Assembly (NCBI RefSeq): GCF_016406145.1
Contig: NZ_CP066306.1
Location: 2,418,001-2,482,000, forward strand
Length of the DNA stretch: 64,000 nt
Source: Pseudomonas putida
Lineage (GTDB): Bacteria; Pseudomonadota; Gammaproteobacteria; Pseudomonadales; Pseudomonadaceae
Reading direction: 5' to 3'
A program made the position numbers and the translations under genes. This document shows positions 1 to 64,000 of this stretch, in pieces. Within the stretch, counting starts at the first letter, position 1, and each line of letters begins with the position of its first letter. The notes beneath the pieces are model-generated. The model saw only the letters and a program-made list of their open reading frames with translations, did not search any database and was not told the DNA's origin.

Positions 1-1
1 C

Positions 2-106
2 CAGACCAAGGAAAGCCTGATGAAGGAGGCCCGCAGCAAGGACATCAAGGGGCGCTCCAGCATGACCAAGGCCCAATTGGTCGAAGCCCTGCGCAGGCAC
101 GGTTGA
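2..106 (+). CDS. C-terminal end of a protein with a Rho-N/SAP-like tail (partial)
   Basis: The last 34 codons of a gene that begins before the window, ending at TGA 104-106. The tail reads KEARSKDIKGRSSMTKAQL and is followed by VEALRRHG. This basic pattern, with KGRS-M-KAQLVEAL, is typical of small Rho-termination-factor N-like or SAP-like helical modules at protein ends, which often contact nucleic acid. No catalytic part is inside the window, so the function cannot be named. It runs convergently toward the MscS-type gene, 24 bases away. Confidence 0.5.
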   Translation, partial: QTKESLMKEARSKDIKGRSSMTKAQLVEALRRHG

Positions 107-130
107 AAGCGGCCAGAGCCCAAGCGCCGC

Positions 131-1255
131 TCAGGCCTCCTTGAAGCCTCGCCCTTCGATGCCCTGGCCAAGGGCGTCGGCCCCTTGCGGCAGCGCTGTG
201 ACCTTGATCGCCCGCACCGGTACCGCGAATTTTGCGCCGATTCTGGAGAACCTTTCGAGCAGGCGGAAGTTGATGGCCTGCTGGATGTCCATGTAGAGGT
301 TGTAGCCTGGGTCCTTGACGATGTAGACGCATTCGAACTCCAGCGCCTCTTTGCCGAAACCGCGCAAGTGGGCGCGGTCAAAACGCGCCTGCTCCTGTGC
401 CCTGATCGCTTCCTCGACAATGGCCGGGGCTTTTTTTACTGCTTCGGTCGGAGTGTCGTAAGACAGGCCGAACTCAAAGACGATGCGCCGCTCCTGCAGG
501 CGCTTGTAGTTCTGGATGGTGCTGCTGATCATGCTGGCATTGGCCATGACGATCTGCTCACCGCCCAAACTGCGGATGCGCGTGGTCTTCAGCCCGACCT
601 GCTCTACGGTGCCGGCCAGTGCGCCGATGACGATGAAGTCGCCCACCTCGAACGGCTTGTCCACGGCAATCGCCAGCGAGGCGAACAGGTCGCCGAGGAT
701 GTTCTGCACGGCAAGCGCAACGGCAATGCCGCCCACGCCAAGGCTTGCGACGAAGGCGGTGATGTTCACGCCCAGGTTCGACAGCATGGCCAGCAGTACC
801 ACCGACCACAGCAGCACCCGTGCGCCCCACCCCGCCAGGGTGGCCAGGGCGCTGCCCTGGTTCAGGCCCGCGGTGCTGTGCCGGGCGAAGTAGCGGTTAA
901 GGCCCAGGCCGATGGCACGGTTGACCCACAAGCCGATCTGCAGCGCCGCCACCACGAACCAGAGGCTGCCCACCCGGCTCAGCCAGCGCTCGGGCAGGTC
1001 GAGCATGCTCAGGCCCACCAGTACAGAGGCAAGGAACAGCAGGAAGTTGCTGGTGCCGGACAGCACTTTGGCCATTACCTGGCTCAGTGCGCCGTCATGC
1101 TCGGACCAGCGTTGCACCCGCCTGAGCAAAAAACTGATGGCCGCCCGGGTGGCCAGGAAGGTCAGTGCGGCGACAGCCAGCGCCAGCAGCAGGTTGAGGA
1201 TGGAAATACCGAACACGGTGGTGTCGGTGAAAAATTCGATGATGCGATCGTTCAT
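131..1255 (-). CDS. MscS-family small-conductance mechanosensitive channel
   Basis: A 374-residue inner-membrane protein. Several hydrophobic segments fill the first half (for example ISILNLLLALAVAALTFL near the N terminus). The MscS signature follows: a glycine/alanine-rich pore helix (VASLGVGGIAVALAVQNIL) and then the beta domain DLFASLAIAVDKPFEVGDFI, with VEQVGLKTTRIR and a late soluble domain. MscS channels open on membrane tension and release solutes after osmotic downshock. I use ATG 1255 rather than the longer frame to 1306 because AGGAGG lies 10 bases upstream and the extra residues do not look like channel sequence. The upstream neighbour on the same strand is a mannitol-making enzyme, so both may serve osmotic balance. 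The family is clear; which paralogue this is, is not. Confidence 0.9.
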   Translation of the reverse strand: MNDRIIEFFTDTTVFGISILNLLLALAVAALTFLATRAAISFLLRRVQRWSEHDGALSQVMAKVLSGTSNFLLFLASVLVGLSMLDLPERWLSRVGSLWFVVAALQIGLWVNRAIGLGLNRYFARHSTAGLNQGSALATLAGWGARVLLWSVVLLAMLSNLGVNITAFVASLGVGGIAVALAVQNILGDLFASLAIAVDKPFEVGDFIVIGALAGTVEQVGLKTTRIRSLGGEQIVMANASMISSTIQNYKRLQERRIVFEFGLSYDTPTEAVKKAPAIVEEAIRAQEQARFDRAHLRGFGKEALEFECVYIVKDPGYNLYMDIQQAINFRLLERFSRIGAKFAVPVRAIKVTALPQGADALGQGIEGRGFKEA

Positions 1256-1380
1256 GAGCGATTGGCCTCCTGGTTGCCCTTGAGTGAATTCGCACGTGCA
1301 GTTCATCGGACGCCGACAGGTCGTGAGAGGTCGATCGGATTTTGGGTTTTTCTCGACCTTTGCATGCCTTGAGCGCTTCG

Positions 1381-1430
1381 ACGCCCTTGAGAGCGAGCGC
1401 CGCGCGGGCGGCGCTCGCTCTCAAGGGCGT
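1381..1430. terminator. Perfect 23-bp hairpin between mtlD and mscS
   Basis: Bases 1381-1403 and 1408-1430 are exact reverse complements around a 4-base loop (GCGG). The stem lies 24 bases beyond the mtlD stop. Neither side has a T-run, so it is not a textbook intrinsic terminator, but its position suggests a transcription end or an RNA 3'-end stabiliser for mtlD. Confidence 0.6.
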
Positions 1431-1454
1431 CTGCATATCACGACGAACCAGGCC

Positions 1455-3587
1455 TCACTTCGCCGCGTACATCAGCGAATCCTGCTCCTGCTGCAACTGC
1501 CTGAAATTCCCTGCAATGGCCTCGATCAGCGTCGCGTCGCCAACCGGGTCCAACCCCGGGTAAGGCTTGCCGTTGTAATCGCCCTTGTGGGTAAGCACAG
1601 CCTCGACGCTTTCGCCGTTCTCCTGGTAAAGCCGCTTGATGGTCTGCGCTTCCAGGTCCTTGCTGTCTTTGCAGCGCAACGCATAGTGAATGCCAAGTGC
1701 TGCCCCGAAAGCCAGGCCGGGGGTTTCGATGCCGTGCTTGTGGGCAAGGTCTATACTGCTCAGGATGCGCTCGTTGCGCTGAAGCTTGCGCAGGGGGTCG
1801 CGCCCCACACGGGCGCAAGGGTCTTTGAACGACGTTTTGCAGCGCTCCAGGAAGGTACTGGCAAAATCGCGCACTGCCTCTGCCATGTCGGCATTCTCAG
1901 CCACCAGTGCCGGTGCGACCTCTTGGCTGATCAAACGCTCGGCCAGTTCACTGACTCGGTCGTCGCCCATGGCCTGGCCTACCCAGTCATAGCCCAGCAG
2001 GCTTGCATACCAGGCAATGATGGCGTGAGGGCCGTTCCACAAGCGGTTCTTGATGACCTGGATCTGAGCGATGTCGGCGACCGTTTTCACCTGGCGCAGA
2101 CGCTCCAGCAGGTCACTGCCGCGCTCCACATACAACGGCATGTCCGGCTCGCTGTTGAACAGGATCAGGTGCAATTGGCTCATCGCATTGCTGGACTGCG
2201 CGAAAGGCCGGAATCGACAGATCAGGCGCTCGTATTCAGGTACCGGCGCGGATGGTTTGCTGGCTGGTGCAGGCTCGTCGTCGAGGCTGTTCTGGAACAT
2301 TTGCGACTTGATGCGCAACTGGCGGACCAACGCCTCGTTGCTGAGCTTGGACACGATGCGGCTGACCACCGTTTCAGCGAAGTGGGTCTTTTGCAGGATC
2401 TGTTGAGTGATGTCCGGCGTGCACAGCAATTCCAGCTCCGCCTGCACGTGCAGGCGCACGAAAGCGGCGCCACCGATCTTGTTCAGCACGATCAGGATGG
2501 TCAGGTCACGGCCCCGGCGTTCGAAGCGTCGCAGCAAGCCTTGGGCAATCACCTTGGCCTGTTTGCGGATGGCCTGCTCCGGTAGGCTCAGGCCGATGAT
2601 TTCTGCCGCGTTGTACATGTCGATCACCGCCTCGGCATCGTCCATGTCGATCATGCGCACATTTTCGATGGTCTGGTCGAACGAGGTGGCGCCGTAACGC
2701 ACGCTGTAACGGCCAAACGCAGAAACGGTCTCGCGCAGCATGCGCGAACGGGTGGCGGCGATGATTTCACATGGCCGGGTGTAGCCGTCCCAATGGGAGA
2801 ACACCTGGGTCAGGTAGCCGCCGCCGATGGCCCCGAACCCGTGAATGCCGACACGGAACTGGTTCAGTGACGCTGGAAAGGGCTCTTCAAGCTGCGGCAT
2901 GCCCAAATCAGGCACGCACTCGCTCAAGTCAGCCAGGAATTCATTCATGCTGCGGTAGGCTTTCAGCGCGCCCGCTTTGACTTCAGCGGCCGGCGGCTTG
3001 ATGTCTTCGATCAGGATCGCCTGGCCTTCGGCACGGATGGCCGAAAGCATGCCGTTTTCCGAGTCTTCGACCATGAAGCACTGGCTCGGCTCGCAATTGA
3101 GTGCGGTGGCGGCGCGCAGGAAGATTTCGGGGTGGGGCTTGCCTTGGCTGACTTCGTCGCCACACACGGTGATGTCGAAATACTTGAGCACATTGGCATT
3201 GATCAGGTACTCCTCGGCGATGGCGCGGCGGCTGGAGGTGGCGACGGCCATGGTCAAGCCAGACTTGCGTAGCCGCTCCAGCACTTCCAGCAAGCCGGCC
3301 TTGATAGGTACGCCGTGATTGCGCACGTACTCCAGCTCAAGCTCATCGGCGCGCTGGCGGATCCGGGCGTACGGGAAGTCGTCACCGTTATGGGCCTTGG
3401 CGAGGGCCTCGGCCTTTTTCGCGCTCAGGCCCAGCGAGCCGATCAATGTCTGTTCGCTCAGCGCCTTGCCGGCAATTTCCAGCGACGCTTGTTTCAACGT
3501 CTTGAAGCGCAGACGCTCGGTATCGAACATGGTGCCATCCATATCGAAGATGGCACTGAAAATGCGTTTGCCCTGAAAAAAGATCAT
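1455..3587 (-). CDS. mtlD: Bifunctional mannitol-1-phosphate dehydrogenase/phosphatase
   Basis: A 710-residue fusion. Residues 1 to about 220 are a HAD phosphatase: motif I FDMDGTMFDTE (nucleophile Asp15, acid Asp17), motif II VATSSR (near 115), the motif III lysine in SQGKPHPEIF (Lys150) and motif IV VEDSENG (about 173). From residue 247 a Rossmann motif GIHGFGAIGGGY opens a mannitol-dehydrogenase-like half reaching the end. Established knowledge: Acinetobacter MtlD has this unusual architecture, reduces fructose-6-phosphate to mannitol-1-phosphate and dephosphorylates it, making mannitol as a compatible solute. By inference the product here is also mannitol for osmoprotection, supported by the MscS neighbour. 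I start at ATG 3587, with AAGGGG about 9 bases upstream and the HAD fold beginning at once; the frame could extend 18 codons further. Confidence 0.85.
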   Translation of the reverse strand: MIFFQGKRIFSAIFDMDGTMFDTERLRFKTLKQASLEIAGKALSEQTLIGSLGLSAKKAEALAKAHNGDDFPYARIRQRADELELEYVRNHGVPIKAGLLEVLERLRKSGLTMAVATSSRRAIAEEYLINANVLKYFDITVCGDEVSQGKPHPEIFLRAATALNCEPSQCFMVEDSENGMLSAIRAEGQAILIEDIKPPAAEVKAGALKAYRSMNEFLADLSECVPDLGMPQLEEPFPASLNQFRVGIHGFGAIGGGYLTQVFSHWDGYTRPCEIIAATRSRMLRETVSAFGRYSVRYGATSFDQTIENVRMIDMDDAEAVIDMYNAAEIIGLSLPEQAIRKQAKVIAQGLLRRFERRGRDLTILIVLNKIGGAAFVRLHVQAELELLCTPDITQQILQKTHFAETVVSRIVSKLSNEALVRQLRIKSQMFQNSLDDEPAPASKPSAPVPEYERLICRFRPFAQSSNAMSQLHLILFNSEPDMPLYVERGSDLLERLRQVKTVADIAQIQVIKNRLWNGPHAIIAWYASLLGYDWVGQAMGDDRVSELAERLISQEVAPALVAENADMAEAVRDFASTFLERCKTSFKDPCARVGRDPLRKLQRNERILSSIDLAHKHGIETPGLAFGAALGIHYALRCKDSKDLEAQTIKRLYQENGESVEAVLTHKGDYNGKPYPGLDPVGDATLIEAIAGNFRQLQQEQDSLMYAAK

Positions 3588-3674
3588 TCGGTATTGCCCC
3601 TTGGTGAATCGTGATTCATCTCGGCTTGCAGACGGGTACAAGCGAGCATTGCGAAAAAACCGCTGCTTGAGCTG

Positions 3675-3872
3675 TCAGGTAGGGGGCATGCGATCGACAG
3701 GGCCGCGCACCGGCGCGACGTAGAAATAAGGGGGGACAGAGCGGGGAGTGCAGAGGATGTCTGCGAGCTTCGAGGCAGCTCGGGCGCCTTGTTTGACTTC
3801 ACGCCCACTGGCTGCAGATCGGTTTGCAGACAGTGAGCGCAAATAGCGATGGATACGTGTGATTCCTGGCAT
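3675..3872 (-). CDS. Possible small ORF of 65 residues, unknown
   Basis: The 398 bases between the mtlD start and the gspD end hold no recognisable gene. This frame (MPGITRIHRYLRSL...) has an AAGGAAG about 11 bases before its ATG, but its composition (many Arg, Ser, Pro) is what GC-rich noncoding sequence gives. It shows no domain, signal peptide or membrane segment. It may simply be part of the mtlD upstream region. Confidence 0.18.
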   Translation of the reverse strand: MPGITRIHRYLRSLSANRSAASGREVKQGARAASKLADILCTPRSVPPYFYVAPVRGPVDRMPPT

Positions 3873-3985
3873 GGGGTGCTTCGCTTCCTTTGTTTGTAAC
3901 TGGGATTCCTTTTTTACCCTTGCACGGATGCGCAGTGACATGCAACCGACAAGGGCGGAGCAGGGTGCCATGCACGGTTTGTTCT

Positions 3986-6223
3986 TTACCTCTTCAGCGC
4001 TGCTTGTTCCCTGAGCACCTGCATCTGCTGGCGATAATCTGCGGTGACCTGGCGCGCCTGTTCAGGGTTGTTCACGACCCTTGGCGTGATCAGCACGATC
4101 AACTCGGTACGGTCACGGCTTTTGGAGGTGCTGCCGAACAGCCAGCCCAGCCCGGGTATGCTCGACAGGCCCGGCACACGGGTATCGGATTGGCCGTTGT
4201 CCTGCTTGATCAGGCCCCCCAGCAGTACCGTCTGGCCGCTTTGCACCGCCACTTGGGTCGATACCGCACGGCTGGAAATGCGCGGGTTGGGCTGGGTGGT
4301 GGTGACGGCGCTGTCGTCGGCGTCGCTCACTTGCTGCTGGATGTCCATGTACACCAGTCCACCGGGGTTGATCCGTGGCACGACATCGAGAATGACACCG
4401 GTCTGCACGTATTCGACACTGCTCAGGGTGGTATCGGAGTCGCTGGTGTTGACGGTGGTCTGGCTGATCGGAATGTTGTCGCCGACCTGGATCTGCGCCT
4501 GCTGGTTGTTCAGCACCACCAGCGAGGGGGCCGAAAGTACCTGGGTCAGGCCGCGTGTTTCCAGCGCGCGCAGGGCCACCTGCAGGTTGCTGCTGACGAA
4601 GGAGTAGAACATCGAGGCGCTGCCCAGCGCGACGCCACCGGCACCGAGCGCACCCTGGCTGCCGCTTTCGTTGGCGACGGTGGTGCTGGACGAATTGCCG
4701 GCCAGCCGGCCCAGGTACCACTGCACGCCCAGGTCCAGATCGCCGGTGAGCTTGACTTCGAGGATGCGTGTTTCGATCTGCACCTGCAGCGGCGGGCTGT
4801 CCAGGCGCTTGATGGCCGATTCGATCTCTTTCCACTGGGCAGGCCGCGTGCGTACCAGTAACTGGTTGCTGCTTTTCTGCGCGGTGATGCGCACGGACTC
4901 TTCAAGGCTCTTGACCGAGCCGTCGGCCGACTCGGCGCTGCTGGCCTCGGGTTGCCCAGTATCCTCATAGTCATCCTCCGAGGGTGCCTCGCGGATACTG
5001 GCCTGGGTGTTCATGCCCATGCCGCTCAGGCCTTGGCCCGACTGGCTGCCAGTGCCGTTGAGCGAGGTCAGACTGGTGGTCTTGAGCCCTGGCGCGACGC
5101 TGGCCGCCTTGTCGTCGTTGATCTGCCCCGAGCCATAGATCTGGCGCAGATAACGGGCAAGGTCCGCCGCTTTCATGTTGCGCACGTCGTACACGAAAAG
5201 CTGCGGTTCGTTGCCACCGCCTTCATCGATGGTGCGGATCCAGTCGCCGACTTCTTGCAGATACTCCGGTTGCGCAGAGATGGCGACGATCGAGTTGGTG
5301 CGTTCGTTGGGCATGAACCTGACCATGTCCGACAATGGCATGCCGCTGTCGGGCCCGAACAGCTTCTGCAGCTGCGGCATGAGCTCGGCCACCGAGGCGC
5401 GTTGCAGGCCGTAAACGCCTATCGACATGCCCTTGAGCCAGTCGACGTCGAAGGTGTCGATGGTGTCCTGGTAGTTGGCCAGTTCATCGGGGGTGCCCGC
5501 CAGGCTGATCACGTTGCGGGCCGGGTCGACCAACAGGAAGGCATTCTCACGTACGAAAGGCTTGAGCAGCTTCTGCATTTCGCTGGCGCCGATGTAGCGC
5601 AGCGGATAGAGCCGGGCGGCGAGGCCCGTGGCAGGCTGAGCGACCGGTACCTGTGGCACCAGTTTGCCGGCGACGGCCTTGTCGGCCGGCAGGATCACAT
5701 AGCGCTCGCCCTGGCGGATCATTGCATTGTCGGTCCACGACAGCAGCGTTTCCAGGATCGACAGTGCCTGCTGCTTGGTGACCGGCTTTGAGGTGGAGAA
5801 ACTGACGCTGCCTTTGACACCTTGGCTGATGCTGTAGTTTTCATGCAGCAGGTCGCCCATGACGCTGTTGATCACCGCCTCGATGGGCTGGTCGGTGAAG
5901 TTGAACACGATATCGCCTTGCTCATCCTTCGCGGCGGGGGGCGTTGCCGAGGCCTTGCGGATGAAACGCTGGTTGCCGGTGATGATCTGCCGGCCAGGCG
6001 CGGTGCGTGGGGCCGCTGCAGCGGGCGCGGCAGCGGGCTCGGGGCCGGTGGCCGCAGGGGCGGGGGCGTCGGCGCCGCTGAAGGCTTGTTGCAGCAGCGC
6101 CGGGTCGGTGTGCAGGTCACGTTGCGTGGTGGCGCAACCGGCCAGGGCGATGGCGACACTCAGGCCGAGCAATGGCGCACGCAGGGTAGGGAATGGATGG
6201 CGTGAAGGAGCTTGCATGGTCAT
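3986..6223 (-). CDS. gspD: Type II secretion secretin GspD (lipoprotein)
   Basis: A 745-residue outer-membrane secretin that forms the exit channel. It starts with a lipoprotein signal (hydrophobic stretch ending LAGC), so it is probably lipid-anchored and may not need a pilotin. It then has an Ala/Pro-rich linker, an N0/N1 region (IVFNFTDQPIEAVINSVM), N2/N3 repeats, a long low-complexity Gly/Ser/Glu loop around residues 370-440, and the secretin core with VPGLSSIPGLGWLFG near the C terminus followed by RTELIVLITPRVV. The ATG at 6223 overlaps the gspC stop as ATGA, implying translational coupling. It is the last gene of the operon. Confidence 0.95.
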   Translation of the reverse strand: MTMQAPSRHPFPTLRAPLLGLSVAIALAGCATTQRDLHTDPALLQQAFSGADAPAPAATGPEPAAAPAAAAPRTAPGRQIITGNQRFIRKASATPPAAKDEQGDIVFNFTDQPIEAVINSVMGDLLHENYSISQGVKGSVSFSTSKPVTKQQALSILETLLSWTDNAMIRQGERYVILPADKAVAGKLVPQVPVAQPATGLAARLYPLRYIGASEMQKLLKPFVRENAFLLVDPARNVISLAGTPDELANYQDTIDTFDVDWLKGMSIGVYGLQRASVAELMPQLQKLFGPDSGMPLSDMVRFMPNERTNSIVAISAQPEYLQEVGDWIRTIDEGGGNEPQLFVYDVRNMKAADLARYLRQIYGSGQINDDKAASVAPGLKTTSLTSLNGTGSQSGQGLSGMGMNTQASIREAPSEDDYEDTGQPEASSAESADGSVKSLEESVRITAQKSSNQLLVRTRPAQWKEIESAIKRLDSPPLQVQIETRILEVKLTGDLDLGVQWYLGRLAGNSSSTTVANESGSQGALGAGGVALGSASMFYSFVSSNLQVALRALETRGLTQVLSAPSLVVLNNQQAQIQVGDNIPISQTTVNTSDSDTTLSSVEYVQTGVILDVVPRINPGGLVYMDIQQQVSDADDSAVTTTQPNPRISSRAVSTQVAVQSGQTVLLGGLIKQDNGQSDTRVPGLSSIPGLGWLFGSTSKSRDRTELIVLITPRVVNNPEQARQVTADYRQQMQVLREQAALKR

Positions 6224-6729
6224 GGGGTTTCAATACGCGGAAGAGTGATGGCGGATGCCTTGGACGGCGGCGGCAGGCGCAGCAGTGGCATGCTCAGGGT
6301 GTGCTGTTGCCCGGCACGGGTGAAGGTTGCGCTCAGCGCGGTCAGTCGGGTGAGGGTCCAGCCGCTTGCCAGCGTACTGCCCAGCGCAACCTTGCTGGCT
6401 GGTTTGCGGCCTTCACGCAGGTAGGCCCAGCGCGACTGCCCGTCGAGTACCACGCCGGTCAGCGTCAGGTTGGCCAATGCAGGGCTGTGCTGGCCTTGCT
6501 GCTGTGGGTCGGGCTGACGGTCAACGCTGAAGATCGGGTGCGCCCAGGTGGCGGCACGCACTGGCTGGGCGAGCTCGGCCAGTGGCGCGGGTGGCTGGTG
6601 GGCGGGCGTTGCTGACGGCTTATGCGCCGGCAGCCACTGCGGTGGGTTTGGCGCGACAAGCATCCAGGCGACCACGGCGAGGGCACTGACATTGGCAGCC
6701 AGCAGCACCAGGTTAGCGGCACGCATCAT
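6220..6729 (-). CDS. GspC/XpsN-type inner-membrane T2SS protein
   Basis: A 169-residue protein with one N-terminal membrane helix (NLVLLAANVSALAVVAWMLV), a Pro/Ala-rich periplasmic linker, and a homology-region-like segment (HPIFSVDRQPD...LTLTGVVLDGQSRWAYLREG) as in GspC proteins, which link the inner-membrane platform to the secretin. No PDZ domain follows, making it much shorter than classical GspC. Its place between gspM and gspD matches XpsN in the Xanthomonas xps operon. Both ends overlap neighbours by the ATGA pattern. Confidence 0.8.
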   Translation of the reverse strand: MMRAANLVLLAANVSALAVVAWMLVAPNPPQWLPAHKPSATPAHQPPAPLAELAQPVRAATWAHPIFSVDRQPDPQQQGQHSPALANLTLTGVVLDGQSRWAYLREGRKPASKVALGSTLASGWTLTRLTALSATFTRAGQQHTLSMPLLRLPPPSKASAITLPRIETP

Positions 6730-7337
6730 GAGTCGCTTCCTTCTGCTGGCTGCGCGTGCAGGTAACCGCGTATCAGCAGGTGAACTTCCAGGCGCCCGGC
6801 AGGCCCCTTGGCTGGCGCCGCAGCACTGCGGCGTATGCTCAGTTGGTCGATGAACAGGCTGGGCTGGCCGTACTCCAGTGCATGCAGCAGGGCCGCCAGC
6901 GGCTCGATGGCGCAGGCCAGTGTCAGGCTGACCTTGACCGGGCGATAAGGCTCGGCCTGGTCCTGCTCGGCGGGGGCGATGGGCATGCGCTGGGTGATGT
7001 CGCAGCCGGGGCCAACGTGCGCCTGCGCTTTCACCTGATCGACGGCACGCTGCATCAGGTCGGCGGCAACGGCGTTGGGGTCTTCGCCCGGCAGCAGGCT
7101 GTTGCGCTGGGCGGGGTCGTTGCGGCTGCGCTGCAACTGGGCCTGCAGTTCAGGTTGCTGGAGCATGAGGCTGGCATAACGCCGTTGCTGCTCGCGCAAT
7201 GTCTGGGCTTGCGCGTCCAGGCTGCGCAGGGGGGCAAGCCACAGGCATTCGAACACCAGGTACCAGGCCAGCCAAAGCAACAGCGCGAGCACGCCCAAGG
7301 CGCAGAGCTTGCGTTCCCTGCTAGTGAGTGGGCGCAT
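6726..7337 (-). CDS. gspM: Type II secretion protein GspM
   Basis: A 203-residue bitopic inner-membrane protein. A short cytoplasmic tail (MRPLTSRERKL) precedes one membrane helix (LCALGVLALLLWLAWYLVF), a coiled-coil-like stretch rich in Gln/Leu/Arg (about 45-85), and a small periplasmic domain ending in LIRGYLHAQP. GspM binds GspL in the inner-membrane platform. I start at ATG 7337, which overlaps the gspL end by 17 bases; the open frame continues to 7433 inside gspL but the extra residues look unrelated. Confidence 0.85.
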   Translation of the reverse strand: MRPLTSRERKLCALGVLALLLWLAWYLVFECLWLAPLRSLDAQAQTLREQQRRYASLMLQQPELQAQLQRSRNDPAQRNSLLPGEDPNAVAADLMQRAVDQVKAQAHVGPGCDITQRMPIAPAEQDQAEPYRPVKVSLTLACAIEPLAALLHALEYGQPSLFIDQLSIRRSAAAPAKGPAGRLEVHLLIRGYLHAQPAEGSDS

Positions 7338-8370
7338 GCGGCACCTGCTGGCTGAGCTGGGCGGTGATGGAAAAGCGCTCGCGGCCCGTGGTTTTGTCGG
7401 CCTGGATGATGCCCTTGAACTGCGCGTGCTCAAGCGTGGTGCAGGTCTTTACCTGCGCCAGCAGGGCACTGGTGCGCTCGCTTTGGCCAGTGAACGTCAC
7501 CTGCGTGCCATCGCTCACTTCCAGCTGCTCTATCCAGGTGTCGTCGCCCACGCAGGCGGTGAGGTCGGCCAGCAGCGCAGTGACGGTGGGGCGTTGTGCC
7601 TTGAGGCTGGCCAGGTAGCTCGAGGCGCCCAGTGTGGTGTCCAGGGCCTGGCGCAAGAGCTGCACCTGCTGAGCGGCCTCGCGTTGTGCCGCCACTTCGC
7701 GCTGCATGGCCTGGACCTCGCCCTGGCGGCGCTCCAGCCAGGCTGCGCCAAGCATTACGCAACAGGCTGCGCAGCCAAGCCATAGCCAGCGGCCCAGCTT
7801 GCCTGGGCGTGACCGCGTACGGGCGCTTTCGGCCGGCAGCAAGTCGATCATCAGGCGTTCGCCGCGGGCGTCCAGTGCATCGATGCCGACCAGGTGCACA
7901 CCGTGTTCGCCACAAGCAGCCAGCAGAGTGTCCAGGGCGCTGCGTGCGATGGCCACCAGTTCAACTTGGGCCTGTGCTGCGCGGCGCTGCGCCACGCGGG
8001 CGACAAAATGGACCTGGTCGGCGGTATACGGCGTGTATCGATCGATTTCGTAGGCCAGTACCTGCATCAGATTGCGCGTGGCGGCAACGGGCAGCTCGAT
8101 GTGCTGCGTAAGAACGTGCGAGGCAGGCAGCAGCAGAACGGCAGGCCGACCGTGCTCGCAATCGGCAGGCAAAGGCCATGGCAGCAACTGCGGCGTATTA
8201 CCGTTGGCCAGGCGCGCGGCGATCGCCTGCGGCAGCATGCCCAGCAACTCGGCCTGCCATGCGCTGAGCCAGTGCCGGGCACGGCTGGCCCGCCAGCGTG
8301 CCTGGTAAAGCTGCTGTTGGCTGCCCCAGCGTGCCGCGCAGTGTTTTGCCTGGCGGATCAATCCTGCCAC
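7321..8370 (-). CDS. gspL: Type II secretion protein GspL (PilN-like C-terminal half)
   Basis: A 349-residue protein that links the GspE ATPase to the inner-membrane platform. The cytoplasmic part includes LPASHVLTQHIELPVAATRN and EIDRYTPYTADQVHF, the pattern of the actin-like GspL/PilM fold. A membrane helix (WLWLGCAACCVMLGAAWL, about residue 190) and a periplasmic PilN-like domain with a coiled coil follow. It starts with GTG at 8370, overlapping the gspK end by 13 bases. It overlaps gspM downstream. Confidence 0.88.
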   Translation of the reverse strand: MAGLIRQAKHCAARWGSQQQLYQARWRASRARHWLSAWQAELLGMLPQAIAARLANGNTPQLLPWPLPADCEHGRPAVLLLPASHVLTQHIELPVAATRNLMQVLAYEIDRYTPYTADQVHFVARVAQRRAAQAQVELVAIARSALDTLLAACGEHGVHLVGIDALDARGERLMIDLLPAESARTRSRPGKLGRWLWLGCAACCVMLGAAWLERRQGEVQAMQREVAAQREAAQQVQLLRQALDTTLGASSYLASLKAQRPTVTALLADLTACVGDDTWIEQLEVSDGTQVTFTGQSERTSALLAQVKTCTTLEHAQFKGIIQADKTTGRERFSITAQLSQQVPHAPTH

Positions 8371-9071
8371 CTCAACACCCGGTAAGGCTTGCCACCGGCG
8401 TAGGCCGGCAGCAGCACGAAGGTTGCCTTCAGGCGTGACTGAAAGCCGCCGGGCAAGGTGGCCTGGCTGGTGACGGTGAGGATCGGCCCGCCATCCGGCG
8501 TTGGCCCGTGATAGCGGGGCAGGCCCAGTACACCGGCCAGCGTGGGTGATGCCAGGCTGGGGTCGGGCTGGGCATTGCCCGACCAGACGGTAATGAAGGG
8601 CAGGGCACGGTCATAGACGGCGTAGCTCATGCCGGGCAATTCGCGAAATTCTTCGAGCATTCGCAGGGGTACCTGGTTGCGCCTCGTCCTTAAAGCCTGA
8701 GTGATGATTTTCGAGCGTTCGGCAGTGGCGCCACTGGCACGCAGCAGTTTTGCCAGGCTCGTTGACGGTGTTGCATTGAGGTCCAGCTTGCCCCGCTCGC
8801 TGACCACACTGATATGCAGCGTACTGCCTGCAAAGTCGGCCACGTGGACTTGGCCATCGGCGAGCCAGCGCGCCTGGCCGTCGCGCAGCAGGTAGGCCAC
8901 GGCCAGGTTGAAACCTGCCTGGGCGGCGAGCCCGGCCTGGGTCTGGTTGCCTTGCCAGCGGGCCTGGCGCTGCTGCAGCTGGACCGACACCGCCAGGCCG
9001 CCGAGCAGCACGCTCAGCAAACCGACGACCCAGAGCACCAGCAACAGGGCCGCGCCGCGCTGGCGGCTCAT
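8358..9071 (-). CDS. gspK: Minor pseudopilin GspK (short form)
   Basis: A 237-residue minor pseudopilin with the type IV leader SRQRG followed by AALLLVLWVVGLLSVLLGG. Typically for GspK, the Glu at mature position 5 is absent. The later part contains LDLNATPSTSLAKLLRASG, the helix-hairpin-like region of GspK. At 237 residues it is clearly shorter than the roughly 300 or more of classical GspK. It caps the pseudopilus tip with GspI and GspJ. It overlaps gspJ by 4 bases. Confidence 0.88.
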   Translation of the reverse strand: MSRQRGAALLLVLWVVGLLSVLLGGLAVSVQLQQRQARWQGNQTQAGLAAQAGFNLAVAYLLRDGQARWLADGQVHVADFAGSTLHISVVSERGKLDLNATPSTSLAKLLRASGATAERSKIITQALRTRRNQVPLRMLEEFRELPGMSYAVYDRALPFITVWSGNAQPDPSLASPTLAGVLGLPRYHGPTPDGGPILTVTSQATLPGGFQSRLKATFVLLPAYAGGKPYRVLRWQD

Positions 9072-9673
9072 GGCCGGCCACCGTCGCCGGACAGGTCAAG
9101 CAGCAGGTTGACCTGGAGCAGCGGCCAGGCCTGAGTGCCTTGCAGTTGTACCGCCACGCGCACTGCCTGGGGCAGGCGCTCTGGCCACGGCCACTGGGGC
9201 ATCCAGCCGGTGGCCTTGCCCAGCGGGGAGTAGCCGCGGTAATTCAGGTGCAGCCCTTTGACCCCCTCCAGCAAGCGCTGGGGCTCGCCCCAGGCCTGCA
9301 GGCGTTGGCCTTGCAGCCTGGCCAACCGGATCTCCAGGTGCCCTTGGCGCAGTTGCAGGCGCTGGCGGTAGATACCTCCACCTACAGAGCTTGGCAGCGG
9401 GGCGAAAAACACCACCGTATCGTTTTGCCCTTCGAACGTTGCGGTGTGGGCGCCCTGGCCGGTCGCTGCGGTCAATGGCAACACCTGGCCCAGCGCCTGG
9501 CGCAGGAACCGCTGAGTTGCACGCAATTCATCGAGCCGGGCGCTGTAGCGCTCGGCCTTTGCCACAGAGCGGTTGGCCGCCACCAGGGCGCTGCCGACCA
9601 GGCCCAGCAGCAACCCCAGCAGGCTGATGACCACCAGGATCTCCAGCAGGGTAAAGCCTGCCTGGCGCTTCAT
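9068..9673 (-). CDS. gspJ: Minor pseudopilin GspJ
   Basis: A 201-residue pseudopilin. The leader MKRQAG is cut before FTLLEILVVISLLGLLLG, with Phe1 and Glu5 in place for prepilin peptidase. The globular part has several beta-strand-like segments (TVVFFAPLPSSVGGGIYRQ). It forms the tip complex with GspI and GspK. ATGA overlaps join it to gspI and gspK. The prepilin peptidase itself is not in this cluster, so PilD encoded elsewhere must act. Confidence 0.9.
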   Translation of the reverse strand: MKRQAGFTLLEILVVISLLGLLLGLVGSALVAANRSVAKAERYSARLDELRATQRFLRQALGQVLPLTAATGQGAHTATFEGQNDTVVFFAPLPSSVGGGIYRQRLQLRQGHLEIRLARLQGQRLQAWGEPQRLLEGVKGLHLNYRGYSPLGKATGWMPQWPWPERLPQAVRVAVQLQGTQAWPLLQVNLLLDLSGDGGRP

Positions 9674-10032
9674 GTTCCACTGCCTGGCGTACGTGCGCGC
9701 AGGGTGCTGTAGCGCCAGGTGTGCCCGCTGTCGCTCAGGGTCAGGTCCAGCCGGTACAGTTCCAGGCGTGTGGGCACTGCCTGTTCCAGGGTGACGTCCA
9801 GCACCCAGTCGATGCCCTGCCAGCTACCCCGTTGCTGGCCTACGGCAAGCGGGCCCAGGTCGAAGTCGTCCAGCAGCGAACGCGCCGCCGCGTTGTGGCG
9901 GTCACTGCGCTCTACCTGCGCCAGTGAGCGGCTGCTCTGGGCGAATGCGCCCAGCAGGATGCTCGAGGCCACCACCAGCAGGGCAATTGCTGCCAGCATT
10001 TCCAGCAGGGTGAAACCACGCTGACCGGTCAT
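9670..10032 (-). CDS. gspI: Minor pseudopilin GspI
   Basis: A 120-residue pseudopilin with leader MTGQRG before FTLLEMLAAIALLVVASSIL (Phe1 and Glu5 present). The length fits GspI. I start at ATG 10032, which overlaps the gspH stop in an ATGA, rather than at the end of the open frame at 10086, because the leader must be short and basic. Confidence 0.9.
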   Translation of the reverse strand: MTGQRGFTLLEMLAAIALLVVASSILLGAFAQSSRSLAQVERSDRHNAAARSLLDDFDLGPLAVGQQRGSWQGIDWVLDVTLEQAVPTRLELYRLDLTLSDSGHTWRYSTLRARTPGSGT

Positions 10033-10469
10033 GGCAACTCCCGCACTTGCACGCTGCCGGTGAGCCAGCTGACGTCGATGCGCCAACGCGCCTGGCCGCG
10101 GCTGATCAGGATGTTGCCGCCGCTGGCCGCACCATCGGGGTAAAACTCAAAGCCCGCACCCAGGCCGCGGGCCGTCTGCAGGCGCACGGTGAAGTCTTCG
10201 GGCCAGCCCTGGGGCGTGCGCCCAGGTGCCTGCACCTGCCTGCGCTGCAGGTCGAAGCTCGCGCGCACCGGTTGCCCGCTGGCAATGGCCTGCACGCGCG
10301 CGCTACGCAGAGCTGACACCATGTTTGCCAATGCACTGCGCTCATGGGCCACCAGCATGCCCCGGCCAATGCCAACGGCCAGGATCGACGTGGCAACGCC
10401 GACCAGCACGATGACGATCAGCAGTTCGAACAGGGTAAAACCGTGTTCGCGGGGCGGGCGCGCTGCCAT
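10029..10469 (-). CDS. gspH: Minor pseudopilin GspH
   Basis: A 146-residue pseudopilin with leader MAARPPREHG then FTLFELLIVIVLVGVATSIL. A GspH-type C-terminal region follows (SALRSARVQAIASGQPVRAS and a beta-rich tail). It sits between GspG and GspI, the usual place. It lies 2 bases from the gspG end. Confidence 0.9.
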   Translation of the reverse strand: MAARPPREHGFTLFELLIVIVLVGVATSILAVGIGRGMLVAHERSALANMVSALRSARVQAIASGQPVRASFDLQRRQVQAPGRTPQGWPEDFTVRLQTARGLGAGFEFYPDGAASGGNILISRGQARWRIDVSWLTGSVQVRELP

Positions 10470-10471
10470 GG

Positions 10472-10894
10472 TTATTCCCAGTTGCCCACGTCGGCCTTGT
10501 AGCCTTCGCCACCGACCGCGCCATCCTGGCCGAGGAAGATCAGGTCGAAGCTGGCGTGGCTACCGGGGAAGTGGTAGGCGAAGCCATGGCCAAAGGGGTC
10601 GACCAGGTCCGAGGGCTTGGCATAGGGCCCGGCCCAGCGGTTGGCGTTGGCCGGCTTTTCGAGCAGTTGCCCAAGGTTTGCCGGCGGCGCGCCGACATCC
10701 AGGGCATAGCTTTCGACCTTCATGCTCAGGCTGGCCAACTGCGCCTTGCCGGCACCGTACTTGCCCTTGTCGACGTTACCGCCGACCTGGCGCACCACGA
10801 TGGTCGCGACAATGCCCAGCAGCACGATCACGGCAAGCATTTCGAGCAGGGTGAAGCCCGCTTGGCGGGCGTTGAAGCGTTGCTTGGAGGGCAT
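10472..10894 (-). CDS. gspG: Major pseudopilin GspG
   Basis: A 140-residue protein with leader MPSKQRFNARQAG before FTLLEMLAVIVLLGIVATIV. The GspG body is typical: VESYALDVGAPPANLGQL, then DPFGHGFAYHFPG and the calcium-loop-like GGEGYKADVGNW near the end. It polymerises into the pseudopilus that pushes substrate through the secretin. It is 10 bases from gspF. Confidence 0.93.
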   Translation of the reverse strand: MPSKQRFNARQAGFTLLEMLAVIVLLGIVATIVVRQVGGNVDKGKYGAGKAQLASLSMKVESYALDVGAPPANLGQLLEKPANANRWAGPYAKPSDLVDPFGHGFAYHFPGSHASFDLIFLGQDGAVGGEGYKADVGNWE

Positions 10895-10904
10895 GGGCGG
10901 TTTC

Positions 10905-12104
10905 CTAGATATTGCTGGTAAGGCTCATCAGCGGCAGCATGATGGCGAGCATGATTGCCGCCACCATCACCGCCATGACGATGGTCAGGGTGGGCACCAG
11001 CGCCGCGAGCAGGCGGTCGATGGTGCGTTTGGCTTCAAGGTCGTAGACATCGGCGACTTTGAGCAGCATCGCGCCGAGGGTGCCCGACTGTTCACCGACT
11101 TCGATCATCTGCAGGGCAAGCTCCGGCAGCAGAGCCTCTGCCGATAGCGCAAGGCTCAGGCTGCTGCCTTGCTTGACCTGGTCGGTGGTGCGCTCCACAT
11201 GCTCGCGCAGTGCATGGTTGGCACTGACTTCGCGGCCGATCGCCAGTGAACCGAGCAGGGTGACGCTGTTGCTCAACAAAGTGCCCAAGGTGCGCGCCAG
11301 GCGTGCGGTTTCCAGGCGCTGCAGCAGCGGGCCGAACAGGCGGTTGCGCCACAGGCGCAGGTCCTGGGCCACTCGCCGGCGCGGGTCACGCCGTGCGGCC
11401 AGGCCAAGCCAGCCGGCGCCGAGCAGCGTCAGCAGGCAGGCCAGCCCCCAGGCATTGACGAATTCGCCCATGGCCAGCACAGCGCGGGTCACCAGCGGGA
11501 TGGGCACGCCCAGGTCCTGGAAGATCGGTACGAATTGCGGCACCACATAGGCCAGCAGCAGCGCCAGCGAGCCGACCACACCGATCACCAGGAAAGCCGG
11601 GTAGATCAGCGCGTTGATCACTTCGCCACGCAGTTTGTGGCTTTGTTCCAGGTAGCCGGCAAGCTGGGCCAGGGTCACTTCGAGTACACCGCCGGCTTCG
11701 CCGGCCCGCACCAGGCTGGTGTAGAACGGTGAGAAACTGCCCGGGTGTTCCTCAAGCGCCTGGGACAGCGGCAAGCCGGCTTTGACCTGCTCGCGCACCC
11801 GCTCCAGCACGGCCTTGGCGGCGGGCCTGCGCACGTTCTTCAGCACGGTGCCCAGCGCCCGGTCCAGCGGTTGCCCGGCGCTGAGCAGGGTAGTGAGCTG
11901 CTGTGTGATGGTGATCAGTTCCACCGGCTGGAACATGCTGCGCGCCTTGCCCGAACGCAGCAGGCGGCTACCCTGCCTGAGCTGCAGAATCAGCAGGCCG
12001 CGCCGTTGCAACTGGCGAGCGGCGTGGTCACGGTCACTGGCGTCCAGTTCGCCTTGCTGCTTGCGGCCCTCGCTGTCGAGCGCGGTGTAGGAAAAGGTCG
12101 GCAC
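10905..12104 (-). CDS. gspF: Type II secretion inner-membrane platform protein GspF
   Basis: About 399 residues, with two repeats of the T2SSF domain and membrane helices in ALIYPAFLVIGVVGSLALLL, CLLTLLGAGWLGLAA and TLTIVMAVMVAAIMLAIM. The N terminus PTFSYTALDSEGRKQQGELDA aligns with the usual GspF start (xxFxYxALDxxGxxxxG), so I choose GTG 12104, one base after the gspE stop. GTG 12113 or 12116 would add 3-4 residues. The open frame continues further into gspE, but those residues are not GspF-like. Confidence 0.9.
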   Translation of the reverse strand: MPTFSYTALDSEGRKQQGELDASDRDHAARQLQRRGLLILQLRQGSRLLRSGKARSMFQPVELITITQQLTTLLSAGQPLDRALGTVLKNVRRPAAKAVLERVREQVKAGLPLSQALEEHPGSFSPFYTSLVRAGEAGGVLEVTLAQLAGYLEQSHKLRGEVINALIYPAFLVIGVVGSLALLLAYVVPQFVPIFQDLGVPIPLVTRAVLAMGEFVNAWGLACLLTLLGAGWLGLAARRDPRRRVAQDLRLWRNRLFGPLLQRLETARLARTLGTLLSNSVTLLGSLAIGREVSANHALREHVERTTDQVKQGSSLSLALSAEALLPELALQMIEVGEQSGTLGAMLLKVADVYDLEAKRTIDRLLAALVPTLTIVMAVMVAAIMLAIMLPLMSLTSNI

Positions 12105-12105
12105 C

Positions 12106-13797
12106 TCAATCACCACCCGTGACGCGCAGCACTTCTTCAAGCGAGGTGACGCCGGCCAGGGCCTGGCGCAGGCCGTCCTCATAGAGGGTCACCAGCCCGT
12201 TGCGACGGGCGTGGGCCTCGAGTGTGGCGGCATCGGTCTGGCGCATGAGCATGCCGCGCAGCTCTTCGTCCATGACCAGCAGTTCGGTGATCGCGCTGCG
12301 CCCATGGTAGCCACCGCCCGGCGCCTGCTCGTCTGGGCGGTACAGCATGATCGGACGCTGTTGCGTGTAGCGGGCCAACTGGTGGCGCTCGACCAGTTCG
12401 GCCGGTGCCTGGAAGGCGATACGGGTGGCCGGGTCGAGGCGGCGCACCAGGCGCTGGGCAAGGATGCCCTGCAGGGTGGAGGCGAGCAGGTAACCTTCGA
12501 CGCCCATGTCCAGCAGGCGGGTGATGCTGGCGGCGGCGCTGTTGGTGTGCAGGGTCGACAGTACCAGGTGCCCGGTCAGCGATGACTGGATGGCGATGCG
12601 GCAGGTTTCCAGGTCGCGCATTTCACCGATCATGATCACGTCCGGGTCCTGACGCACGATCGAGCGCAATGCCGTGGCAAACCCCAGGCCGATGGCAGGC
12701 TTGACCTGGATCTGGTTGATGCCGGTGAGCTGGTATTCGACCGGGTCTTCCACGGTGATGATCTTGCGTTCGGCGGTGTTCAGGCCCGACAACGCGGTGT
12801 AAAGGGTGGTGGTCTTGCCCGAGCCGGTGGGCCCTGTTACCAAAAAGATGCCATGGGGGCGCGCCAGCAGATGCTCGATGCTTTGCAGGGTGGGGCCACG
12901 GATGCCCAGGCTGGCGAAGTCGAAACTCACGGTTTGCCGGTCCAGCAGGCGCATCACCACCGACTCGCCGAAACTGGTTGGCACGGTGGAGACCCGCAAG
13001 TCCAGTTCGCGGCCCTGAATGCGCAGCATGATCCGCCCATCCTGCGGCAGGCGGCGCTCGGCGATATCCAGCCGGGCCATGATCTTCAGCCGCGAGATGA
13101 CCGCTGCGGCGTAACCGGCCGGTGGTGCTTCGCCTTCGACGAGCACGCCGTCGACCCGGTAGCGCACTTTCAGCTGGGTTTCGAACGGTTCTACGTGGAT
13201 GTCCGAAGCGCGACGGTCGACGGCGTGTTGCAGCATCAGGTTGACCAGGCGGATCACTGGCGCCTCGGAGGCCATGTCCTTGAGCTGTTCGATGTCGCCT
13301 TCGTCGATGCTGTCGTCGTCCAGGGTCTGGATCAGCGCGCCCATGGCCGAGCGGCCTTCGCCGTAGGCCTGTTCGATCAGGGCGGTGATTTCGTCGCTGG
13401 TCCCTACCACCAGCTCTACCTGTTTTGCCGCCTGGTAACCGAGTGCGTTCAGCGCGTAGGCCGAAAGCGGCACGGCGGCGGCGACCTGCAAGTGGCTGCT
13501 GCTTTCGCTGAGGGTGACCACGCCGTAGTGGCGGGCAAAGCGTTCAGTGGCCACAGGCGGGGAGTCGACACGCTGCCTGTCCAGCCTGGGCACGCCCAGC
13601 AACTCGGCGTAGGCCGCGGCCATTTGCTGCTCTCTTACTGCACCCAGGCGCAGCAAGGTGCGCAGTTTTTCATGTTCGCCCATTGCCTGGGCCACGCCCA
13701 AGCGTGCAGCGCGATTCATATCAGCCGGTTGCAATGCGCCAGCATTGAGCAGCCACTCACATATATCGTCAGCAGAGGGGATAGTTGATTTCATCAT
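12106..13797 (-). CDS. gspE: Type II secretion ATPase GspE
   Basis: A 563-residue cytoplasmic ATPase that drives pseudopilus assembly. It has an N1E-like region (residues 1-150), Walker A GPTGSGKTTTLY, Asp box (TVEDPVEYQL), Walker B-like VIMIGEMRDLETC and a His box (LVLSTLHTNSA). The tetracysteine zinc motif normally found after LVRRLDP is missing: the stretch up to GYHGRSAITELL has no cysteine. It is the first gene of the operon. Two adjacent ATGs (13797 and 13794) are possible and no strong ribosome-binding site is seen. Confidence 0.93.
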   Translation of the reverse strand: MMKSTIPSADDICEWLLNAGALQPADMNRAARLGVAQAMGEHEKLRTLLRLGAVREQQMAAAYAELLGVPRLDRQRVDSPPVATERFARHYGVVTLSESSSHLQVAAAVPLSAYALNALGYQAAKQVELVVGTSDEITALIEQAYGEGRSAMGALIQTLDDDSIDEGDIEQLKDMASEAPVIRLVNLMLQHAVDRRASDIHVEPFETQLKVRYRVDGVLVEGEAPPAGYAAAVISRLKIMARLDIAERRLPQDGRIMLRIQGRELDLRVSTVPTSFGESVVMRLLDRQTVSFDFASLGIRGPTLQSIEHLLARPHGIFLVTGPTGSGKTTTLYTALSGLNTAERKIITVEDPVEYQLTGINQIQVKPAIGLGFATALRSIVRQDPDVIMIGEMRDLETCRIAIQSSLTGHLVLSTLHTNSAAASITRLLDMGVEGYLLASTLQGILAQRLVRRLDPATRIAFQAPAELVERHQLARYTQQRPIMLYRPDEQAPGGGYHGRSAITELLVMDEELRGMLMRQTDAATLEAHARRNGLVTLYEDGLRQALAGVTSLEEVLRVTGGD

Positions 13798-14279
13798 GAT
13801 GGCTTAGTGCAAGTGCTGGCTATATAGCGGCACTTTACTACTTGTCAGGCCTGAGGTGGCCCGGAGAATACTTTGGAATTTTAACTGTTGCAACAGCCTA
13901 TGTTTTTGGTTTGTTCAGTATGAATTAGCTGGCTGTTTTCAGCGGTCTCGTAAGCATATCACCCTGCTAAACCTAATTGCAACTAGGTTTAGCGAGAGGC
14001 AAATTCTTGCCCTGAATTCTCAAAAAAAGCATGGGAAAACCACAATCCTAATAATTTTTGGAATCTGCAAATACAAATATGCGCTGAACATGTATTTGAT
14101 GTGATTCTGTTCTTTATGTTTGGATGTTATTTGGCGTGGTTTTTTTGTTTTTTTGATACGTTGCCCACTGTGCACTTCATGAGCGCTTGAACTTTTCATT
14201 GAACTGCCCAGACTTACGCGCCGGCCGGGCCATGTTTGCGGCCCGCTAATTCCTGCATTCTTTTTTCGAGAACTATTCG
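13798..14279. other. AT-rich intergenic region upstream of T2SS and GH3 genes
   Basis: These 482 bases separate the divergent gspE operon and the small exported protein gene. From about 13860 to 14160 the sequence is far richer in A and T than anything around it, with runs such as TTTTTTGTTTTTTTG near 14143. I see no convincing gene. It should hold both promoters. A perfect inverted repeat lies at 13966-13993 and is listed separately. Confidence 0.6.
13966..13993. promoter_or_regulatory. Perfect inverted repeat, candidate operator
   Basis: GCTAAACCTA (13966-13975) and TAGGTTTAGC (13984-13993) are exact reverse complements separated by 8 bases. The 28-base symmetric site in an AT-rich divergent promoter region looks like a binding site for a dimeric regulator; the TetR gene at 17262 is one candidate. 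A cruciform or RNA hairpin is the alternative. No second copy was noticed in the window. Confidence 0.5.
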
Positions 14280-14522
14280 ATGAATAGACTACTGCTGCCG
14301 TTCGCCTGTTCGGCACTGCTGGCCACTGTGCCAAATGCCTTTGCAGATACAAACGGCGCCACTTCTGGTACAGCGGCTTATGAAGCCCGTGAACAACTGG
14401 ACAGCCAGCGCGAACACCTGTCCGGCGTCAGCGATGTTGCAAAGGGCGCCACTGATGCCAATGCCTTTGTCGACGTGCCGGTAGACACCGCCGATGCGCC
14501 CGCGCTGGTCAGCCAGCCGTAA
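14280..14522 (+). CDS. Small exported protein, unknown
   Basis: An 80-residue product with a clear signal peptide (MNRLLLPFACSALLATVP, cleavage probably after NAFA). The mature part of about 58 residues is acidic, rich in Ala, Asp, Thr and Val, with no cysteine. GAGAA lies about 8 bases before the ATG. It is 46 bases upstream of the GH3 gene on the same strand, so co-transcription is likely. I do not recognise the family. Confidence 0.6.
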   Translation: MNRLLLPFACSALLATVPNAFADTNGATSGTAAYEAREQLDSQREHLSGVSDVAKGATDANAFVDVPVDTADAPALVSQP

Positions 14523-14568
14523 GGCCGCAGGTTTGCCTGCTCCCATTCTGTTCTTGAGGATTCAACCC

Positions 14569-17253
14569 GTGAAACATTTCAAACAGGCCGTGAGCCTGAT
14601 GGCGCTCGGCGTCATGCAGGCCTCGGGCGCTTTGGCGGCCGGGCCGGCCACCGGCAACGAGGTGGAGGCCCGGGTCAGCTCCATCCTGGACAACATGAAC
14701 CAGGCCGAGAAGATCAACTTCACCCGGGTCAATGACGGCCACATGATCCCGTCGCTGCTCAAGTGGGGTATCCAGGGCACGGTGGCCTACGACTCGTCCA
14801 TGGGCGTGCACGTCAATAACGCCACCTTTGGCGCACAATATCCTTCGCAGTCTGCCCTGGCCGCCACCTGGAGCATCAACCGGGCCAAAGAGTTCGGCCT
14901 GGCCATTGCCTATGAAACGCGTATTTCCGGCGGCCAGCAGATGCTCTCGCCCGGGGTGAACCTGTACCGCACGCCCTACAACGGCCGTTCGGCCGAGTAC
15001 GTCAGTGGCGAGGACCCGTTCCTTGGCGCGGTGTTGGCGCCGGCCATCGTCAACGGCATCCAGGCCCAAGGGATCCAGGCCAGTGGCAAGCATTACCTGG
15101 CCAATGAGCAGGAAGCCAATCGCCAGGCGGTCAATGTCGTGGCCGATGAGCGCACGCTGCGCGAACTGTACTTGCCCGGCTTCGAGTCGATGGTCAAGAA
15201 CGCCAACGTGGCGTCGATCATGTGCGGGTTCAACAAGGTCAACGGCGACTACGCCTGTGAAAACCACCACCTGATCACCGAGGTGCTCAAAGGCGAGTGG
15301 GGCTATCAGGGCACCGTTATCAGTGACTTCAATGCCATTCACGACCCGTTCAAAGGCGCATGGGCCGGCACCGACCTGGACATGCCTTCGGGCCTGCAGT
15401 TCACCGAGGCCAACCTGCTGCCGTACCTGTGTAGCGGCCAGCTGACCCAGAACGTCATCGACGACAAGGTCAAGCGCAACCTGCGTGCCGTGGTCAGCTA
15501 CGACCTCCAGGAAAACCTCAACACGGCAAAGACGCTGGAGCACACCGAGTACGGCCAGCGCGCGTCGCTGAACGCTGCTCGTGAAGGCATCGTGCTGCTG
15601 CGCAACGCCGATACCGCTGCTGGCAAGCCGCTGCTGCCCCTGGCGCGTACCGCCAGAATCGCAGTGATCGGCGACTGGGCCAACCAGGCGCCTGCCTCGC
15701 CGTTCGGTACCGCCAACTCGCCACCCAACAGCTACGTGACCGAACTCAGCGGGCTGCAGCAACTGGCGTCGAACAGCGCCAATGTCACCTACCTGTCGGC
15801 GTTGAGCCTGAACCCCAAGGCGGCAGTCTGGTACCAGCCGACCTCGTCCGGCAGCGGCGTCAGCAATGCCGGGGTGAAGGCCGAGTACTTCAGCAACACC
15901 AGCCTCAGCGGCGCCCCGGTACTGACCCGCATCGAGCCGGGCGTGAACCTCAACTGGACCACCAGCACCAATGAAACCAGCACCGGCACCACTGCCGTGT
16001 CCGGCTTCAGCCCGACGGCGGGGGCGTTCTCCGCACGCTTCAGTGCGACGATCAAACCGACCGTCTCGGGTGCGCATGTGTTCAAGGTGCGCGCCGACGG
16101 CCCTTACAAGCTTTGGGTCGATGGCAAGCTGGTGGTGCAGAGCGACGGCGTGCCGTACTCATCTGATGTGGTCAACGCGCTGACCACTTCGGGCAAGAGC
16201 GCTGCCCTGGTGGCGGGCAAGTCCTACAACGTCAAGCTTGAGTACCGCCGTGTGCAAGGCAACTTCACGCCGGCACTGGGCGGCCTGGCAGGCGTTCAGA
16301 TGAGCTGGGCGTCCCTGCGACCGCCGAAGGATATCGCCAGCTACGATGCCGTGGTGATCGCCGCAGGCACCAACTACGAGAACGAGGGTGAAGGCTCCGA
16401 CCACGACTACGCGCTGCCGGACCAGCAGGCCGAGCTGATCAAATTCGTCACCAAGGCCAACCCGAACACCATCGTCGTCACCCATGGCGGCGGCGTGGCC
16501 GACATGCAGCCGTGGGCCAAGAAGGTTGGCGCAGCGTTGCATGCCTGGTTCCCGGGGCAACAGGGCGGCCAGGCACTGGCTGAAATCCTGTATGGCAAGG
16601 TGAACCCGTCGGGCAAGCTGCCAGTGACCATCGACAAGAAGATCGAAGACAACCCAAGTTACGCGTCCTACCCGGACCCGGCCGCCTACCGGGGCGACAA
16701 CCCGCTGACCGAGATCGACTACAGCGAGGGGCTTTACATGGGGTACCGCGGCTATGACAAGAAGCACGCCAAACCGCTTTACCCGTTCGGCTTCGGCTTG
16801 TCGTACACCACGTTCGGCTATTCGGACTTGAAGCTCTCGACCAATGTGATGACCCCAGGCAACACCGTGAACGCCACGTTCACCCTGACCAACACGGGTG
16901 ACAAGGCGGGCTTTGAGGTCGCGCAGCTGTACATACAGCCGATCGACCCGCAAGTCGACCGCCCGAAGAAGGAGCTCAAGGGCTTTACCAAGGTGTACCT
17001 GGAGCCGGGCCAGAGCAAGACCGTGAGCCTGCCGATCGACTCACGCTCGCTGGCGTACTTCGTGCAGAACACCGACAGTTGGGACGTCGATGCCGGCAAG
17101 TTCAAGGTGTGGGTCGGCCCGGACTCGGAAAACCTCACGCTGCAGCGCACGCTGGTCACGCTCATGCCGCAACACTTGACCACGCGTGACAGCAACCCAC
17201 TACCTGCACCGCTGCAAGCGGCGGTGCAGGTCAGCGACAGCCAGGCTTACTGA
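14569..17253 (+). CDS. Secreted glycoside hydrolase family 3 with PA14 insert
   Basis: An 894-residue exported enzyme. A signal peptide (KHFKQAVSLMALGVMQASGA) is followed by the GH3 N-terminal barrel, with KHYLANEQE and the nucleophile motif GTVISDFNA (Asp253). The GH3 C-terminal domain follows, interrupted by a PA14 module (about residues 437-585, beginning GVKAEYFSNTSLSG), which often binds carbohydrate. The end is a fibronectin III-like domain (ATFTLTNTGDKAGFEVAQLY). GH3 enzymes of this shape cleave beta-glucosides or related glycans; the substrate here is unknown. I start at GTG 14569 with GAGGA 9 bases upstream, because the signal peptide begins there. The divergent T2SS operon makes it a candidate substrate of that system. 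Confidence 0.9.
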   Translation: MKHFKQAVSLMALGVMQASGALAAGPATGNEVEARVSSILDNMNQAEKINFTRVNDGHMIPSLLKWGIQGTVAYDSSMGVHVNNATFGAQYPSQSALAATWSINRAKEFGLAIAYETRISGGQQMLSPGVNLYRTPYNGRSAEYVSGEDPFLGAVLAPAIVNGIQAQGIQASGKHYLANEQEANRQAVNVVADERTLRELYLPGFESMVKNANVASIMCGFNKVNGDYACENHHLITEVLKGEWGYQGTVISDFNAIHDPFKGAWAGTDLDMPSGLQFTEANLLPYLCSGQLTQNVIDDKVKRNLRAVVSYDLQENLNTAKTLEHTEYGQRASLNAAREGIVLLRNADTAAGKPLLPLARTARIAVIGDWANQAPASPFGTANSPPNSYVTELSGLQQLASNSANVTYLSALSLNPKAAVWYQPTSSGSGVSNAGVKAEYFSNTSLSGAPVLTRIEPGVNLNWTTSTNETSTGTTAVSGFSPTAGAFSARFSATIKPTVSGAHVFKVRADGPYKLWVDGKLVVQSDGVPYSSDVVNALTTSGKSAALVAGKSYNVKLEYRRVQGNFTPALGGLAGVQMSWASLRPPKDIASYDAVVIAAGTNYENEGEGSDHDYALPDQQAELIKFVTKANPNTIVVTHGGGVADMQPWAKKVGAALHAWFPGQQGGQALAEILYGKVNPSGKLPVTIDKKIEDNPSYASYPDPAAYRGDNPLTEIDYSEGLYMGYRGYDKKHAKPLYPFGFGLSYTTFGYSDLKLSTNVMTPGNTVNATFTLTNTGDKAGFEVAQLYIQPIDPQVDRPKKELKGFTKVYLEPGQSKTVSLPIDSRSLAYFVQNTDSWDVDAGKFKVWVGPDSENLTLQRTLVTLMPQHLTTRDSNPLPAPLQAAVQVSDSQAY

Positions 17254-17261
17254 CCGTCGCA

Positions 17262-17906
17262 CTAGGCCTTGATGCAAGAGGCAAGGCGTAGCAGGTAGGC
17301 GTCGAAGACCGCTTCGACGTCGACCTGGTCCGGGGCGCGCAGCCACTGGATCTGCAGGCCATCCATCACGGCGAAGATCTCGGTCGCCAACGACTTCGCA
17401 TCAATGTCCTTGCGCACCTCGCCATGCTCGACCAGCGCCGCCAGGTGCGCCTTGGCGTGGGCGTGGGTCAGCGCGAATTTCTCCTTGTACCAGGGCCAGG
17501 CCGGGTGCTGCTCGGACAGGCTTTCGACGCTGATCATCATCGAAGCCTGGCATTCAAGCAGGTTCTGCACGCTGAAATTCATGCTCATGCGCACGAAGGC
17601 CAGGAAGTTCGCAAGCGTCGGCGCCATCTCCAGCTCGGCAAATTTCTCCGTCACTCGCCGATCGCGCCGATCGAGCAAGGCCTGCAGCAACGACACCTTG
17701 TTGGGGAAGTGGTGCAACAGCCCGACCGTGGTGATGCCGGCGATTTCGGCCACATCGCGCATGGAGGCTGCCGCATAACCGTCTTTGGCGAACACGGCGG
17801 TGGCCGCATCCAGCAGGGCGGCGCGGCGCATCTCGCCCTTGGGGGCACGGCGGCGTTTGGTGACCGTTGCGCTGGACGCTTCGGTTTCGTGATCCTGACC
17901 TGACAT
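17262..17906 (-). CDS. TetR-family transcriptional regulator
   Basis: A 214-residue repressor-type protein. After a basic N-terminal tail comes the TetR helix-turn-helix (RRAALLDAATAVFAKDGYAA, then MRDVAEIAGITTVGLLHHFP-NK). The C-terminal ligand domain is not diagnostic. It ends 8 bases after the GH3 stop in convergent orientation. Its targets could be the GH3 promoter region or the MATE gene upstream; neither is shown by the sequence. Confidence 0.88.
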   Translation of the reverse strand: MSGQDHETEASSATVTKRRRAPKGEMRRAALLDAATAVFAKDGYAAASMRDVAEIAGITTVGLLHHFPNKVSLLQALLDRRDRRVTEKFAELEMAPTLANFLAFVRMSMNFSVQNLLECQASMMISVESLSEQHPAWPWYKEKFALTHAHAKAHLAALVEHGEVRKDIDAKSLATEIFAVMDGLQIQWLRAPDQVDVEAVFDAYLLRLASCIKA

Positions 17907-17978
17907 AAACCAACTTCAAGCTGTGGTGGGTGGTGTGCCGGTTCCGCTGAAGCGGCGAGGGCGATTATGGCAAAAGTT

Positions 17979-19319
17979 CTAGGGTTCGTGCGCCCGGTAT
18001 GCGCCTGGGCGGTTGATCAGGATGGCCGTTGCGACGCTGGCCAGTGCGACCAGGGCATTGCCAACCCACAGCCCGAGCATGACGCCGCTGGCACCCTGCA
18101 GCGCTGCGCCTGCGGTGACGAAGGGCAGGGTACCCAAGGTGGCGCGAAGCCAGGCGTAGAAGGCCACCCAGCCTGCCTGGCCACGGCAGATGAACAGCGA
18201 AATGGCGATGAAGTCCAGGCCCATGATGACCCACAGCCCCGGCCCGTACCGGCACAGGTCCTCGATCAGCGCCTGCCCCGGGCCTGACAGCGTGAAGGCA
18301 GGGCCAAGCCACGGCGCGGCGCTTGCCAGTACTGCCCAGGCGACCAGGCCGTACACTACTACCAGCCTGGCGGCGCTGTGCAAGGCAGCCTGCGAACGGC
18401 CCTGGCAGTGCGCCCCCAGGTTCTGTGCCAGGATCGGCACCAGCGCGCCCGGCAAGGCGAAGTACAGGCAGTAGGTAATCTGCAGCACCCTGTCCATTAC
18501 CGCCATGCCGGCCATGACCGACACCCCGAACAGCGCCAGTTGCGCCATGGTGTAGGTCAGGGCAACGGGCATCGCCAGATTAGCGAGGGTATAGGGCAAG
18601 GCAATGCGCATGATGCGTGCGCCATACAGCCGCAGCAGGCGTAGGCGTATGCGCGTGGCAAGGCCTACATGGGCCCTGACCAGGTACAAACCCGTCAGGC
18701 TGCCTGCTGTGGCTGCCACCAGGCAGGACAGGCCGGCGCCCAACAGTTTCAGGTTCAGACCAAAGATCAGTATCGGGTCGACGATGGCCAGGCAGGCGGC
18801 ACTGGCCAGCACCACTGCCAGCGCGCGCCCGCTCAAACCTTGCGCCCGGAGCACTTGGGCCGCGGCCTGAGTGAGCGCCATCAGCACCGACGCCACCAGC
18901 GTCATGGCGATGAATTGCCGGGCAAGCGGTGAGGCGGGCGCATCGGCCCCCACCAGGCCGGCGAAGAAGTCCAGGTAGTACCACTGCAGTGCAGACACAC
19001 CGGCCGAGACCAGCGCGGCGAGGATCAGCATGTGGCTGGTCAGCGCAGGCACCGAGGCACTCGAACCTTGGCCGACCCTGCGGGAGATCATGGTGCCTGC
19101 AGCGACGACAATGCCCGCCACCAGGCTTGAATTGAAAAAGGCCAGGGTCTTGGCGATGCCTACCGCAGCAATGAGTACTTCGTCATGCAGCAGGGCGACA
19201 TACGTGAGCGTGAGAATGTCGGTCAGGAAGATCGCCAGCAGGCTCAGCGCACTGGTAAACGCCATTACCCGGACGTGGTGGGTCAATGAACCTTGGGTGA
19301 ATGTGGCGGGGTGCTTCAT
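17979..19319 (-). CDS. MATE-family multidrug/metabolite efflux transporter
   Basis: A 446-residue polytopic inner-membrane protein with about 12 hydrophobic helices and the MATE pattern, for example AAQVLRAQGLSGRALAVVLA and LYFALPGALVPILAQNLGA. MATE pumps export cationic compounds using Na+ or H+. I start at ATG 19319 (MKHPATFTQGSLTHHVRVM), where the sequence becomes MATE-like; the frame is open 39 codons further up. It is on the same strand as the TetR gene below it. Confidence 0.87.
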   Translation of the reverse strand: MKHPATFTQGSLTHHVRVMAFTSALSLLAIFLTDILTLTYVALLHDEVLIAAVGIAKTLAFFNSSLVAGIVVAAGTMISRRVGQGSSASVPALTSHMLILAALVSAGVSALQWYYLDFFAGLVGADAPASPLARQFIAMTLVASVLMALTQAAAQVLRAQGLSGRALAVVLASAACLAIVDPILIFGLNLKLLGAGLSCLVAATAGSLTGLYLVRAHVGLATRIRLRLLRLYGARIMRIALPYTLANLAMPVALTYTMAQLALFGVSVMAGMAVMDRVLQITYCLYFALPGALVPILAQNLGAHCQGRSQAALHSAARLVVVYGLVAWAVLASAAPWLGPAFTLSGPGQALIEDLCRYGPGLWVIMGLDFIAISLFICRGQAGWVAFYAWLRATLGTLPFVTAGAALQGASGVMLGLWVGNALVALASVATAILINRPGAYRAHEP

Positions 19320-19457
19320 CTTGGGGGGTACCGCTAGGGTGGGTGCAACAGTGCGGTACCAAGACAACGTGGGCTGCGAAGAGTTTAATGGAAAAGCCGC
19401 GTGAGTGATCTTCACCCGACACGCTGCAACTGCCAAGTGGTAGCTGGCCGGCTGGGC

Positions 19458-19925
19458 TCAATGCAGCCGTAGCAACCGGTCCAGCGACAGAGCGCCGGCA
19501 CCCCGGGCTATCAGCAACAGCAGCAGGCCAGCCCACGACAGGTGAGTAGGCCAGGCGTCCGGGTAGACGAATATCTGGATGACCGCTGTCATGCCGAGCA
19601 GGGCAAGCGCTGAAAGCCGGGTGAACAGGCCCAGCACCAGTAGCAGTGGGAACAGGTGCTCGGCGTAGGTTGCCAGGTGGGCTGCGAGCCAGGGCGAAAG
19701 CAGCGGCAAGGCATACTCGCTCTGGAACAGCTCGTAGGTACCGGGCGTGATGCTCAGCAAACCTTCGACCTTGGTGCGGCCTGACAGGAAAAATATCGAG
19801 GCGATGCCCAGCCGTGCGACCAGGCACAACGCGCTGTCGTTGAGCAGCCGTTGCAGGCGGTCGGCAAGGCCGTTCCAGCGTTGGCGCAGGCCAGTGGCTG
19901 GGGCAGTAGGGCGCAAGGTGACCAT
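19458..19925 (-). CDS. DoxX-family membrane protein of the bufferin operon
   Basis: A 155-residue protein with four membrane helices and the DoxX pattern: [18 protein letters not shown] at about 40-57, [23 protein letters not shown] in the middle, and a final helix. DoxX proteins are small quinol- or thiol-linked membrane proteins and often accompany DUF692/DUF2063/DUF2282 clusters. It is the last gene here, 10 bases after the DUF2063 gene. Confidence 0.88.
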
Positions 19926-19935
19926 GGCCGTTCCT

Positions 19936-20691
19936 TCAATCGAATGAAAGCGGGAGAAAGACCCGGGCCTGCATCAGGCGACCGAGCAGGCTGGTGAAGT
20001 CGAGGTCAGGCTGGCGTTGCAGGGCAAGTTGCGAGGCGCTTTCCAGTGAGTGACCGGCTGCGCAGGCATCCAGGAACATGCAGCCACCGGCCTCGAGTGG
20101 CTGATGGTTCACGCCGTGCTGGTCGGCGCTCAACAGTGCGCCTTCTGCCACCCAGGGTTGCGACTGTGGCCATGGCAGGCCTTCGCGGCTGCAGCGCCAC
20201 AGGCTCAGTGCCGGGTGAGCGTCGAACCACTGCCAGCGCACGTTCTGGCGCGGCCGCAGGTGGCTGCCACCCAGGTCACTGGCCGTCATGCCTGCCAGGT
20301 CGGCCAAGGCCAGGCAAGGTTGCTCGATGGCGCTGAAAACTTCGCACCAATGCCAGTCCAGGCGTGCGACATCGGCCAGGTAAGGCAGCCCGTGGCTGGC
20401 CTGGCTGTCTTGCAGAAACGCCGCGAACGTCGCACCGTAGCGTATAAGCCGTGCGTCGTCAGGTGGGGTGTGTTTTGCGTAGGCGGCAGCGGCTTGCTGC
20501 ATCCAGTCGGCACCGACCAGAGTTTCGACACTGGGGAAGTTGGCTCGCAGTGCGTCCACGCAGCCGGCCATCACGGTATTGCGGTAGACCGCGAACGCCG
20601 GTTGGCAAGTCAGGTTTTGCAGCAGCGGAGCAGGGCGCAGGTAGAGTGCGTCGATGAAGGCGTCCTGGAACTGGCCAAGTGACAGGTTCAT
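19936..20691 (-). CDS. bufC: BufC-type DUF2063 partner protein of the MNIO enzyme
   Basis: A 251-residue cytoplasmic protein of the DUF2063 (HvfC/BufC) family, with the typical N terminus [35 protein letters not shown] and [13 protein letters not shown]. The N-terminal helical part is thought to bind the precursor peptide and deliver it to the DUF692 oxidase. It overlaps bufB by 4 bases (ATGA), consistent with a stoichiometric complex. The family is clear; the role is inferred from characterised bufferin and methanobactin-like systems. Confidence 0.88.
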
Positions 20692-21521
20692 GGCAAGGCT
20701 CCTGCGTGGTCGAGGGTCGTCTGGGCAATCGCCCGTTCGGCAAGCAGTTCATCGAAGGCCGGCAGGTTGCCGTCGCGTTCGATCAGTGTCGGGCGCGCAC
20801 CGATGCGCGCGATCAGCCGGCGGTACAAGGCCCAGACCGGTTCGGCAATGGCTGTATCGTGCGAGTCGATCAGCAGTGCGCCTTGGTCGTCGTGGCTGTG
20901 GCCGGCCAGGTGAACTTCGCTGATGGCATGGGCCGGGAAGCGGTCGAGGTAGTCCTTGGCGTTGAAACCCAGGTTGTGTGCGCTGACATGAACGTTGTTG
21001 ATATCCAGCAACAGCGTGCAATCGGTGCGGCGCACCAGCTCGTTGAGGAACTCGATTTCGTCCAGGTCGTGACCTTGCAATTGCAGGTAGTGGCTGGGGT
21101 TTTCGATGGCGATGCAGCGCCCCAGGGCATCCTGGGTGCGCAGGATATTGTCGCTGATGCGTGCCAATGCTTCGTGGCTGCGGGGGAACGGCAGCAGGTC
21201 GGGGTGATACTGGTCACGCCAGGCGGACCAGGCCAGGTGCTCCGACACCAGCACCGGGTTTACCTGGTCGATCAGCACGCGCAGCCGGCGCAGGTGGGTG
21301 ATGTCCGGTTCGGCGTCCGCTGCCAGTGACAGGGCAACGCCGTGCAGCGACAGCGCATGGCGTTCGGCCATGCGCTGCAGCCACGCCAGGCGCGGCCCGC
21401 CGACCATGTAGTTCTCTGGATGCACCTCATACCACAGGCCGTCTGCGTCGCAGGCCAAGGCCTGGGCAAAGTGTTCAGCCTTGAGCCCGAGCCCGGCGCC
21501 CAGAGGGGCAGTTCGGTTCAT
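20688..21521 (-). CDS. bufB: BufB-type MNIO (DUF692) peptide-modifying iron oxidase
   Basis: A 277-residue TIM-barrel enzyme of the multinuclear non-heme iron oxidase family. Metal-ligand-type motifs are visible: VHPENYMVGG, VSEHLAWSAW, IAIENPSHYL, LLLDINNVHVSAHN and EVHLAGHSHDD. These enzymes modify cysteine residues of ribosomally made peptides; in bufferins they are reported to form 5-thiooxazoles. The precursor gene lies 16 bases upstream and bufC overlaps downstream, so this is the modification core of the operon. Confidence 0.93.
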   Translation of the reverse strand: MNRTAPLGAGLGLKAEHFAQALACDADGLWYEVHPENYMVGGPRLAWLQRMAERHALSLHGVALSLAADAEPDITHLRRLRVLIDQVNPVLVSEHLAWSAWRDQYHPDLLPFPRSHEALARISDNILRTQDALGRCIAIENPSHYLQLQGHDLDEIEFLNELVRRTDCTLLLDINNVHVSAHNLGFNAKDYLDRFPAHAISEVHLAGHSHDDQGALLIDSHDTAIAEPVWALYRRLIARIGARPTLIERDGNLPAFDELLAERAIAQTTLDHAGALP

Positions 21522-21537
21522 GGTCGGCGGCCTCTGC

Positions 21538-21816
21538 TCAGGACTTGATCGGGGTCAGTGAACCCATGCCGTTGGGCGTCTTGATCGAGGTGCAGGTGCC
21601 GGCCGGGACATTTTTCCAGGCCATGCCGTCGTAGTCTTTTTTGGAGCTGCCAGCGCAACTGGTGCCGGCACCGGCTTTACAGTCGTTCTTGCCGGCCATG
21701 GCGACGCCGTAGCATTTCTCCATGGCTGCACCGTTGCTGTTGGTATCGGCGGCGGTGGCGACGCTGGCCATGGAAGCAAGGGCCAGGGCGGCAGTGGTAA
21801 GGGCGAGGGTATTCAT
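21538..21816 (-). CDS. bufA1: Bufferin-type precursor peptide (DUF2282)
   Basis: A 92-residue exported peptide. A signal peptide ([19 protein letters not shown]) ends near residue 23. The mature part has four cysteines (35, 46, 54, 75) in the DUF2282 pattern [31 protein letters not shown] and VPAGTC. In characterised bufferins the central cysteines are converted by the MNIO enzyme and the product binds copper; that is family knowledge, not shown here. I use ATG 21816 (GGAGA upstream). The frame is open to 22590 but those residues are antisense to the sigma-factor gene. It is the first gene of the operon. Confidence 0.9.
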
Positions 21817-21870
21817 GGGGATGTCTCCAGAGGATGGGCCGTGGTGATGTACCGAAGGCTCATGGACTAG

Positions 21871-21896
21871 TTCGCGGTGGCCGCTGCTGCGGTTAC
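21871..21896 (-). promoter_or_regulatory. ECF sigma promoter of the bufferin operon (GTAACC-N16-CGAA)
   Basis: Read on the minus strand, GTAACC (21896-21891) and CGAA (21874-21871) are separated by exactly 16 bases. This is the motif I recall for the Caulobacter SigF regulon, which includes DUF2282/MNIO genes. It ends 54 bases before the bufA1 ATG, a normal promoter distance. The divergent sigma gene carries the same motif. Confidence 0.75.
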
Positions 21897-21998
21897 AGGC
21901 ACGCGGAAATATTTTTTGCTTGGTGCATTTGCCCTGACCTATGCGCTCAAAAGCGCAGCAGCGGCTAAGGTTCGATAAAAGAAAAAACTTCAGACGGT

Positions 21999-22024
21999 GT
22001 AACCTTGGCGCCCCATGCAACGAA
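21999..22024 (+). promoter_or_regulatory. Second GTAACC-N16-CGAA motif at the sigma-factor gene
   Basis: GTAACC (21999-22004) and CGAA (22021-22024) are separated by 16 bases on the plus strand, the same as the bufferin-operon copy. It implies autoregulation of the sigma/anti-sigma pair. The -10 element lies inside the first codons if the gene starts at ATG 22015, so either the real start is downstream or a second promoter serves the longer form. Confidence 0.65.
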
Positions 22025-22599
22025 CTAACTCTCAGGACCACCTCGGCGCACGCGAGGCGCAGTTGCAGGCCTTGCTGCTGCGCGGGCTGGCGGGCGATGC
22101 ACGGGCCTACCGCGAATTCCTTGCGGCGCTGGCGCTGCATGTGCGTGGGTTTCTGCGGCGGCGCCTGCAGCAGCGCCCGGCCGAAATCGAAGACTTGCTG
22201 CAGGAAGTGTTGCTGGCCGTGCATAACGCACGTCATACCTACCAGCCGCAACAGCCGCTGACGGCGTGGGTACAGGCGATTGCCCGTTACAAGCTGGCAG
22301 ATTACCTGCGCCGCTATGCGCACCAAGACGCGTTGCACGAGGTGCTGGAAGACGACAGTGACCTGTTCGCCACCAGTGATGAAGCGCCTGCCCAGGCCAA
22401 TCGCGACCTGGGCAAGCTGCTGGGGCGGTTGCCGGCGCGCCAGCGTTTGCCCATCGTCCACGTCAAGCTCGAAGGGCTGTCGGTGGAGGAGACTGCGCGT
22501 ATCACCGGGCTTTCCTGTTCGGCGGTCAAGGTGGGGATACACCGGGGGCTCAAGGCGCTGGCCAAGCTGATTCGAGGCAGTGAAGAGCATGAAGACTGA
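22015..22599 (+). CDS. ECF RNA polymerase sigma factor (SigF/ECF16-like)
   Basis: Up to 194 residues. Region 2: [38 protein letters not shown] and [20 protein letters not shown]. Region 4: [40 protein letters not shown]. It should direct polymerase to the bufferin operon and its own gene. It overlaps the anti-sigma gene by 11 bases. The start is uncertain: ATG 22015 has a poor ribosome-binding site and overlaps the GTAACC/CGAA motif, whereas TTG 22063 has GAGG 5 bases upstream and would begin [19 protein letters not shown], a normal ECF N terminus. Confidence 0.88.
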
Positions 22600-23230
22600 T
22601 GAACTGATTACCCTGCTGGCTGCTGGTGAAGAGCCGGTGGGCCGTCATGCGCTGGCACGGCGCCTGGCGCTGGCGTTGCTTGCAGGCACACTGGGTGCGG
22701 TGCTGATGACGGTGGCTCTTTATGGCGTGCGCAGCGACCTTGCCGAAGTGGCGCGTACGCCACTGTTCTGGGCCAAGCTGGCCTTGCCCGCCAGCCTGGC
22801 GCTGCTAGGGCTTTGGTTGACGCAGCGCCTGGCCAGGCCCGGCGTGCGCGGCGGGGTGGTGTGGCAACTGCTCGGGCTACCGTTGCTGCTGGTCTGGCTG
22901 GGGGCGGCGATCAGCCTGTTCGGGGCTCCGGTCGAAGCCCGTGCCGATTTGATTTTTGGGCGTACCTGGCGCACCTGTGCGTTGAACATCACGCTGCTGT
23001 GCGTGCCGGTGTTCATTACCCTGTTCTGGGCATTGCGTGGCCTGGCACCCACGCGGCTGCGCCAGGCTGGCGCCGCAGCGGGCCTGCTCGCCGGTTCGAC
23101 CGCAACCTTGGTTTACTGCCTGCACTGCCCGGAAATGCAGGTGCCGTTCTGGGGGACCTGGTACGTGCTGGGGATGTTGCTGCCCACGTTGATGGGAGCA
23201 GTGCTTGGCCCGCGTTTTTTGAGGTGGTGA
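22589..23230 (+). CDS. nrsF: NrsF/DUF1109 membrane anti-sigma factor
   Basis: A 213-residue protein with a short cytoplasmic N terminus ([20 protein letters not shown]) and six hydrophobic helices, as in DUF1109 proteins. Cysteines in [13 protein letters not shown] and [17 protein letters not shown] fall where the family has conserved cysteines, which in Caulobacter NrsF take part in sensing metals or oxidants. It should hold the sigma factor at the membrane until a signal, plausibly copper or another metal, releases it. I start at ATG 22589, overlapping the sigma stop, rather than GTG 22580. Confidence 0.88.
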
Positions 23231-23267
23231 AGATGTAGAGCCTGATTGATCGAGCGGGTACGGTGGG

Positions 23268-23849
23268 CTAGCGCAATGTTCGCTCAATTCCCCCAACCAG
23301 CAGGCTTTCCATCAACCCCAACCCCTGTTCCTCAGGCAAAGCCTTCAGCATCCCAGGCAACTGGTTGAGCAACGTCGCCACCACCTGCGCCGTCGCCGCC
23401 AATGCCGCGTCGGGCAGTTTCGCCTGTGGTGCGATCAACCGCAGCAACCCTGTCTCATAACGCTTGCGCAACAACGCCAGGCGCGTTTGCTGCGCTTCGC
23501 TCAGGCAGCAGAAATCCCGTGCGGCCAAGCGAAACTGCAGGGGCCGTTCGGCATGCAGTTGCCAGTGCGCTGCAATCAGGCAAGCCAGTGCCGAACCCCC
23601 GCGCGCCATGGCGCGGCGGCCAGGCTCCAGGGTTGCTTGCAGCTCCTCGTACAACTCTTCGATCAGGTCGTACAGCAAGTCCTGCTTGCTCGGGAAGTGG
23701 TGATACAGCGAACCTGCGGTCACGCCCAGATGTGCCGCCAGTTCGCGCATGCTCACCTGGCCGAAGCCTTTCTCGGCGAACAGGGCCATGGCACGGTCAC
23801 GTCGCTCTTCAAAATTGGCACAGCGCATCGCGGCATTGACCGGGGGCAT
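23268..23849 (-). CDS. TetR-family transcriptional regulator
   Basis: A 193-residue regulator with the TetR motif RAMALFAEKGFGQVSMREL, AAHLGVTAGSLYHHFPSKQD. It lies 12 bases downstream of the hydroxyacyl-CoA dehydrogenase gene and probably shares its transcript, so control of the bktB-hbd pathway by an acyl-CoA ligand is a reasonable guess. ATG 23849 is used; ATG 23828 (MRCANFEERRDR) is an alternative. Confidence 0.87.
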   Translation of the reverse strand: MPPVNAAMRCANFEERRDRAMALFAEKGFGQVSMRELAAHLGVTAGSLYHHFPSKQDLLYDLIEELYEELQATLEPGRRAMARGGSALACLIAAHWQLHAERPLQFRLAARDFCCLSEAQQTRLALLRKRYETGLLRLIAPQAKLPDAALAATAQVVATLLNQLPGMLKALPEEQGLGLMESLLVGGIERTLR

Positions 23850-23861
23850 GCTGTCCGCTCC

Positions 23862-24710
23862 TCAGTAGGTGAAGAAGCCGCGGCCACTCTTGCGCCCCAA
23901 CCAGCCGGCCGCGACCATTTCCCTTAGCAGTGGGGCAGGGCGGTACTTGCTGTCGTTGAAACCCTCATGGAAGGCTTCCATGATCGCCAGCAAGGTGTCC
24001 AGGCCAATCAGGTCGGCCAGCGCCAGCGGGCCGATCGGCTGGTTGCAACCCAGGCGCATGCCGGTGTCGATGTCCTCGGCACTGGCCAGGCCCTCCTGGC
24101 GCACGAAGATCGCTTCGTTGATCATCGGCACCAGGATGCGGTTGACCACGAAGCCCGGGCGGTTACCGGCAGTGATCGGCGTCTTGCCGAGCTTCTCGGT
24201 AACCAGCAGCGCCTGGGCATAGGTGCTGTCGCTGGTTTGCAGGCCACGGATGATCTCGACCAGGGCCATCATCGGCACCGGGTTGAAGAAGTGCACGCCG
24301 ATGAACCGCTCAGGGTGCTCGATACTGGCCGCCAGCTGGGTCACCGAAAGTGACGAGGTGTTGGTGGCAATCAGGCAATCGGGCGCCACGTTGGCAGCCA
24401 CTTGCTGGAGGATGCGTTGCTTGAGCTGCAGGTTTTCGGTCGCCGCCTCGATCACCAGTTGCGCAGTGCTCAATTGCGCGTAATCGGTGCTGGTGCGGAT
24501 GCGCGCTTTCGCTGCGCTGGCACGCTCGGCATCGAGGGTACCCTTGTTGACCTGGCGCTCCAGGTTTTTGCTCAGGGTGGCTACGCCGCGCTCTAGTGCG
24601 GCCTCGGCGACATCCACCAGCAGCACCTGATAGCCGGCCACCGCGCAGACTTGCGCGATGCCGTTGCCCATGGTGCCGGCGCCGATCACGGCGATCTGTT
24701 CAATGCTCAT
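23862..24710 (-). CDS. hbd: 3-hydroxybutyryl/3-hydroxyacyl-CoA dehydrogenase
   Basis: A 282-residue NAD-dependent enzyme of short-chain beta-oxidation. The Rossmann motif IGAGTMGNGIAQVCAVAGYQ opens the protein. The catalytic His/Glu regions appear as GVHFFNPVPMMALVEIIRG, with NRPGFVVNRILVPMINEA and LADLIGLDTLLAIMEAFHEG later. It oxidises 3-hydroxyacyl-CoA to 3-ketoacyl-CoA for the thiolase encoded just upstream. ATG 24710 has GAGGGA upstream, overlapping the thiolase stop; the gap is 13 bases. Confidence 0.93.
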   Translation of the reverse strand: MSIEQIAVIGAGTMGNGIAQVCAVAGYQVLLVDVAEAALERGVATLSKNLERQVNKGTLDAERASAAKARIRTSTDYAQLSTAQLVIEAATENLQLKQRILQQVAANVAPDCLIATNTSSLSVTQLAASIEHPERFIGVHFFNPVPMMALVEIIRGLQTSDSTYAQALLVTEKLGKTPITAGNRPGFVVNRILVPMINEAIFVRQEGLASAEDIDTGMRLGCNQPIGPLALADLIGLDTLLAIMEAFHEGFNDSKYRPAPLLREMVAAGWLGRKSGRGFFTY

Positions 24711-24723
24711 GTTGCAAGGTCCC

Positions 24724-25908
24724 TCAGACGCGCTCGAAGACGACGGCGATGCCCTGGCCGCCGCCAATGCACATGGTGGCCAGCGCGTAACGGCCCTGGA
24801 TACGCTGCAGTTCATGGATGGCCTTGGTGGCGATGATCGCCCCGGTGGCACCCACCGGGTGGCCCAGGGAAATGCCGGACCCGTTCGGGTTGACCTTCTC
24901 CGGGTCGAAGTCCAGCGCGCGGGCTACGGCACAGGCTTGGGCGGCGAAGGCTTCATTGGACTCGATCACGTCTAGGTCGCTGATGTTTAGGCCGGCCTTT
25001 TCCAGGGCTTTGCGTGTTGCCGGGATCGGCCCCAGGCCCATCAGCTCGGGCTCGACGCCGGCATGGGCGTAGGCCACCAGGCGCGCCAGCGGCTTGAGGC
25101 CCAGGCGGTGTACGGCGTCACCGGTCGCCAGCACCAGGCCGGCAGCTCCGTCATTGATGCCGCTGGCATTGCCGGCGGTAACGGTGCCGTCTTTCTTGAA
25201 GACGGTTTTCATGCCGGCCAGCTGTTCGGCGGTCACATCGCCGCGTACGTGTTCGTCAACGGCAAACTCGACGGTGCCTTTGCGGGTTTTCAGTTCCAGC
25301 GGCACGATCTGGCTGGCGAAGCGGCCTTCAGCTATGGCACGGGCGGCGCGGCGCTGGCTGGTCAGGGCCAGTTCATCCTGCATCTGGCGGGTGATGCCGT
25401 GCTTGGCGGCGACATTTTCCGCCGTGATGCCCATGTGGAAGTGTTCGAACGGGTCCTGCAGAACGCCGACGGTGTAGTCGATGCCTTGCAGGTCGCCCAT
25501 GCGTGCACCCCAGCGGGCCTGTGGCAGCAAGTAAGGGCCACGGCTCATGGACTCGGCACCGGCGGCCAGGGCCACATCGGCATCACCCAGCAGCAGGCAC
25601 TGGGTAGCGGAAACGATGGCCTGAAGGCCCGAACCGCACAGGCGGTTGACGTTGAACGCCGGGGTTTCCTTAGGGATACCAGCGTTCATCGCGGCGACCC
25701 GCGACAGGTAGGCGTCGCGTGGTTCGGTGGGGATGACATTACCCATGACCACATGGCCGACCTGCTCAGGGGCTACGCCCGAGCGCTCGAGGGCGGCGCG
25801 GCTGATGGCGGTGGCGAGGTCTGCCAGCGGCAGGTCCTTGAGCGAGCCACCAAAACCACCGATGGCGGAACGGACGGCACTGACGACGTAGATTTCTGCG
25901 CTGCTCAT
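24724..25908 (-). CDS. bktB: Acetyl-CoA acyltransferase (BktB-type beta-ketothiolase)
   Basis: A 394-residue thiolase. The active-site cysteine is in VNRLCGSGLQAIVSA, the His in GISLGHPVGATGA and the second Cys in MCIGGGQGIAVVF. The sequence follows BktB of Cupriavidus closely as I recall it (GNVIPTEPRDAYLSRVAAMN, SRGPYLLPQARWGARMGD), a thiolase of broad chain length that makes or cleaves 3-ketoacyl-CoA of four carbons and more. GGAG lies 5 bases before ATG 25908. It forms an operon with hbd and faces a divergent AraC regulator. Confidence 0.92.
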   Translation of the reverse strand: MSSAEIYVVSAVRSAIGGFGGSLKDLPLADLATAISRAALERSGVAPEQVGHVVMGNVIPTEPRDAYLSRVAAMNAGIPKETPAFNVNRLCGSGLQAIVSATQCLLLGDADVALAAGAESMSRGPYLLPQARWGARMGDLQGIDYTVGVLQDPFEHFHMGITAENVAAKHGITRQMQDELALTSQRRAARAIAEGRFASQIVPLELKTRKGTVEFAVDEHVRGDVTAEQLAGMKTVFKKDGTVTAGNASGINDGAAGLVLATGDAVHRLGLKPLARLVAYAHAGVEPELMGLGPIPATRKALEKAGLNISDLDVIESNEAFAAQACAVARALDFDPEKVNPNGSGISLGHPVGATGAIIATKAIHELQRIQGRYALATMCIGGGQGIAVVFERV

Positions 25909-26076
25909 AGAGGCTCCGATTGCGAAGGCATGGCGGGAGCGGGCCAGGCTCTGCGAGAATGGCCGGCGCTCCCTCGTTGAGTCCGAGTCTAGGCAAAGGC
26001 CCTGTTCCAGCCTATGCCGGATCTGTTCAGTCAACCTGGCACTTTTTGCCACTCAGCATAGACAGCGAATAACGCC

Positions 26077-27087
26077 ATGCGCGATAGCGATTCGGTCGCC
26101 GTGTACTTTCTCAATGCCATGTTTCATGCCCTGCGCGACCAGCCCTTGGTGCGTGACGCCCATCTGCGTGCGGTGGGCATCGACCCGGCGCTGCTCGATC
26201 AGCCACAGGCCCGCGTACCGGCCAAGGCGTTCGCCCAATTATGGCTGACGCAGATCCAGCTGCTGGACGATGAGTTCTTTCGCCTCGACAGCCATGGCAT
26301 GCCGCTGGGCAGCTTTGCCCTGATCTGTCGCGGCCTTATCCAGGAGCCGAACCTGGACAAGGCACTGCGCCAATGCTTGGGCAATTTCAGCCTGTTCCTG
26401 CATGACCTGCGCGGCAGCCTGACGGTGCGCGCCGGGCGCGCGGTGATCAGCGTGCACTCGGACATTGCCGACCCGTTGACCCGGGTTTATGCCGAAGAGA
26501 CCTATCTGGTGCTGGTGGTTGGCCTGCTGTGCTGGCTGGCCGGGCGCCGTCTGGCCATTGACCGCACCGAGCTTGCAGTGGCGCGTCCGGCCCAGGACGA
26601 CGACCTGCTGCTGTGGGGGCCGGACTTACGCCTGGGTAGCGGGCGCACCGAGGTTGAGTTCGACAGCGCCTACCTGCGTCTGCCGGTGGTCCAAGACTTG
26701 GCCGGCCTTAAAACTTTCCTGCGTAGTGCACCCCAGGGCCTGGTGATCCGCTTTCGCAACCAGAATGGGTTGGTGGCTCAGGTGTACCGGCATCTGCGTG
26801 CCCGGCGCTATGGGCAATGGCCGACGCTGGCGGCCATGGCGCAGTGGCAGGGTATCAGTGCCAGCACTTTTCGTCGGCAGTTGGAGCGCGAAGGGCGGTC
26901 GTATCAGCAGATCAAGGATGAGGTGCGGCGTGCCATGGCGTTCGAGCGTTTGCGCGAGGGGGTGATGAGCATTGCTGAAATCGCCGAGCAGGCGGGGTTC
27001 CAGGAGCCCAGTGCGTTTCATCGGGCGTTCAAGAAGTGGACGGGGCAAAGTCCGGGGAGATATCGGGCTAGGTTGGTTGGGCACTAG
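26077..27087 (+). CDS. AraC-family regulator (OruR/ArgR-like type)
   Basis: A 336-residue protein with an Arabinose_bd-type N-terminal domain (AVGIDPALLDQPQARVPAKA, FALICRGLIQEPNLDKAL) and a C-terminal AraC helix-turn-helix pair (MSIAEIAEQAGFQEPSAFHR, AFKKWTGQSPGRYR). It is divergent from bktB-hbd across 168 bases, which makes activation of that operon likely. The intergenic region contains TGGCA-N5-TGCCA at 26037-26051, a possible operator half-site. Confidence 0.87.
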   Translation: MRDSDSVAVYFLNAMFHALRDQPLVRDAHLRAVGIDPALLDQPQARVPAKAFAQLWLTQIQLLDDEFFRLDSHGMPLGSFALICRGLIQEPNLDKALRQCLGNFSLFLHDLRGSLTVRAGRAVISVHSDIADPLTRVYAEETYLVLVVGLLCWLAGRRLAIDRTELAVARPAQDDDLLLWGPDLRLGSGRTEVEFDSAYLRLPVVQDLAGLKTFLRSAPQGLVIRFRNQNGLVAQVYRHLRARRYGQWPTLAAMAQWQGISASTFRRQLEREGRSYQQIKDEVRRAMAFERLREGVMSIAEIAEQAGFQEPSAFHRAFKKWTGQSPGRYRARLVGH

Positions 27088-27187
27088 GTCAGCGGCAAGC
27101 TGCAAGATAGAAGCTAGGGGGCTTTGATTCGGGTGGGCATATCCGTTTGCCATGGTGGCGCTCACTCACCTTTGTGCCCTTACGGCG

Positions 27188-27217
27188 GGTCCCTTTTTGT
27201 CTTGGCAAAAAGGGACC
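27188..27217. repeat. Terminator-like hairpin of a common pseudomonad repeat
   Basis: GGTCCCTTTTTG (27188-27199) pairs exactly with CAAAAAGGGACC (27206-27217) around a TCTTGG loop. Five A follow on the right and GGCGG/CCGCC flank it outside. T- and A-runs inside the stem make it usable as a terminator in both directions. I recall this sequence as a recurrent intergenic element of pseudomonads. Together with the hexamer repeat it fills the 300-base gap after the AraC gene. Confidence 0.6.
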
Positions 27218-27305
27218 AAAAACCGCCCGCTCCCATCATCCGGCCCCTACGCTGCGCTCGGCCTCCTGAAGTCGCAATCTGTGGTGGCTGAGCTACCGCG
27301 CGCTT

Positions 27306-27334
27306 AGAAGCAGAAGCAGAAGCAGAAGCAGAGC
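27306..27334. repeat. Hexanucleotide repeat (AGAAGC)4
   Basis: Four perfect AGAAGC units (27306-27329) followed by a partial unit AGAGC. It lies in noncoding sequence between the AraC gene and the 112-residue hypothetical gene. Such short tandem repeats change copy number by slippage. Confidence 0.8.
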
Positions 27335-27387
27335 TTGCAAAAAATGGAGCGGCAACGTTGCGGCGGTGTCGCATTTGCCTCTTGGCT

Positions 27388-27726
27388 TCAGAATCGTGCG
27401 GTACTCACCGTGATGTAGCCTTTGTCCAGCAGCGAAATGCGGATCACGGTCTCGTCGGCGGGTGCTTTGCGTTTTTGCTTGATGGACACGCCCTCGACGG
27501 CAACGGCGCGGATACGGTGGGCGATGAGGCGGCCACAAGCGTCGAAGAACAACTCGCTGGCCAGCAACTCGATACGTTCGATCAGCCCTCGCGTGCGCTC
27601 GTCGGTGGCACAGAAGAACAATACGCCCGACAAGTGCGGGTCATCGTCAGGGTTGCTGACATCATGAGCCAGCAGCTCGCGCAGGGTACTGCGCAGCTCG
27701 GCAGTGGTGCGGGTGTGTGGATGCAT
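27388..27726 (-). CDS. Conserved-looking small protein, unknown
   Basis: A 112-residue soluble protein starting MHPHTRTTAELRSTLRELLA, with a good ribosome-binding site (GAGGAAG, 7 bases). The middle reads LSGVLFFCATDERTRGLIER, then a Val/Ile-rich strand pattern to the end (ETVIRISLLDKGYITVS). No signal peptide, membrane helix or known motif is seen. It lies 193 bases upstream of nothing on its own strand and is separated from glcG by a noncoding gap. Confidence 0.6.
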   Translation of the reverse strand: MHPHTRTTAELRSTLRELLAHDVSNPDDDPHLSGVLFFCATDERTRGLIERIELLASELFFDACGRLIAHRIRAVAVEGVSIKQKRKAPADETVIRISLLDKGYITVSTARF

Positions 27727-27919
27727 GCGCTGCTTCCTCTGGGACACAAGTGCCGATCATGTTTTCCATGGTGGTGCGCGGCAAGTAGGACGCTTCCGAG
27801 AGGTTGGGTAGGAATTTTCTGAACGTGTAGAGAGGGGCCGGGTGGCTTGCAAGCGGTCGACCTGCAAAAGCCAACCGCGGCCCGGCTCTTCTGTTGCCGG
27901 TGAGCTGTCAAGGCGCGGA

Positions 27920-28321
27920 TTACGTGATGGCCGCCGCCCCGGCCTTGGCCACCTGGGCATCCTGTTCAGGCCTGACCCCGGACACACCGATAGCGCCAAC
28001 CACCTGGCCATCCACCCGCAACGGCACGCCGCCCTCCAGGCTGGTCAGCAGCGGCGCGGTGACGAACGCGGTGCGCCCGCCGTTGACCATCTGTTCGTAA
28101 TCGCGCGTTTCCTTGCGGCCCAAGGCCGAGCTGCGAGCCTTTTCAACGGCGATGTACGCACTGGCTGCCGCGCAGCCGTCCATGCGCTCCAGGCCAAGCG
28201 GATGGCCGCCGTCGTCGACCACCGCGATGGTGACGTTCCACTGGTGCGCCAGGGCCTCCTGGCGGGCGGCTGCAAGCACGCGGGCAACTTCGGCCTGGCC
28301 TATCACGGACTTGCTATGCAT
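27920..28321 (-). CDS. glcG: GlcG, DUF336/HbpS-family protein
   Basis: A 133-residue cytoplasmic protein of the GlcG/HbpS (DUF336) family: WNVTIAVVDDGGHPLGLERM, IAVEKARSSALGRKE, and GGVPLRVDGQVVGAIGVSG near the end. It is regularly encoded with glycolate oxidase, where its exact role is not known; relatives bind haem or cobalamin. It overlaps the glcF end by 8 bases and closes the operon. Confidence 0.9.
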   Translation of the reverse strand: MHSKSVIGQAEVARVLAAARQEALAHQWNVTIAVVDDGGHPLGLERMDGCAAASAYIAVEKARSSALGRKETRDYEQMVNGGRTAFVTAPLLTSLEGGVPLRVDGQVVGAIGVSGVRPEQDAQVAKAGAAAIT

Positions 28322-29549
28322 GGCTGTTCTCCTGGTTCAGGGCTGCTTCGACGATTTCGATCCAGTGCCGTACCGGTGTGCGTCCGGCACCAGCGAGGTG
28401 GGTCTGGCAACCAATGTTGGCGGTGGCGATGATTTGCGGCTTGCCGCTTTCCAGCGCGTTGAGTCGGTTGTCGCGCAGTTGCCGCGACAGTTCGGGCTGG
28501 GTCAGCGAGTAGGTACCGGCAGAGCCGCAGCACAAATGGCCGTCGGGCACTGCGGTGAGAGTGAAGCCAAGCCGGGCCAGCAGGCTCTCAACCTGGCCGC
28601 CGAGCTTGAGGGCGTGCTGCAGGGTGCACGGGCAATGAAAGGCCAGGCGTTGTTCGGCGCACACGCCCAGTTGCTCGACCGGCTCGTTGCGCAGCACTTC
28701 CACCAGGTCGCGCGATAGCGCGCTGACCCGCGCAGCCTTGGCCGCGTAAAGCGGATCCTTCTCCAGCAGGTGGCCGTAGTCACGCACGAAGGCGCCGCAG
28801 CCACTAGCGGTCTGCACGATGGCTTCGGCGCCCGCTTCGATGGCGGGCCACCAGGCATCAATGTTGCGCCGGGCACGCTGCAGGCCTTGCTCCTGGGCAT
28901 TGAGGTGGTAATCCACTGCGCCACAGCAGCCAGCTTGGCGTGCTGGCTCGACGCTGATGCCCAGGCGGTCCAGCAACCGCGCGGTGGCGGCGTTGGTGTT
29001 GGGTGACAGGGCCGGCTGTACGCAGCCTTCAAGCAGCAGCACGCGGCGTGCGTGGCGCACCGCCGGGCGCTTGCCAGGGGAGGCCACCTGGGCGGGCAAC
29101 TTGCTCTTGAGTGCGCCCGGCAGGACTGGGCGCAGGGTTTGGCCCGCGCGGGTCAGCGCCTTGAACAGCGCCGGGCGCGGCACCACTGCACGCAAGCCTT
29201 GGCGCAGCAGGCGCTGGCCGAGCGGGCGGGGCACTTGCTGTTCGACCACGGCGCGGCCGATGTCCAGCAGGTCATGGTATCTGACCCCTGACGGGCAGGT
29301 GGTCTCACAGTTGCGGCAGGTCAGGCAGCGGTCCAGGTGCAGTTGGGTACTGGCGGTGACCGGCGCACCTTCGAGTACTTGCTTGATCAGGTAGATACGC
29401 CCGCGCGGTCCATCCAGTTCATCGCCGAGCAACTGGTAGGTGGGGCAGGTGGCCGTGCAGAAGCCACAGTGCACGCATGCGCGCAGGATGCTTTCGGCCT
29501 CTTCGGCGCGGGCCAGGCGCTTGGCGCTGTCGCTCAGGTTGGTTTGCAT
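28314..29549 (-). CDS. glcF: Glycolate oxidase iron-sulfur subunit GlcF
   Basis: A 411-residue subunit with two 4Fe-4S motifs in the N-terminal third, CVHCGFCTATCP and CLTCRNCETTCP, and CCG-type repeats (QAGCCGAVDYHLN and HLCCGSAGTYS) typical of this family. It passes electrons from the flavin subunits GlcD/GlcE to the membrane quinone pool during oxidation of glycolate to glyoxylate. It lies 9 bases after glcE. Confidence 0.95.
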   Translation of the reverse strand: MQTNLSDSAKRLARAEEAESILRACVHCGFCTATCPTYQLLGDELDGPRGRIYLIKQVLEGAPVTASTQLHLDRCLTCRNCETTCPSGVRYHDLLDIGRAVVEQQVPRPLGQRLLRQGLRAVVPRPALFKALTRAGQTLRPVLPGALKSKLPAQVASPGKRPAVRHARRVLLLEGCVQPALSPNTNAATARLLDRLGISVEPARQAGCCGAVDYHLNAQEQGLQRARRNIDAWWPAIEAGAEAIVQTASGCGAFVRDYGHLLEKDPLYAAKAARVSALSRDLVEVLRNEPVEQLGVCAEQRLAFHCPCTLQHALKLGGQVESLLARLGFTLTAVPDGHLCCGSAGTYSLTQPELSRQLRDNRLNALESGKPQIIATANIGCQTHLAGAGRTPVRHWIEIVEAALNQENSHA

Positions 29550-29558
29550 GGCGTGGCC

Positions 29559-30611
29559 TCACAGGTCCGGGTACAGGCGGCCAGGGTTGAACAGGCCCTG
29601 GGGGTCGAGTTGTCGCTTGAGGGCGTGGTGATAACGCATCAGCGCGGCGGGCAGCGGTGCGCTGCTGTGCTCGCCCGGGGCATAGCCGGTGGCGTGGCCG
29701 CCGGCCTTGGCCACCAGCTCGCGGATCGCCGCTGCGGGGGCGCTCGACTTCAGCCAGCGCTGCGCGCCGCCCCAATCGATCAACTGGCGCCCCGGCAGGT
29801 CCAGTTCGGCGGTGGCAATGGGCAGCGACAGGCGCCACAGCGGTTCGGCGCCGTCGAAGAAGGCCAGGCGCTGCTCGCGCAGGTCACTCCAGAACTGGCT
29901 GTCGAGTACTTCCCCGCCCAAGCGCTGGCGGGCCGATTGCACTGAGCCCTCACCGCCTTCCAGGCGCAGGTACAGTGCTTCGCCGTCGTGGCAGGCTGCA
30001 CTGATCGGCAATGGCTGCTGGCCCCATTCGGCCAGCTCGGCCAGGGCCTGATGGCGGGCCATCGGCATGCGCAGGCTCAGGCATCGGCGCGGTCGTGGCA
30101 GCACCTTAAGCGACACCTCGGTCAGCAGGCCCAGGCAGCCGAAGCTGCCGGCCATCAGCCGCGACACGTCGTAACCGGCGACGTTTTTCATCACCTCACC
30201 GCCAAAGCGCAGCAGCTTGCCGTGACCGGTAATGACCCGCGTGCCGAGCACATAGTCGCGTACCGACCCGGCCCAGGGCCGACGCGGCCCGGACAGCCCC
30301 GCTGCGACCACGCCGCCCAAGGTCGCACCGGCGCCGAGGTGGGGCGGTTCGCACGGCAGCATCTGCCCGGCCTCGAACAGCGCCGCCTCGATCTCCTGCA
30401 GCGGCGTACCGGCGCGAGCAGTGAGTACCAGCTCGGTCGGGTCGTAACTGACGATGCCGCGGTGGCCGCGTGTATCAACGATCTCCCCGGCCACCGGGCG
30501 CCCCAGCATGGCTTTGCTGTTGCTGCCCTGAATGCGCAGCGGGGTGTTCAGGGTCAAGGCCTGGTTGACCTGTTCGAGCAGGTCCTGGCTCATGTCGCGG
30601 TCCAGGCTCAT
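29559..30611 (-). CDS. glcE: Glycolate oxidase FAD-binding subunit GlcE
   Basis: A 350-residue FAD-linked subunit with a truncated FAD-binding-4 domain: LRIQGSNSKAMLGRPV near residue 20, VSYDPTELVLTARAGTPLQE, and GATLGGVVAAGLSGPRRPW. The C-terminal half is reduced relative to GlcD, as usual for GlcE. It overlaps the glcD stop by one base (30611), so it is coupled to glcD. Confidence 0.94.
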   Translation of the reverse strand: MSLDRDMSQDLLEQVNQALTLNTPLRIQGSNSKAMLGRPVAGEIVDTRGHRGIVSYDPTELVLTARAGTPLQEIEAALFEAGQMLPCEPPHLGAGATLGGVVAAGLSGPRRPWAGSVRDYVLGTRVITGHGKLLRFGGEVMKNVAGYDVSRLMAGSFGCLGLLTEVSLKVLPRPRRCLSLRMPMARHQALAELAEWGQQPLPISAACHDGEALYLRLEGGEGSVQSARQRLGGEVLDSQFWSDLREQRLAFFDGAEPLWRLSLPIATAELDLPGRQLIDWGGAQRWLKSSAPAAAIRELVAKAGGHATGYAPGEHSSAPLPAALMRYHHALKRQLDPQGLFNPGRLYPDL

Positions 30612-32110
30612 CAGAAGCGCTCCAGGTCAGGGAAGGGCAGTTGGCCGTGATGCACATGCATGGCACCGAACTCGGCGCAGCGGTGCAGGGTGGGGATGTT
30701 CTTGCCCGGGTTGAGCAGCCCTTTGGGGTCAAACGCTGCCTTCACGGCATGGAACAGGGTGATTTCGTCGCTGTTGAACTGCGCGCACATCTGGTTGATT
30801 TTCTCGCGGCCTACGCCATGTTCGCCGGTGATGCTGCCGCCCACTGCCACGCACAGTTCAAGGATGCGCCCGCCGATGGCTTCGGCGCGTTCCAGTTCGC
30901 CGGGCAGGTTGGCATCGAACAGGATCAGTGGGTGCATGTTGCCGTCGCCGGCGTGGAACACGTTGGCAACGCGCAGGCCGTACTGCTCGGACAGTTCGCT
31001 GATGCCCTTGAGCACGCGCGCCAGTTCGCGGCGCGGGATGGTCCCGTCCATGCAGTAGTAGTCCGGCGAGATGCGCCCCACCGCCGGGAATGCGTTCTTG
31101 CGGCCTGCCCAGAAGCGCACGCGCTCGGCCTCGTCGCAGGCCAGGCGCACCTCGCTGGCGCCGGCCTGCTGTAGTACTGCTGCCACACGCTCGCAGTCGT
31201 CCTGCACGTCGGCCTCGACACCATCGAGTTCGCACAAAAGGATCGCTGCTGCCTCTACCGGGTAGCCGGCGTGGATGAAGTCTTCGGCGGCGCGGATTGC
31301 CAGGTTGTCCATCATTTCCAGGCCACCGGGGATGATCCCGGCAGCAATGATTTCGGCCACGGCCCGGCCGGCGTCTTCGACACTGCCGAAACTGGCCAGC
31401 AGGACCCGGGCGACCTGGGGCTTGGGCAGCAGTTTGACGGTCACTTCGGTGACGATCCCGAGCATGCCTTCGGAACCCGTGAACAGCGCCAGCAGGTCGA
31501 AACCCGGGCTATCGAGGGCATCGCTGCCCAGGGTCAGCCGTTCGCCTTCGACGGTGAGGATCTCCACCTTGAGCAGGTTGTGCACGGTCAAGCCGTACTT
31601 CAGGCAGTGCACGCCACCTGCGTTTTCAGCGACGTTGCCGCCGATGGAACAGGCGATTTGCGAAGAGGGGTCGGGGGCGTAGTAAAGGCCGTACGGCGCC
31701 GCTGCCTGGGAAATGGCCAGGTTGCGCACCCCCGGCTGAACCCGGGCGAAACAGCCTTGCGGGTTGACTTCCAGAATGCGGTTGAAACGTGCCATCACCA
31801 GCAGGATGCCCTTGGCCAGTGGCAATGCGCCGCCTGACAAGCCCGTGCCGGCGCCGCGAGCCACGACAGGGACACCGCGTTGGTGACACAGCCTTAGCAA
31901 CGTCTGCACCTGCTCCAGACGCTCTGGCAGCACCACCATCAGGGGCACGGTGCGGTAGGCAGAGAGGCCATCGCATTCGTAAGGTGTGAGGTCTTCGCCC
32001 CGATGCAGGATCTCAAGGTCGGGCAGCGCTTCGCGCAAGGCCTGCAGCAGGGCCGGCTGGTCCACGGCAGGCAGCGCGCCATCGACCCGTTCGTCGTAGA
32101 GAATGTTCAT
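30611..32110 (-). CDS. glcD: Glycolate oxidase catalytic FAD subunit GlcD
   Basis: A 499-residue flavoprotein that oxidises glycolate (and often D-lactate). It matches E. coli GlcD almost throughout as I recall it: PYECDGLSAYRTVPLMVVLP, the FAD-site stretch VVARGAGTGLSGGALPLAKG, then SSQIACSIGGNVAENAGGVH, and NVFHAGDGNMHPLILFDANL, the metal/FAD linked-oxidase C-terminal motif. I use ATG 32110 (MNILYDERVDGALP) to match the family N terminus; a GTG lies three codons earlier. It is the first gene of glcDEFG. Confidence 0.96.
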   Translation of the reverse strand: MNILYDERVDGALPAVDQPALLQALREALPDLEILHRGEDLTPYECDGLSAYRTVPLMVVLPERLEQVQTLLRLCHQRGVPVVARGAGTGLSGGALPLAKGILLVMARFNRILEVNPQGCFARVQPGVRNLAISQAAAPYGLYYAPDPSSQIACSIGGNVAENAGGVHCLKYGLTVHNLLKVEILTVEGERLTLGSDALDSPGFDLLALFTGSEGMLGIVTEVTVKLLPKPQVARVLLASFGSVEDAGRAVAEIIAAGIIPGGLEMMDNLAIRAAEDFIHAGYPVEAAAILLCELDGVEADVQDDCERVAAVLQQAGASEVRLACDEAERVRFWAGRKNAFPAVGRISPDYYCMDGTIPRRELARVLKGISELSEQYGLRVANVFHAGDGNMHPLILFDANLPGELERAEAIGGRILELCVAVGGSITGEHGVGREKINQMCAQFNSDEITLFHAVKAAFDPKGLLNPGKNIPTLHRCAEFGAMHVHHGQLPFPDLERF

Positions 32111-32203
32111 CAGGCTCACTCAACGGCAGTTTTTGTTGTTGTGGGTAAACCGTTCACCCACGCAGCCTGCGCCCCCCATCGCAACAGGTCGAGCGCGAAG
32201 CAC

Positions 32204-32218
32204 ACTGGTCCTACCAGT
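32204..32218. promoter_or_regulatory. GlcC-type operator 1 in the glcD-glcC gap
   Basis: ACTGGT-CCT-ACCAGT is a perfect 6+6 inverted repeat. TGGT-N3-ACCA is the core recognised by FadR-subfamily GntR regulators such as PdhR. It lies 94 bases before the glcD ATG, near where the glcD promoter should be. Confidence 0.7.
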
Positions 32219-32280
32219 TTTTGTGCCAGTTGCTGTTCATTTACCGGTTTACGTGCGTAGATTGGCGCAAGCTATGGAAG

Positions 32281-32291
32281 TGGTCCTACCA
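32281..32291. promoter_or_regulatory. GlcC-type operator 2 overlapping the glcC leader
   Basis: TGGTCCTACCA repeats the core of operator 1 including the same CCT centre, 76 bases away centre to centre (about seven helical turns). It lies 14 bases before the glcC ATG, so GlcC could repress its own gene here and loop to operator 1. Confidence 0.65.
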
Positions 32292-32305
32292 GTCGAGGGG
32301 TGCGC

Positions 32306-33073
32306 ATGGTTGCTGAAGGCAAGGCCAAGGTCGCCGACCAGGTTGCCGAGCGGGTCGAACGGCTGATCGTCGAGGGTGTGCTCAAGGTGGGACAGGCCTT
32401 GCCTTCGGAGCGACGCCTGGTGGAAAAGCTCGGCTGTTCGCGCTCGGCACTGCGTGAAGGCCTGCGCATACTGCGCGGGCGCGGCATCATCGACACTGAA
32501 CAGGGGCGCGGTTCGTTCGTCGCCGACCTGACCGGGCAGCAGGTGGGCGTCACGCCGCTGATGCACCTGTTCAGCTCGCAACCGCGCACCTTGTTCGACC
32601 TGCTGGAGGTGCGTGCGCTGCTCGAGGCCGAGTCGGCTCGCCTGGCGGCGTTGCGTGCCACCGATGTGGACCGCCTGCTGATCCGCCGTCGCTACGAAGA
32701 CATGCTCGCCGCCCACGCAGCGCCCGAAGGGCTGGATGCGCGTGAGCACGCCCATCGCGACCATGCATTCCACCGGGCGATCAGCGAGGCCTCGCACAAC
32801 CCGGTGCTGGTGCACACCCTGCAGTCGCTCAGCGACCTGACCTTGAGCACGGTGTTCGCATCGGTCAACAACCTGTATTGCCGCCCCGCGCAGAAGCGCC
32901 AGATCGACCGCCAGCACGCGCGGTTGTATCACGCTGTGATGGAGCAAATGCCGGAGCAGGCGCAGCGGGCGGCGCGCGAACACATCAACGGGATTCGCGA
33001 CAGTTTGCGCGAGATCGAGCAGGAGGAGCAGCGGCTGGTGCGGGCGACCATGCGCATGGACGGGTGGGGGTGA
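32306..33073 (+). CDS. glcC: GntR/FadR-family regulator of glycolate use GlcC
   Basis: A 255-residue regulator. The N-terminal winged helix reads VADQVAERVERLIVEGVLKV, GQALPSERRLVEKLGCSRSA, LREGLRILRGRGIIDTEQGR. The FCD ligand domain follows with LLEAESARLAALRATDVD and a metal-site-like DHAFHRAISEASHNPVL. It faces the glcDEFG operon, as in E. coli, and should activate it with glycolate. ATG 32306 has GAGGGG 5 bases upstream; a GTG two codons earlier is less likely. Confidence 0.92.
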   Translation: MVAEGKAKVADQVAERVERLIVEGVLKVGQALPSERRLVEKLGCSRSALREGLRILRGRGIIDTEQGRGSFVADLTGQQVGVTPLMHLFSSQPRTLFDLLEVRALLEAESARLAALRATDVDRLLIRRRYEDMLAAHAAPEGLDAREHAHRDHAFHRAISEASHNPVLVHTLQSLSDLTLSTVFASVNNLYCRPAQKRQIDRQHARLYHAVMEQMPEQAQRAAREHINGIRDSLREIEQEEQRLVRATMRMDGWG

Positions 33074-33076
33074 AGT

Positions 33077-33114
33077 GACCCTGAGGGCGCCGGTTTGCCG
33101 GCGCCCTCAGGGTC
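33077..33114. terminator. Bidirectional hairpin between glcC and the M20 peptidase gene
   Basis: A perfect 17-bp stem (33077-33093 with 33098-33114) closed by a TTTG loop, lying between two convergent genes 3 bases after the glcC stop. There is no clear T-run on either side. The position strongly suggests a shared terminator. Confidence 0.75.
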
Positions 33115-33129
33115 GTGACAGAAATACCT

Positions 33130-34362
33130 TTATTGCGCCAGATGCCGGATCATCGCGACCGTCAAGTACAAGCGCGGCGCCACACTGTTCAGCTCGATGT
33201 ACTCATCGTCCCCATGCAGCCCCGCGCCGACCACGCCCAGGGTTTCCAGCACTGCAGGCTTGTCGCTGCCCGGTACGTAGGCATAACCGGCATCGGTGCC
33301 GAAGCGCATGGCAATCGGCTCGATCTTGTGGCCGACTTTGGCGTACAGCTGCTGGGCAGTCTGGGCCAGCTTCGCCGATGCGTCATTGCGTGCCAGGGGT
33401 GGGCGGCCTTTTTCGACGGTGACGGTCGCTTGGGTGTCGGCGACCAGCAGTTTTTTCACGATGCGCTGAGCGTCGCTCTGCACCCGGTCGGTCTCGCTCA
33501 GGTCCGAGTAGCGCATGTCCGCTTCGGCAGTGGCCAATGCCGGGATGATGTTGGCCTTTTCGCCGGCTTTGGCCAGGGTCCAGTTCACCGTGGTGCCTTT
33601 GCTGGCATCACCCAGGTCATTGAGCTGGAGCAACTGATGGGCCAGTTCGGTCAACGCGTTGCGCCCCTCCTCGGGGGCCGAGCCTGCGTGCGAGGCACGG
33701 CCCTTGACCTCGAGCCTGAGGCGGTTGATGCCATTGGTGGCGACCGTCACGGCGTCCTTGTCCGGTGGCTCGTAAGAGAACACGTAGTCATGCTTGCGCG
33801 CCAGTTCGGCGATGATCTGCTTCGACCCGGCCGAACCCATTTCCTCATCCGGGTTGAACAGCACGGTGAGCGTGCGGTAACCCTTGAACTCTTGCTGTTG
33901 CAGCAGTTTGAGTGCATGCAGGATCATCGCCACGCCACCCTTGGCGTCGGCAACGCCCGGGCCGTAGGCGCGTGGGCCATCCACGCGGAACGGGCGCTTG
34001 GCCACGGTGCCAGGGACGAAGACGGTGTCGTAGTGGACCATGAGCAGGAAATCTTTGCTGCCGGTACCTTTGAAGGTGCCGACGATGTTGTCGCCCACTG
34101 ACGGTTTGGCGGAGTGGGTTTGCACCTGGGCACCCAATGCCTCGAGGCGCTGGACCAGCGCGGCGCTGACTTGTTCAAGGCCGGGCTCGGTGCCGGTACC
34201 GGTGTCGACCGAAACCAGGCTCTTGAGGGTTTCAAGGTAGGCTGCCTGTTCGCCTTGGGCTTGCTTGAGCAGGTCCTGGGGAGAAGGTTGGGCAGCGGTT
34301 GCCTGGGTACAGGCGATCAAAAGCGCCAGGGCGATGGCGTGGGGAGGGCGGGGCAAAGGCAT
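33130..34362 (-). CDS. Periplasmic M20 metallopeptidase (glutamate carboxypeptidase type)
   Basis: A 410-residue exported zinc peptidase. Signal peptide PHAIALALLIACTQATA, then metal-site motifs of M20: LLMVHYDTVF (His and Asp), GPGVADAKGGVAM (bridging Asp), FNPDEEMGSAGSK (general base Glu and ligand Glu) and GAGLHGDDEYI (last His). A dimerisation domain sits in the middle (RASHAGSAPEEGRNALTEL). The arrangement matches carboxypeptidase G2, which removes C-terminal glutamate from folates and peptides; the real substrate here is inferred only. Confidence 0.9.
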   Translation of the reverse strand: MPLPRPPHAIALALLIACTQATAAQPSPQDLLKQAQGEQAAYLETLKSLVSVDTGTGTEPGLEQVSAALVQRLEALGAQVQTHSAKPSVGDNIVGTFKGTGSKDFLLMVHYDTVFVPGTVAKRPFRVDGPRAYGPGVADAKGGVAMILHALKLLQQQEFKGYRTLTVLFNPDEEMGSAGSKQIIAELARKHDYVFSYEPPDKDAVTVATNGINRLRLEVKGRASHAGSAPEEGRNALTELAHQLLQLNDLGDASKGTTVNWTLAKAGEKANIIPALATAEADMRYSDLSETDRVQSDAQRIVKKLLVADTQATVTVEKGRPPLARNDASAKLAQTAQQLYAKVGHKIEPIAMRFGTDAGYAYVPGSDKPAVLETLGVVGAGLHGDDEYIELNSVAPRLYLTVAMIRHLAQ

Positions 34363-34484
34363 CGGTTCTTCCTTGTCGTGGTGGACCGTTGAGCCTAGCC
34401 CCTCAAGCGTGTACCTGCCCGGGCAAATGCAGCCTTTTCGCGGGCACGCCCCGGGGGGCGGCCCGCGAGAAAGTCATACAGGCC

Positions 34485-34802
34485 TCAGTGGTGAGCCATT
34501 GGGTCATCTTGGGACAATATGGCTCGAGCCAGCTCTTCATCGCTGGCCTGCAAGCCAGGATTGTCCTTGCGTGCCTGTTCCAGCGCCGATTCCACGTAGG
34601 CGCCTCGAATAGCACCACCGCTGGCGACGAATGCAGACAACTCGTCACGGGCGGGGATGATCCGTTTGTCATCCTTGAAAGTCGAATACAGCGAGGCGGA
34701 TACACCGGCCGAGGTAGCGACGTCGCCCGCATCGACGCGGGCCATGGCAGCACCGGCAGGCAGCAGGAGCAGCAATGCAGGTGCGAGGAATAGGTGGCGC
34801 AT
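34485..34802 (-). CDS. DUF2388 exported small protein
   Basis: A 105-residue protein with a signal peptide (LFLAPALLLLLPAGAAMA) and the Pseudomonas-specific DUF2388 pattern: TSAGVSASLYSTFKDDKRI, LSAFVASGGAIRGAYVESAL and EELARAILSQ. The function is unknown; members are small periplasmic proteins. GGAG lies about 9 bases before ATG 34802. Its leader carries a long inverted repeat (34828-34885). Confidence 0.85.
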   Translation of the reverse strand: MRHLFLAPALLLLLPAGAAMARVDAGDVATSAGVSASLYSTFKDDKRIIPARDELSAFVASGGAIRGAYVESALEQARKDNPGLQASDEELARAILSQDDPMAHH

Positions 34803-34827
34803 AGCGTGTTCTCCAATAGCGTGAAGC

Positions 34828-34885
34828 CCAAGGGAAATACCACTCAGTGAGTAAGATGGCGCAACTGGGGTGGTAGTTCCCTTGG
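34828..34885. repeat. Long imperfect inverted repeat in the DUF2388 leader
   Basis: CCAAGGGAAATACCAC (34828-34843) and GTGGTAGTTCCCTTGG (34870-34885) pair at 15 of 16 positions across 26 bases. Inside the spacer ACTCAGTGAGT (34842-34852) is itself symmetric. It lies between the end of the GNAT gene and the start of the DUF2388 gene, both on the minus strand. It could end transcription from the GNAT gene, act as a leader structure, or bind a regulator. Confidence 0.65.
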
Positions 34886-34928
34886 TGGATCATTACCGTC
34901 GAGCGCGGATTGACAAAACTTTCAGCGC

Positions 34929-35450
34929 TTATGCTGGTGAGCGTCGATACAGCGGGCGCGGCGTGCTCGGATCGAGTTCGGTGAGCTTGGCGCCGGCTAT
35001 GACGAAGCCGGCGCGCTCTGCCAGGCGCTGGCTGGCCTGGTTGTCGATATCGGTGGTCAGCCACACCGGGGTTGCGATGGCATCGAGCAGGCCGGTCAAT
35101 GCTTCGCGCATCAGCCCTTTGCCACTGAACGCCTGGCTGGCCCAGTAACCTACCTCGTACTCTGCGTTGCCCGGGCGCAGACCGATGCAGCCGATGACTG
35201 CGTCACTGTCCGCGTGCAGCACGAAGTACCGCTTTTCGGCTGCGGGGTCGAGAAATTCACCGGCACTCAGTTGCAGGCTCTCGCGTACTTCCTGCAGCGT
35301 CCAGTCAGGTTTGGCCCAGGCCAGGAAGGGTTGGTGCAGGGTGTAGCTTTCGAGCAGGGCCTGGCGCAGTTGCGCTGCAAGGGCCGGGTCGGGGCGGACC
35401 AGGCGGGTGCGCGGGGTGGTCAGGGAGAAAGGGAGTGTGGGGTAGGGCAT
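34929..35450 (-). CDS. GNAT N-acetyltransferase (RimJ-like)
   Basis: About 173 residues. It begins MPYPTLPFSLTTPRTRLVRP, a RimJ/RimL-type start, and contains the acetyl-CoA binding region EVGYWASQAFSGKGLMREAL and the late motif NQASQRLAERAGFVIAG. Family members acetylate ribosomal proteins or small molecules; the substrate is unknown. ATG 35450 is chosen, with AGG upstream; ATG 35459 is equally in frame. Confidence 0.85.
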   Translation of the reverse strand: MPYPTLPFSLTTPRTRLVRPDPALAAQLRQALLESYTLHQPFLAWAKPDWTLQEVRESLQLSAGEFLDPAAEKRYFVLHADSDAVIGCIGLRPGNAEYEVGYWASQAFSGKGLMREALTGLLDAIATPVWLTTDIDNQASQRLAERAGFVIAGAKLTELDPSTPRPLYRRSPA

Positions 35451-35596
35451 ACGGGCCATCCTGGCGTGAAGGAGTACCACTCTACTTTGCGCGTACTGCA
35501 TTGACCGTGTCGAGCGGGCGTGGTCTGCTCAGCTTGACGACCCATTTGCGGTCCCCACGAACAGCGCCATCGACCCTGGGAAAATGAAGGACCACC

Positions 35597-36226
35597 ATGC
35601 CCGACTTCAAACTGCACTGCTTCGCCGAATCCGGCAATGCCTATAAAGCTGCCCTCATGCTCGAACTCACCGGCCAGGCCTGGCAGCCGGTGTTCGTCGA
35701 TTTCTTCAACGGCCAGACTCGCGAGCAAAGCTGGCGTGATGAGGTCAACGAGCAGGGCGAAGTGCCGGTGCTGGAGCATGCGGGCCAGAAAATCACCCAG
35801 TCGGCGCTAATCCTCGAATACCTCGCCGAACGCACCGGCCAGTTCGGCCCGCGCGATGACAACGAAAAGCGCGAAATCTGGCGCTGGATGCTGTTCGACA
35901 ACCACAAGTTCACTGCCTATTACGCGGCGCTGCGGTTCATCTTCTGCCTGAAGAACTCCGGCGAAACACCAGTAACCCAGTTTCTTCGCGAGCGCGCCAC
36001 GGCTGCTTACCGGGTGGTCGATGCGCACCTGGCGAAAACGCCCTATATGGTCGGTGGGCGCCTGACCATCGCTGACCTGTCGCTGGCGGGCTATGTGTTC
36101 ATGCCGGAAGATACCGGCATCCCGTTGGCACAATTCACCCATATTGAAGCGTGGAAAGCGCGTATCCAGGCGCTGCCGGGCTGGAAGCATCCCTATGAAC
36201 TGATGCCACGCGCAGCGTCGGTCTGA
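35597..36226 (+). CDS. Glutathione S-transferase family protein
   Basis: A 209-residue soluble protein with a thioredoxin-like N-terminal half (FKLHCFAESGNAYKAALMLE, then GEVPVLEHAGQKITQSALIL with the cis-Pro and ESxAI-like glutathione motif) and an all-helical C-terminal half (PYMVGGRLTIADLSLAGYVF). The NxAxKxALML start resembles bacterial GSTs of the YfcG/ThetaGST kind. GSTs conjugate or reduce electrophiles with glutathione; the substrate is unknown. It stands alone. Confidence 0.9.
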   Translation: MPDFKLHCFAESGNAYKAALMLELTGQAWQPVFVDFFNGQTREQSWRDEVNEQGEVPVLEHAGQKITQSALILEYLAERTGQFGPRDDNEKREIWRWMLFDNHKFTAYYAALRFIFCLKNSGETPVTQFLRERATAAYRVVDAHLAKTPYMVGGRLTIADLSLAGYVFMPEDTGIPLAQFTHIEAWKARIQALPGWKHPYELMPRAASV

Positions 36227-36245
36227 CCGGACGCTTCGTACTTGA

Positions 36246-36280
36246 GGGGCGGCCGGGTGAAAACTACCCAGCCGCGTCCC
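36246..36280 (+). terminator. Hairpin after the GST gene
   Basis: GCGGC-c-GGGT (36249-36258) pairs with ACCC-a-GCCGC (36266-36275) around GAAAACT, with one internal mismatch and further G/C pairing outside. It lies 20 bases after the GST stop and is followed by a GCTTT stretch. A likely terminator of moderate quality. Confidence 0.45.
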
Positions 36281-36467
36281 GCTTTGGTGCGCGGCGGCCT
36301 CAAATTGAGGCAACCGGCACATAAAAAACCATCAAGAACGGGCCATGCTGTGCAACCTGCACACTATTTGTCATGCCGTGCGCCTGCTATTTCGCCGTAC
36401 ATCGGCCAGCAAAAAGCGGCCCGTATATTGCTCTGGCTGCTCCAACCTAAACCCGGAGCACCTGACA

Positions 36468-37733
36468 ATGAGTTCCCCCTCCGAATTCCCGCTTTGCGAG
36501 GCGCCGCAGCACGCCCGCAAGGGCCTTTTGCCAATCGCCATGGTCCTGTTCAGTTTCACTTTCTTCACCGGCACGATGTTCGCCGGGGGCAAGCTGGGCA
36601 TGGCCTTCGGGTTCATCGACATGCTCTGGATCGCCACCCTCGGCAACACGCTGCTGGCCCTTTACGCCGCCGCGCTGGCGTTCATCGCTTCGCGCAGCGG
36701 GCTCAACACTGTACTGATGGGGCGCTTCTGCTTCGGCGAGGCCGGCAGCCGGCTGTCGGACTTCCTGCTCGGCTTCGCCGAACTGGGCTGGTATGCGTGG
36801 GGCACGGCCACTGTGGCGATCGTGCTGGTCAAACTGCTTGGGCTTGCCGAGGGCTTCACCGTGCCGTTGATGGTGCTGTTCGGGTTGGGCTTCAGCATCA
36901 CGGCAATGGTCGGTTTCAAGGGGCTGGACCTGCTGTCGCGGGTATCGGTACCGCTGATGTTCGTCCTGTTGATCGTTTCCATGGTAATCGCCACCCGTGA
37001 CGTGGGTGGCCTGCAGCAACTGGCGGCACTGGTACCGCATGAAACCATGACTTTTTCGGCGGCGGTGACCATGGTCTTCGGCACTTTTGCCAGCGGCGCC
37101 ACCCAAGCCACCAACTGGACGCGCCTGTCGCGCAGCGGGCGGGTGGCGGTGACGGCCAGTGTGGTGGCATTTCTGCTCGGCAACGGGCTGATGGTCGTGG
37201 CCGGCGCCTGGTGCGCGATGGTCTACCAGCAGGCCGACATCGTCGAAGTGATGATGCTGCAAGGGCTGTCGTTCGCAGCGGTGGTAATGCTCTGCCTCAA
37301 CCTGTGGACCATCCAGGGGCCAACCATCTACAACGTTGCCGCCGCAGCGTGTCACCTGGTGCGTAGCGAACGCCGGCGCACGGCAACGCTGGTGGCGGCA
37401 GGGGTGGGCATCGTGTTGGCGATCGGTGGCATGTACGAGTTGCTGATTCCCTTCCTGGTATTGCTGGGTTCGATCATCCCGCCAGTGGGTGGGGTGATCA
37501 TGGCCGACTTCTGGTACCGCCACCGTGGCAAGTATCCGGCCCTGGCTACGGTCAGCCTGCCGCGCTACAACCTGCTGGGGCTGTTCGCCTATGGGGTCGG
37601 TGCGCTGGCGGCCTATGCCTCGCCCTGGGTGGCGCCATTGGTGGGCATCGGCGCCTCGGCGCTGTGCTACATCGTGTTGCTTGAACTTGGCGGCCGACGC
37701 CGGGCACTGGGCCAGGCGCGGGTCGAGCCGTGA
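36468..37733 (+). CDS. codB: Cytosine permease CodB (NCS1 family)
   Basis: A 421-residue transporter with 12 predicted helices. NCS1/CodB features include FSFTFFTGTMFAGGKLGMAF, RFCFGEAGSRLSDFLLGFAE, FGTFASGATQATNWTRLSRS and LNLWTIQGPTIYNVAAAACH. It imports cytosine with protons. I use ATG 36468 (GGAG 10 bases upstream); the frame is open to 36345 but those residues are not membrane-like. Its stop overlaps the regulator start (GTGA), forming codB-regulator-codA. Confidence 0.9.
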   Translation: MSSPSEFPLCEAPQHARKGLLPIAMVLFSFTFFTGTMFAGGKLGMAFGFIDMLWIATLGNTLLALYAAALAFIASRSGLNTVLMGRFCFGEAGSRLSDFLLGFAELGWYAWGTATVAIVLVKLLGLAEGFTVPLMVLFGLGFSITAMVGFKGLDLLSRVSVPLMFVLLIVSMVIATRDVGGLQQLAALVPHETMTFSAAVTMVFGTFASGATQATNWTRLSRSGRVAVTASVVAFLLGNGLMVVAGAWCAMVYQQADIVEVMMLQGLSFAAVVMLCLNLWTIQGPTIYNVAAAACHLVRSERRRTATLVAAGVGIVLAIGGMYELLIPFLVLLGSIIPPVGGVIMADFWYRHRGKYPALATVSLPRYNLLGLFAYGVGALAAYASPWVAPLVGIGASALCYIVLLELGGRRRALGQARVEP

Positions 37734-38947
37734 GCCTGGCCCTGGAAGAGATCCTGCACCTGCCCGGCCTGCACGAGATGAGCGTGCGGGCTGGTGCACG
37801 CAACCTGCAGCGGCGGGTGCGCTGGCCCTACGTGGCGGAGAACGAGGGCATCGCCGAATGGGTGATGGGCGGTGAGCTGGTGTTCGTCACCGGCATCAAC
37901 CACCCACGCGGCGAGGGCAACCTGTTGAGCCTGGTCGAAGACGGCGATGCGGTGGGTATCGCCGGCATGGTGATCCTCACAGGCGGTACCTTCATCCAGT
38001 GTATTCCGGCCGCGGTAATAGAGCGCGCCGAGCAGTTGGGGTTGCCACTGATCGAACAGCCCTATGCCCTGAAGATGGTGGTGGTCACACACCTGATCGG
38101 TACTGCACTGGTACAGATGGCCCAGGTGCGCCGCTCGCGCAACGATATCCTCGGGCAACTGCTGACCGGTGACTATCCGAGCCTGGCCATCGCCCGGCAG
38201 CGGGCCGCGCACCTGCAGCTCGACCTGGACGGGCCGCGGCGTTTGGTGGCGTTGCGCTTGTCGGCGGTGGACGGGCTGTTCGAGCGGCATGGCCTGGCCA
38301 AAGGCGAACGCCTGTGGCAGGACACCCGCCAAGCCCTGGAAGACCAGCTTGAGGCCTGGTGCCGGGCCCGGGCCGGCGCGGTCACGGCGCAACTGGCCGG
38401 TGACCTGTTCGTGTTGCTGCTGCCCGATACGCCGGACTTGCGTGCAGCCCTGGCCGGTCTGCACCGGCAGTTGGCAGCGCAGGCTTGTGAGATGGGGCTG
38501 TTCATGGGCCTGTCGAGCCTCGCCGGGGACTGTGGCCATTACCGTCAGGCCCTCAACCAGGCGCGCCAGGCCCTGGAGGTTGCGCAAAACCTGCGCCCGG
38601 CCACCGGCCTGTGCGACTTCAGCGAGCTCGGTGTATTGCGCCTGTTGCAGGGTATCGTCGACCGTTCGCTGATCGATGACTTCGTCGCCCAGACCCTCGG
38701 CCCGCTGCGCACCCCCGGGCGCAAACAGCCCAACGCATTGCTGCACACCCTCGACGCGCTGCTCAAGGAGAACGGCAATGGCCTCAAGGCCGGGCAGCGC
38801 CTGGGTTTGCACCGCAACACCATCAATCAACGGATGCAACGCATCGAACAACTGAGCGGGCAGTCCCTGGACGACCCGCTTTTCCGTATGAACGCTGCGG
38901 TCGCTATGCTGATATGGCGCATGACCGAAGCCCAAGGCAAGGAGTAA
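37730..38947 (+). CDS. PucR-type regulator inside the cytosine operon
   Basis: A 405-residue regulator starting with GTG. The N-terminal PucR domain ([36 protein letters not shown]) resembles purine-catabolism regulators. A GGDEF-like central part and a C-terminal HTH_30 ([40 protein letters not shown]) follow. It sits between codB and codA with a 4-base overlap and a 4-base gap, so it is part of the same transcript and probably senses a pyrimidine or purine to control the operon. Confidence 0.88.
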
Positions 38948-38951
38948 CTCC

Positions 38952-40193
38952 ATGAACATCATCAACGCACGACTGCGCGGCAAGCCCGGCCTGATGCGCA
39001 TCGAACTGGACGGCGAGCGTATCGCCGCCATTGTGCCCCAGGCCAATGCCGTCATGCCCTCCAGCCCAGACGACCTGGACGCCCAACAGAACCTGGTGGT
39101 GCCCCCCTTCGTCGAACCGCACATTCACCTCGATGCCACTTTGACCGCCGGTGAGCCGAACTGGAACATGAGCGGCACGCTGTTCGAGGGTATCGAGCGC
39201 TGGGCCGAGCGCAAGGCAATCACAACCCACGACGACATCAAGACTCGGGCCAAGAAGACCATCGGCATGCTCGTCGACCATGGCATCCAGCATGTGCGTA
39301 CCCATGTGGATGTGACCGATCCAAAGCTCACCGCGCTCAAGGCGATGGTCGAGGTGCGTGAGGAGGTGCGCGGGCTGATCGACCTGCAGATCGTCGCGTT
39401 CCCGCAGGAAGGCATCGAGTCGTACGCCAACGGCCGTGCGTTGATGACCGAGGCGGTAGCGATGGGCGCCGACGTGGTCGGCGGCATTCCACACTTCGAG
39501 AACACCCGCGACCAGGGCGTGTCGTCAGTGAAATTCCTCATGGAGCTGGCCGAGCGCACGGGCTGCCTGGTGGACGTGCATTGCGACGAAACCGACGACC
39601 CGCAGTCGCGCTTCCTCGAGGTGCTGGCCGAAGAAGCGCGGGTGCGCGGGATGGGGGCACGGGTGACCGCGAGCCACACCACGGCCATGGGCTCGTATGA
39701 CAATGCCTACTGTTCCAAACTGTTCCGCCTGTTGAAAATGTCGGGCATCAATTTCGTTTCGTGCCCGACCGAGAGCATCCACCTGCAGGGGCGCTTCGAC
39801 AGCTACCCTAAACGCCGCGGCCTGACGCGTGTGGCCGAGATCGACAGGGCAGGGATGAATGTGTGCTTTGGCCAGGACTCGATCGTTGACCCTTGGTACC
39901 CGCTGGGCAATGGCAACATCCTGCGCATCCTCGAGGCAGGGTTGCACATCTGCCACATGCTGGGCTACGAAGACCTGCAACGTTGCCTGGACCTGATCAC
40001 CGACAACAGTGCGCGCACACTCAACCTAGGCGAGCGCTACGGCATCGAGGTGGGGCGCCCGGCGAATTTGTTGTTGCTGTCGGCGCCGGACGACTATGAG
40101 ATGGTGCGCAGCCAAGGCCATGCGCTGGTATCGATACGGCATGGCAAGGTGCTGATGCGCCGTACGCAGGCGCAGGTCGAACGGTTTGCCTGA
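38952..40193 (+). CDS. codA: Cytosine deaminase CodA
   Basis: A 413-residue amidohydrolase that converts cytosine to uracil and ammonia. Metal-site motifs: [17 protein letters not shown] (HxH), [24 protein letters not shown] and the last Asp in [15 protein letters not shown]. The gating stretch [20 protein letters not shown] is typical of CodA. GGAG lies before ATG 38952. Together with CodB it salvages cytosine as pyrimidine and nitrogen source. Confidence 0.94.
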
Positions 40194-40291
40194 AGCGGTA
40201 CGGGGTCACTGAGTGCTTGCCTGGTGACGTCGAACTTGGCACCCTTTGTGGCCGCTGAGCCGTCCATGCCGTGACAGAAGGAAACCTACCG

Positions 40292-41026
40292 TTGAGTTGG
40301 GACAAAATCGGGAAACTGCTCGTAGCCCTGTTGCTTGGCCTGATGTTCTGGCTGGTGGCCTACGTGGTGCTCAAGGACAACGCCCGCCTCGAAGCTTCCC
40401 TGACCTATGCCTACCTCACCTACCCAAGCCAGTTCAGCGAGCGCATCAGCAAGACCAATGAACAGCTCAAGTACGAGCGGCTGCAGCCACGCATCGCCAG
40501 CATCGGCCAGGGGGCGCTGAGCCAGGATCAGGTCGACAGGCTGATCGACCTGGCCCAGGCACCCTACGCCCAACTGTTCGCCAAACCGTTCGAGGCCGGG
40601 TTGGTGGATCACCGTACCGGCTTGCTCATAGAGCTGCGCAACACCGGTCACACCGAGGTGCGCGAGGTCAAGGTGCGCCTGCCGGCCAAGGGTTTGGTGC
40701 AAGTGCGCGATGGCTCAGGCAACGACACCCTCTACGAGGCCTCCACGCCGATGGTCGAGATCCCTGTCATCGAGCAAGGCCGGGCGTGCAAGGTGTGGGT
40801 CTACTTCGATGCCGACTACTCGCAGATCCGCCAAGGTGGTATCAGCATCAGCCATGCCGACGGTGTGGCGGATGTGCAGGTGTATCGAGAGTTCATCGGT
40901 TTTCCGGCGCTGGTGGCGCGCTATAGCCGGGAGCTGATGGTGCTGCTCGGTGTGCTGGTGCTCAGCGTGCTGGGCCTGGGCTACGCCTGCCTCGTGCGGT
41001 CACGCAAGCCTATATTGCCCTCCTGA
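40292..41026 (+). CDS. Unknown bitopic membrane protein with two terminal helices
   Basis: A 244-residue protein with one membrane helix at each end (KLLVALLLGLMFWLVAYVVL and LMVLLGVLVLSVLGLGYACL) and about 180 mostly soluble residues between. The middle resembles a beta-sandwich (GLLIELRNTGHTEVREVKVR, KVWVYFDADYSQIRQGGISI). I do not recognise it. I choose TTG 40292 with AAGGA 9 bases upstream; GTG 40271, seven codons earlier, has no ribosome-binding site. It begins 98 bases after codA. Confidence 0.65.
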   Translation: MSWDKIGKLLVALLLGLMFWLVAYVVLKDNARLEASLTYAYLTYPSQFSERISKTNEQLKYERLQPRIASIGQGALSQDQVDRLIDLAQAPYAQLFAKPFEAGLVDHRTGLLIELRNTGHTEVREVKVRLPAKGLVQVRDGSGNDTLYEASTPMVEIPVIEQGRACKVWVYFDADYSQIRQGGISISHADGVADVQVYREFIGFPALVARYSRELMVLLGVLVLSVLGLGYACLVRSRKPILPS

Positions 41027-41042
41027 TGGCGTCACCTGGCGC

Positions 41043-41585
41043 TTAGTGGCCGCCGTCGTGCAGGGCCAGGCTTTGGCGCAACTGCTCGATCACGGCTGTG
41101 CGCAATGCCTCTGGCGCCTGTACACGTATGGAGCCCGCTTGGGACAGCAGCCAGCCCATCAACGCGCGGCTGTCGTCGACGGTGGCATCCAGGGTCGCCC
41201 CGCCATTGCCGTGCGGGGACAGGCGCATGTCATCTGACAAGGGCTGGTCCTCCAGGCGCCGTGCGAGGGCGTCATCCACCCAGGCGCGCAATTCGATCTG
41301 CCGGGCAGGGCAGAGCGCATCGGGCTGCAGTTGCTGAGCCTCACCGAGGCTGCGGCCTGGCTGCCAGTACCAGCCGTAGGGCATGCCCTTGTTGTTGCAG
41401 CGTAAATGGAACAGCGACGCAAGCTCATTGAGGTCACGTTCCACCGTGCGTTTGCTGGTCTTGTAGCCGACCTTGGCCAGTGCGGCCTGCAACTGTGTGG
41501 AGCTCATGCCCGGGTGGCGGTCGGGCAGCAATTTGAGCAGTTGCCACTGGCGGGCGATCGTGTGGCGGGTAGAGTTGCTGGGCAA
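41043..41585 (-). CDS. WYL-family regulator lacking the WYL core
   Basis: A 180-residue protein. It begins with a DeoR/HTH_11-type DNA-binding domain (ARQWQLLKLLPDRHPGMSST, QLQAALAKVGYKTSKRTVER, DLNEL) as in WYL regulators. It ends in a WCX-like domain (IELRAWVDDALARRLEDQPL, DDSRALMGWLLSQAGSIRVQ). The central WYL domain, normally about 150 residues with the WYL triplet, is absent, yet the frame is intact. It starts at TTG 41585 with AAGGA 8 bases upstream. This may be a natural short regulator or an internal-deletion remnant. Confidence 0.7.
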   Translation of the reverse strand: MPSNSTRHTIARQWQLLKLLPDRHPGMSSTQLQAALAKVGYKTSKRTVERDLNELASLFHLRCNNKGMPYGWYWQPGRSLGEAQQLQPDALCPARQIELRAWVDDALARRLEDQPLSDDMRLSPHGNGGATLDATVDDSRALMGWLLSQAGSIRVQAPEALRTAVIEQLRQSLALHDGGH

Positions 41586-41774
41586 AGGGCTCGTCCTTGA
41601 AGTTCAGGCGTGGTGCGCGCCTGAATGATGGCAATTGGCTATTGCGCGAGCATACCCGTTCAGTGAATAGGATCCAAGTTCAGCAGGATGAGTGGCCTGT
41701 GCCTTGTTTCATGCCTGCAGTGCCTGGATGAACAGCGCTTCTGCGCGGCTCAGGCGCTACAGGGCTGCTACGCA

Positions 41775-41802
41775 CCCCATCGCAGGCAAGCCAGCTCCCA
41801 CA
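41775..41802. repeat. Degenerate REP element
   Basis: CCCATCGCAGGCAAGCCAGC and the following TCCCACAG match the pseudomonad REP core with substitutions (compare 46517 and 51217). It lies in the 282-base gap between the WYL-family and MocR genes, in which I see nothing else. Confidence 0.7.
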
Positions 41803-41867
41803 GGTGGGCGCAGTTCCTGAGGTTTGCGTGGTCCCTGTGTGTGGCTTATTCCAATACCCCAGCGCCC

Positions 41868-43343
41868 CTAGAACCCACCCCGGCGCACATGCTTCACCAA
41901 CACCTTCTCCAGCAACTCCCACATCGCAGGGTCGGTACTGAACGCCACGTTGAACCGCATCCACCCGGTCGGTTTGGCATCGACCATGAACAACTGCCCG
42001 GGCCCGAGCATGATGCCTTTCTCCAGCGCATCATCCAGTAGCGCTGCGCTGTCCGGGATGGCCGGGTGGCGGGTCCAGATGTACATGCCTTCGTCCGACT
42101 CGATGAACAGTTCGAAACCCAGCCGGTGCAGGTGCCGGCCAACTTCCTGATGGGCCTCGGCCAGGCGCTGGCGCAGGCGCTTGAGGTGCTTGCGCCAGCG
42201 GCCGTCGATGATCGCGGCATACACCACACGCTCCATAACCTGCGAGGTGGTCAGGCCCGAGCGCATCTTAAGGTGCAGCAGCTTTTGCGACAGCTGTGGG
42301 TTGGCCAGCAGGTAGCCGACCCGCACGTTGGGCGAAATGCTCTTGGAGTAGCTGCCCACGTACACCACCTGCTGCAGGTGGTCGAGGCTGGCCAGGCACG
42401 GCTGCGGCTCGGCGACCATGTCGGCGTACAGGTTGTTTTCCACCAGGCGAAAGCCGTGCTGGCTGGCCAGTTGCAGCAAGCGGTGCAGCTGCGCCAGCGG
42501 GGTGCGCGAGCAGGTCGGGCTGTGCAGGTGCGGCTGAGTGAAGAAAGCAGTCGGGCGGTGGTGCGCCAACAGCTGTTCGAGGTGGTTGAGGTCGTAGCCA
42601 TTGGGGGTGCGCGGCACGCCGATCAAAGTGGCGCCCTGGGTACGCAGGATGCTCATCAGGTTGGGGTAGCCGGGGTCGTCCACCAGCACCACGTCACCCG
42701 GGCGCACAAGCGTGCGCACGGCAAGGTCCAGAGCCTGGCTGGCACCGTGGGTAAGCATCAGCTGGGCGGTGTTGGCGACGATCGATAGTTCCTGCTGCAG
42801 GTTCTGCGCGGTCAGCGCGCGCAATTCCGGCAGGCCCATCGGGTCGCCATAGCCGGACAGCTCCAGCGGGCTGCCGGCAACCTGGCGCAGGCCGCGGCGC
42901 AGGCCTTCTTCGTACATCCAGTCGTTGGGCAGCCAGCCGCAGCCCGGTTTGAATGGCAACTGGCGGGTCTCGAAGATCTGCTGCAGGTACCATTCGGAGT
43001 TGAACGATGGTCGACTGGCGTCGGCCTCGGCGCTGTGGTTGTCCAGCAATTCAGCCGCCGCACGGTTGACGAAGAACCCGGCATTGCCCTTGCTCACCAA
43101 CAGCCCCTGGGCGACCAGGCGGTCGTACGCCTCGACCACAGTGAAGGTGCTCACCGAATAGGTCGCGGCAAACGCGCGGATCGACGGGACCTTGGCACCT
43201 GGCTTGAGGGTCTGGTTGTCGATCAGCTCACGCAGCCCGTCGATGATCTGGTTGACCAACGGCGTCGAGGAGTCTGGGTGTAATTCAAGCATTCGGGGGC
43301 CTTGAGGGTGCGTAACGGCAGGCGCCTGCAGGGTGTATTGCAT
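41868..43343 (-). CDS. MocR-type GntR regulator with aminotransferase domain
   Basis: Up to 491 residues. A GntR winged helix (STPLVNQIIDGLRELIDNQT, KVPSIRAFAATYSVSTFTVV, EAYDRLVAQGLLVSKGN) is joined to a fold-type-I PLP domain (SGYGDPMGLPELRALTAQNL, VDDPGYPNLMSILRTQGATL and the PLP lysine region YVGSYSKSISPNVRVGYLLA). MocR proteins sense PLP or amino compounds; the permease gene diverging from it is a natural target. ATG 43343 is used; ATG 43292 (MLELHPDSS) has AAGG upstream and is also plausible. Confidence 0.9.
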   Translation of the reverse strand: MQYTLQAPAVTHPQGPRMLELHPDSSTPLVNQIIDGLRELIDNQTLKPGAKVPSIRAFAATYSVSTFTVVEAYDRLVAQGLLVSKGNAGFFVNRAAAELLDNHSAEADASRPSFNSEWYLQQIFETRQLPFKPGCGWLPNDWMYEEGLRRGLRQVAGSPLELSGYGDPMGLPELRALTAQNLQQELSIVANTAQLMLTHGASQALDLAVRTLVRPGDVVLVDDPGYPNLMSILRTQGATLIGVPRTPNGYDLNHLEQLLAHHRPTAFFTQPHLHSPTCSRTPLAQLHRLLQLASQHGFRLVENNLYADMVAEPQPCLASLDHLQQVVYVGSYSKSISPNVRVGYLLANPQLSQKLLHLKMRSGLTTSQVMERVVYAAIIDGRWRKHLKRLRQRLAEAHQEVGRHLHRLGFELFIESDEGMYIWTRHPAIPDSAALLDDALEKGIMLGPGQLFMVDAKPTGWMRFNVAFSTDPAMWELLEKVLVKHVRRGGF

Positions 43344-43351
43344 CGGCGACC

Positions 43352-43386
43352 TGTACAGTGCAGTGCGACTTTCATGCCACTGTGCA
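43352..43386. promoter_or_regulatory. Inverted repeat upstream of the MocR gene
   Basis: TGTACAGTG (43352-43360) and CACTGTGCA (43378-43386) pair at 8 of 9 positions. GTGTCGGACA (43397-43406) and GTGTCAGATA (43419-43428) form a direct repeat 22 bases apart in the same gap. MocR regulators often use such mixed repeats between themselves and a divergent target gene. Confidence 0.4.
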
Positions 43387-43617
43387 TGGCTCTATGTGTC
43401 GGACATTTTTACATTAGGTGTCAGATAGCGCCACATAAAGCATGTTCAGTTCGCTCCAGGGGCAAACCCTGGGGCGCGTCAGCAGGCCGCCATGGAAGGC
43501 CTGCGTGTGTAACAGCACACCTCCTGCCCGCATTAGCACTGATGTACAGGTGAGGCCGATGACCATCGCGGTCTTACAGTTTTCCTTGGATAAAAAGAAG
43601 CACGGGGTACACAACTG

Positions 43618-45027
43618 ATGGACGCAACATCCACAACCACCACCGCGAACAGCGGGCATGAGAGCAAACTCAGTGCCTCGCTGAAGTCGCGCCACCTGAC
43701 GATGATGTCGATCGCCGGGGTTATCGGCGGCGCCTTGTTCGTCGGCTCCGGCAGCGTGATCCACAGCGCCGGCCCGGCTGCTGTCCTGGCCTACCTGGCA
43801 GGCGGCATCCTGGTGGTACTGATCATGCGCATGCTGGGTGAAATGGCGACTTCTTCGCCCGACACCGGTTCGTTTTCCACCTACGCCGACCGCGCCATCG
43901 GCCGTTGGGCCGGTTTCACCATCGGCTGGCTGTACTGGTGGTACTGGGTCATCCTCATGGCCTGGGAAGCTTATGTGGCGGGCAAGATCCTGCATGGTTT
44001 CTTCCCTGATGTGAGCGTCAACGTGTTCGTGCTGGCCACGACCCTGGTGCTGATCACCGTCAACTTCTTCAACGTCAAGCACTACGGCGAGTTCGAGTTC
44101 TGGTTCGCGTTGATCAAGGTGATCGCGATCGTCTGTTTCCTGATCGTGTGTACCGCTGCGGTGATGAACATTTGGCAGTTCGGTGAAGTGCGCGGCATCA
44201 CCCACCTGACCGCCGAAGGCTTCATGCCCAATGGCATCACCACGGTGATCGGTGCGTTGCTTGGTGTGATGTTCGCCTTCCTCGGTGCCGAAATCGTCAC
44301 CATCGCCGCGTCCGAAGCCAAGGACCCGGCCACTCAGATCGTCAAGGCCACCAACTCTGTGGTGTGGCGTGTATGCCTGTTCTATGTCGGCTCGATCTTC
44401 CTGATCGTCTGCCTGGTGCCGTGGAACGACCCGCACCTGGGCGTTTCCGGTTATGGCGCCTATCGCCGCACCTTGGAACTGCTGGGTGTGCCGTATGCCG
44501 AGCTGTTGATGAACTTCGTGGTGCTGACGTCGGTGAGCAGCTGCCTGATCTCGGGCCACTACACCGCTTCGCGCATGCTGTTCTCGCTGGCACAGCGTGG
44601 CGATGCGCCGTCGTTCTTCAAGACGACACGCGCCGGCACCGGCGTACCGGTGAACGCGATTATCGGTTCGTGCGCCGTGGCCGTGGTGTGCGCGCTGATC
44701 AACTTCAGCGAGACCCTGCGCCCGAAAGACGTGCTCGATACGCTGATGAACACCACCGGCATGATCGCTTTGCTGGTGTACCTGGTGATTGCCTTCTCGC
44801 AGCTGCGCATGCGCCGCAAGCTGATCGCCGAGGGCAAGGAAGTACGCCTGAAGATGTGGCTGTTCCCGTGGCTGACCTACCTGGTGATCGCCTTCATCGT
44901 CGCCGCACTGGTAACCATGGCCTTCATGCCTGACTACCAGATCCTGGTGATCTCCACCGGCATTGCTGCGGCCATCGTGGTGGCCATGGGTGTGGTGCAC
45001 CAGATGCGCAGCGCCCGCAAGCACTAA
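43618..45027 (+). CDS. APC-family amino acid permease (GABA permease-like)
   Basis: A 469-residue transporter with 12 helices. The first helix has the AAT/APC signature LTMMSIAGVIGGALFVGSGS; SPDTGSFSTYADRAIGRWAG, MFAFLGAEIVTIAASEAKDP and TSVSSCLISGHYTASRMLFS follow. It is similar to GabP-type permeases, which import GABA and related amines or amino acids. It is divergent from a MocR regulator, often seen with GABA or taurine use, but no catabolic enzyme is adjacent. Substrate is inferred. Confidence 0.87.
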   Translation: MDATSTTTTANSGHESKLSASLKSRHLTMMSIAGVIGGALFVGSGSVIHSAGPAAVLAYLAGGILVVLIMRMLGEMATSSPDTGSFSTYADRAIGRWAGFTIGWLYWWYWVILMAWEAYVAGKILHGFFPDVSVNVFVLATTLVLITVNFFNVKHYGEFEFWFALIKVIAIVCFLIVCTAAVMNIWQFGEVRGITHLTAEGFMPNGITTVIGALLGVMFAFLGAEIVTIAASEAKDPATQIVKATNSVVWRVCLFYVGSIFLIVCLVPWNDPHLGVSGYGAYRRTLELLGVPYAELLMNFVVLTSVSSCLISGHYTASRMLFSLAQRGDAPSFFKTTRAGTGVPVNAIIGSCAVAVVCALINFSETLRPKDVLDTLMNTTGMIALLVYLVIAFSQLRMRRKLIAEGKEVRLKMWLFPWLTYLVIAFIVAALVTMAFMPDYQILVISTGIAAAIVVAMGVVHQMRSARKH

Positions 45028-45030
45028 GCG

Positions 45031-45204
45031 CTAGTGGTTGTCCGAAGCGGCCGGCTCCCTCGTGGACCCGGCCGTTTCGCGTTGATGGGCAGGAGGTTTG
45101 TCCTCCGGCATGTGAAAGCGCCCGTTCATCCACGGTGAGCCGAGGAGGGCGGCGGCGGTGATCAGGGCCAGAAGGGCCAGGGCCAGGAATGTTTTCATAG
45201 GCAT
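45031..45204 (-). CDS. Small single-helix membrane protein (57 residues)
   Basis: ATG 45204 opens a frame ending at TAG 45033-45031: an N-terminal hydrophobic segment (MKTFLALALLALITAAALLG) followed by a polar Pro/Glu/Arg-rich tail. ATG 45210 is also in frame. No good ribosome-binding site is seen, and the 3' part coincides with an inverted repeat that may be the permease terminator. The N terminus nevertheless looks like a true membrane anchor or signal. Confidence 0.4.
   Translation of the reverse strand: MPMKTFLALALLALITAAALLGSPWMNGRFHMPEDKPPAHQRETAGSTREPAASDNH
45043..45079. terminator. Hairpin downstream of the amino acid permease
   Basis: CGAAGCGGCCGG (45043-45054) pairs with CCGGCCGTTTCG (45068-45079) with one G-T wobble over a 13-base loop, 16 bases after the permease stop. 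It lies inside the small ORF on the other strand. No T-run. Confidence 0.5.
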
Positions 45205-45313
45205 GCGCATAAGGGGACTGACTTCGAGGATGAGCTAACAGTTCCCGCGACAGGGCCCGTACAGGCGACAGATGGCTTATGCTGAGCACATTGCCCGCCC
45301 TAAGGAGCCCCTC

Positions 45314-46090
45314 ATGGCTTGGTCCGCCACCCAGTATTCCCTGTTCGAAGACGAACGCACCCGTGCGGTGCGCGACCTGCTTGCCGCGGTGCCTCCACGC
45401 CCGGTGCGCCACGCTACCGACCTGGGTTGCGGCCCTGGTAATTCCACCGAAATACTGCTGCAGCGCCACCCCGATGCCCAGGTGACTGCCCTGGACAGCG
45501 ATCCGGACATGATCGACAAGGCGCGTGCACGCCAGCGCCTGCGCATCCCCAGGGTGCGTTGCGAAATTGCCGATATCGCCCACTGGACCGCCCCCGAACC
45601 ACAGGACCTGATCCTGGCCAACGCTTCGCTGCAATGGGTGCCCGACCACGGTTCGCTCTACCCGCACCTGGTGCGCCAGCTGAGTGAAGGTGCAAGCCTG
45701 GCCGTGCAAACCCCGGACAACCTCGACGAGCCGGCCCACCGCCAGTTGCGCGAGATCGCCGGCCGCGGCCCCTGGGCTGAAAAATTCGCCGACCTGAGCT
45801 TGCCGCCCCGGCATAACGCGGCGTTCTACTACGACCTGCTCAGCCCGCTGTGTACGCGGGTGGATGTGTGGCGCACGACCTACCATCACCCGTTGCCCGG
45901 TGGCGCCGAGGCCGTGGTGGAGTGGTTCAAGGGGTCGGCCCTGCGGCCTTATCTGGCCAGGCTGGACGAGCAGGAGCAGGCGAGCTTCCTGCAGATGTAC
46001 CTGCAGGCCATGCAGCACGACTATCCGGCTGCCACCGACGGCAAGGTGCTACTGCCGTTCCCGCGGCTGTTTGTGATTGCTACGCGGTAG
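45314..46090 (+). CDS. tam: Trans-aconitate 2-methyltransferase
   Basis: A 258-residue SAM-dependent methyltransferase. Motif I DLGCGPGNSTEILLQRHPDA, the acidic loop LDSDPDMIDKARAR and DLILANASLQWVPDHGSLYP are those of Tam, which methylates trans-aconitate, an inhibitor of aconitase. C-terminal motifs (RTTYHHPLPGGAEAVVEWFK, FPRLFVIATR) also fit. AAGGAG lies 7 bases before ATG 45314. Its end overlaps the DUF2784 gene by 11 bases in convergent orientation. Confidence 0.92.
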   Translation: MAWSATQYSLFEDERTRAVRDLLAAVPPRPVRHATDLGCGPGNSTEILLQRHPDAQVTALDSDPDMIDKARARQRLRIPRVRCEIADIAHWTAPEPQDLILANASLQWVPDHGSLYPHLVRQLSEGASLAVQTPDNLDEPAHRQLREIAGRGPWAEKFADLSLPPRHNAAFYYDLLSPLCTRVDVWRTTYHHPLPGGAEAVVEWFKGSALRPYLARLDEQEQASFLQMYLQAMQHDYPAATDGKVLLPFPRLFVIATR

Positions 46091-46454
46091 GTGATTGGCG
46101 CCAGCGCCAGATCACGTAGCCATAGATCACGAGGTTGACCAGCAGCACGACGCCGCCTAGCAGCCACTGGATCTGCGGCGTCAACCCGGCGGGGTAGATC
46201 AGCGGCCAGATGTAGTGCTCGACGAAGCCGCCGTGGTAGCCGGCACCACCTGCGGCGAAGCGCATGCGGTTCTCCCAGCCGGTCAGCGGGCATTCCAGGT
46301 GCAGCCCCTCAACCGCCAGGCCCCAGGCCAGGGCGGGCAGGTGGATAAACAGGGCTGGGCGCCATCTGAGCACCAGCAGGCCACCGAACAGCACCAGCAG
46401 GATGAAGGCCAGATGGAGCAGGACCAGGGTGTCGGCGGCTAGACGGAAAAACAT
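46080..46454 (-). CDS. DUF2784 membrane protein
   Basis: A 124-residue protein with three to four helices and the DUF2784 pattern: LAADTLVLLHLAFILLVLFG, LECPLTGWENRMRFAAGGAG, YHGGFVEHYIWPLIYP. The function is unknown. ATG 46454 (MFFRLAAD) is chosen because the family starts there; the frame is open to 46499. Confidence 0.88.
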   Translation of the reverse strand: MFFRLAADTLVLLHLAFILLVLFGGLLVLRWRPALFIHLPALAWGLAVEGLHLECPLTGWENRMRFAAGGAGYHGGFVEHYIWPLIYPAGLTPQIQWLLGGVVLLVNLVIYGYVIWRWRQSPTA

Positions 46455-46516
46455 GAGGTGCACATTTAGAGAGGAATGTATACCCAGCATAGTTATCAAG
46501 GCTCAGCGCAAAACCA

Positions 46517-46545
46517 GTGGGAGCCGGCTTGCCGGCGATAGGGCC
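46517..46545. repeat. REP element
   Basis: GTGGGAGCCGGCTTGCCGGC followed by GATAGGGCC. The inner GCCGGCTTGCCGGC is a small hairpin. It is a single copy in the 101-base gap between the DUF2784 start and the LysR stop. Confidence 0.85.
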
Positions 46546-46555
46546 CGGATGGCCG

Positions 46556-47425
46556 CTACAAGCTTTCCTGCACCACCTGCAGGAACGTCGCGACCACCCG
46601 CCGCGTACGCTGCTCGCTCAAACACACCAGTGTCTCGGTGAGGTGCCGCTGGCAATCGACAATGGGCAGCGCACACACCCGCGCATCGGCGCCGAACTCG
46701 GCGGCCGACACTACCCCCACGCCAATCCCCACCACCACCGCCTCGCGTGCTGCCTCCCGGCCCTCAACCTGAATAGCGGGACGGATCCGCAGGCCGGCGC
46801 GCTGCATTTCTTCCTCCAGCGTCTGCCGGGTCACCGAGCCGGGCTCGCGTAGCACCAGCGGCGTGTCGTCCAGGTCCGCCAGGCTGATCGAGCCACGGCT
46901 GGCCCATGGGTGGTTGTGCGACACGAACGCCACCATCGGGTCGCGGCGCAGCGGCACGCAGTGCAGTCGCTCATCGTCGACATCGCGCCCTAGCAGTGCC
47001 AGGTCGGCCTGGTAGCTGAACAGGCGGGCCAGGGATTCATCGGTGTTGCCGGTCTCGACCTTGACCTGGATGCCCGGGTAGCGCTGGCAGAAGCGTGCGA
47101 TCTGCGGCAGCACATGCACTGGCGCATCCACCGCCAGCACCAGGCTGCCGGTGTGCAGGGCGCGGGAGTCCTGCAGCAGTTCGTGGGCTTCGGCCTCACA
47201 GGCGAACAGGCGCTTGCTGATGCCCAGCAGGCGTTCGCCCAGGTCGGTCAACTGCACCGAACGCTTGTTGCGGTGGAACAGCAAAACCCCGAAGCGCTCT
47301 TCGAGCTTGCGCACTTGGTCGGACACGGCCGGCTGGGTCAAAAACAGCTTTTCTGCTGCCCGGGTGAAGCTGCCGTGCACGGCCACTGCGTGGAAAGCCC
47401 TGAGTTGAGCGTGGGACACCGACAT
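46556..47425 (-). CDS. LysR-family regulator of the divergent transporter/oxidase genes
   Basis: A 289-residue LysR protein. The helix-turn-helix is at the N terminus (LRAFHAVAVHGSFTRAAEKL, FLTQPAVSDQVRKLEERFGV) and the effector domain follows (GSLVLAVDAPVHVLPQIARF). It is divergent from the organophosphate-type transporter across 240 bases containing a GATAAAT-N7-ATTTATC palindrome, so control of that pair is very likely. Similar LysR genes sit by phosphonate genes in other pseudomonads, which is only suggestive. Confidence 0.9.
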   Translation of the reverse strand: MSVSHAQLRAFHAVAVHGSFTRAAEKLFLTQPAVSDQVRKLEERFGVLLFHRNKRSVQLTDLGERLLGISKRLFACEAEAHELLQDSRALHTGSLVLAVDAPVHVLPQIARFCQRYPGIQVKVETGNTDESLARLFSYQADLALLGRDVDDERLHCVPLRRDPMVAFVSHNHPWASRGSISLADLDDTPLVLREPGSVTRQTLEEEMQRAGLRIRPAIQVEGREAAREAVVVGIGVGVVSAAEFGADARVCALPIVDCQRHLTETLVCLSEQRTRRVVATFLQVVQESL

Positions 47426-47464
47426 GTCGACTCCAGTAACAAGCTGAGCTTATGTGTGAAATAC

Positions 47465-47485
47465 GATAAATCGATTTTATTTATC
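47465..47485. promoter_or_regulatory. LysR-type palindrome GATAAAT-N7-ATTTATC
   Basis: GATAAAT (47465-47471) and ATTTATC (47479-47485) are exact reverse complements 7 bases apart, 40 bases upstream of the LysR start. The AT-rich symmetry with a T-N11-A core is what LysR proteins bind when they repress their own gene and activate the divergent one. Confidence 0.6.
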
Positions 47486-47665
47486 AGTCACCAGCTGTTT
47501 CCATACTGACCAACCCAGCGCTGCCACAAGCGGCCGCCGGGCATGGCGCGCACCCCTGCGCCATCTGACCAGATGACGAGCCACGTCATGCAGTGCGCAA
47601 CACAAAAACAAGACAGGCGTTTATTCACATTCTGCCGGCACACTTGAGCAAGAGGTCAGACGCAC

Positions 47666-48982
47666 ATGAATCATTCCCTAGCCGCGTTGAAACGCTGGCG
47701 CATCCAGATTTTCGCTATCACCTGGCTGGCCTACGCCGCCTTCTACTTCACCCGCAAGGCCTTCTCGGTGGCCAAGCTCGGCATTGGTGAAGACCCGACT
47801 TTCATGCTCGACAAGGCCTCCATGGCCAACCTCGACGCCATCTACCTGGCCGCCTATGCCGTGGGCCAGTTCACCTGGGGCATGCTTGCCGACCGCTTCG
47901 GCCCGCGTGTGGTGGTGCTCGGTGGCTTGTTGATCTCGGCGGCAGCAGCAGTGGTGATGGGCAGTTACGCGACCTTCCCGATCTTCGCCACCTGCATGCT
48001 GATCCAGGGCCTGGCGCAGTCCACCGGCTGGGCCGGGCTGTGCAAGAACATCGGCAGCTTCTTCCCCGCCGTGCAGCGCGGCCGGGTACTGGGGTTGTGG
48101 AGCTCGTGCTATGCATTTGGCGGCCTGGTCGCCTCGCCGTTCGCCGGCTGGTGGGCCTATACCCTGATCGGCACCTGGCAGGCGGCATTCTTCTCCACTG
48201 CCGCGGTGGTGGCGGCGGTGGCGGTGTTGTTCTTCTTCCTGCAGCGCAACAAACCCGAGGATGTGGGCTTGCCGGCGGTCGAGCCCGAGCCGCAGAGCAT
48301 GGCCCCGGCCGGCAGCCTGTGCAGTGTGTGGGCGCCGCTGCGCGAGATCCTGCGCAACCGCACGGTACTGACCTTGGGCCTGGCGTACTTTCTTCTAAAA
48401 CCGGCGCGCTACGCGATCTTGCTATGGGGGCCGGTAATCGTCTTCGAGCAGATGCCCTCGGTCGGCAAGGTAGGTGCTGCGATCATCCCCACGGCCTTTG
48501 AACTGGCCGGGCTGCTGGGCCCGATCATCATCGGCCTGGCCTCGGACAAGCTGTTTGGCGCCCGGCGCATGCCGGCCTGTGTGATCAGCCTGGTGCTGCT
48601 GACCGTGGCCCTGGCGGCGTTCATGGCAGCCATGCACAGCGGCAGCATCGTCATGGTGGTTGGCCTGCTGTTCTTCATGGGCCTGACCCTGTACGGGCCA
48701 GACTCGATGATCAGCGGCGCGGCGGCCATCGACTTCGGCACCGCCAAGGCCGGTGCCACGGCAGCGGGTTTCGTCAATGGCTGCGGTTCGGTGGGCGCGG
48801 TGCTCGGCGGCCTGCTGCCCGGCTACTTCGACAGCGTCACGGTGTTCATCGTGTTCGCCGGTTGCGCACTGTTCTCGGCCCTGGTGCTGCTGCCCCACTG
48901 GAACAGCCGCCCGGCCAGCGCAGCCCAGGCCAATGATGTGGCGCCCAACACCAGCATGGCGATCAAGCCACTGCGTACCTAA
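47666..48982 (+). CDS. MFS organophosphate-type (OPA family) transporter
   Basis: A 438-residue protein with 12 helices. The OPA-family pattern (GlpT/UhpT/PgtP relatives) is visible: LAYAAFYFTRKAFSVAKLGI, YAVGQFTWGMLADRFGPRVV, LIQGLAQSTGWAGLCKNIGS and FMGLTLYGPDSMISGAAAID. OPA carriers exchange phosphate for organic phosphates, or take up related anions such as phosphonates. It lies 14 bases upstream of the FAD oxidoreductase gene. Confidence 0.87.
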   Translation: MNHSLAALKRWRIQIFAITWLAYAAFYFTRKAFSVAKLGIGEDPTFMLDKASMANLDAIYLAAYAVGQFTWGMLADRFGPRVVVLGGLLISAAAAVVMGSYATFPIFATCMLIQGLAQSTGWAGLCKNIGSFFPAVQRGRVLGLWSSCYAFGGLVASPFAGWWAYTLIGTWQAAFFSTAAVVAAVAVLFFFLQRNKPEDVGLPAVEPEPQSMAPAGSLCSVWAPLREILRNRTVLTLGLAYFLLKPARYAILLWGPVIVFEQMPSVGKVGAAIIPTAFELAGLLGPIIIGLASDKLFGARRMPACVISLVLLTVALAAFMAAMHSGSIVMVVGLLFFMGLTLYGPDSMISGAAAIDFGTAKAGATAAGFVNGCGSVGAVLGGLLPGYFDSVTVFIVFAGCALFSALVLLPHWNSRPASAAQANDVAPNTSMAIKPLRT

Positions 48983-48996
48983 AGGAAAGCGAGCGA

Positions 48997-50388
48997 ATGA
49001 GACCCTTCTGGCTGCAACAGGCCCTGGATCGTGAACAGGACGCGGTATGCCCGCCACTGCAAGGCGATGCCCGCTGCGACGTGTGCATCGTCGGCGGCGG
49101 CTACACGGGCCTCTGGACCGCGCTGATGCTCAAGGAGGCGGTGCCGGCGCTGGACGTGCTGCTGATCGAGGCTGACATCTGCGGTGCGGGCGCCAGTGGG
49201 CGCAACGGTGGTTGCGCGCTGTCCTGGTCGGCCAAGTACTTCACCCTCGAGCGGCTGTTCGGGGTGGCCGAAGCGGTGCGCCTGGTAAGCGAGTCAGAGC
49301 GCAGCATCGGTGCCATTGGCGCGTTTTGCGCGGCCAATGGCATCGATTGCGACTACCGCCTGGACGGCACACTGTACACCGCTACCAACCAGGCCCAGGT
49401 GGGTGCAACCGATGCGGTGATCGCTGCGCTGGAGCACAAGGGGATCAATTCATTCGAGCGTTTGCCGCTGGACGAGGTACAGCGCCTGGCCGGTTCGGCG
49501 CGGCACCTGGAGGGCTGGTTTTCGCCGGCCGCCGCCACCGTCCAGCCTGGCCGGTTGGTGCGCGGCCTGCGGCGCGTGGCGTTGCAGCGCGGCGTGCGAA
49601 TTCACGAAGGCACGGCCATGACCGGCCTGGAGCACGGCGCCCCGGCGCAGGTGCGCACGGCCCACGGCACGGTGCGTGCCGACCGCGTGGTGCTCGGCCT
49701 CAATGCCTGGATGGCACGCGCTTTCCCGCAGTTCGAACGCAGCGTGGCTATCGTTTCCAGTGACATGGTGATCACCGAGCCGTGCCCCGAGTTGCTGCAC
49801 GAGATCGGCCTGAACAACGGCATCAGCGTGCTGGACTCACGGATCTTCGTGCATTACTACCACAACACCTCCGATGGCCGGCTGATGCTTGGCAAGGGTG
49901 GCAACACCTTCGCCTATGGCGGGCGCATGCTGCCGGTATTCGATCAACCTTCGCCGTACCGGCCGCTGCTGCGTGAGAGCCTGGCCGATTTCTTCCCTGC
50001 CTTGGCCCAGGTGCCCCTGGCGGCCAGCTGGAACGGCCCCTCGGACCGCTCGGTGACCGGGCTGCCGTTCTTCGGGCGGTTGGACGGGCAGGGCAACGTG
50101 TTCTATGGCTTCGGATATTCTGGCAGCGGGGTAGGGCCGTGCCACATGGGCGGGCAGATCCTCTCGTCGCTGGCGCTGGGGCTGGACAACCCCTGGACCC
50201 GCTCGCCACTGGTCAAGGGCCCGTTGGGGCTGTTCCCGCCGGAGCCGATCCGTTACCTGGGGTCGCTGATGGTACGCAATGCAATCCGGCGTAAGGAGCG
50301 CGCCGAAGACAGGGGGCTGCGGCCACGCCATCTGGACGTGCGGCTGGCCCGGTTCGCGGCGGCGGCGGGCAAGGCTGACAAAGCGTGA
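48997..50388 (+). CDS. FAD-dependent amine oxidoreductase (DAO family)
   Basis: A 463-residue flavoenzyme. The N-terminal dinucleotide motif CDVCIVGGGYTGLWTALMLK, the ADICGAGASGRNGGCALSWS loop and a late FAD motif (NVFYGFGYSGSGVGPCHMGG) place it in the DAO family with GlyOx- and glycine/sarcosine-type oxidases. Enzymes of this subgroup oxidise a primary or secondary amine to an aldehyde. With the OPA-type importer next to it, the substrate could be an aminophosphonate or amino-organophosphate; relatives acting on N-methyl-2-aminoethylphosphonate are known (Pbf-type). That assignment is an inference. Confidence 0.85.
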   Translation: MRPFWLQQALDREQDAVCPPLQGDARCDVCIVGGGYTGLWTALMLKEAVPALDVLLIEADICGAGASGRNGGCALSWSAKYFTLERLFGVAEAVRLVSESERSIGAIGAFCAANGIDCDYRLDGTLYTATNQAQVGATDAVIAALEHKGINSFERLPLDEVQRLAGSARHLEGWFSPAAATVQPGRLVRGLRRVALQRGVRIHEGTAMTGLEHGAPAQVRTAHGTVRADRVVLGLNAWMARAFPQFERSVAIVSSDMVITEPCPELLHEIGLNNGISVLDSRIFVHYYHNTSDGRLMLGKGGNTFAYGGRMLPVFDQPSPYRPLLRESLADFFPALAQVPLAASWNGPSDRSVTGLPFFGRLDGQGNVFYGFGYSGSGVGPCHMGGQILSSLALGLDNPWTRSPLVKGPLGLFPPEPIRYLGSLMVRNAIRRKERAEDRGLRPRHLDVRLARFAAAAGKADKA

Positions 50389-50394
50389 GATTTC

Positions 50395-50424
50395 TTGTCG
50401 AACACTGGCCCGAGGGCGTATAAA
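50395..50424 (+). promoter_or_regulatory. Sigma-70-like promoter of the YebC-family gene
   Basis: TTGTCG (50395-50400) and TATAAA (50419-50424) are 18 bases apart, 59 bases before the ATG of the YebC-type gene and just after the oxidoreductase stop. Confidence 0.45.
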
Positions 50425-50483
50425 CTGCTCCCACTTTTTGGCCGGTCGCTTCCTGAACCGGCCGCTGAAACAAGAGAGTCGAC

Positions 50484-51194
50484 ATGGGCGCACAGTGGAA
50501 AGCCAAGCATAGAGAAACAGCTGCCAATGCCAAGGGCAAGATCATGGGCAAGCTGTCCAAGGAAATCCAGATCGCGGCCAGGTCGGGCGCCGATCCCGAC
50601 ATGAACCCACGCCTGCGCCTGGCCATCGTGCAAGCCAAGAAGGCTTCCATGACCCGCGAGACCCTGGACCGGGCAATCCGTAAGGGCGCGGGCCTGGACG
50701 GTGATGCCGTGCAGTACCAGGCGGTGACTTACGAAGGTTTCGCGCCGCACCAGGTGCCACTGATCGTCGAGTGCCTGACCGACAACGTCAACCGCACCGT
50801 CGCGCAGATTCGCGTGCTGTTCCGCAAGGGTCAGCTGGGTGCCAGTGGTTCGGTGGCCTGGGACTTCAACCATGTGGGCCTGATCGAAGCCATGCCCGAC
50901 GGCGATGCCGACCCTGAAATGGCCGCCATCGAAGCCGGAGCCCAGGACTTTGAAGACGGTGAAGAAGAGGGCTCGACCCTGTTCATCACTGACACCACCG
51001 ACCTGGATGCAGTGCAGAAAGCCCTGCCCGAGCACGGTTTCACCGTTTCCTCGGCCAAGATCGGCTACACCCCGAAGAACCCGGTGAGCGCTGCCAGCCT
51101 CAGTGCCGAGGCACTGGCTGAAGTCGAGGCGTTCCTCGAAGCGATCGACGAGAATGATGACGTACAGAACGTCTACGTTGGCCTGACCGAGTAA
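50484..51194 (+). CDS. YebC/PmpR-family protein
   Basis: A 236-residue protein of the YebC/PmpR (TACO1) family with the typical start [20 protein letters not shown] and [59 protein letters not shown], and [20 protein letters not shown]. Members regulate transcription (PmpR) or help ribosomes through proline-rich stretches. It does not adjoin ruvC, so it is probably the second (YeeN-like) paralogue of the genome. Confidence 0.9.
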
Positions 51195-51200
51195 AAGCCG

Positions 51201-51217
51201 GGGCCGCTTTGCGGCCC
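51201..51217 (+). terminator. Short GC hairpin after the YebC-family gene
   Basis: GGGCCGC (51201-51207) pairs with GCGGCCC (51211-51217) over a TTT loop, 6 bases after the stop. No T-run; probably a transcript end. Confidence 0.5.
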
Positions 51218-51308
51218 AATCGCCGGCAAGCCGGCTCCCACACGTACACTGCAGCGCCATGGCTCTGTGAGGTACTTGTGAGGGCCGGCTTGCCGGCGAT
51301 TGGGCCTG
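51217..51308. repeat. Inverted REP pair
   Basis: REP elements in opposite orientation: CAATCGCCGGCAAGCCGGCT (with CCCAC following, 51217-51242) and AGGGCCGGCTTGCCGGCGAT (with TGGGCC following, 51281-51306), separated by about 38 bases. They lie between the YebC-family gene and a LysR gene. Confidence 0.85.
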
Positions 51309-51330
51309 TGTCCAGCCTGGGGAAGCCTGT

Positions 51331-52275
51331 ATGAACCCAACCTTCGCCTCCCTCAGCCTCGCCCACCTGCGCACCCTCGACTGCCTCCTGCAGCTGAAAA
51401 ACCTCAGCCACGCCGCCGAGCGCCTTGGCGTCAGCCAGTCGGCGTTGAGCCGCCAGCTGGCACACCTGCGTGAAGCCTTCGACGACCCATTGCTGGTGCG
51501 CCAGGGCCGTGGCTACGTGCTCAGCGAATACGGCCAAGCCTTGGTCGAGCCGCTGCGCCAGGTGCTTGAAGAACTCCAGGCTCTGCGCCAGCCCGCCGCG
51601 TTCGATCCGGCCCGTTGCGAACGGCGCTTCTGCCTGGCCGCGTCCGACTATGTTGCAGAGCACATGCTGCCGCTGCTGGTGGCGGCGCTGGAGCAGGAAG
51701 CACCGGGTGTAAGCATCGACTACCGCACCTGGCAGGCCGGGCAATACGCTTTGCTCGCCAGCGGCGAGATCGACCTTGCGACCACGCTGTTCGACGAGTC
51801 GCCGGCCAACCTGCACGGTCGCCTGCTTGGCGAGGACCGTGCGGTGTGCCTGATGCGCCGGGACCATCCGCTGACGGCCTGCGAAGTGCTGAGCCAGGAC
51901 GACTACCTGGCCTTCAAGCACGTGCGCATCTCTGGTGGTGGCGACAAGGACAGCTTCATTGACCGCCACCTGCGCACCCAAGGTCTGCAGCGGCGCATCA
52001 GCCTGGAGGTGCCGTTCTTTTCGGCCACCGTGCAGGTCGTTGGCAACAGCCAGGCGCTGGCGACGGTGCCCGAGCATATTGCCCGCCAACTGTGCCGGCT
52101 GCATGGCCTGGCCTGGCGGCCGCTGGGGTTTGTGGAGCATACCCAGCGCTACTGGGTGGTGTGGCACCAGCGCCTGCAGGCGTCGGCCGAGCACCGCTGG
52201 TTGCGCAACCGGGTCTTCGAGCTGTGGCGCCAATCACAGTTCGGCGTGCAGGGTGGGCATGCGGCTTTGCCATAG
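51331..52275 (+). CDS. LysR-family regulator next to DOPA decarboxylase
   Basis: A 314-residue LysR protein of the NodD/LinR-like kind. The helix-turn-helix reads LRTLDCLLQLKNLSHAAERL, GVSQSALSRQLAHLREAF. The effector domain contains CLAASDYVAEHMLPLLVAAL. It precedes the ddc gene on the same strand, 201 bases away with REP elements between. In P. putida KT2440 a LysR gene in this position is reported to control the decarboxylase, which I recall but cannot check here. Confidence 0.88.
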   Translation: MNPTFASLSLAHLRTLDCLLQLKNLSHAAERLGVSQSALSRQLAHLREAFDDPLLVRQGRGYVLSEYGQALVEPLRQVLEELQALRQPAAFDPARCERRFCLAASDYVAEHMLPLLVAALEQEAPGVSIDYRTWQAGQYALLASGEIDLATTLFDESPANLHGRLLGEDRAVCLMRRDHPLTACEVLSQDDYLAFKHVRISGGGDKDSFIDRHLRTQGLQRRISLEVPFFSATVQVVGNSQALATVPEHIARQLCRLHGLAWRPLGFVEHTQRYWVVWHQRLQASAEHRWLRNRVFELWRQSQFGVQGGHAALP

Positions 52276-52350
52276 CAGGTATGCGCCAAGCGGGGTTATT
52301 GGTGTGGCGGCAGGCGCCTAGACTGGGGCCCTTGTGCTGTTGGTGATGCC

Positions 52351-52442
52351 CCCCATCGCCGGCTTGCCTGCTCCCACAGCTGCCCAGAGCCTTCAAGCCC
52401 AGTGCAGTACCTGTGGGAGCCGGCTTGCCGGCGATGGGGCCG
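52351..52442. repeat. Inverted REP pair before ddc
   Basis: CCCCATCGCCGGCTTGCCTG (52351 onward, then CTCCCACAG) and CTGTGGGAGCCGGCTTGCCG (52411 onward, then GCGATGGGGCC) in opposite orientation, about 30 bases apart. The pair lies 34 bases before the decarboxylase start. Confidence 0.85.
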
Positions 52443-52476
52443 GGCCTGACAGCTGACAACCCACAGGAGACCGCGC

Positions 52477-53889
52477 GTGACCCCAGAACAATTCCGCCAG
52501 TACGGCCATCAATTGATCGACCTGATCGCCGATTACCGCCAGACGGTCGGTGAACGCCCGGTGATGGCTCAGGTCGAGCCCGGCTATCTCAAAGCTGCCT
52601 TGCCTGCCGGCGCCCCGCAACAGGGCGAGCCCTTCGAAGCGATCCTCGATGACGTCAACACGCTGGTGATGCCTGGCCTGTCGCATTGGCAACACCCCGA
52701 TTTTTATGGCTACTTCCCGTCCAATGGCACTCTTTCGTCGGTGCTCGGCGACTTTCTCAGCACGGGCCTGGGTGTGCTGGGCCTGTCATGGCAATCGAGC
52801 CCGGCTCTGAGCGAGCTGGAGGAAACCACCCTCGACTGGGTGCGCCAGTTGCTGGGCCTGTCGGAGCAGTGGAGCGGCGTGATTCAGGACACAGCGTCTA
52901 CCAGCACTCTGGTCGCGCTGATCTGTGCCCGTGAGCGTGCCACCGATTACGCCCTGGTGCGTGGCGGCCTGCAAGCCGAAGCCAAACCGCTGATCGTCTA
53001 TGTCAGTGCCCACGCCCACAGTTCGGTAGACAAGGCCGCGCTGCTGGCCGGCTTCGGCCGCGCCAACATACGCCTGATCGCTACCGACGAGCAGTTCGCC
53101 ATGCGCCCCGAAGCCTTGTTGGCGGCTATCGAACAGGACCTGGCCGACGGTAACTTGCCCTGCGCTGTGGTTGCTACCACCGGCACCACGGCCACCACGG
53201 CGCTGGACCCTTTGCGCCAGATTGGCGAAATCGCCCAGGCCCAGGGGTTATGGCTGCACGTCGATTCAGCCATGGCCGGCTCCGCGATGATCCTGCCCGA
53301 ATGCCGCTGGATGTGGGACGGCATCGAGCTGGCTGATTCTGTGGTGGTCAACGCGCATAAGTGGTTGGGGGTGGCGTTCGACTGTTCTATCTACTACGTG
53401 CGTGACCCGCAGCACCTGATCCGGGTGATGAGCACCAACCCAAGCTACCTGCAGTCAGCGGTCGATGGCGAGGTGAAGAACCTGCGCGACTGGGGCATCC
53501 CGCTGGGGCGCCGGTTCCGGGCATTGAAGCTATGGTTCATGTTGCGCAGCGAGGGGGTCGAGGCGTTGCAGCAGCGCTTGCGGCGCGACCTGGACAATGC
53601 CCGTTGGCTGGCGGGGCAGATCGAGGCGGCAGGGGAGTGGGTGCTGTTGGCGCCGGTACAGTTGCAGACCTTGTGCATTGTGCACCGGCCTGCGGGGCTG
53701 GAAGGGGAGGCGCTGGATGCGCATACCAAGGCATGGGCTGAGCGGCTCAATGCCTCGGGTGAGGCCTATGTTACGCCGGCGACCTTGAACGGGCGCTGGA
53801 TGGTGCGGGTTTCGGTGGGGGCGCTGCCCACTGAGCGCGAGCATGTCGAGCAGTTGTGGCAGCGCTTGCAGGCAGTGGTAAACGGCTGA
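52477..53889 (+). CDS. ddc: L-DOPA (aromatic-L-amino-acid) decarboxylase
   Basis: A 470-residue group II PLP decarboxylase. The start TPEQFRQYGHQLIDLIADY, HWQHPDFYGYFPSNGTLSSV, DTASTSTLVALICARERATD and the PLP lysine motif VVNAHKWLGVAFDCS (Lys295) all fit aromatic amino acid decarboxylases. The P. putida enzyme in this context is reported to be highly specific for L-DOPA, giving dopamine. GTG 52477 has AGGAGA 6-7 bases upstream. Confidence 0.93.
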   Translation: MTPEQFRQYGHQLIDLIADYRQTVGERPVMAQVEPGYLKAALPAGAPQQGEPFEAILDDVNTLVMPGLSHWQHPDFYGYFPSNGTLSSVLGDFLSTGLGVLGLSWQSSPALSELEETTLDWVRQLLGLSEQWSGVIQDTASTSTLVALICARERATDYALVRGGLQAEAKPLIVYVSAHAHSSVDKAALLAGFGRANIRLIATDEQFAMRPEALLAAIEQDLADGNLPCAVVATTGTTATTALDPLRQIGEIAQAQGLWLHVDSAMAGSAMILPECRWMWDGIELADSVVVNAHKWLGVAFDCSIYYVRDPQHLIRVMSTNPSYLQSAVDGEVKNLRDWGIPLGRRFRALKLWFMLRSEGVEALQQRLRRDLDNARWLAGQIEAAGEWVLLAPVQLQTLCIVHRPAGLEGEALDAHTKAWAERLNASGEAYVTPATLNGRWMVRVSVGALPTEREHVEQLWQRLQAVVNG

Positions 53890-53892
53890 AAT

Positions 53893-53919
53893 GCAAGGGG
53901 CCGCAGAGCGGCCCCTTGC
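53893..53919. terminator. Bidirectional terminator between ddc and the MHS transporter
   Basis: A perfect 12-bp stem (53893-53904 with 53908-53919) over an AGA loop, between two convergent genes. Confidence 0.8.
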
Positions 53920-53924
53920 GTCTA

Positions 53925-55298
53925 TCAGTGGCTCACCGTCTGCAGGTTGCCCTTGCGGCTGGCCTCGTAGGCATCCTTGTCCATCGGCTTGGCCTGCGGG
54001 TTACCCAGGTCTTCCATCGCCAGGCGATGGGTTTCCGGCGCGATATACGCTGCCAGGGCACATACGCAGGTAATGAAGAACGCCAGGCCGCCAATCACCA
54101 GCGGAATGTTATCCGAACCCGGTGGCGCCACCAGTGCGAACAAGGCCGGCAGCATGGCGGTCAGCATGGTGCCGATGTTCTGTGCAATGGCCATGGCCGA
54201 TACGCGGTAGCGGGTGTTGAACAGCTCAGGGAAGAAGCTTGGGAACACCGCGTTGTAGCCTTGGTAAACCATGCCCCACATGAGGATCGAGGTAGCGAAG
54301 GCCAGCGGCACGTTCTGGATGCTGATTGCATACAGGTATGCGAAGGCCAGCAGGCCCGAGCCCAGGCAACCGGCGATCATGGTCGGGCGACGGCCGATCT
54401 TGTCGGAAAGATTGCCCACGAACGGGATGACCAGCACTGCAACGATGTTGCCCACCACTGGGATCCACAGGTACACGCTCTTGTCGAAGCCGATGCCGTA
54501 GGCCGGCTGTACCGCGTAGGCCGCGCCGAAGATGGTGGCAACTACCGGGATCACGTTCATCAAGGCCATGAACATCACCAGCACCATGTGCTTCCAGCTG
54601 TGGCGGAAGGCCTCGCTGATTGGCGACTTGGCAACCTTGTCCTGTTTCTCTTCTTTCACAAAGGCCGGGGTTTCGTGCACTTCCTTACGGATGATGAAGC
54701 CTGCGATCAGCACGATGGCGCTCATCAGGAACGGAATGCGCCAGCCCCAGTCGTTGAACGCCTCGCTGGGCATGAAGTAGGCCAGTGGCAGGAATACCGC
54801 CGCCGCCATTACCTGGCCGGCCTGAACGCCCTGCAAGGTGAAGCTGGCGAAGTAGCCGCGCCGCCCGAACGGTGCGTGCTCCATGATCATCGAACTGGCC
54901 CCGGAGATTTCACCGGCCACGGCAAAGCCTTGGACCAGGCGCAGCAGCACCAGCAAGGCCGGGGCGAGCATGCCGATATCGTGGTAGGTAGGCAGCAGGC
55001 CCACGGCCATGGTCGAAATGCCCATGAGGAACATGCACAGAAGCAGCACGTTTTTGCGCCCGCGGGTATCACCCCAGTGGCCGAGCACGAAAGCGCCAAC
55101 CGGACGGGCCAGGTAACCCACGCCGTAGGTGGCCAGCGAGGCGATGATCGCCATCTTGGGGTCGGTGTTGGGGAAGAAGATCTGCGGGAAGATCAGTGCC
55201 GCAGCCTGGGCATAGATGAAAAAGTCGTAGTACTCGAGTGCCGAGCCTATCCATCCGCTGGCGGTCGCTTTCTTGGCTTGAGAGCTGGAGTGAGCCAT
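53925..55298 (-). CDS. MHS-family MFS transporter (shikimate/aromatic acid type)
   Basis: A 457-residue transporter with 12 helices. MHS (metabolite:H+ symporter) features include SALEYYDFFIYAQAAALIFP, GYLARPVGAFVLGHWGDTRG, RLVQGFAVAGEISGASSMIM and GIGFDKSVYLWIPVVGNIVA. It is divergent from quiC, so the likely cargo is shikimate, quinate, dehydroshikimate or protocatechuate. ATG 55298 has GGAG 7 bases upstream and starts before the first helix; the frame is open much further (to 55622) but without membrane segments. Confidence 0.88.
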   Translation of the reverse strand: MAHSSSQAKKATASGWIGSALEYYDFFIYAQAAALIFPQIFFPNTDPKMAIIASLATYGVGYLARPVGAFVLGHWGDTRGRKNVLLLCMFLMGISTMAVGLLPTYHDIGMLAPALLVLLRLVQGFAVAGEISGASSMIMEHAPFGRRGYFASFTLQGVQAGQVMAAAVFLPLAYFMPSEAFNDWGWRIPFLMSAIVLIAGFIIRKEVHETPAFVKEEKQDKVAKSPISEAFRHSWKHMVLVMFMALMNVIPVVATIFGAAYAVQPAYGIGFDKSVYLWIPVVGNIVAVLVIPFVGNLSDKIGRRPTMIAGCLGSGLLAFAYLYAISIQNVPLAFATSILMWGMVYQGYNAVFPSFFPELFNTRYRVSAMAIAQNIGTMLTAMLPALFALVAPPGSDNIPLVIGGLAFFITCVCALAAYIAPETHRLAMEDLGNPQAKPMDKDAYEASRKGNLQTVSH

Positions 55299-55791
55299 CG
55301 TTGTCTCCGTTGTTTTTGTTGGTCGCCGCACAGCCGGTGCCGTCAGGCGGCAAGCCAGGGGGTGTGCGATCGCTATCGGGAGTATTTGGGTGCTTAAAGG
55401 GCCGACGATCGCGGGCCAAGTCTGTTTGGAGACAACGATCGAGCAGGTGCGGGTTGCAAGGCGAGGGAGTTTTGCATAGGTCGATACCCGTTTTATTGAA
55501 CTTATTATGTCGTGGCGCTGGGCTTGTGAGCGCAGGTTGTGCCGAACGGCCACTGGGCAGAAAGTGGTGGTCGGTGTGCCTGCGTCTGGTCTCATGGTTG
55601 CGCAGGGATGGCAGTGAATCAATTCGCCAAAACGGGTTTTGTGCGGTAATCGAACGCAAAACTAACCGTTCCGTACAAAGTGATTGCTGCCATGACTTTA
55701 CCTGCGAATAATTCATCATGCCAAGAAGTCTGATGGTGTGTTGCTTAGCCCCAGCTTCCAGCCCAGTAGCCCCATAACAAGGAATTCCAAC
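55299..55791. other. Divergent intergenic region between the MHS transporter and quiC
   Basis: 493 bases with no gene. It should contain both promoters and a site for the TetR regulator encoded after quiC. CTAACCGTTCCGTAC at 55662-55676 looks like a TetR half-operator but is not a perfect inverted repeat. Nothing else stood out. Confidence 0.4.
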
Positions 55792-57699
55792 ATGCAGCGT
55801 TCGATAGCCACCGTGTCCTTGAGCGGCACACTGCCGGAAAAGCTCGAAGCCATCGCCGCCGCCGGTTTCGACGGCGTCGAGATCTTCGAGAATGATCTTC
55901 TCTACTATGCCGGCAGCCCCCGCGAAGTGCGGCAGATGTGCGCTGACCTCGGTATCGCCATCACCCTATTCCAGCCGTTCCGCGATTTTGAAGGCTGCCG
56001 CCGCGACCGCCTGCAGAAGAACATCGACCGCGCCGAGCGCAAGTTCGACCTGATGCAAGAGCTGGGCACCGACCTGGTGCTGGTGTGCAGCAACGTGCAG
56101 GCCGACGCCCTGGGCGAAGAACAACTGCTGGTGGACGACCTGCGCCTGCTCGCTGAGCACGCCGGCCAACGCGGCATGCGCATCGGCTACGAAGCCTTGG
56201 CATGGGGGCGTCACGTCAACACCTATCAGCAAGTGTGGAACCTGGTGCGCCAGGCCGACCACCCGGCGCTGGGCGTTATCCTCGACAGCTTCCACACCCT
56301 GTCGCTCAAAGGTGACCCTGCCGCGATCCGCGATATCCCCGGCGACAAGATCTTCTTCGTGCAGATGGCCGACGCACCGATCCTGGCCATGGATGTGCTG
56401 GAGTGGAGTCGCCACTTCCGCTGTTTCCCTGGGCAGGGCGAAATGGACCTGGCCGGCTTCCTCGCGCCGATCCTGGCCACCGGTTATCGTGGCCCGTTGT
56501 CGCTGGAAATCTTCAACGACGGCTTCCGCGCTGCACCACCGCGCCAGAACGCCGCCGATGGCCTGCGTTCGCTGTTGTACCTGGAAGAACAGACCCGCCT
56601 GCGCCTGCAGCAGGAGGGCACCGCCATCGAGCCGGGTGTGCTGTTCGCACCGCCTGCCGCGAGTACCTACGACGGTGTGGAATTCCTCGAATTTGCCGTC
56701 GACGAAGCGGTCGGCGCGCGTCTGGGCAGCTGGCTCAAGCGCCTGGGCTTTGCCGACGCCGGCAAGCACCGCAGCAAGGATGTACGCCTGCTACGCCAGA
56801 ACGACATCAACATCGTGCTCAACGCCGAGCCCTACTCCTTTGGCCACAACTTCTTCGAGGCCCACGGCCCATCGTTGTGCGCCACCGCGCTGCGGGTCAA
56901 GGACGAGCACGCGGCGCTGCAGCGCGCCACCGACTTCCGCGGCCAGCCGTTCCGCGGGCTGGTCGGCCCCAACGAATGTGAGGTGCCTGCAGTACGCGCC
57001 CCGGATGGCAGCCTGATCTACCTGGTGGAGCAGGGCAAGGAAGGCCCGTCGCTGTACGACACCGACTTCCGCCTGGACCAGAGCGCCAGCAGCACCGGTG
57101 GCCTGCAGCGCATCGACCACATGGCCCTGGCCTTGCCAGCCGAGTCGCTGGACAGCTGGGTGCTGTTCTACAAGAGCCTGTTCGACTTTGCCGCAGATGA
57201 TGAAGTGGTATTGCCCGACCCGTACGGCCTGGTCAAAAGCCGTGCCCTGCGCAGCCAGTGCGGCAGCCTGCGCCTGCCGCTGAACATCTCGGAGAACCGC
57301 AACACCGCCATCGCTCATGCGCTGTCGAGCTATCGCGGGTCGGGTGTTCACCATATCGCCTTCGATTGTGCCGACATCTTCAAGGAAGTGGCCCGAGCGA
57401 AGGAAGCCGGTGTGCCGTTGCTGGAGATTCCGCTCAATTATTACGACGATCTGGCGGCTCGTTTCGATTTCGACGACGAGTTCCTCAGCGAGCTGGCGTA
57501 CTACAACGTGCTGTATGACCGCGACGCTCAGGGTGGCGAGCTGTTCCACGTATACACCGAGGCGTTCGAGGACCGGTTCTTCTTTGAAATCATCCAGCGC
57601 AAGGGGGGGTATGCCGGGTACGGTGCGGCCAACGTTCCTGTGCGGTTGGCGGCGATGGCCAAGCGGCGCAGCGGAGCGGCGCGCAAGCCGGTGTTGTAA
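55792..57699 (+). CDS. quiC: 3-dehydroshikimate dehydratase fused to an HPPD-like domain
   Basis: A 635-residue fusion. Residues 1-290 form a TIM-barrel of the xylose-isomerase-like sugar isomerase family (QRSIATVSLSGTLPEKLEAI, FDGVEIFENDLLYYAG, IGYEALAWGRHVNTYQQVWN, GVILDSFHTLSLKG, LSLEIFNDGFRAAP) that dehydrates 3-dehydroshikimate to protocatechuate. The rest resembles 4-hydroxyphenylpyruvate dioxygenase (LQRIDHMALALPAESLDSWV, SGVHHIAFDCADIFKEVARA, EAFEDRFFFEIIQRKGGYAG), as in the P. putida enzyme of known structure. AAGGA lies 8 bases before ATG 55792. It links quinate/shikimate use to the protocatechuate pathway. Confidence 0.93.
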   Translation: MQRSIATVSLSGTLPEKLEAIAAAGFDGVEIFENDLLYYAGSPREVRQMCADLGIAITLFQPFRDFEGCRRDRLQKNIDRAERKFDLMQELGTDLVLVCSNVQADALGEEQLLVDDLRLLAEHAGQRGMRIGYEALAWGRHVNTYQQVWNLVRQADHPALGVILDSFHTLSLKGDPAAIRDIPGDKIFFVQMADAPILAMDVLEWSRHFRCFPGQGEMDLAGFLAPILATGYRGPLSLEIFNDGFRAAPPRQNAADGLRSLLYLEEQTRLRLQQEGTAIEPGVLFAPPAASTYDGVEFLEFAVDEAVGARLGSWLKRLGFADAGKHRSKDVRLLRQNDINIVLNAEPYSFGHNFFEAHGPSLCATALRVKDEHAALQRATDFRGQPFRGLVGPNECEVPAVRAPDGSLIYLVEQGKEGPSLYDTDFRLDQSASSTGGLQRIDHMALALPAESLDSWVLFYKSLFDFAADDEVVLPDPYGLVKSRALRSQCGSLRLPLNISENRNTAIAHALSSYRGSGVHHIAFDCADIFKEVARAKEAGVPLLEIPLNYYDDLAARFDFDDEFLSELAYYNVLYDRDAQGGELFHVYTEAFEDRFFFEIIQRKGGYAGYGAANVPVRLAAMAKRRSGAARKPVL

Positions 57700-57729
57700 C
57701 CGCCCGGGGTTCACGGCCTGTGAGATCGG

Positions 57730-57747
57730 GCGCTGCCTGTGCAGCGC
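57730..57747 (+). terminator. Hairpin after quiC
   Basis: GCGCTGC and GCAGCGC pair over a CTGT loop, 31 bases after the quiC stop. There is no T-run. Confidence 0.45.
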
Positions 57748-57871
57748 TTGATCATGGGCCTCAGGCTGGGCACACGCCAATCCTGCCCACCCGATCAACA
57801 GCGCGCTTCCTTCCAACCCTCCACTCACGGATAATCCCGTCCAAATCCCAATAAATACCCCGTGAGCAGCT

Positions 57872-58543
57872 ATGAGCAATCCCGTTGCCCCCCTCGGCCA
57901 GCCCGAGATCGAAGGGACACGCAAGTCGCGCAAGAACAACCCTGAAAAAACCCGTGAGGACATCCTCCAGGCCGCCATCAACGAGTTTGTCCAGCAAGGC
58001 CTGGCAGGCGCGCGGGTGGATGCCATCGCCGAGCGCACAGCCACTTCCAAGCGCATGATCTACTACTACTTCGGCAGCAAGGAGCAGCTGTACGTCGAGT
58101 GCCTGGTCAAATTGTACGGCGACATCCGCAAGACCGAGCACCGCCTGGACCTGGAGTCGCTGCCGGCCGAGCAGGCCATCCAGCGCCTGACCGAGTTCAC
58201 CTTCGACCATCACGACCGCAACGTCGATTTCGTGCGCATGGTCTGCACCGAAAACATCCACTACGGCGAGTACGTGAAGAAAACCCCGGCCATCCGCGAG
58301 ATGAGCAGCCTGGTGCTGCAGGCGCTGGGCCGCACGCTGGAGCGGGGCGTGCAAGAGGGGGTGTTCCGCCCGGGCATCGAGGTCATCGACCTGCACATGC
58401 TGATGAGCGCGTTCTGCTTCTATCGGGTCTCGAACCGCCACACCTTCGGCGACATCTTCCAGATCGACCTGCTCGATGAGCAGGTCAAACTGCGCCACAA
58501 GGCCATGATCTGCGAAGCAGTGATGCGTTACATCCAGGCCTGA
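57872..58543 (+). CDS. TetR-family regulator of the quiC region
   Basis: A 223-residue TetR protein: basic start (GTRKSRKNNPEKTREDILQA), helix-turn-helix RVDAIAERTATSKRMIYYYF then GSKEQLYVECLVKLYG, and a C-terminal domain with HHDRNVDFVRMVCTENIHYG. It follows quiC on the same strand, 172 bases away with a hairpin between. It probably represses quiC and the divergent transporter, with an aromatic pathway intermediate as ligand. Confidence 0.88.
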   Translation: MSNPVAPLGQPEIEGTRKSRKNNPEKTREDILQAAINEFVQQGLAGARVDAIAERTATSKRMIYYYFGSKEQLYVECLVKLYGDIRKTEHRLDLESLPAEQAIQRLTEFTFDHHDRNVDFVRMVCTENIHYGEYVKKTPAIREMSSLVLQALGRTLERGVQEGVFRPGIEVIDLHMLMSAFCFYRVSNRHTFGDIFQIDLLDEQVKLRHKAMICEAVMRYIQA

Positions 58544-58550
58544 GTGCCGT

Positions 58551-59558
58551 TCACTCGCCCAGCCGTTGCTCACGTGACGGCGGGTAGCCGAAATAGGCCG
58601 CGTAGCACTTGCTGAAGTGCGACACCGAAACAAAGCCGCAGGCCACCGCAACCTCCATCACCGACAGGTCGGAGTACTGCAGCAGGCGGCGGCTCTTGGT
58701 GATGCGCAGTTCCATGTAATAGCGCCGTGGCGAGGTGCCCAGCTGGGCCTGGAACAGGCGGTCGATCTGCCGCCGGGAGCGGCCGCTGTAGGCCGCCAAC
58801 TGGTCGAGGCTGAGGGTTTCCTCGAGGTTGTTCTCCATCAGCTCGACGATGGTGCGCAGGTGCAGGCTCATCGACTTTTTCGCCCCCGGCCCGACCTGGC
58901 GGTGGCGTGCACCGGAGAACGACAGGATTTCCTCGACGCCTTCTGCCAGGCCGTCACCGTAAAGACGGCGGACCAGGCCGAGCATCAGTTCCATGGCACC
59001 ATTGGGGCTGGCGGCGCTGAGCCGGTCACGGTCCAGGGTGAAGCTGGCCGGGGTAATGCGTGTCTGCGGGCTGCGCTCGGACAGGCTGGCGCGCTGCTCG
59101 GGGTGGATGCTGCAGCCATAGTCATCCAGTACCCCGGCGCGGCCAAGGAACCAGGCGCCGTTCCATAGCCCGCCCAGGGCCTTGCCGTGGGCGGCGCAGT
59201 CACCCAGCAGGCGGTCCAGCTCGGGGTACTTGAGCGGTGTGCGCAAGCCGCCGCAGATGATCAGCAGGTCAAGTGCTTTCAGCTCGCTGGCAACAAGGTC
59301 AGTGGCCACCAGCTCCAGGCCCAGGTCGCTCAGCACTCGGTCGCCGTCCAGCGACAGCGGGGTAAAGCTGAAGCTGTCGGCGCGCAGCAGGTTGGCGGTG
59401 ACCAGTACGTCCATGGCCACAGTGAAGCTGGCCATGGAGAAGTGTTTGAGCAGGACGAAGTCGACGCGATAGGGCGCCTGGGCGCTGCCCGCGGTGGACT
59501 TGAGCCGCAGCATGTTGGTGGTGCTGGTCTTCTTGCTGAACTGGCGTGGGGTGGGCAC
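58551..59558 (-). CDS. GlxA-family (DJ-1/PfpI plus AraC) transcriptional regulator
   Basis: A 335-residue protein. The N-terminal DJ-1/PfpI-like domain contains VDFVLLKHFSMASFTVAMDV, ALDLLIICGGLRTPLKYPEL and GGLWNGAWFLGRAGVLDDYG (an Asn replaces the usual Thr/Ser before Gly). The C-terminal AraC pair reads LSLDQLAAYSGRSRRQIDRL and LSVMEVAVACGFVSVSHFSK. Related regulators (GbdR, CdhR, DhcR) control quaternary-amine catabolism; no such genes are here. I start at GTG 59558 (GGAG 7 bases upstream); ATG 59513 and ATG 59633 are also possible. Confidence 0.85.
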   Translation of the reverse strand: MPTPRQFSKKTSTTNMLRLKSTAGSAQAPYRVDFVLLKHFSMASFTVAMDVLVTANLLRADSFSFTPLSLDGDRVLSDLGLELVATDLVASELKALDLLIICGGLRTPLKYPELDRLLGDCAAHGKALGGLWNGAWFLGRAGVLDDYGCSIHPEQRASLSERSPQTRITPASFTLDRDRLSAASPNGAMELMLGLVRRLYGDGLAEGVEEILSFSGARHRQVGPGAKKSMSLHLRTIVELMENNLEETLSLDQLAAYSGRSRRQIDRLFQAQLGTSPRRYYMELRITKSRRLLQYSDLSVMEVAVACGFVSVSHFSKCYAAYFGYPPSREQRLGE

Positions 59559-59697
59559 TCTGGACTCCGCTTCCTGGCTGGCCTGCAGAGTGTGGCGGGT
59601 GGCCTGTGGAAAGACAATCGCCAGGGTGGGCATGTGGTATTGGAGGTCGTATTGAGGCAACTGGGCTATGCTGGCGCCTCCCACCTGGAGAACCTCG

Positions 59698-60177
59698 ATG
59701 AAATACGCCGTCGCCCTGTTGTTCAGCCTCCTGCCGCTGGTGGCAAACGCCCTGCAAACCGGGGAAAAGCTCGCACCGTGGACACTGCTCGATCAGCACG
59801 ACCAGCCCTATACCCTGGACGCCGGCACGCATGTGCTGCTCGTGGCCCGCGACATGGACGGCGCCAAGCTGGTGAAGGCGGCTCTGGCTGAACAGCCCAA
59901 GGGCTACCTGGAGTCGCGCGATGCGGTGTTTGTGGCGGATATCCAGCGCATGCCTGCGCTGATCAGCAAGCTCTTCGCCATCCCTGCCATGCGTGATTAC
60001 AACTACCGGGTGATGCTCGACCGTGAAGGGCAGGTTGCCAGCCGCTATCCTGGTCAGGAAGGCAAGGTGCTTTGGTTGCAGCTTGAGCAGGGAGCGTTGG
60101 TCAGCCAGCAGGAGTTCGCTGATGCGCCGGCGTTGAAGGCTGCGCTGGAAAAGGCGCAGGCAAGTAAATCCGAATGA
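59698..60177 (+). CDS. Exported thioredoxin-fold-like protein, unknown
   Basis: A 159-residue protein with a signal peptide (YAVALLFSLLPLVANA, cut near ALQ). The mature part starts GEKLAPWTLLDQHDQPYTLD, like peroxiredoxin/thioredoxin-fold proteins, but no CxxC or peroxidatic Cys is present. GGAG lies 8 bases before ATG 59698. Function unknown; it may be a structural relative of redox proteins. Confidence 0.7.
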   Translation: MKYAVALLFSLLPLVANALQTGEKLAPWTLLDQHDQPYTLDAGTHVLLVARDMDGAKLVKAALAEQPKGYLESRDAVFVADIQRMPALISKLFAIPAMRDYNYRVMLDREGQVASRYPGQEGKVLWLQLEQGALVSQQEFADAPALKAALEKAQASKSE

Positions 60178-60230
60178 ACCCTTGCCGCAGGCAGTAACCC
60201 AACCCTTTACATGCCAACGGGAGAGTGCTC

Positions 60231-60443
60231 ATGGAAATCGGAACGATCTGGATCATTGTCGCGGCCTTGGTCATCTTGCTGGAGATCTTCGCCATCTGGC
60301 ATATCATCGGCAGCGAACGGCGCGCGGAGCGCAAGATGCTGTGGATCGTCTTCGTCGTCTACGCCCCGTTCCCTGGGTTGCTGTTTTGGGCCTGGCGGGG
60401 GCCGCGGGCAGTGAAGGGCAGGGCGGTACTGCAGGAAAAGTGA
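60231..60443 (+). CDS. Small PLDc_N-type membrane protein
   Basis: A 70-residue protein with two helices (IGTIWIIVAALVILLEIFAI and MLWIVFVVYAPFPGLLFWAW) split by a basic loop (SERRAERK), the PLDc_N pattern seen at the start of phospholipase D-like proteins and in stand-alone small proteins. GGGAG lies 8 bases before ATG 60231. A hairpin follows its stop. Confidence 0.75.
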   Translation: MEIGTIWIIVAALVILLEIFAIWHIIGSERRAERKMLWIVFVVYAPFPGLLFWAWRGPRAVKGRAVLQEK

Positions 60444-60448
60444 GGGGC

Positions 60449-60479
60449 ACGGCATCAGGTGCGGGGCGCCTGATGCCGT
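60449..60479 (+). terminator. Hairpin after the PLDc_N gene
   Basis: ACGGCATCAGG (60449-60459) pairs with CCTGATGCCGT (60469-60479). The stem continues inward as TGC/GCG with one wobble pair and a GGG loop. A short T-containing stretch follows. It lies 5 bases after the stop and looks like a terminator. Confidence 0.65.
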
Positions 60480-60564
60480 TCGTGGCGTGAGTTGAGCCAT
60501 AATCTGGGGGGCGGTACTTTCTACATGAAAGTCTTCGAACCACTCCTTTGCCCCGAGCCCCCCC

Positions 60565-61059
60565 ATGCTGCCCATCGAACTGCGCACCACTACTCCCGAC
60601 CAGGCCGACCTGATCCGTAATCTTTATCAGTTCTATGCCTACGAGTCCTCTGACTGGGAGCAGGAAGACGTTGAGGTAAACGGGCGCTTCTACATTCACG
60701 AAGAGCATCTGCAGCGCTATTGGCTTGCAGAAGGTTGGAGCGCCAACCTGGTACTGGTGGATGGTTTCATTGCCGGTTTCGTGCTGGTCGAGCGCAGCGA
60801 GCTGCCTGGCATCAACGCCAGTGAACTGGCCGACCTGTTTATCCTCAAGCGCTACCGCCGCCAAGGTATTGGCCGTGCGGTCGCGCTGCAGGTGCTGACT
60901 GGTGCCGGAGACTGGCTGCTACGCTGCTATGCGCCAGACCCCGCCGCTGTTGCCTTCTGCAAAGCCGTCGTGGCCGAATTGCCCCGGCCGGTGCAGCAAA
61001 TCGTGCTGGGTGATGATCCGGACCTGCTGACCTACAAGGTTACGTCCGCTTACCACTGA
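60565..61059 (+). CDS. GNAT-family N-acetyltransferase
   Basis: A 164-residue protein with the GNAT acetyl-CoA motif LADLFILKRYRRQGIGRAVA (R-R-Q-G-I-G) and preceding strand GFIAGFVLVERSELPG. The N terminus (ELRTTTPDQADLIRNLYQFY, YESSDWEQEDVEVNGRFYIH) is of the kind annotated as predicted acetyltransferase in pseudomonads. Substrate unknown. It stands alone. Confidence 0.85.
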   Translation: MLPIELRTTTPDQADLIRNLYQFYAYESSDWEQEDVEVNGRFYIHEEHLQRYWLAEGWSANLVLVDGFIAGFVLVERSELPGINASELADLFILKRYRRQGIGRAVALQVLTGAGDWLLRCYAPDPAAVAFCKAVVAELPRPVQQIVLGDDPDLLTYKVTSAYH

Positions 61060-61077
61060 GCGGCGCCGGCAAAAAAC

Positions 61078-61115
61078 TGTGATCCACTTCACAAAATCCA
61101 TTCAAGCGGCATAAT
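61078..61115 (+). promoter_or_regulatory. Crp/Vfr-type site over a sigma-70-like promoter
   Basis: TGTGA-TCCACT-TCACA (61078-61093) is a perfect Crp/Vfr consensus palindrome. Its right half overlaps TTCACA (61088-61093), which is 16 bases from CATAAT (61110-61115), a plausible -35/-10 pair 80 bases before the GGDEF-EAL gene. Binding centred over -35 could activate or repress. Confidence 0.6.
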
Positions 61116-61195
61116 GCCATTACCTTGTATTCAAGACCCGGCCGCTCTGGCCTGGGGTTCCTTTTCGTGCGCGTTGCAGGTTCAGGGAAATTTTC

Positions 61196-63295
61196 ATGTC
61201 GCTAGTCGCAAGCCCCGACGTCATGTACCGGCTGTTGATCCAGAGCGTGGTGGACTATGCCATCTACCTGCTCACCCCCGACGGTATCGTCGCCAACTGG
61301 AACCCGGGCGCCCAGCGGGCCAAGGGTTACCTTGCCGACGAGATTATCGGCAAGCACTACTCGCTGTTCTACAGCGAAGCCGAGCGCGTCGCCGGCCTGC
61401 CCGAGCAGAACCTTGCGCAGGCGCGCGACACTGGCCGCTTCGAAGAAATCGGCGCACGCCTGCGCAAGGACGGCTCGACCTTTCATGCCCACGTGGTGAT
61501 CGAGGCGGTGCGCGATGACAACGGCCATCTGATCGGCTTCGCCAAGGTCACCCGTGACATTTCCGAGCGGCGCCAACAGGAACTGGAATTGTTGCAGGCC
61601 AAGGAGCTGGCTGAACAGTACAGCCAGGAGATGACCAAGCTTTCGCAGTTCCTTGATTCTGTGATCGCCAACATTCCCGCCAGCGTTATCGTCCAGGACC
61701 TGGAAAGCCAGCGTATCCTGCTGGCCAACCAGCAGGCCGAACGCCTGTTCGGTGGGCGCGGCCGCAGCATGATCGGCCGGTTGCCGGGTGAGTGCCTGGC
61801 ACCGGCTGCGGCCGATTACCTGGAACAGCAACTCGCCCGCGGCGCACGCAACCCAAAGGGTTATGCCGCTGAAACCTGCGTCGATACCGCCTGTGGTCCG
61901 CGGACCCTGCGCAGCCGCGCATTGCTCAGCCAGAACCGCGAGGGCCAGGCCGACTATGTGCTGTTCGTGGCAGAAGACGCCACCGAGGAACTGGCCGCCC
62001 ACGCCCAGATCCATCACATGGCGCACCACGACGCGCTGACCGGGTTGCCCAACCGCACACTGTTCAACGAGCGGCTCAAGCAGGCACTGGTGCGCGGCCA
62101 TCAGAACGACAAGCTGACCGCAGCGCTGTGCCTGGACCTGGACAACTTCAAGAACATCAACGATTCCCTCGGCCATGCCTTCGGCGACAAGCTGCTGCGC
62201 GCACTGGGCAAGCGCCTGCGCCGTGAGCTGCGCGAGCAAGACACCCTGGCCCGCTTGGGCGGCGATGAGTTCGCCGTGGTGCTGACTGGCCTGGACGGCC
62301 GCGAGGCTGCCTGCAATACGGCGAAGCGCCTGATTGAAGCGATTTGCCCGCCGTTCCAGATCGAAGGCCACCAGTTCACGGTGGGCGTGAGCATCGGCAT
62401 CGCCATTGCCCCCGATGACAATGAACAGGCCGAACAGCTGCTCGGTTACGCCGATATGGCCCTCTACGAAGCCAAGCGCAATGGGCGTAACCGCTACGAG
62501 TGCTTCCACGTCGAACTGGATGTCGCCGCCCGCCAGCGCCGCCTGGTCGAAACAGACCTGCGCACTGCGCTGCACCTTGGGCAGTTGCACCTGCATTACC
62601 AGCCGATAGTGGATCAGCAGACCAGCAGCGTGACTGGCTACGAGGCGCTGTTGCGCTGGGAGCACCCGACCCGCGGCATGGTGATGCCCATGGACTTCAT
62701 TCCCATTGCCGAGGAGACCGGGCTGATCCACGAACTCGGCACCCGTGCGCTGAACCTGGCGTGCCAGGAGGCGGCCAGTTGGGACAGTGAGCAGACGGTG
62801 TCGGTCAACCTGTCACCGGTGCAGTTCAAGAACGCCAACCTGGTCCATACCGTGGCCCTGGCCCTGGCCGACTCGGGCCTGGCGCCCCAACGCCTGGAGC
62901 TGGAAATCACCGAATCGGTACTGCTGGGCAACAGCGAGGAGAACGTGCGTACCTTGCGCGCCCTGAAAGACCTGGGGGTGTCGATTTCGCTGGATGACTT
63001 CGGCACCGGGTATTCGTCGCTCGGTTACCTGCGCTCGTTCCCGTTCGACCGGATCAAGATCGACAAGTCGTTCGTGCATGACATGTGCGACAGCCGCGAG
63101 GCGATGTCCATCGTCCGGGCGATCACCGAACTGTCCAACAGCCTGATGATCAAGACCACGGCTGAGGGTGTGGAGTCCGAGGAGCAGATGCAGCGGCTGG
63201 CGGCGGAAGGGTGCTCGCACTTCCAGGGTTATCTGTATGGGCGCCCGGTGCCGGCGGGGGAGCGGTTGAAGCAGGTGGCTGTGGCGGTGAGTTGA
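61196..63295 (+). CDS. PAS-PAS-GGDEF-EAL cyclic-di-GMP signalling protein
   Basis: A 699-residue soluble protein. Two PAS-like domains (about 10-125, QSVVDYAIYLLTPDGIVANW; and 145-265, LDSVIANIPASVIVQDLESQ) are followed by a GGDEF domain with an intact active motif (RLGGDEF, residues 353-359) and an EAL domain with YEALLRW (482-488), NLSPVQF, ITESVLLGN, and SLDDFGTGYSSLGYLR. All key residues of both halves look intact, so synthesis, degradation or both are possible. No membrane helix is seen. AGGGA precedes ATG 61196. Confidence 0.92.
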   Translation: MSLVASPDVMYRLLIQSVVDYAIYLLTPDGIVANWNPGAQRAKGYLADEIIGKHYSLFYSEAERVAGLPEQNLAQARDTGRFEEIGARLRKDGSTFHAHVVIEAVRDDNGHLIGFAKVTRDISERRQQELELLQAKELAEQYSQEMTKLSQFLDSVIANIPASVIVQDLESQRILLANQQAERLFGGRGRSMIGRLPGECLAPAAADYLEQQLARGARNPKGYAAETCVDTACGPRTLRSRALLSQNREGQADYVLFVAEDATEELAAHAQIHHMAHHDALTGLPNRTLFNERLKQALVRGHQNDKLTAALCLDLDNFKNINDSLGHAFGDKLLRALGKRLRRELREQDTLARLGGDEFAVVLTGLDGREAACNTAKRLIEAICPPFQIEGHQFTVGVSIGIAIAPDDNEQAEQLLGYADMALYEAKRNGRNRYECFHVELDVAARQRRLVETDLRTALHLGQLHLHYQPIVDQQTSSVTGYEALLRWEHPTRGMVMPMDFIPIAEETGLIHELGTRALNLACQEAASWDSEQTVSVNLSPVQFKNANLVHTVALALADSGLAPQRLELEITESVLLGNSEENVRTLRALKDLGVSISLDDFGTGYSSLGYLRSFPFDRIKIDKSFVHDMCDSREAMSIVRAITELSNSLMIKTTAEGVESEEQMQRLAAEGCSHFQGYLYGRPVPAGERLKQVAVAVS

Positions 63296-63297
63296 AA

Positions 63298-63314
63298 GGG
63301 CCGCAAAGCGGCCC
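63298..63314. terminator. Hairpin between the GGDEF-EAL and aldo/keto reductase genes
   Basis: GGGCCGC (63298-63304) and GCGGCCC (63308-63314) pair over AAA between two convergent genes. It is a close copy of the hairpins at 51201 and 53893. Confidence 0.65.
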
Positions 63315-63321
63315 CTGGCAT

Positions 63322-63999
63322 TCAGCTGTTCCAGTCCGGCGCAAAGTCCGGGCTCACCACCCGCTGATCCTTGGGCAACCCGGCAATCAGCGCCCGATCC
63401 TGAGCATCCAGGCGCACATCCAGCGCCGCCAGGTTGCTCAGCTGGTTCTCGCGGCTGCTGGCCTTGGGGATCACCGCCACGCCGTCCTGGTCCAGCAACC
63501 ACTTGAGCGCCACCTGGCTCGGCAACACGCCATGCTTGCGGGCGATGTCCTGGATCACCGGCTGCGCCGCCGCCCGCCCGCGGGCCAGCGGGGTATACGC
63601 CGTGAGTAGCAGGTCGTGCTGGCGGGCGTAGTCGAGCAGCGGTTGCTGGCTGAGCAGTACGTGGTATTCCACCTGGATCGCCGCCAGCGGCGCGTCCAGC
63701 GCTTCGATCACCTGGCGCAGCAGGCCGAGCGGGAAGTTGGCCACGCCGATGCTGCGTACCTTGCCCTCGTCACGCAGGGCCACCAGCGTCTCGATGCTGC
63801 GGGCCAGGTCCCATTCCTTGCCGGGCCAGTGAATATGGAACAGGTCAACCTGCTCGGTGCCCAGGGCACGCAGGCTGTTCTCCAGGGACTGTCGCATGGC
63901 CTCGGGCGCCAGGCGGTCCCACCAGACCTTGGTGGTCAGGTGAATCTGTTCGCGTGGCACGCTGCTGTCGCGCAACGCCTGGCCAACAGCGGCTTCGTT
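63322..63999 (-). CDS. dkgB: Aldo/keto reductase, DkgB type (5' end outside window)
   Basis: The last 225 codons of an aldo/keto reductase; the gene continues beyond 64000. It begins in NEAAVGQALRDSSVPREQIH, LTTKVWWDRL, and contains the catalytic Lys (TTK) and His (FHIHWPG). VRSIGVANFPLGLLRQVIEA, QVEYHVLLSQQPLLDYARQH and AVIPKASSRENQLSNL (coenzyme site) follow. It resembles E. coli DkgB, which reduces 2,5-diketogluconate and methylglyoxal with NADPH. The upstream part with the catalytic Asp/Tyr is not visible. Confidence 0.88.
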   Translation of the reverse strand, partial: NEAAVGQALRDSSVPREQIHLTTKVWWDRLAPEAMRQSLENSLRALGTEQVDLFHIHWPGKEWDLARSIETLVALRDEGKVRSIGVANFPLGLLRQVIEALDAPLAAIQVEYHVLLSQQPLLDYARQHDLLLTAYTPLARGRAAAQPVIQDIARKHGVLPSQVALKWLLDQDGVAVIPKASSRENQLSNLAALDVRLDAQDRALIAGLPKDQRVVSPDFAPDWNS

Positions 64000-64000
64000 G

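Follow-up and report, generated by a model that had tools for sequence, protein, structure and literature searches.

Among described stress switches, the SigF/NrsF system of Caulobacter crescentus, with the bufferin operon CC3254–3257, offers a close counterpart of the locus reported here, the two having in common an NrsF anti-sigma factor, an operon of DUF2282, MNIO, DUF2063 and DoxX genes, and the motif GTAACC-N16-CGAA (PMC3511200, PMC8224329). In the portions of the cited papers on which we draw here and below, this motif is given as the SigF promoter of Caulobacter (PMC3511200), that of ECF16 in general is quoted as tGTAACc-N16-CGAA (PMC3420878), and the SigF regulon of Caulobacter is reported to be induced by copper (PMC3511200, PMC8224329). 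A sigma/anti-sigma pair in bufferin-1 clusters has also been published already (PMC12452194). A preliminary description of the present locus had likened its motif to that of Caulobacter SigF, which the literature bears out. It had also pictured the system as transplanted from Caulobacter, an idea that finds no support in the arrangement described below, which is common to Pseudomonas and Burkholderiales and unlike that of more distant relatives.

The window, by which we mean the whole stretch of 64,000 nucleotides that was analysed, corresponds to positions 2,418,001–2,482,000 of the main contig of a 5.85-Mb Pseudomonas putida genome. Between 19458 and 23230 it carries a bufferin-1 operon on the minus strand, divergent from an ECF sigma factor gene and an NrsF anti-sigma gene on the plus strand (Table 1), a cluster of a kind already known.

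Table 1. Features of the divergent bufferin-1/sigF–nrsF locus, in coordinates of the window
Feature	Position	Strand	Description
bufD1	19458..19925	-	DoxX-family membrane protein (domain search)
bufC1	19936..20691	-	DUF2063 partner protein (domain search)
bufB1	20688..21521	-	MNIO maturase; MNIO_BufB 345 bits (cut-off 310)
bufA1	21538..21816	-	Bufferin-1 precursor, DUF2282; PF10048 86.9 bits
Putative SigF-type (ECF16) promoter, bufferin operon	21868..21897	-	TGTAACC-N16-CGAACTA; predicted transcript start ~21865
SigF-type (ECF16) site straddling the sigF start codon	21998..22027	+	TGTAACC-N10-ATG-NNN-CGAACTA; predicted transcript start ~22030, inside sigF
sigF	22015..22599	+	ECF sigma factor, 194 aa; Sigma70_r2 and Sigma70_r4_2; PRK12536 subfamily 316 bits (cut-off 250)
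TTG, candidate alternative start of sigF	22063..22065	+	First in-frame downstream ATG/GTG/TTG; SD-like sequence, -5.9 kcal/mol
nrsF	22589..23230	+	Membrane anti-sigma factor, 213 aa; NrsF PF06532 253 bits (cut-off 26.8); own SD

A domain search of the sigF product returned sigma regions 2 and 4 only, as expected for ECF16, and its nearest named homologue in a protein search is that of Pseudomonas sp. BNK-30 (97% identity). Six hydrophobic segments are found in NrsF (19-mers, hydropathy), which scores 143 bits against the NCBIfam equivalog, under the cut-off of 300. Cys130 and Cys180 are present in all 136 rows of the family alignment, in which the window's own locus is counted twice. In 93 of these 136 rows an extra cysteine (Cys177 in the window) stands three residues before Cys180, often giving a CxxC-like pair. 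An ECF sigma factor adjoined by an NrsF with six segments and two cysteines, together with the motif on both sides of the divergence, places the locus in the ECF16 (SigF/NrsF) group, in agreement with the preliminary description and with the domain and family profiles. The same holds for its recognition of a bufferin operon: a DUF2282 precursor with four cysteines (35, 46, 54 and 75), an MNIO maturase, a DUF2063 partner and a DoxX protein make up what would be expected of bufferin-1. The N-terminus of the precursor resembles a signal peptide by eye only, and its sole NCBIfam bufferin match is to BufA2 (25 bits, under the cut-off of 60). DUF2282, DUF692, DUF2063 and DoxX also occur together in the Pseudomonas 'Pep1' cluster, which has been classed as a putative peptide cluster (PMC8719888). 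The whole genome contains one NrsF match and one DUF2282 match, both at this locus, and a scan of 19000–24500 for RNA families at the gathering threshold returned none.

Two exact copies of GTAACC-N16-CGAA point outward from the divergence, GTAACCGCAGCAGCGGCCACCGCGAA at 21896–21871 on the minus strand and GTAACCTTGGCGCCCCATGCAACGAA at 21999–22024 on the plus strand. The preliminary description had reported them with the same spacing, and the block that they share proves to be even longer (TGTAACC-N16-CGAACTA). Twin promoters as such fit a known kind, since both the SigF/ECF16 motif and the sigma/anti-sigma pair in bufferin-1 clusters are already in print. Shuffled versions of the window contained 0.15 matches on average (N15–18), and two matches were reached in two of 100 shuffles. 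Over the genome, by contrast, the short motif shows no enrichment (48 matches at N15–18 versus 78 for the reversed control pattern), and it was rejected as a genome-wide regulon finder; the suggestion that GTAACC-N16-17-CGAA would on its own serve as a regulon motif is not supported by this search. Eleven of the 48 matches have N16, and the nine of these that fall outside the locus each lie within an open frame of 211–636 codons, although long open frames are no proof of a gene in a G+C-rich genome. The 5.85 Mb contain just two perfect copies of the longer TGTAACC-N16-CGAANTA, both at the locus; with up to two mismatches the pattern yields 39 matches versus 54 in the control.

The bufferin-side site may be read straightforwardly as an ordinary SigF promoter. 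It would give a leader of about 49 nt with a Shine–Dalgarno sequence of -6.4 kcal/mol before bufA1 at 21816. Among relatives, a T precedes GTAACC in 45 of 45 non-redundant bufferin-side sites, and an A/T-rich stretch lies immediately upstream of the -35 element in 15 of 15 printed loci. Between the two -35 elements of the window there is also a short perfect inverted repeat, TGCGCT-CAAA-AGCGCA (21942–21957); among the same 15 printed loci a similar one was seen, by eye only, in L011 and L013.

Across the genus, the motif is plainly associated with the sigma gene. An exact scan of 298 genomes for TGTAACC-N16-CGAAYTA, made from the motif first and with the reversed pattern as control, returned 81 sites in 45 genomes, as against five control sites in all. 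The sigma gene is carried by 43 of the 298 genomes (E <= 1e-20), and the exact site occurs in 42 of these 43 versus three of the 255 others (Fisher p = 2e-46, a value that overstates independence, the species being related). One of the three site-bearing genomes without the sigma gene (G085, locus L155) has a decayed copy of the locus that has lost the greater part of sigF and nrsF: a site on the minus strand (position 2384 of the reverse complement) and approximately the first ten sigma codons abut what remains of the end of nrsF. No significant bufferin gene match was found there in 4.5 kb. In the other two genomes no related gene was found in the 2–3 kb around the site.

The earlier view of the plus copy as a plain promoter of the sigma gene is not supported. 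The sigF ATG (22015–22017) sits within the 16-base spacer of the site, and the CGA of CGAA (22021–22024) is codon 3, so that the -10 element lies within the open reading frame. For EcfF, an ECF16 sigma factor, the measured transcript start is 6 bp after the -10 box (PMC3420878). With this distance, 6 nt past the -10 element, transcription from the plus site would begin 13–15 nt downstream of the ATG. Because ATG 22015 lies upstream of the start predicted at about 22030, RNA from the plus site would be devoid of the start codon.

This geometry was followed through 139 loci, one of which (L010) is the window's own. They comprise a set of 59 (30 of 45 matching places and 29 new ones of 56 places) and a set of 80 named loci, chosen as the best of 559 confirmed places. 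There is some overlap between the sets, L041 matching L069, and L035 and L084 having identical site sequences. An N16 site adjoins sigF in 97 of the 139; the ATG geometry is found in 78 of these 97, of which 58 are left at <=95% identity. The 42 loci without an adjacent N16 site were left out of the geometry counts; in 30 of them the 2 kb ahead of the gene contain a site on the plus strand, and some others have N15. In L102, L110, L115 and L141 nrsF stands before sigF, and the ECF16 site lies ahead of nrsF, about 690 bp upstream of sigF.

Where the site adjoins sigF in loci of the same class or of named beta- or gammaproteobacteria, the ATG stands exactly 6 nt before CGAA, with the sigma frame open, in 78 of 83 cases. 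These include Pseudomonas, Stutzerimonas, Paraburkholderia, Caballeronia, Cupriavidus, Ralstonia and a Comamonadaceae bin, and the same geometry was seen, outside the 139, in C. campinensis and on a conjugative plasmid of Stenotrophomonas. That plasmid (S. rhizophila CP031732.1, L152) carries a DUF2282 gene, sigF, nrsF, twin sites and the start-codon overlap with no MNIO match in 7.5 kb, that is, a precursor and a switch without a neighbouring maturase. The five exceptions are of several kinds: L035 and L084 have the ATG block repeated 18 nt further on, past the -10 element, in L045 and L145 the ATG follows CGAA at 8 and 19 nt, and L046 has an in-frame ATG within the spacer at a different offset. 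In 14 loci of other classes of the phylum, probably alphaproteobacteria, the first candidate start lies 5–20 nt after CGAA, and the spacing between the site and the protein body keeps no constant reading frame.

Because GTAA(C/T) and CGAA were demanded in motif scoring, the positions that are independently informative are T(-1), the second C and the flanks. Of the non-redundant loci, 58 of 58 have T(-1) and 56 of 58 have the second C, against a spacer that is variable for the most part. The geometry count is not circular, since a search for GTAAC-N11-ATG in which CGAA was not demanded found NNN-CGAA next in 78 of 78 cases. Conversely, ATG-NNN-CGAA without the demand for GTAAC gave 81 loci, three of which (L035, L084 and L148) lack GTAAC in place. 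The bufferin-side sites provide a natural control: an ATG at the same offset occurs in none of 45 non-redundant loci, which indicates that the promoter itself does not need it. CGAA, for its part, is constant while residue 4 varies (T, I, N), and its conservation is therefore at the level of DNA. Promoter and start codon are both constrained within the same 26 bases. A site on the opposite strand lies within 700 bp in 58 of the 78 loci with the sigF-side geometry. Among the open-access texts retrieved, none was found to describe an overlap of this kind in these bacteria, which does not establish its absence from print.

The sequence shows where the two sites and the ATG lie, that the sites are conserved and that a coding signature runs from that ATG, and it leads us to the following reading. 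An SigF/NrsF (ECF16) stress switch would control the bufferin-1 operon through the normal minus-strand SigF promoter, while the plus-strand site would be a second site for SigF–RNA polymerase, with an RNA that would begin at about codon 6 and could not encode full-length SigF. This RNA would most likely serve above all for the synthesis of NrsF, whose gene has a ribosome-binding site of its own. SigF, once active, would thus increase the inhibitor and not itself, and the response would be shut down, much as happens with SigH and RshA in Corynebacterium. Full-length SigF would come from a separate, SigF-independent promoter further upstream. What we infer here is that SigF binds, where the transcripts begin and that nrsF is expressed without sigF. 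For the locus itself, we give slightly less than an even chance to the combination of a sigma-side site that starts inside sigF and mainly raises NrsF, resulting in negative feedback, with a normal bufferin side. The wider proposition is a tentative one, somewhat more apt to be wrong than right: that Pseudomonas and Burkholderiales keep a SigF promoter exactly across the sigF start so that SigF activity would lead to a message that skips sigF and makes only the inhibitor, a homeostatic brake. If true, this would be the opposite of the self-amplifying loop usually assumed for ECF sigma factors, and the predicted sign of feedback would change in a widespread copper-stress switch. Since start codon and promoter overlap, small changes should separate the two functions, making the idea simple to test.

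Negative feedback through NrsF is favoured by the co-occurrence of motif and sigma gene, by the constant ATG offset and by the signs of translation from ATG 22015. Its main rival is ordinary positive autoregulation, in which the plus site would drive sigF and translation would begin at an in-frame codon further on (TTG22063 in the window; in other loci GTG or TTG, at codon 9, 10 or 17), yielding a sigma factor with a shorter N-terminus, like that of distant relatives. We consider this possible and, on the whole, doubtful. The offset of the ATG, constant in 78 of 83 loci, speaks against it, and so does the coding-type evolution of codons 2 and 5–11. In 26 disjoint related pairs, six of six substitutions in codon 2, which precedes the predicted transcript start, are synonymous, and codons 5–11 show a third-position excess (40 of 84, p = 0.005 by simulation). 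Over codons 5–13, stops occur in none of 58 loci in the sigma frame versus 15 and 22 of 58 in the other two. These patterns lend support to translation from ATG 22015.

The candidate downstream starts can be weighed on both sides. At least one in-frame ATG, GTG or TTG lies between the predicted transcript start and the conserved GD in 47 of 58 loci, as positive autoregulation would have it, but there is none in the remaining 11, a point in favour of feedback through NrsF, and the candidates shift position between relatives, not all of which keep TTG22063. TTG22063 has a good Shine–Dalgarno sequence (-5.9 kcal/mol as against -1.5 for ATG22015), and among Val codons 6–28 GTG is over-represented (27 of 34 versus 301 of 551, p = 0.004, counts that are not phylogenetically independent), a bias to be expected should a downstream GTG serve as the start in some species; both observations weaken the case for NrsF-mediated feedback. 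The rival gains nothing from early Leu-TTG and Met codons, which are not enriched. It is in agreement with the relatives of other classes, which start past the -10 element.

The signals for ribosome binding point the other way. No Shine–Dalgarno sequence was detected at the conserved sigF ATG (median -2.15 kcal/mol versus -3.0 when shuffled), whereas nrsF has its own (median -6.4 versus -3.8, 57 of 58 loci; -5.9 in the window). An RNA from about 22030 could on this account yield NrsF and not full-length SigF, which favours the proposed feedback. The start of nrsF overlaps the end of sigF by 11 nt in the window and by 1–14 nt across loci, and possible translational coupling would weaken expression from the truncated RNA. 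When folded, the initial 91 nt of the short RNA predicted here are less stable than shuffled sequences (z 1.57).

A further weakness of the proposed feedback is that the window yielded no promoter from which a sigF mRNA with the ATG could be made. A sigma-70-like promoter was rejected, none being detected by consensus in 21500–22200 and the matrix score being no better than that of shuffled sequence (z -0.2). Over 58 loci the mean z is 0.62, with seven loci above 1.65; TTGAGA-N17-TA(A/C/G)(C/T)GT is the best sigma-70 match in seven relatives, L026, L027, L028, L132, L133, L134 and L138, though not in the window. The claim that the full regulatory circuit can be predicted from sequence alone is not supported. 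The same negative result bears on another explanation, namely that SigF–RNA polymerase sitting across the start region blocks an upstream sigF promoter, the site being an operator for negative autoregulation and any RNA incidental. Such occlusion would suit the geometry and the joint conservation of site and ATG, and weak autoregulation would fit it too. It is nevertheless improbable, because a site so near the published consensus would normally initiate as well and because the promoter to be blocked was found by neither consensus nor matrix search. The commonness of the short motif in the genome (48 matches) might suggest that the plus site arose by chance or is a leftover that no longer serves any function, but this is very improbable in view of a T(-1) and a second C kept almost throughout while most of the spacer varies, and of a CGAA that stays constant despite changes of residue 4.

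Comparison with known systems yields arguments for and against negative feedback through NrsF. In the published portions cited, Caulobacter sigF is called 'not strongly auto-regulated' and its fusion is only partly SigF-dependent (PMC3511200), which favours such feedback. On the other hand, extra SigF raises the sigF promoter fusion (PMC3511200) and sigF and nrsF are induced to a similar degree by copper (first table column, 4.44 and 4.15; PMC8224329), both of which weaken it, and the copper induction of sigF itself is in line with positive autoregulation. Weakening, too, is the positive autoregulation of the Brucella ECF16 sigma operon, as seen with lacZ fusions (PMC8315932). Pseudomonas differs from what is published for Caulobacter, which we know from papers and not from a comparison of DNA, in that the sigF start lies in the promoter spacer. 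The genome studied here has one bufferin operon and no further perfect site, in contrast to the three SigF-dependent units besides sigF of Caulobacter.

Cupriavidus metallidurans has the same divergent genes, rpoQ-rsqA and gigPABT, and twin outward ECF16 sites between gigP and rpoQ (CH34, NC_007974.2, L151), but its plus site lies about 150–200 bp upstream of the sigma coding region, in a part of the record that is unannotated, and not across the start. The absence of the start-codon geometry from rpoQ counts against the feedback that we propose. A possible ORF of about 19 codons follows the rpoQ-side site. The gig genes are induced by Cu and Au, and control of gig by RpoQ is not demonstrated in the cited parts of the reports (PMC10304878, PMC11022561, PMC13192273). 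The rpoQ-rsqA genes are said to be RpoD-dependent (PMC10304878); we considered this as support for a brake through NrsF and dropped it, the C. metallidurans sequence having another geometry. As, in addition, the main text of PMC9045368, the paper cited for this dependence, does not name rpoQ, the statement is no direct test and does not decide the matter. Our observations nonetheless bear on a published open question, why RpoQ control of the gig/bufferin operon is hard to show, with twin sites present there in another geometry.

Two further systems mark out the alternatives. Bradyrhizobium EcfF-OsrA is likewise an ECF16 pair in which the measured transcript start overlaps the annotated sigma ATG; unlike the present group it is a single case, with the motif GTAAC(g,a)-N14-15, and was resolved by a distal start codon (PMC3420878), a re-annotation of the kind that positive autoregulation would call for here. 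The transcript start distance of EcfF, on the other hand, favours negative feedback through NrsF. So does the internal promoter of Corynebacterium glutamicum SigH-RshA, which resembles the circuit proposed: the sigma factor is expressed from housekeeping promoters, and a SigH promoter inside sigH drives the anti-sigma gene only (PMC3489674). The sigma and anti-sigma families are other ones, and that promoter is located 62–66 nt before the rshA start codon and not where the sigma gene starts (PMC3489674). We infer from the position of the start codon only that the present locus may have a circuit of the C. glutamicum type, in which the anti-sigma factor alone would be made from the sigma-driven promoter. 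If so, the presence of a promoter motif at an ECF sigma gene would not by itself imply that the gene activates its own expression.
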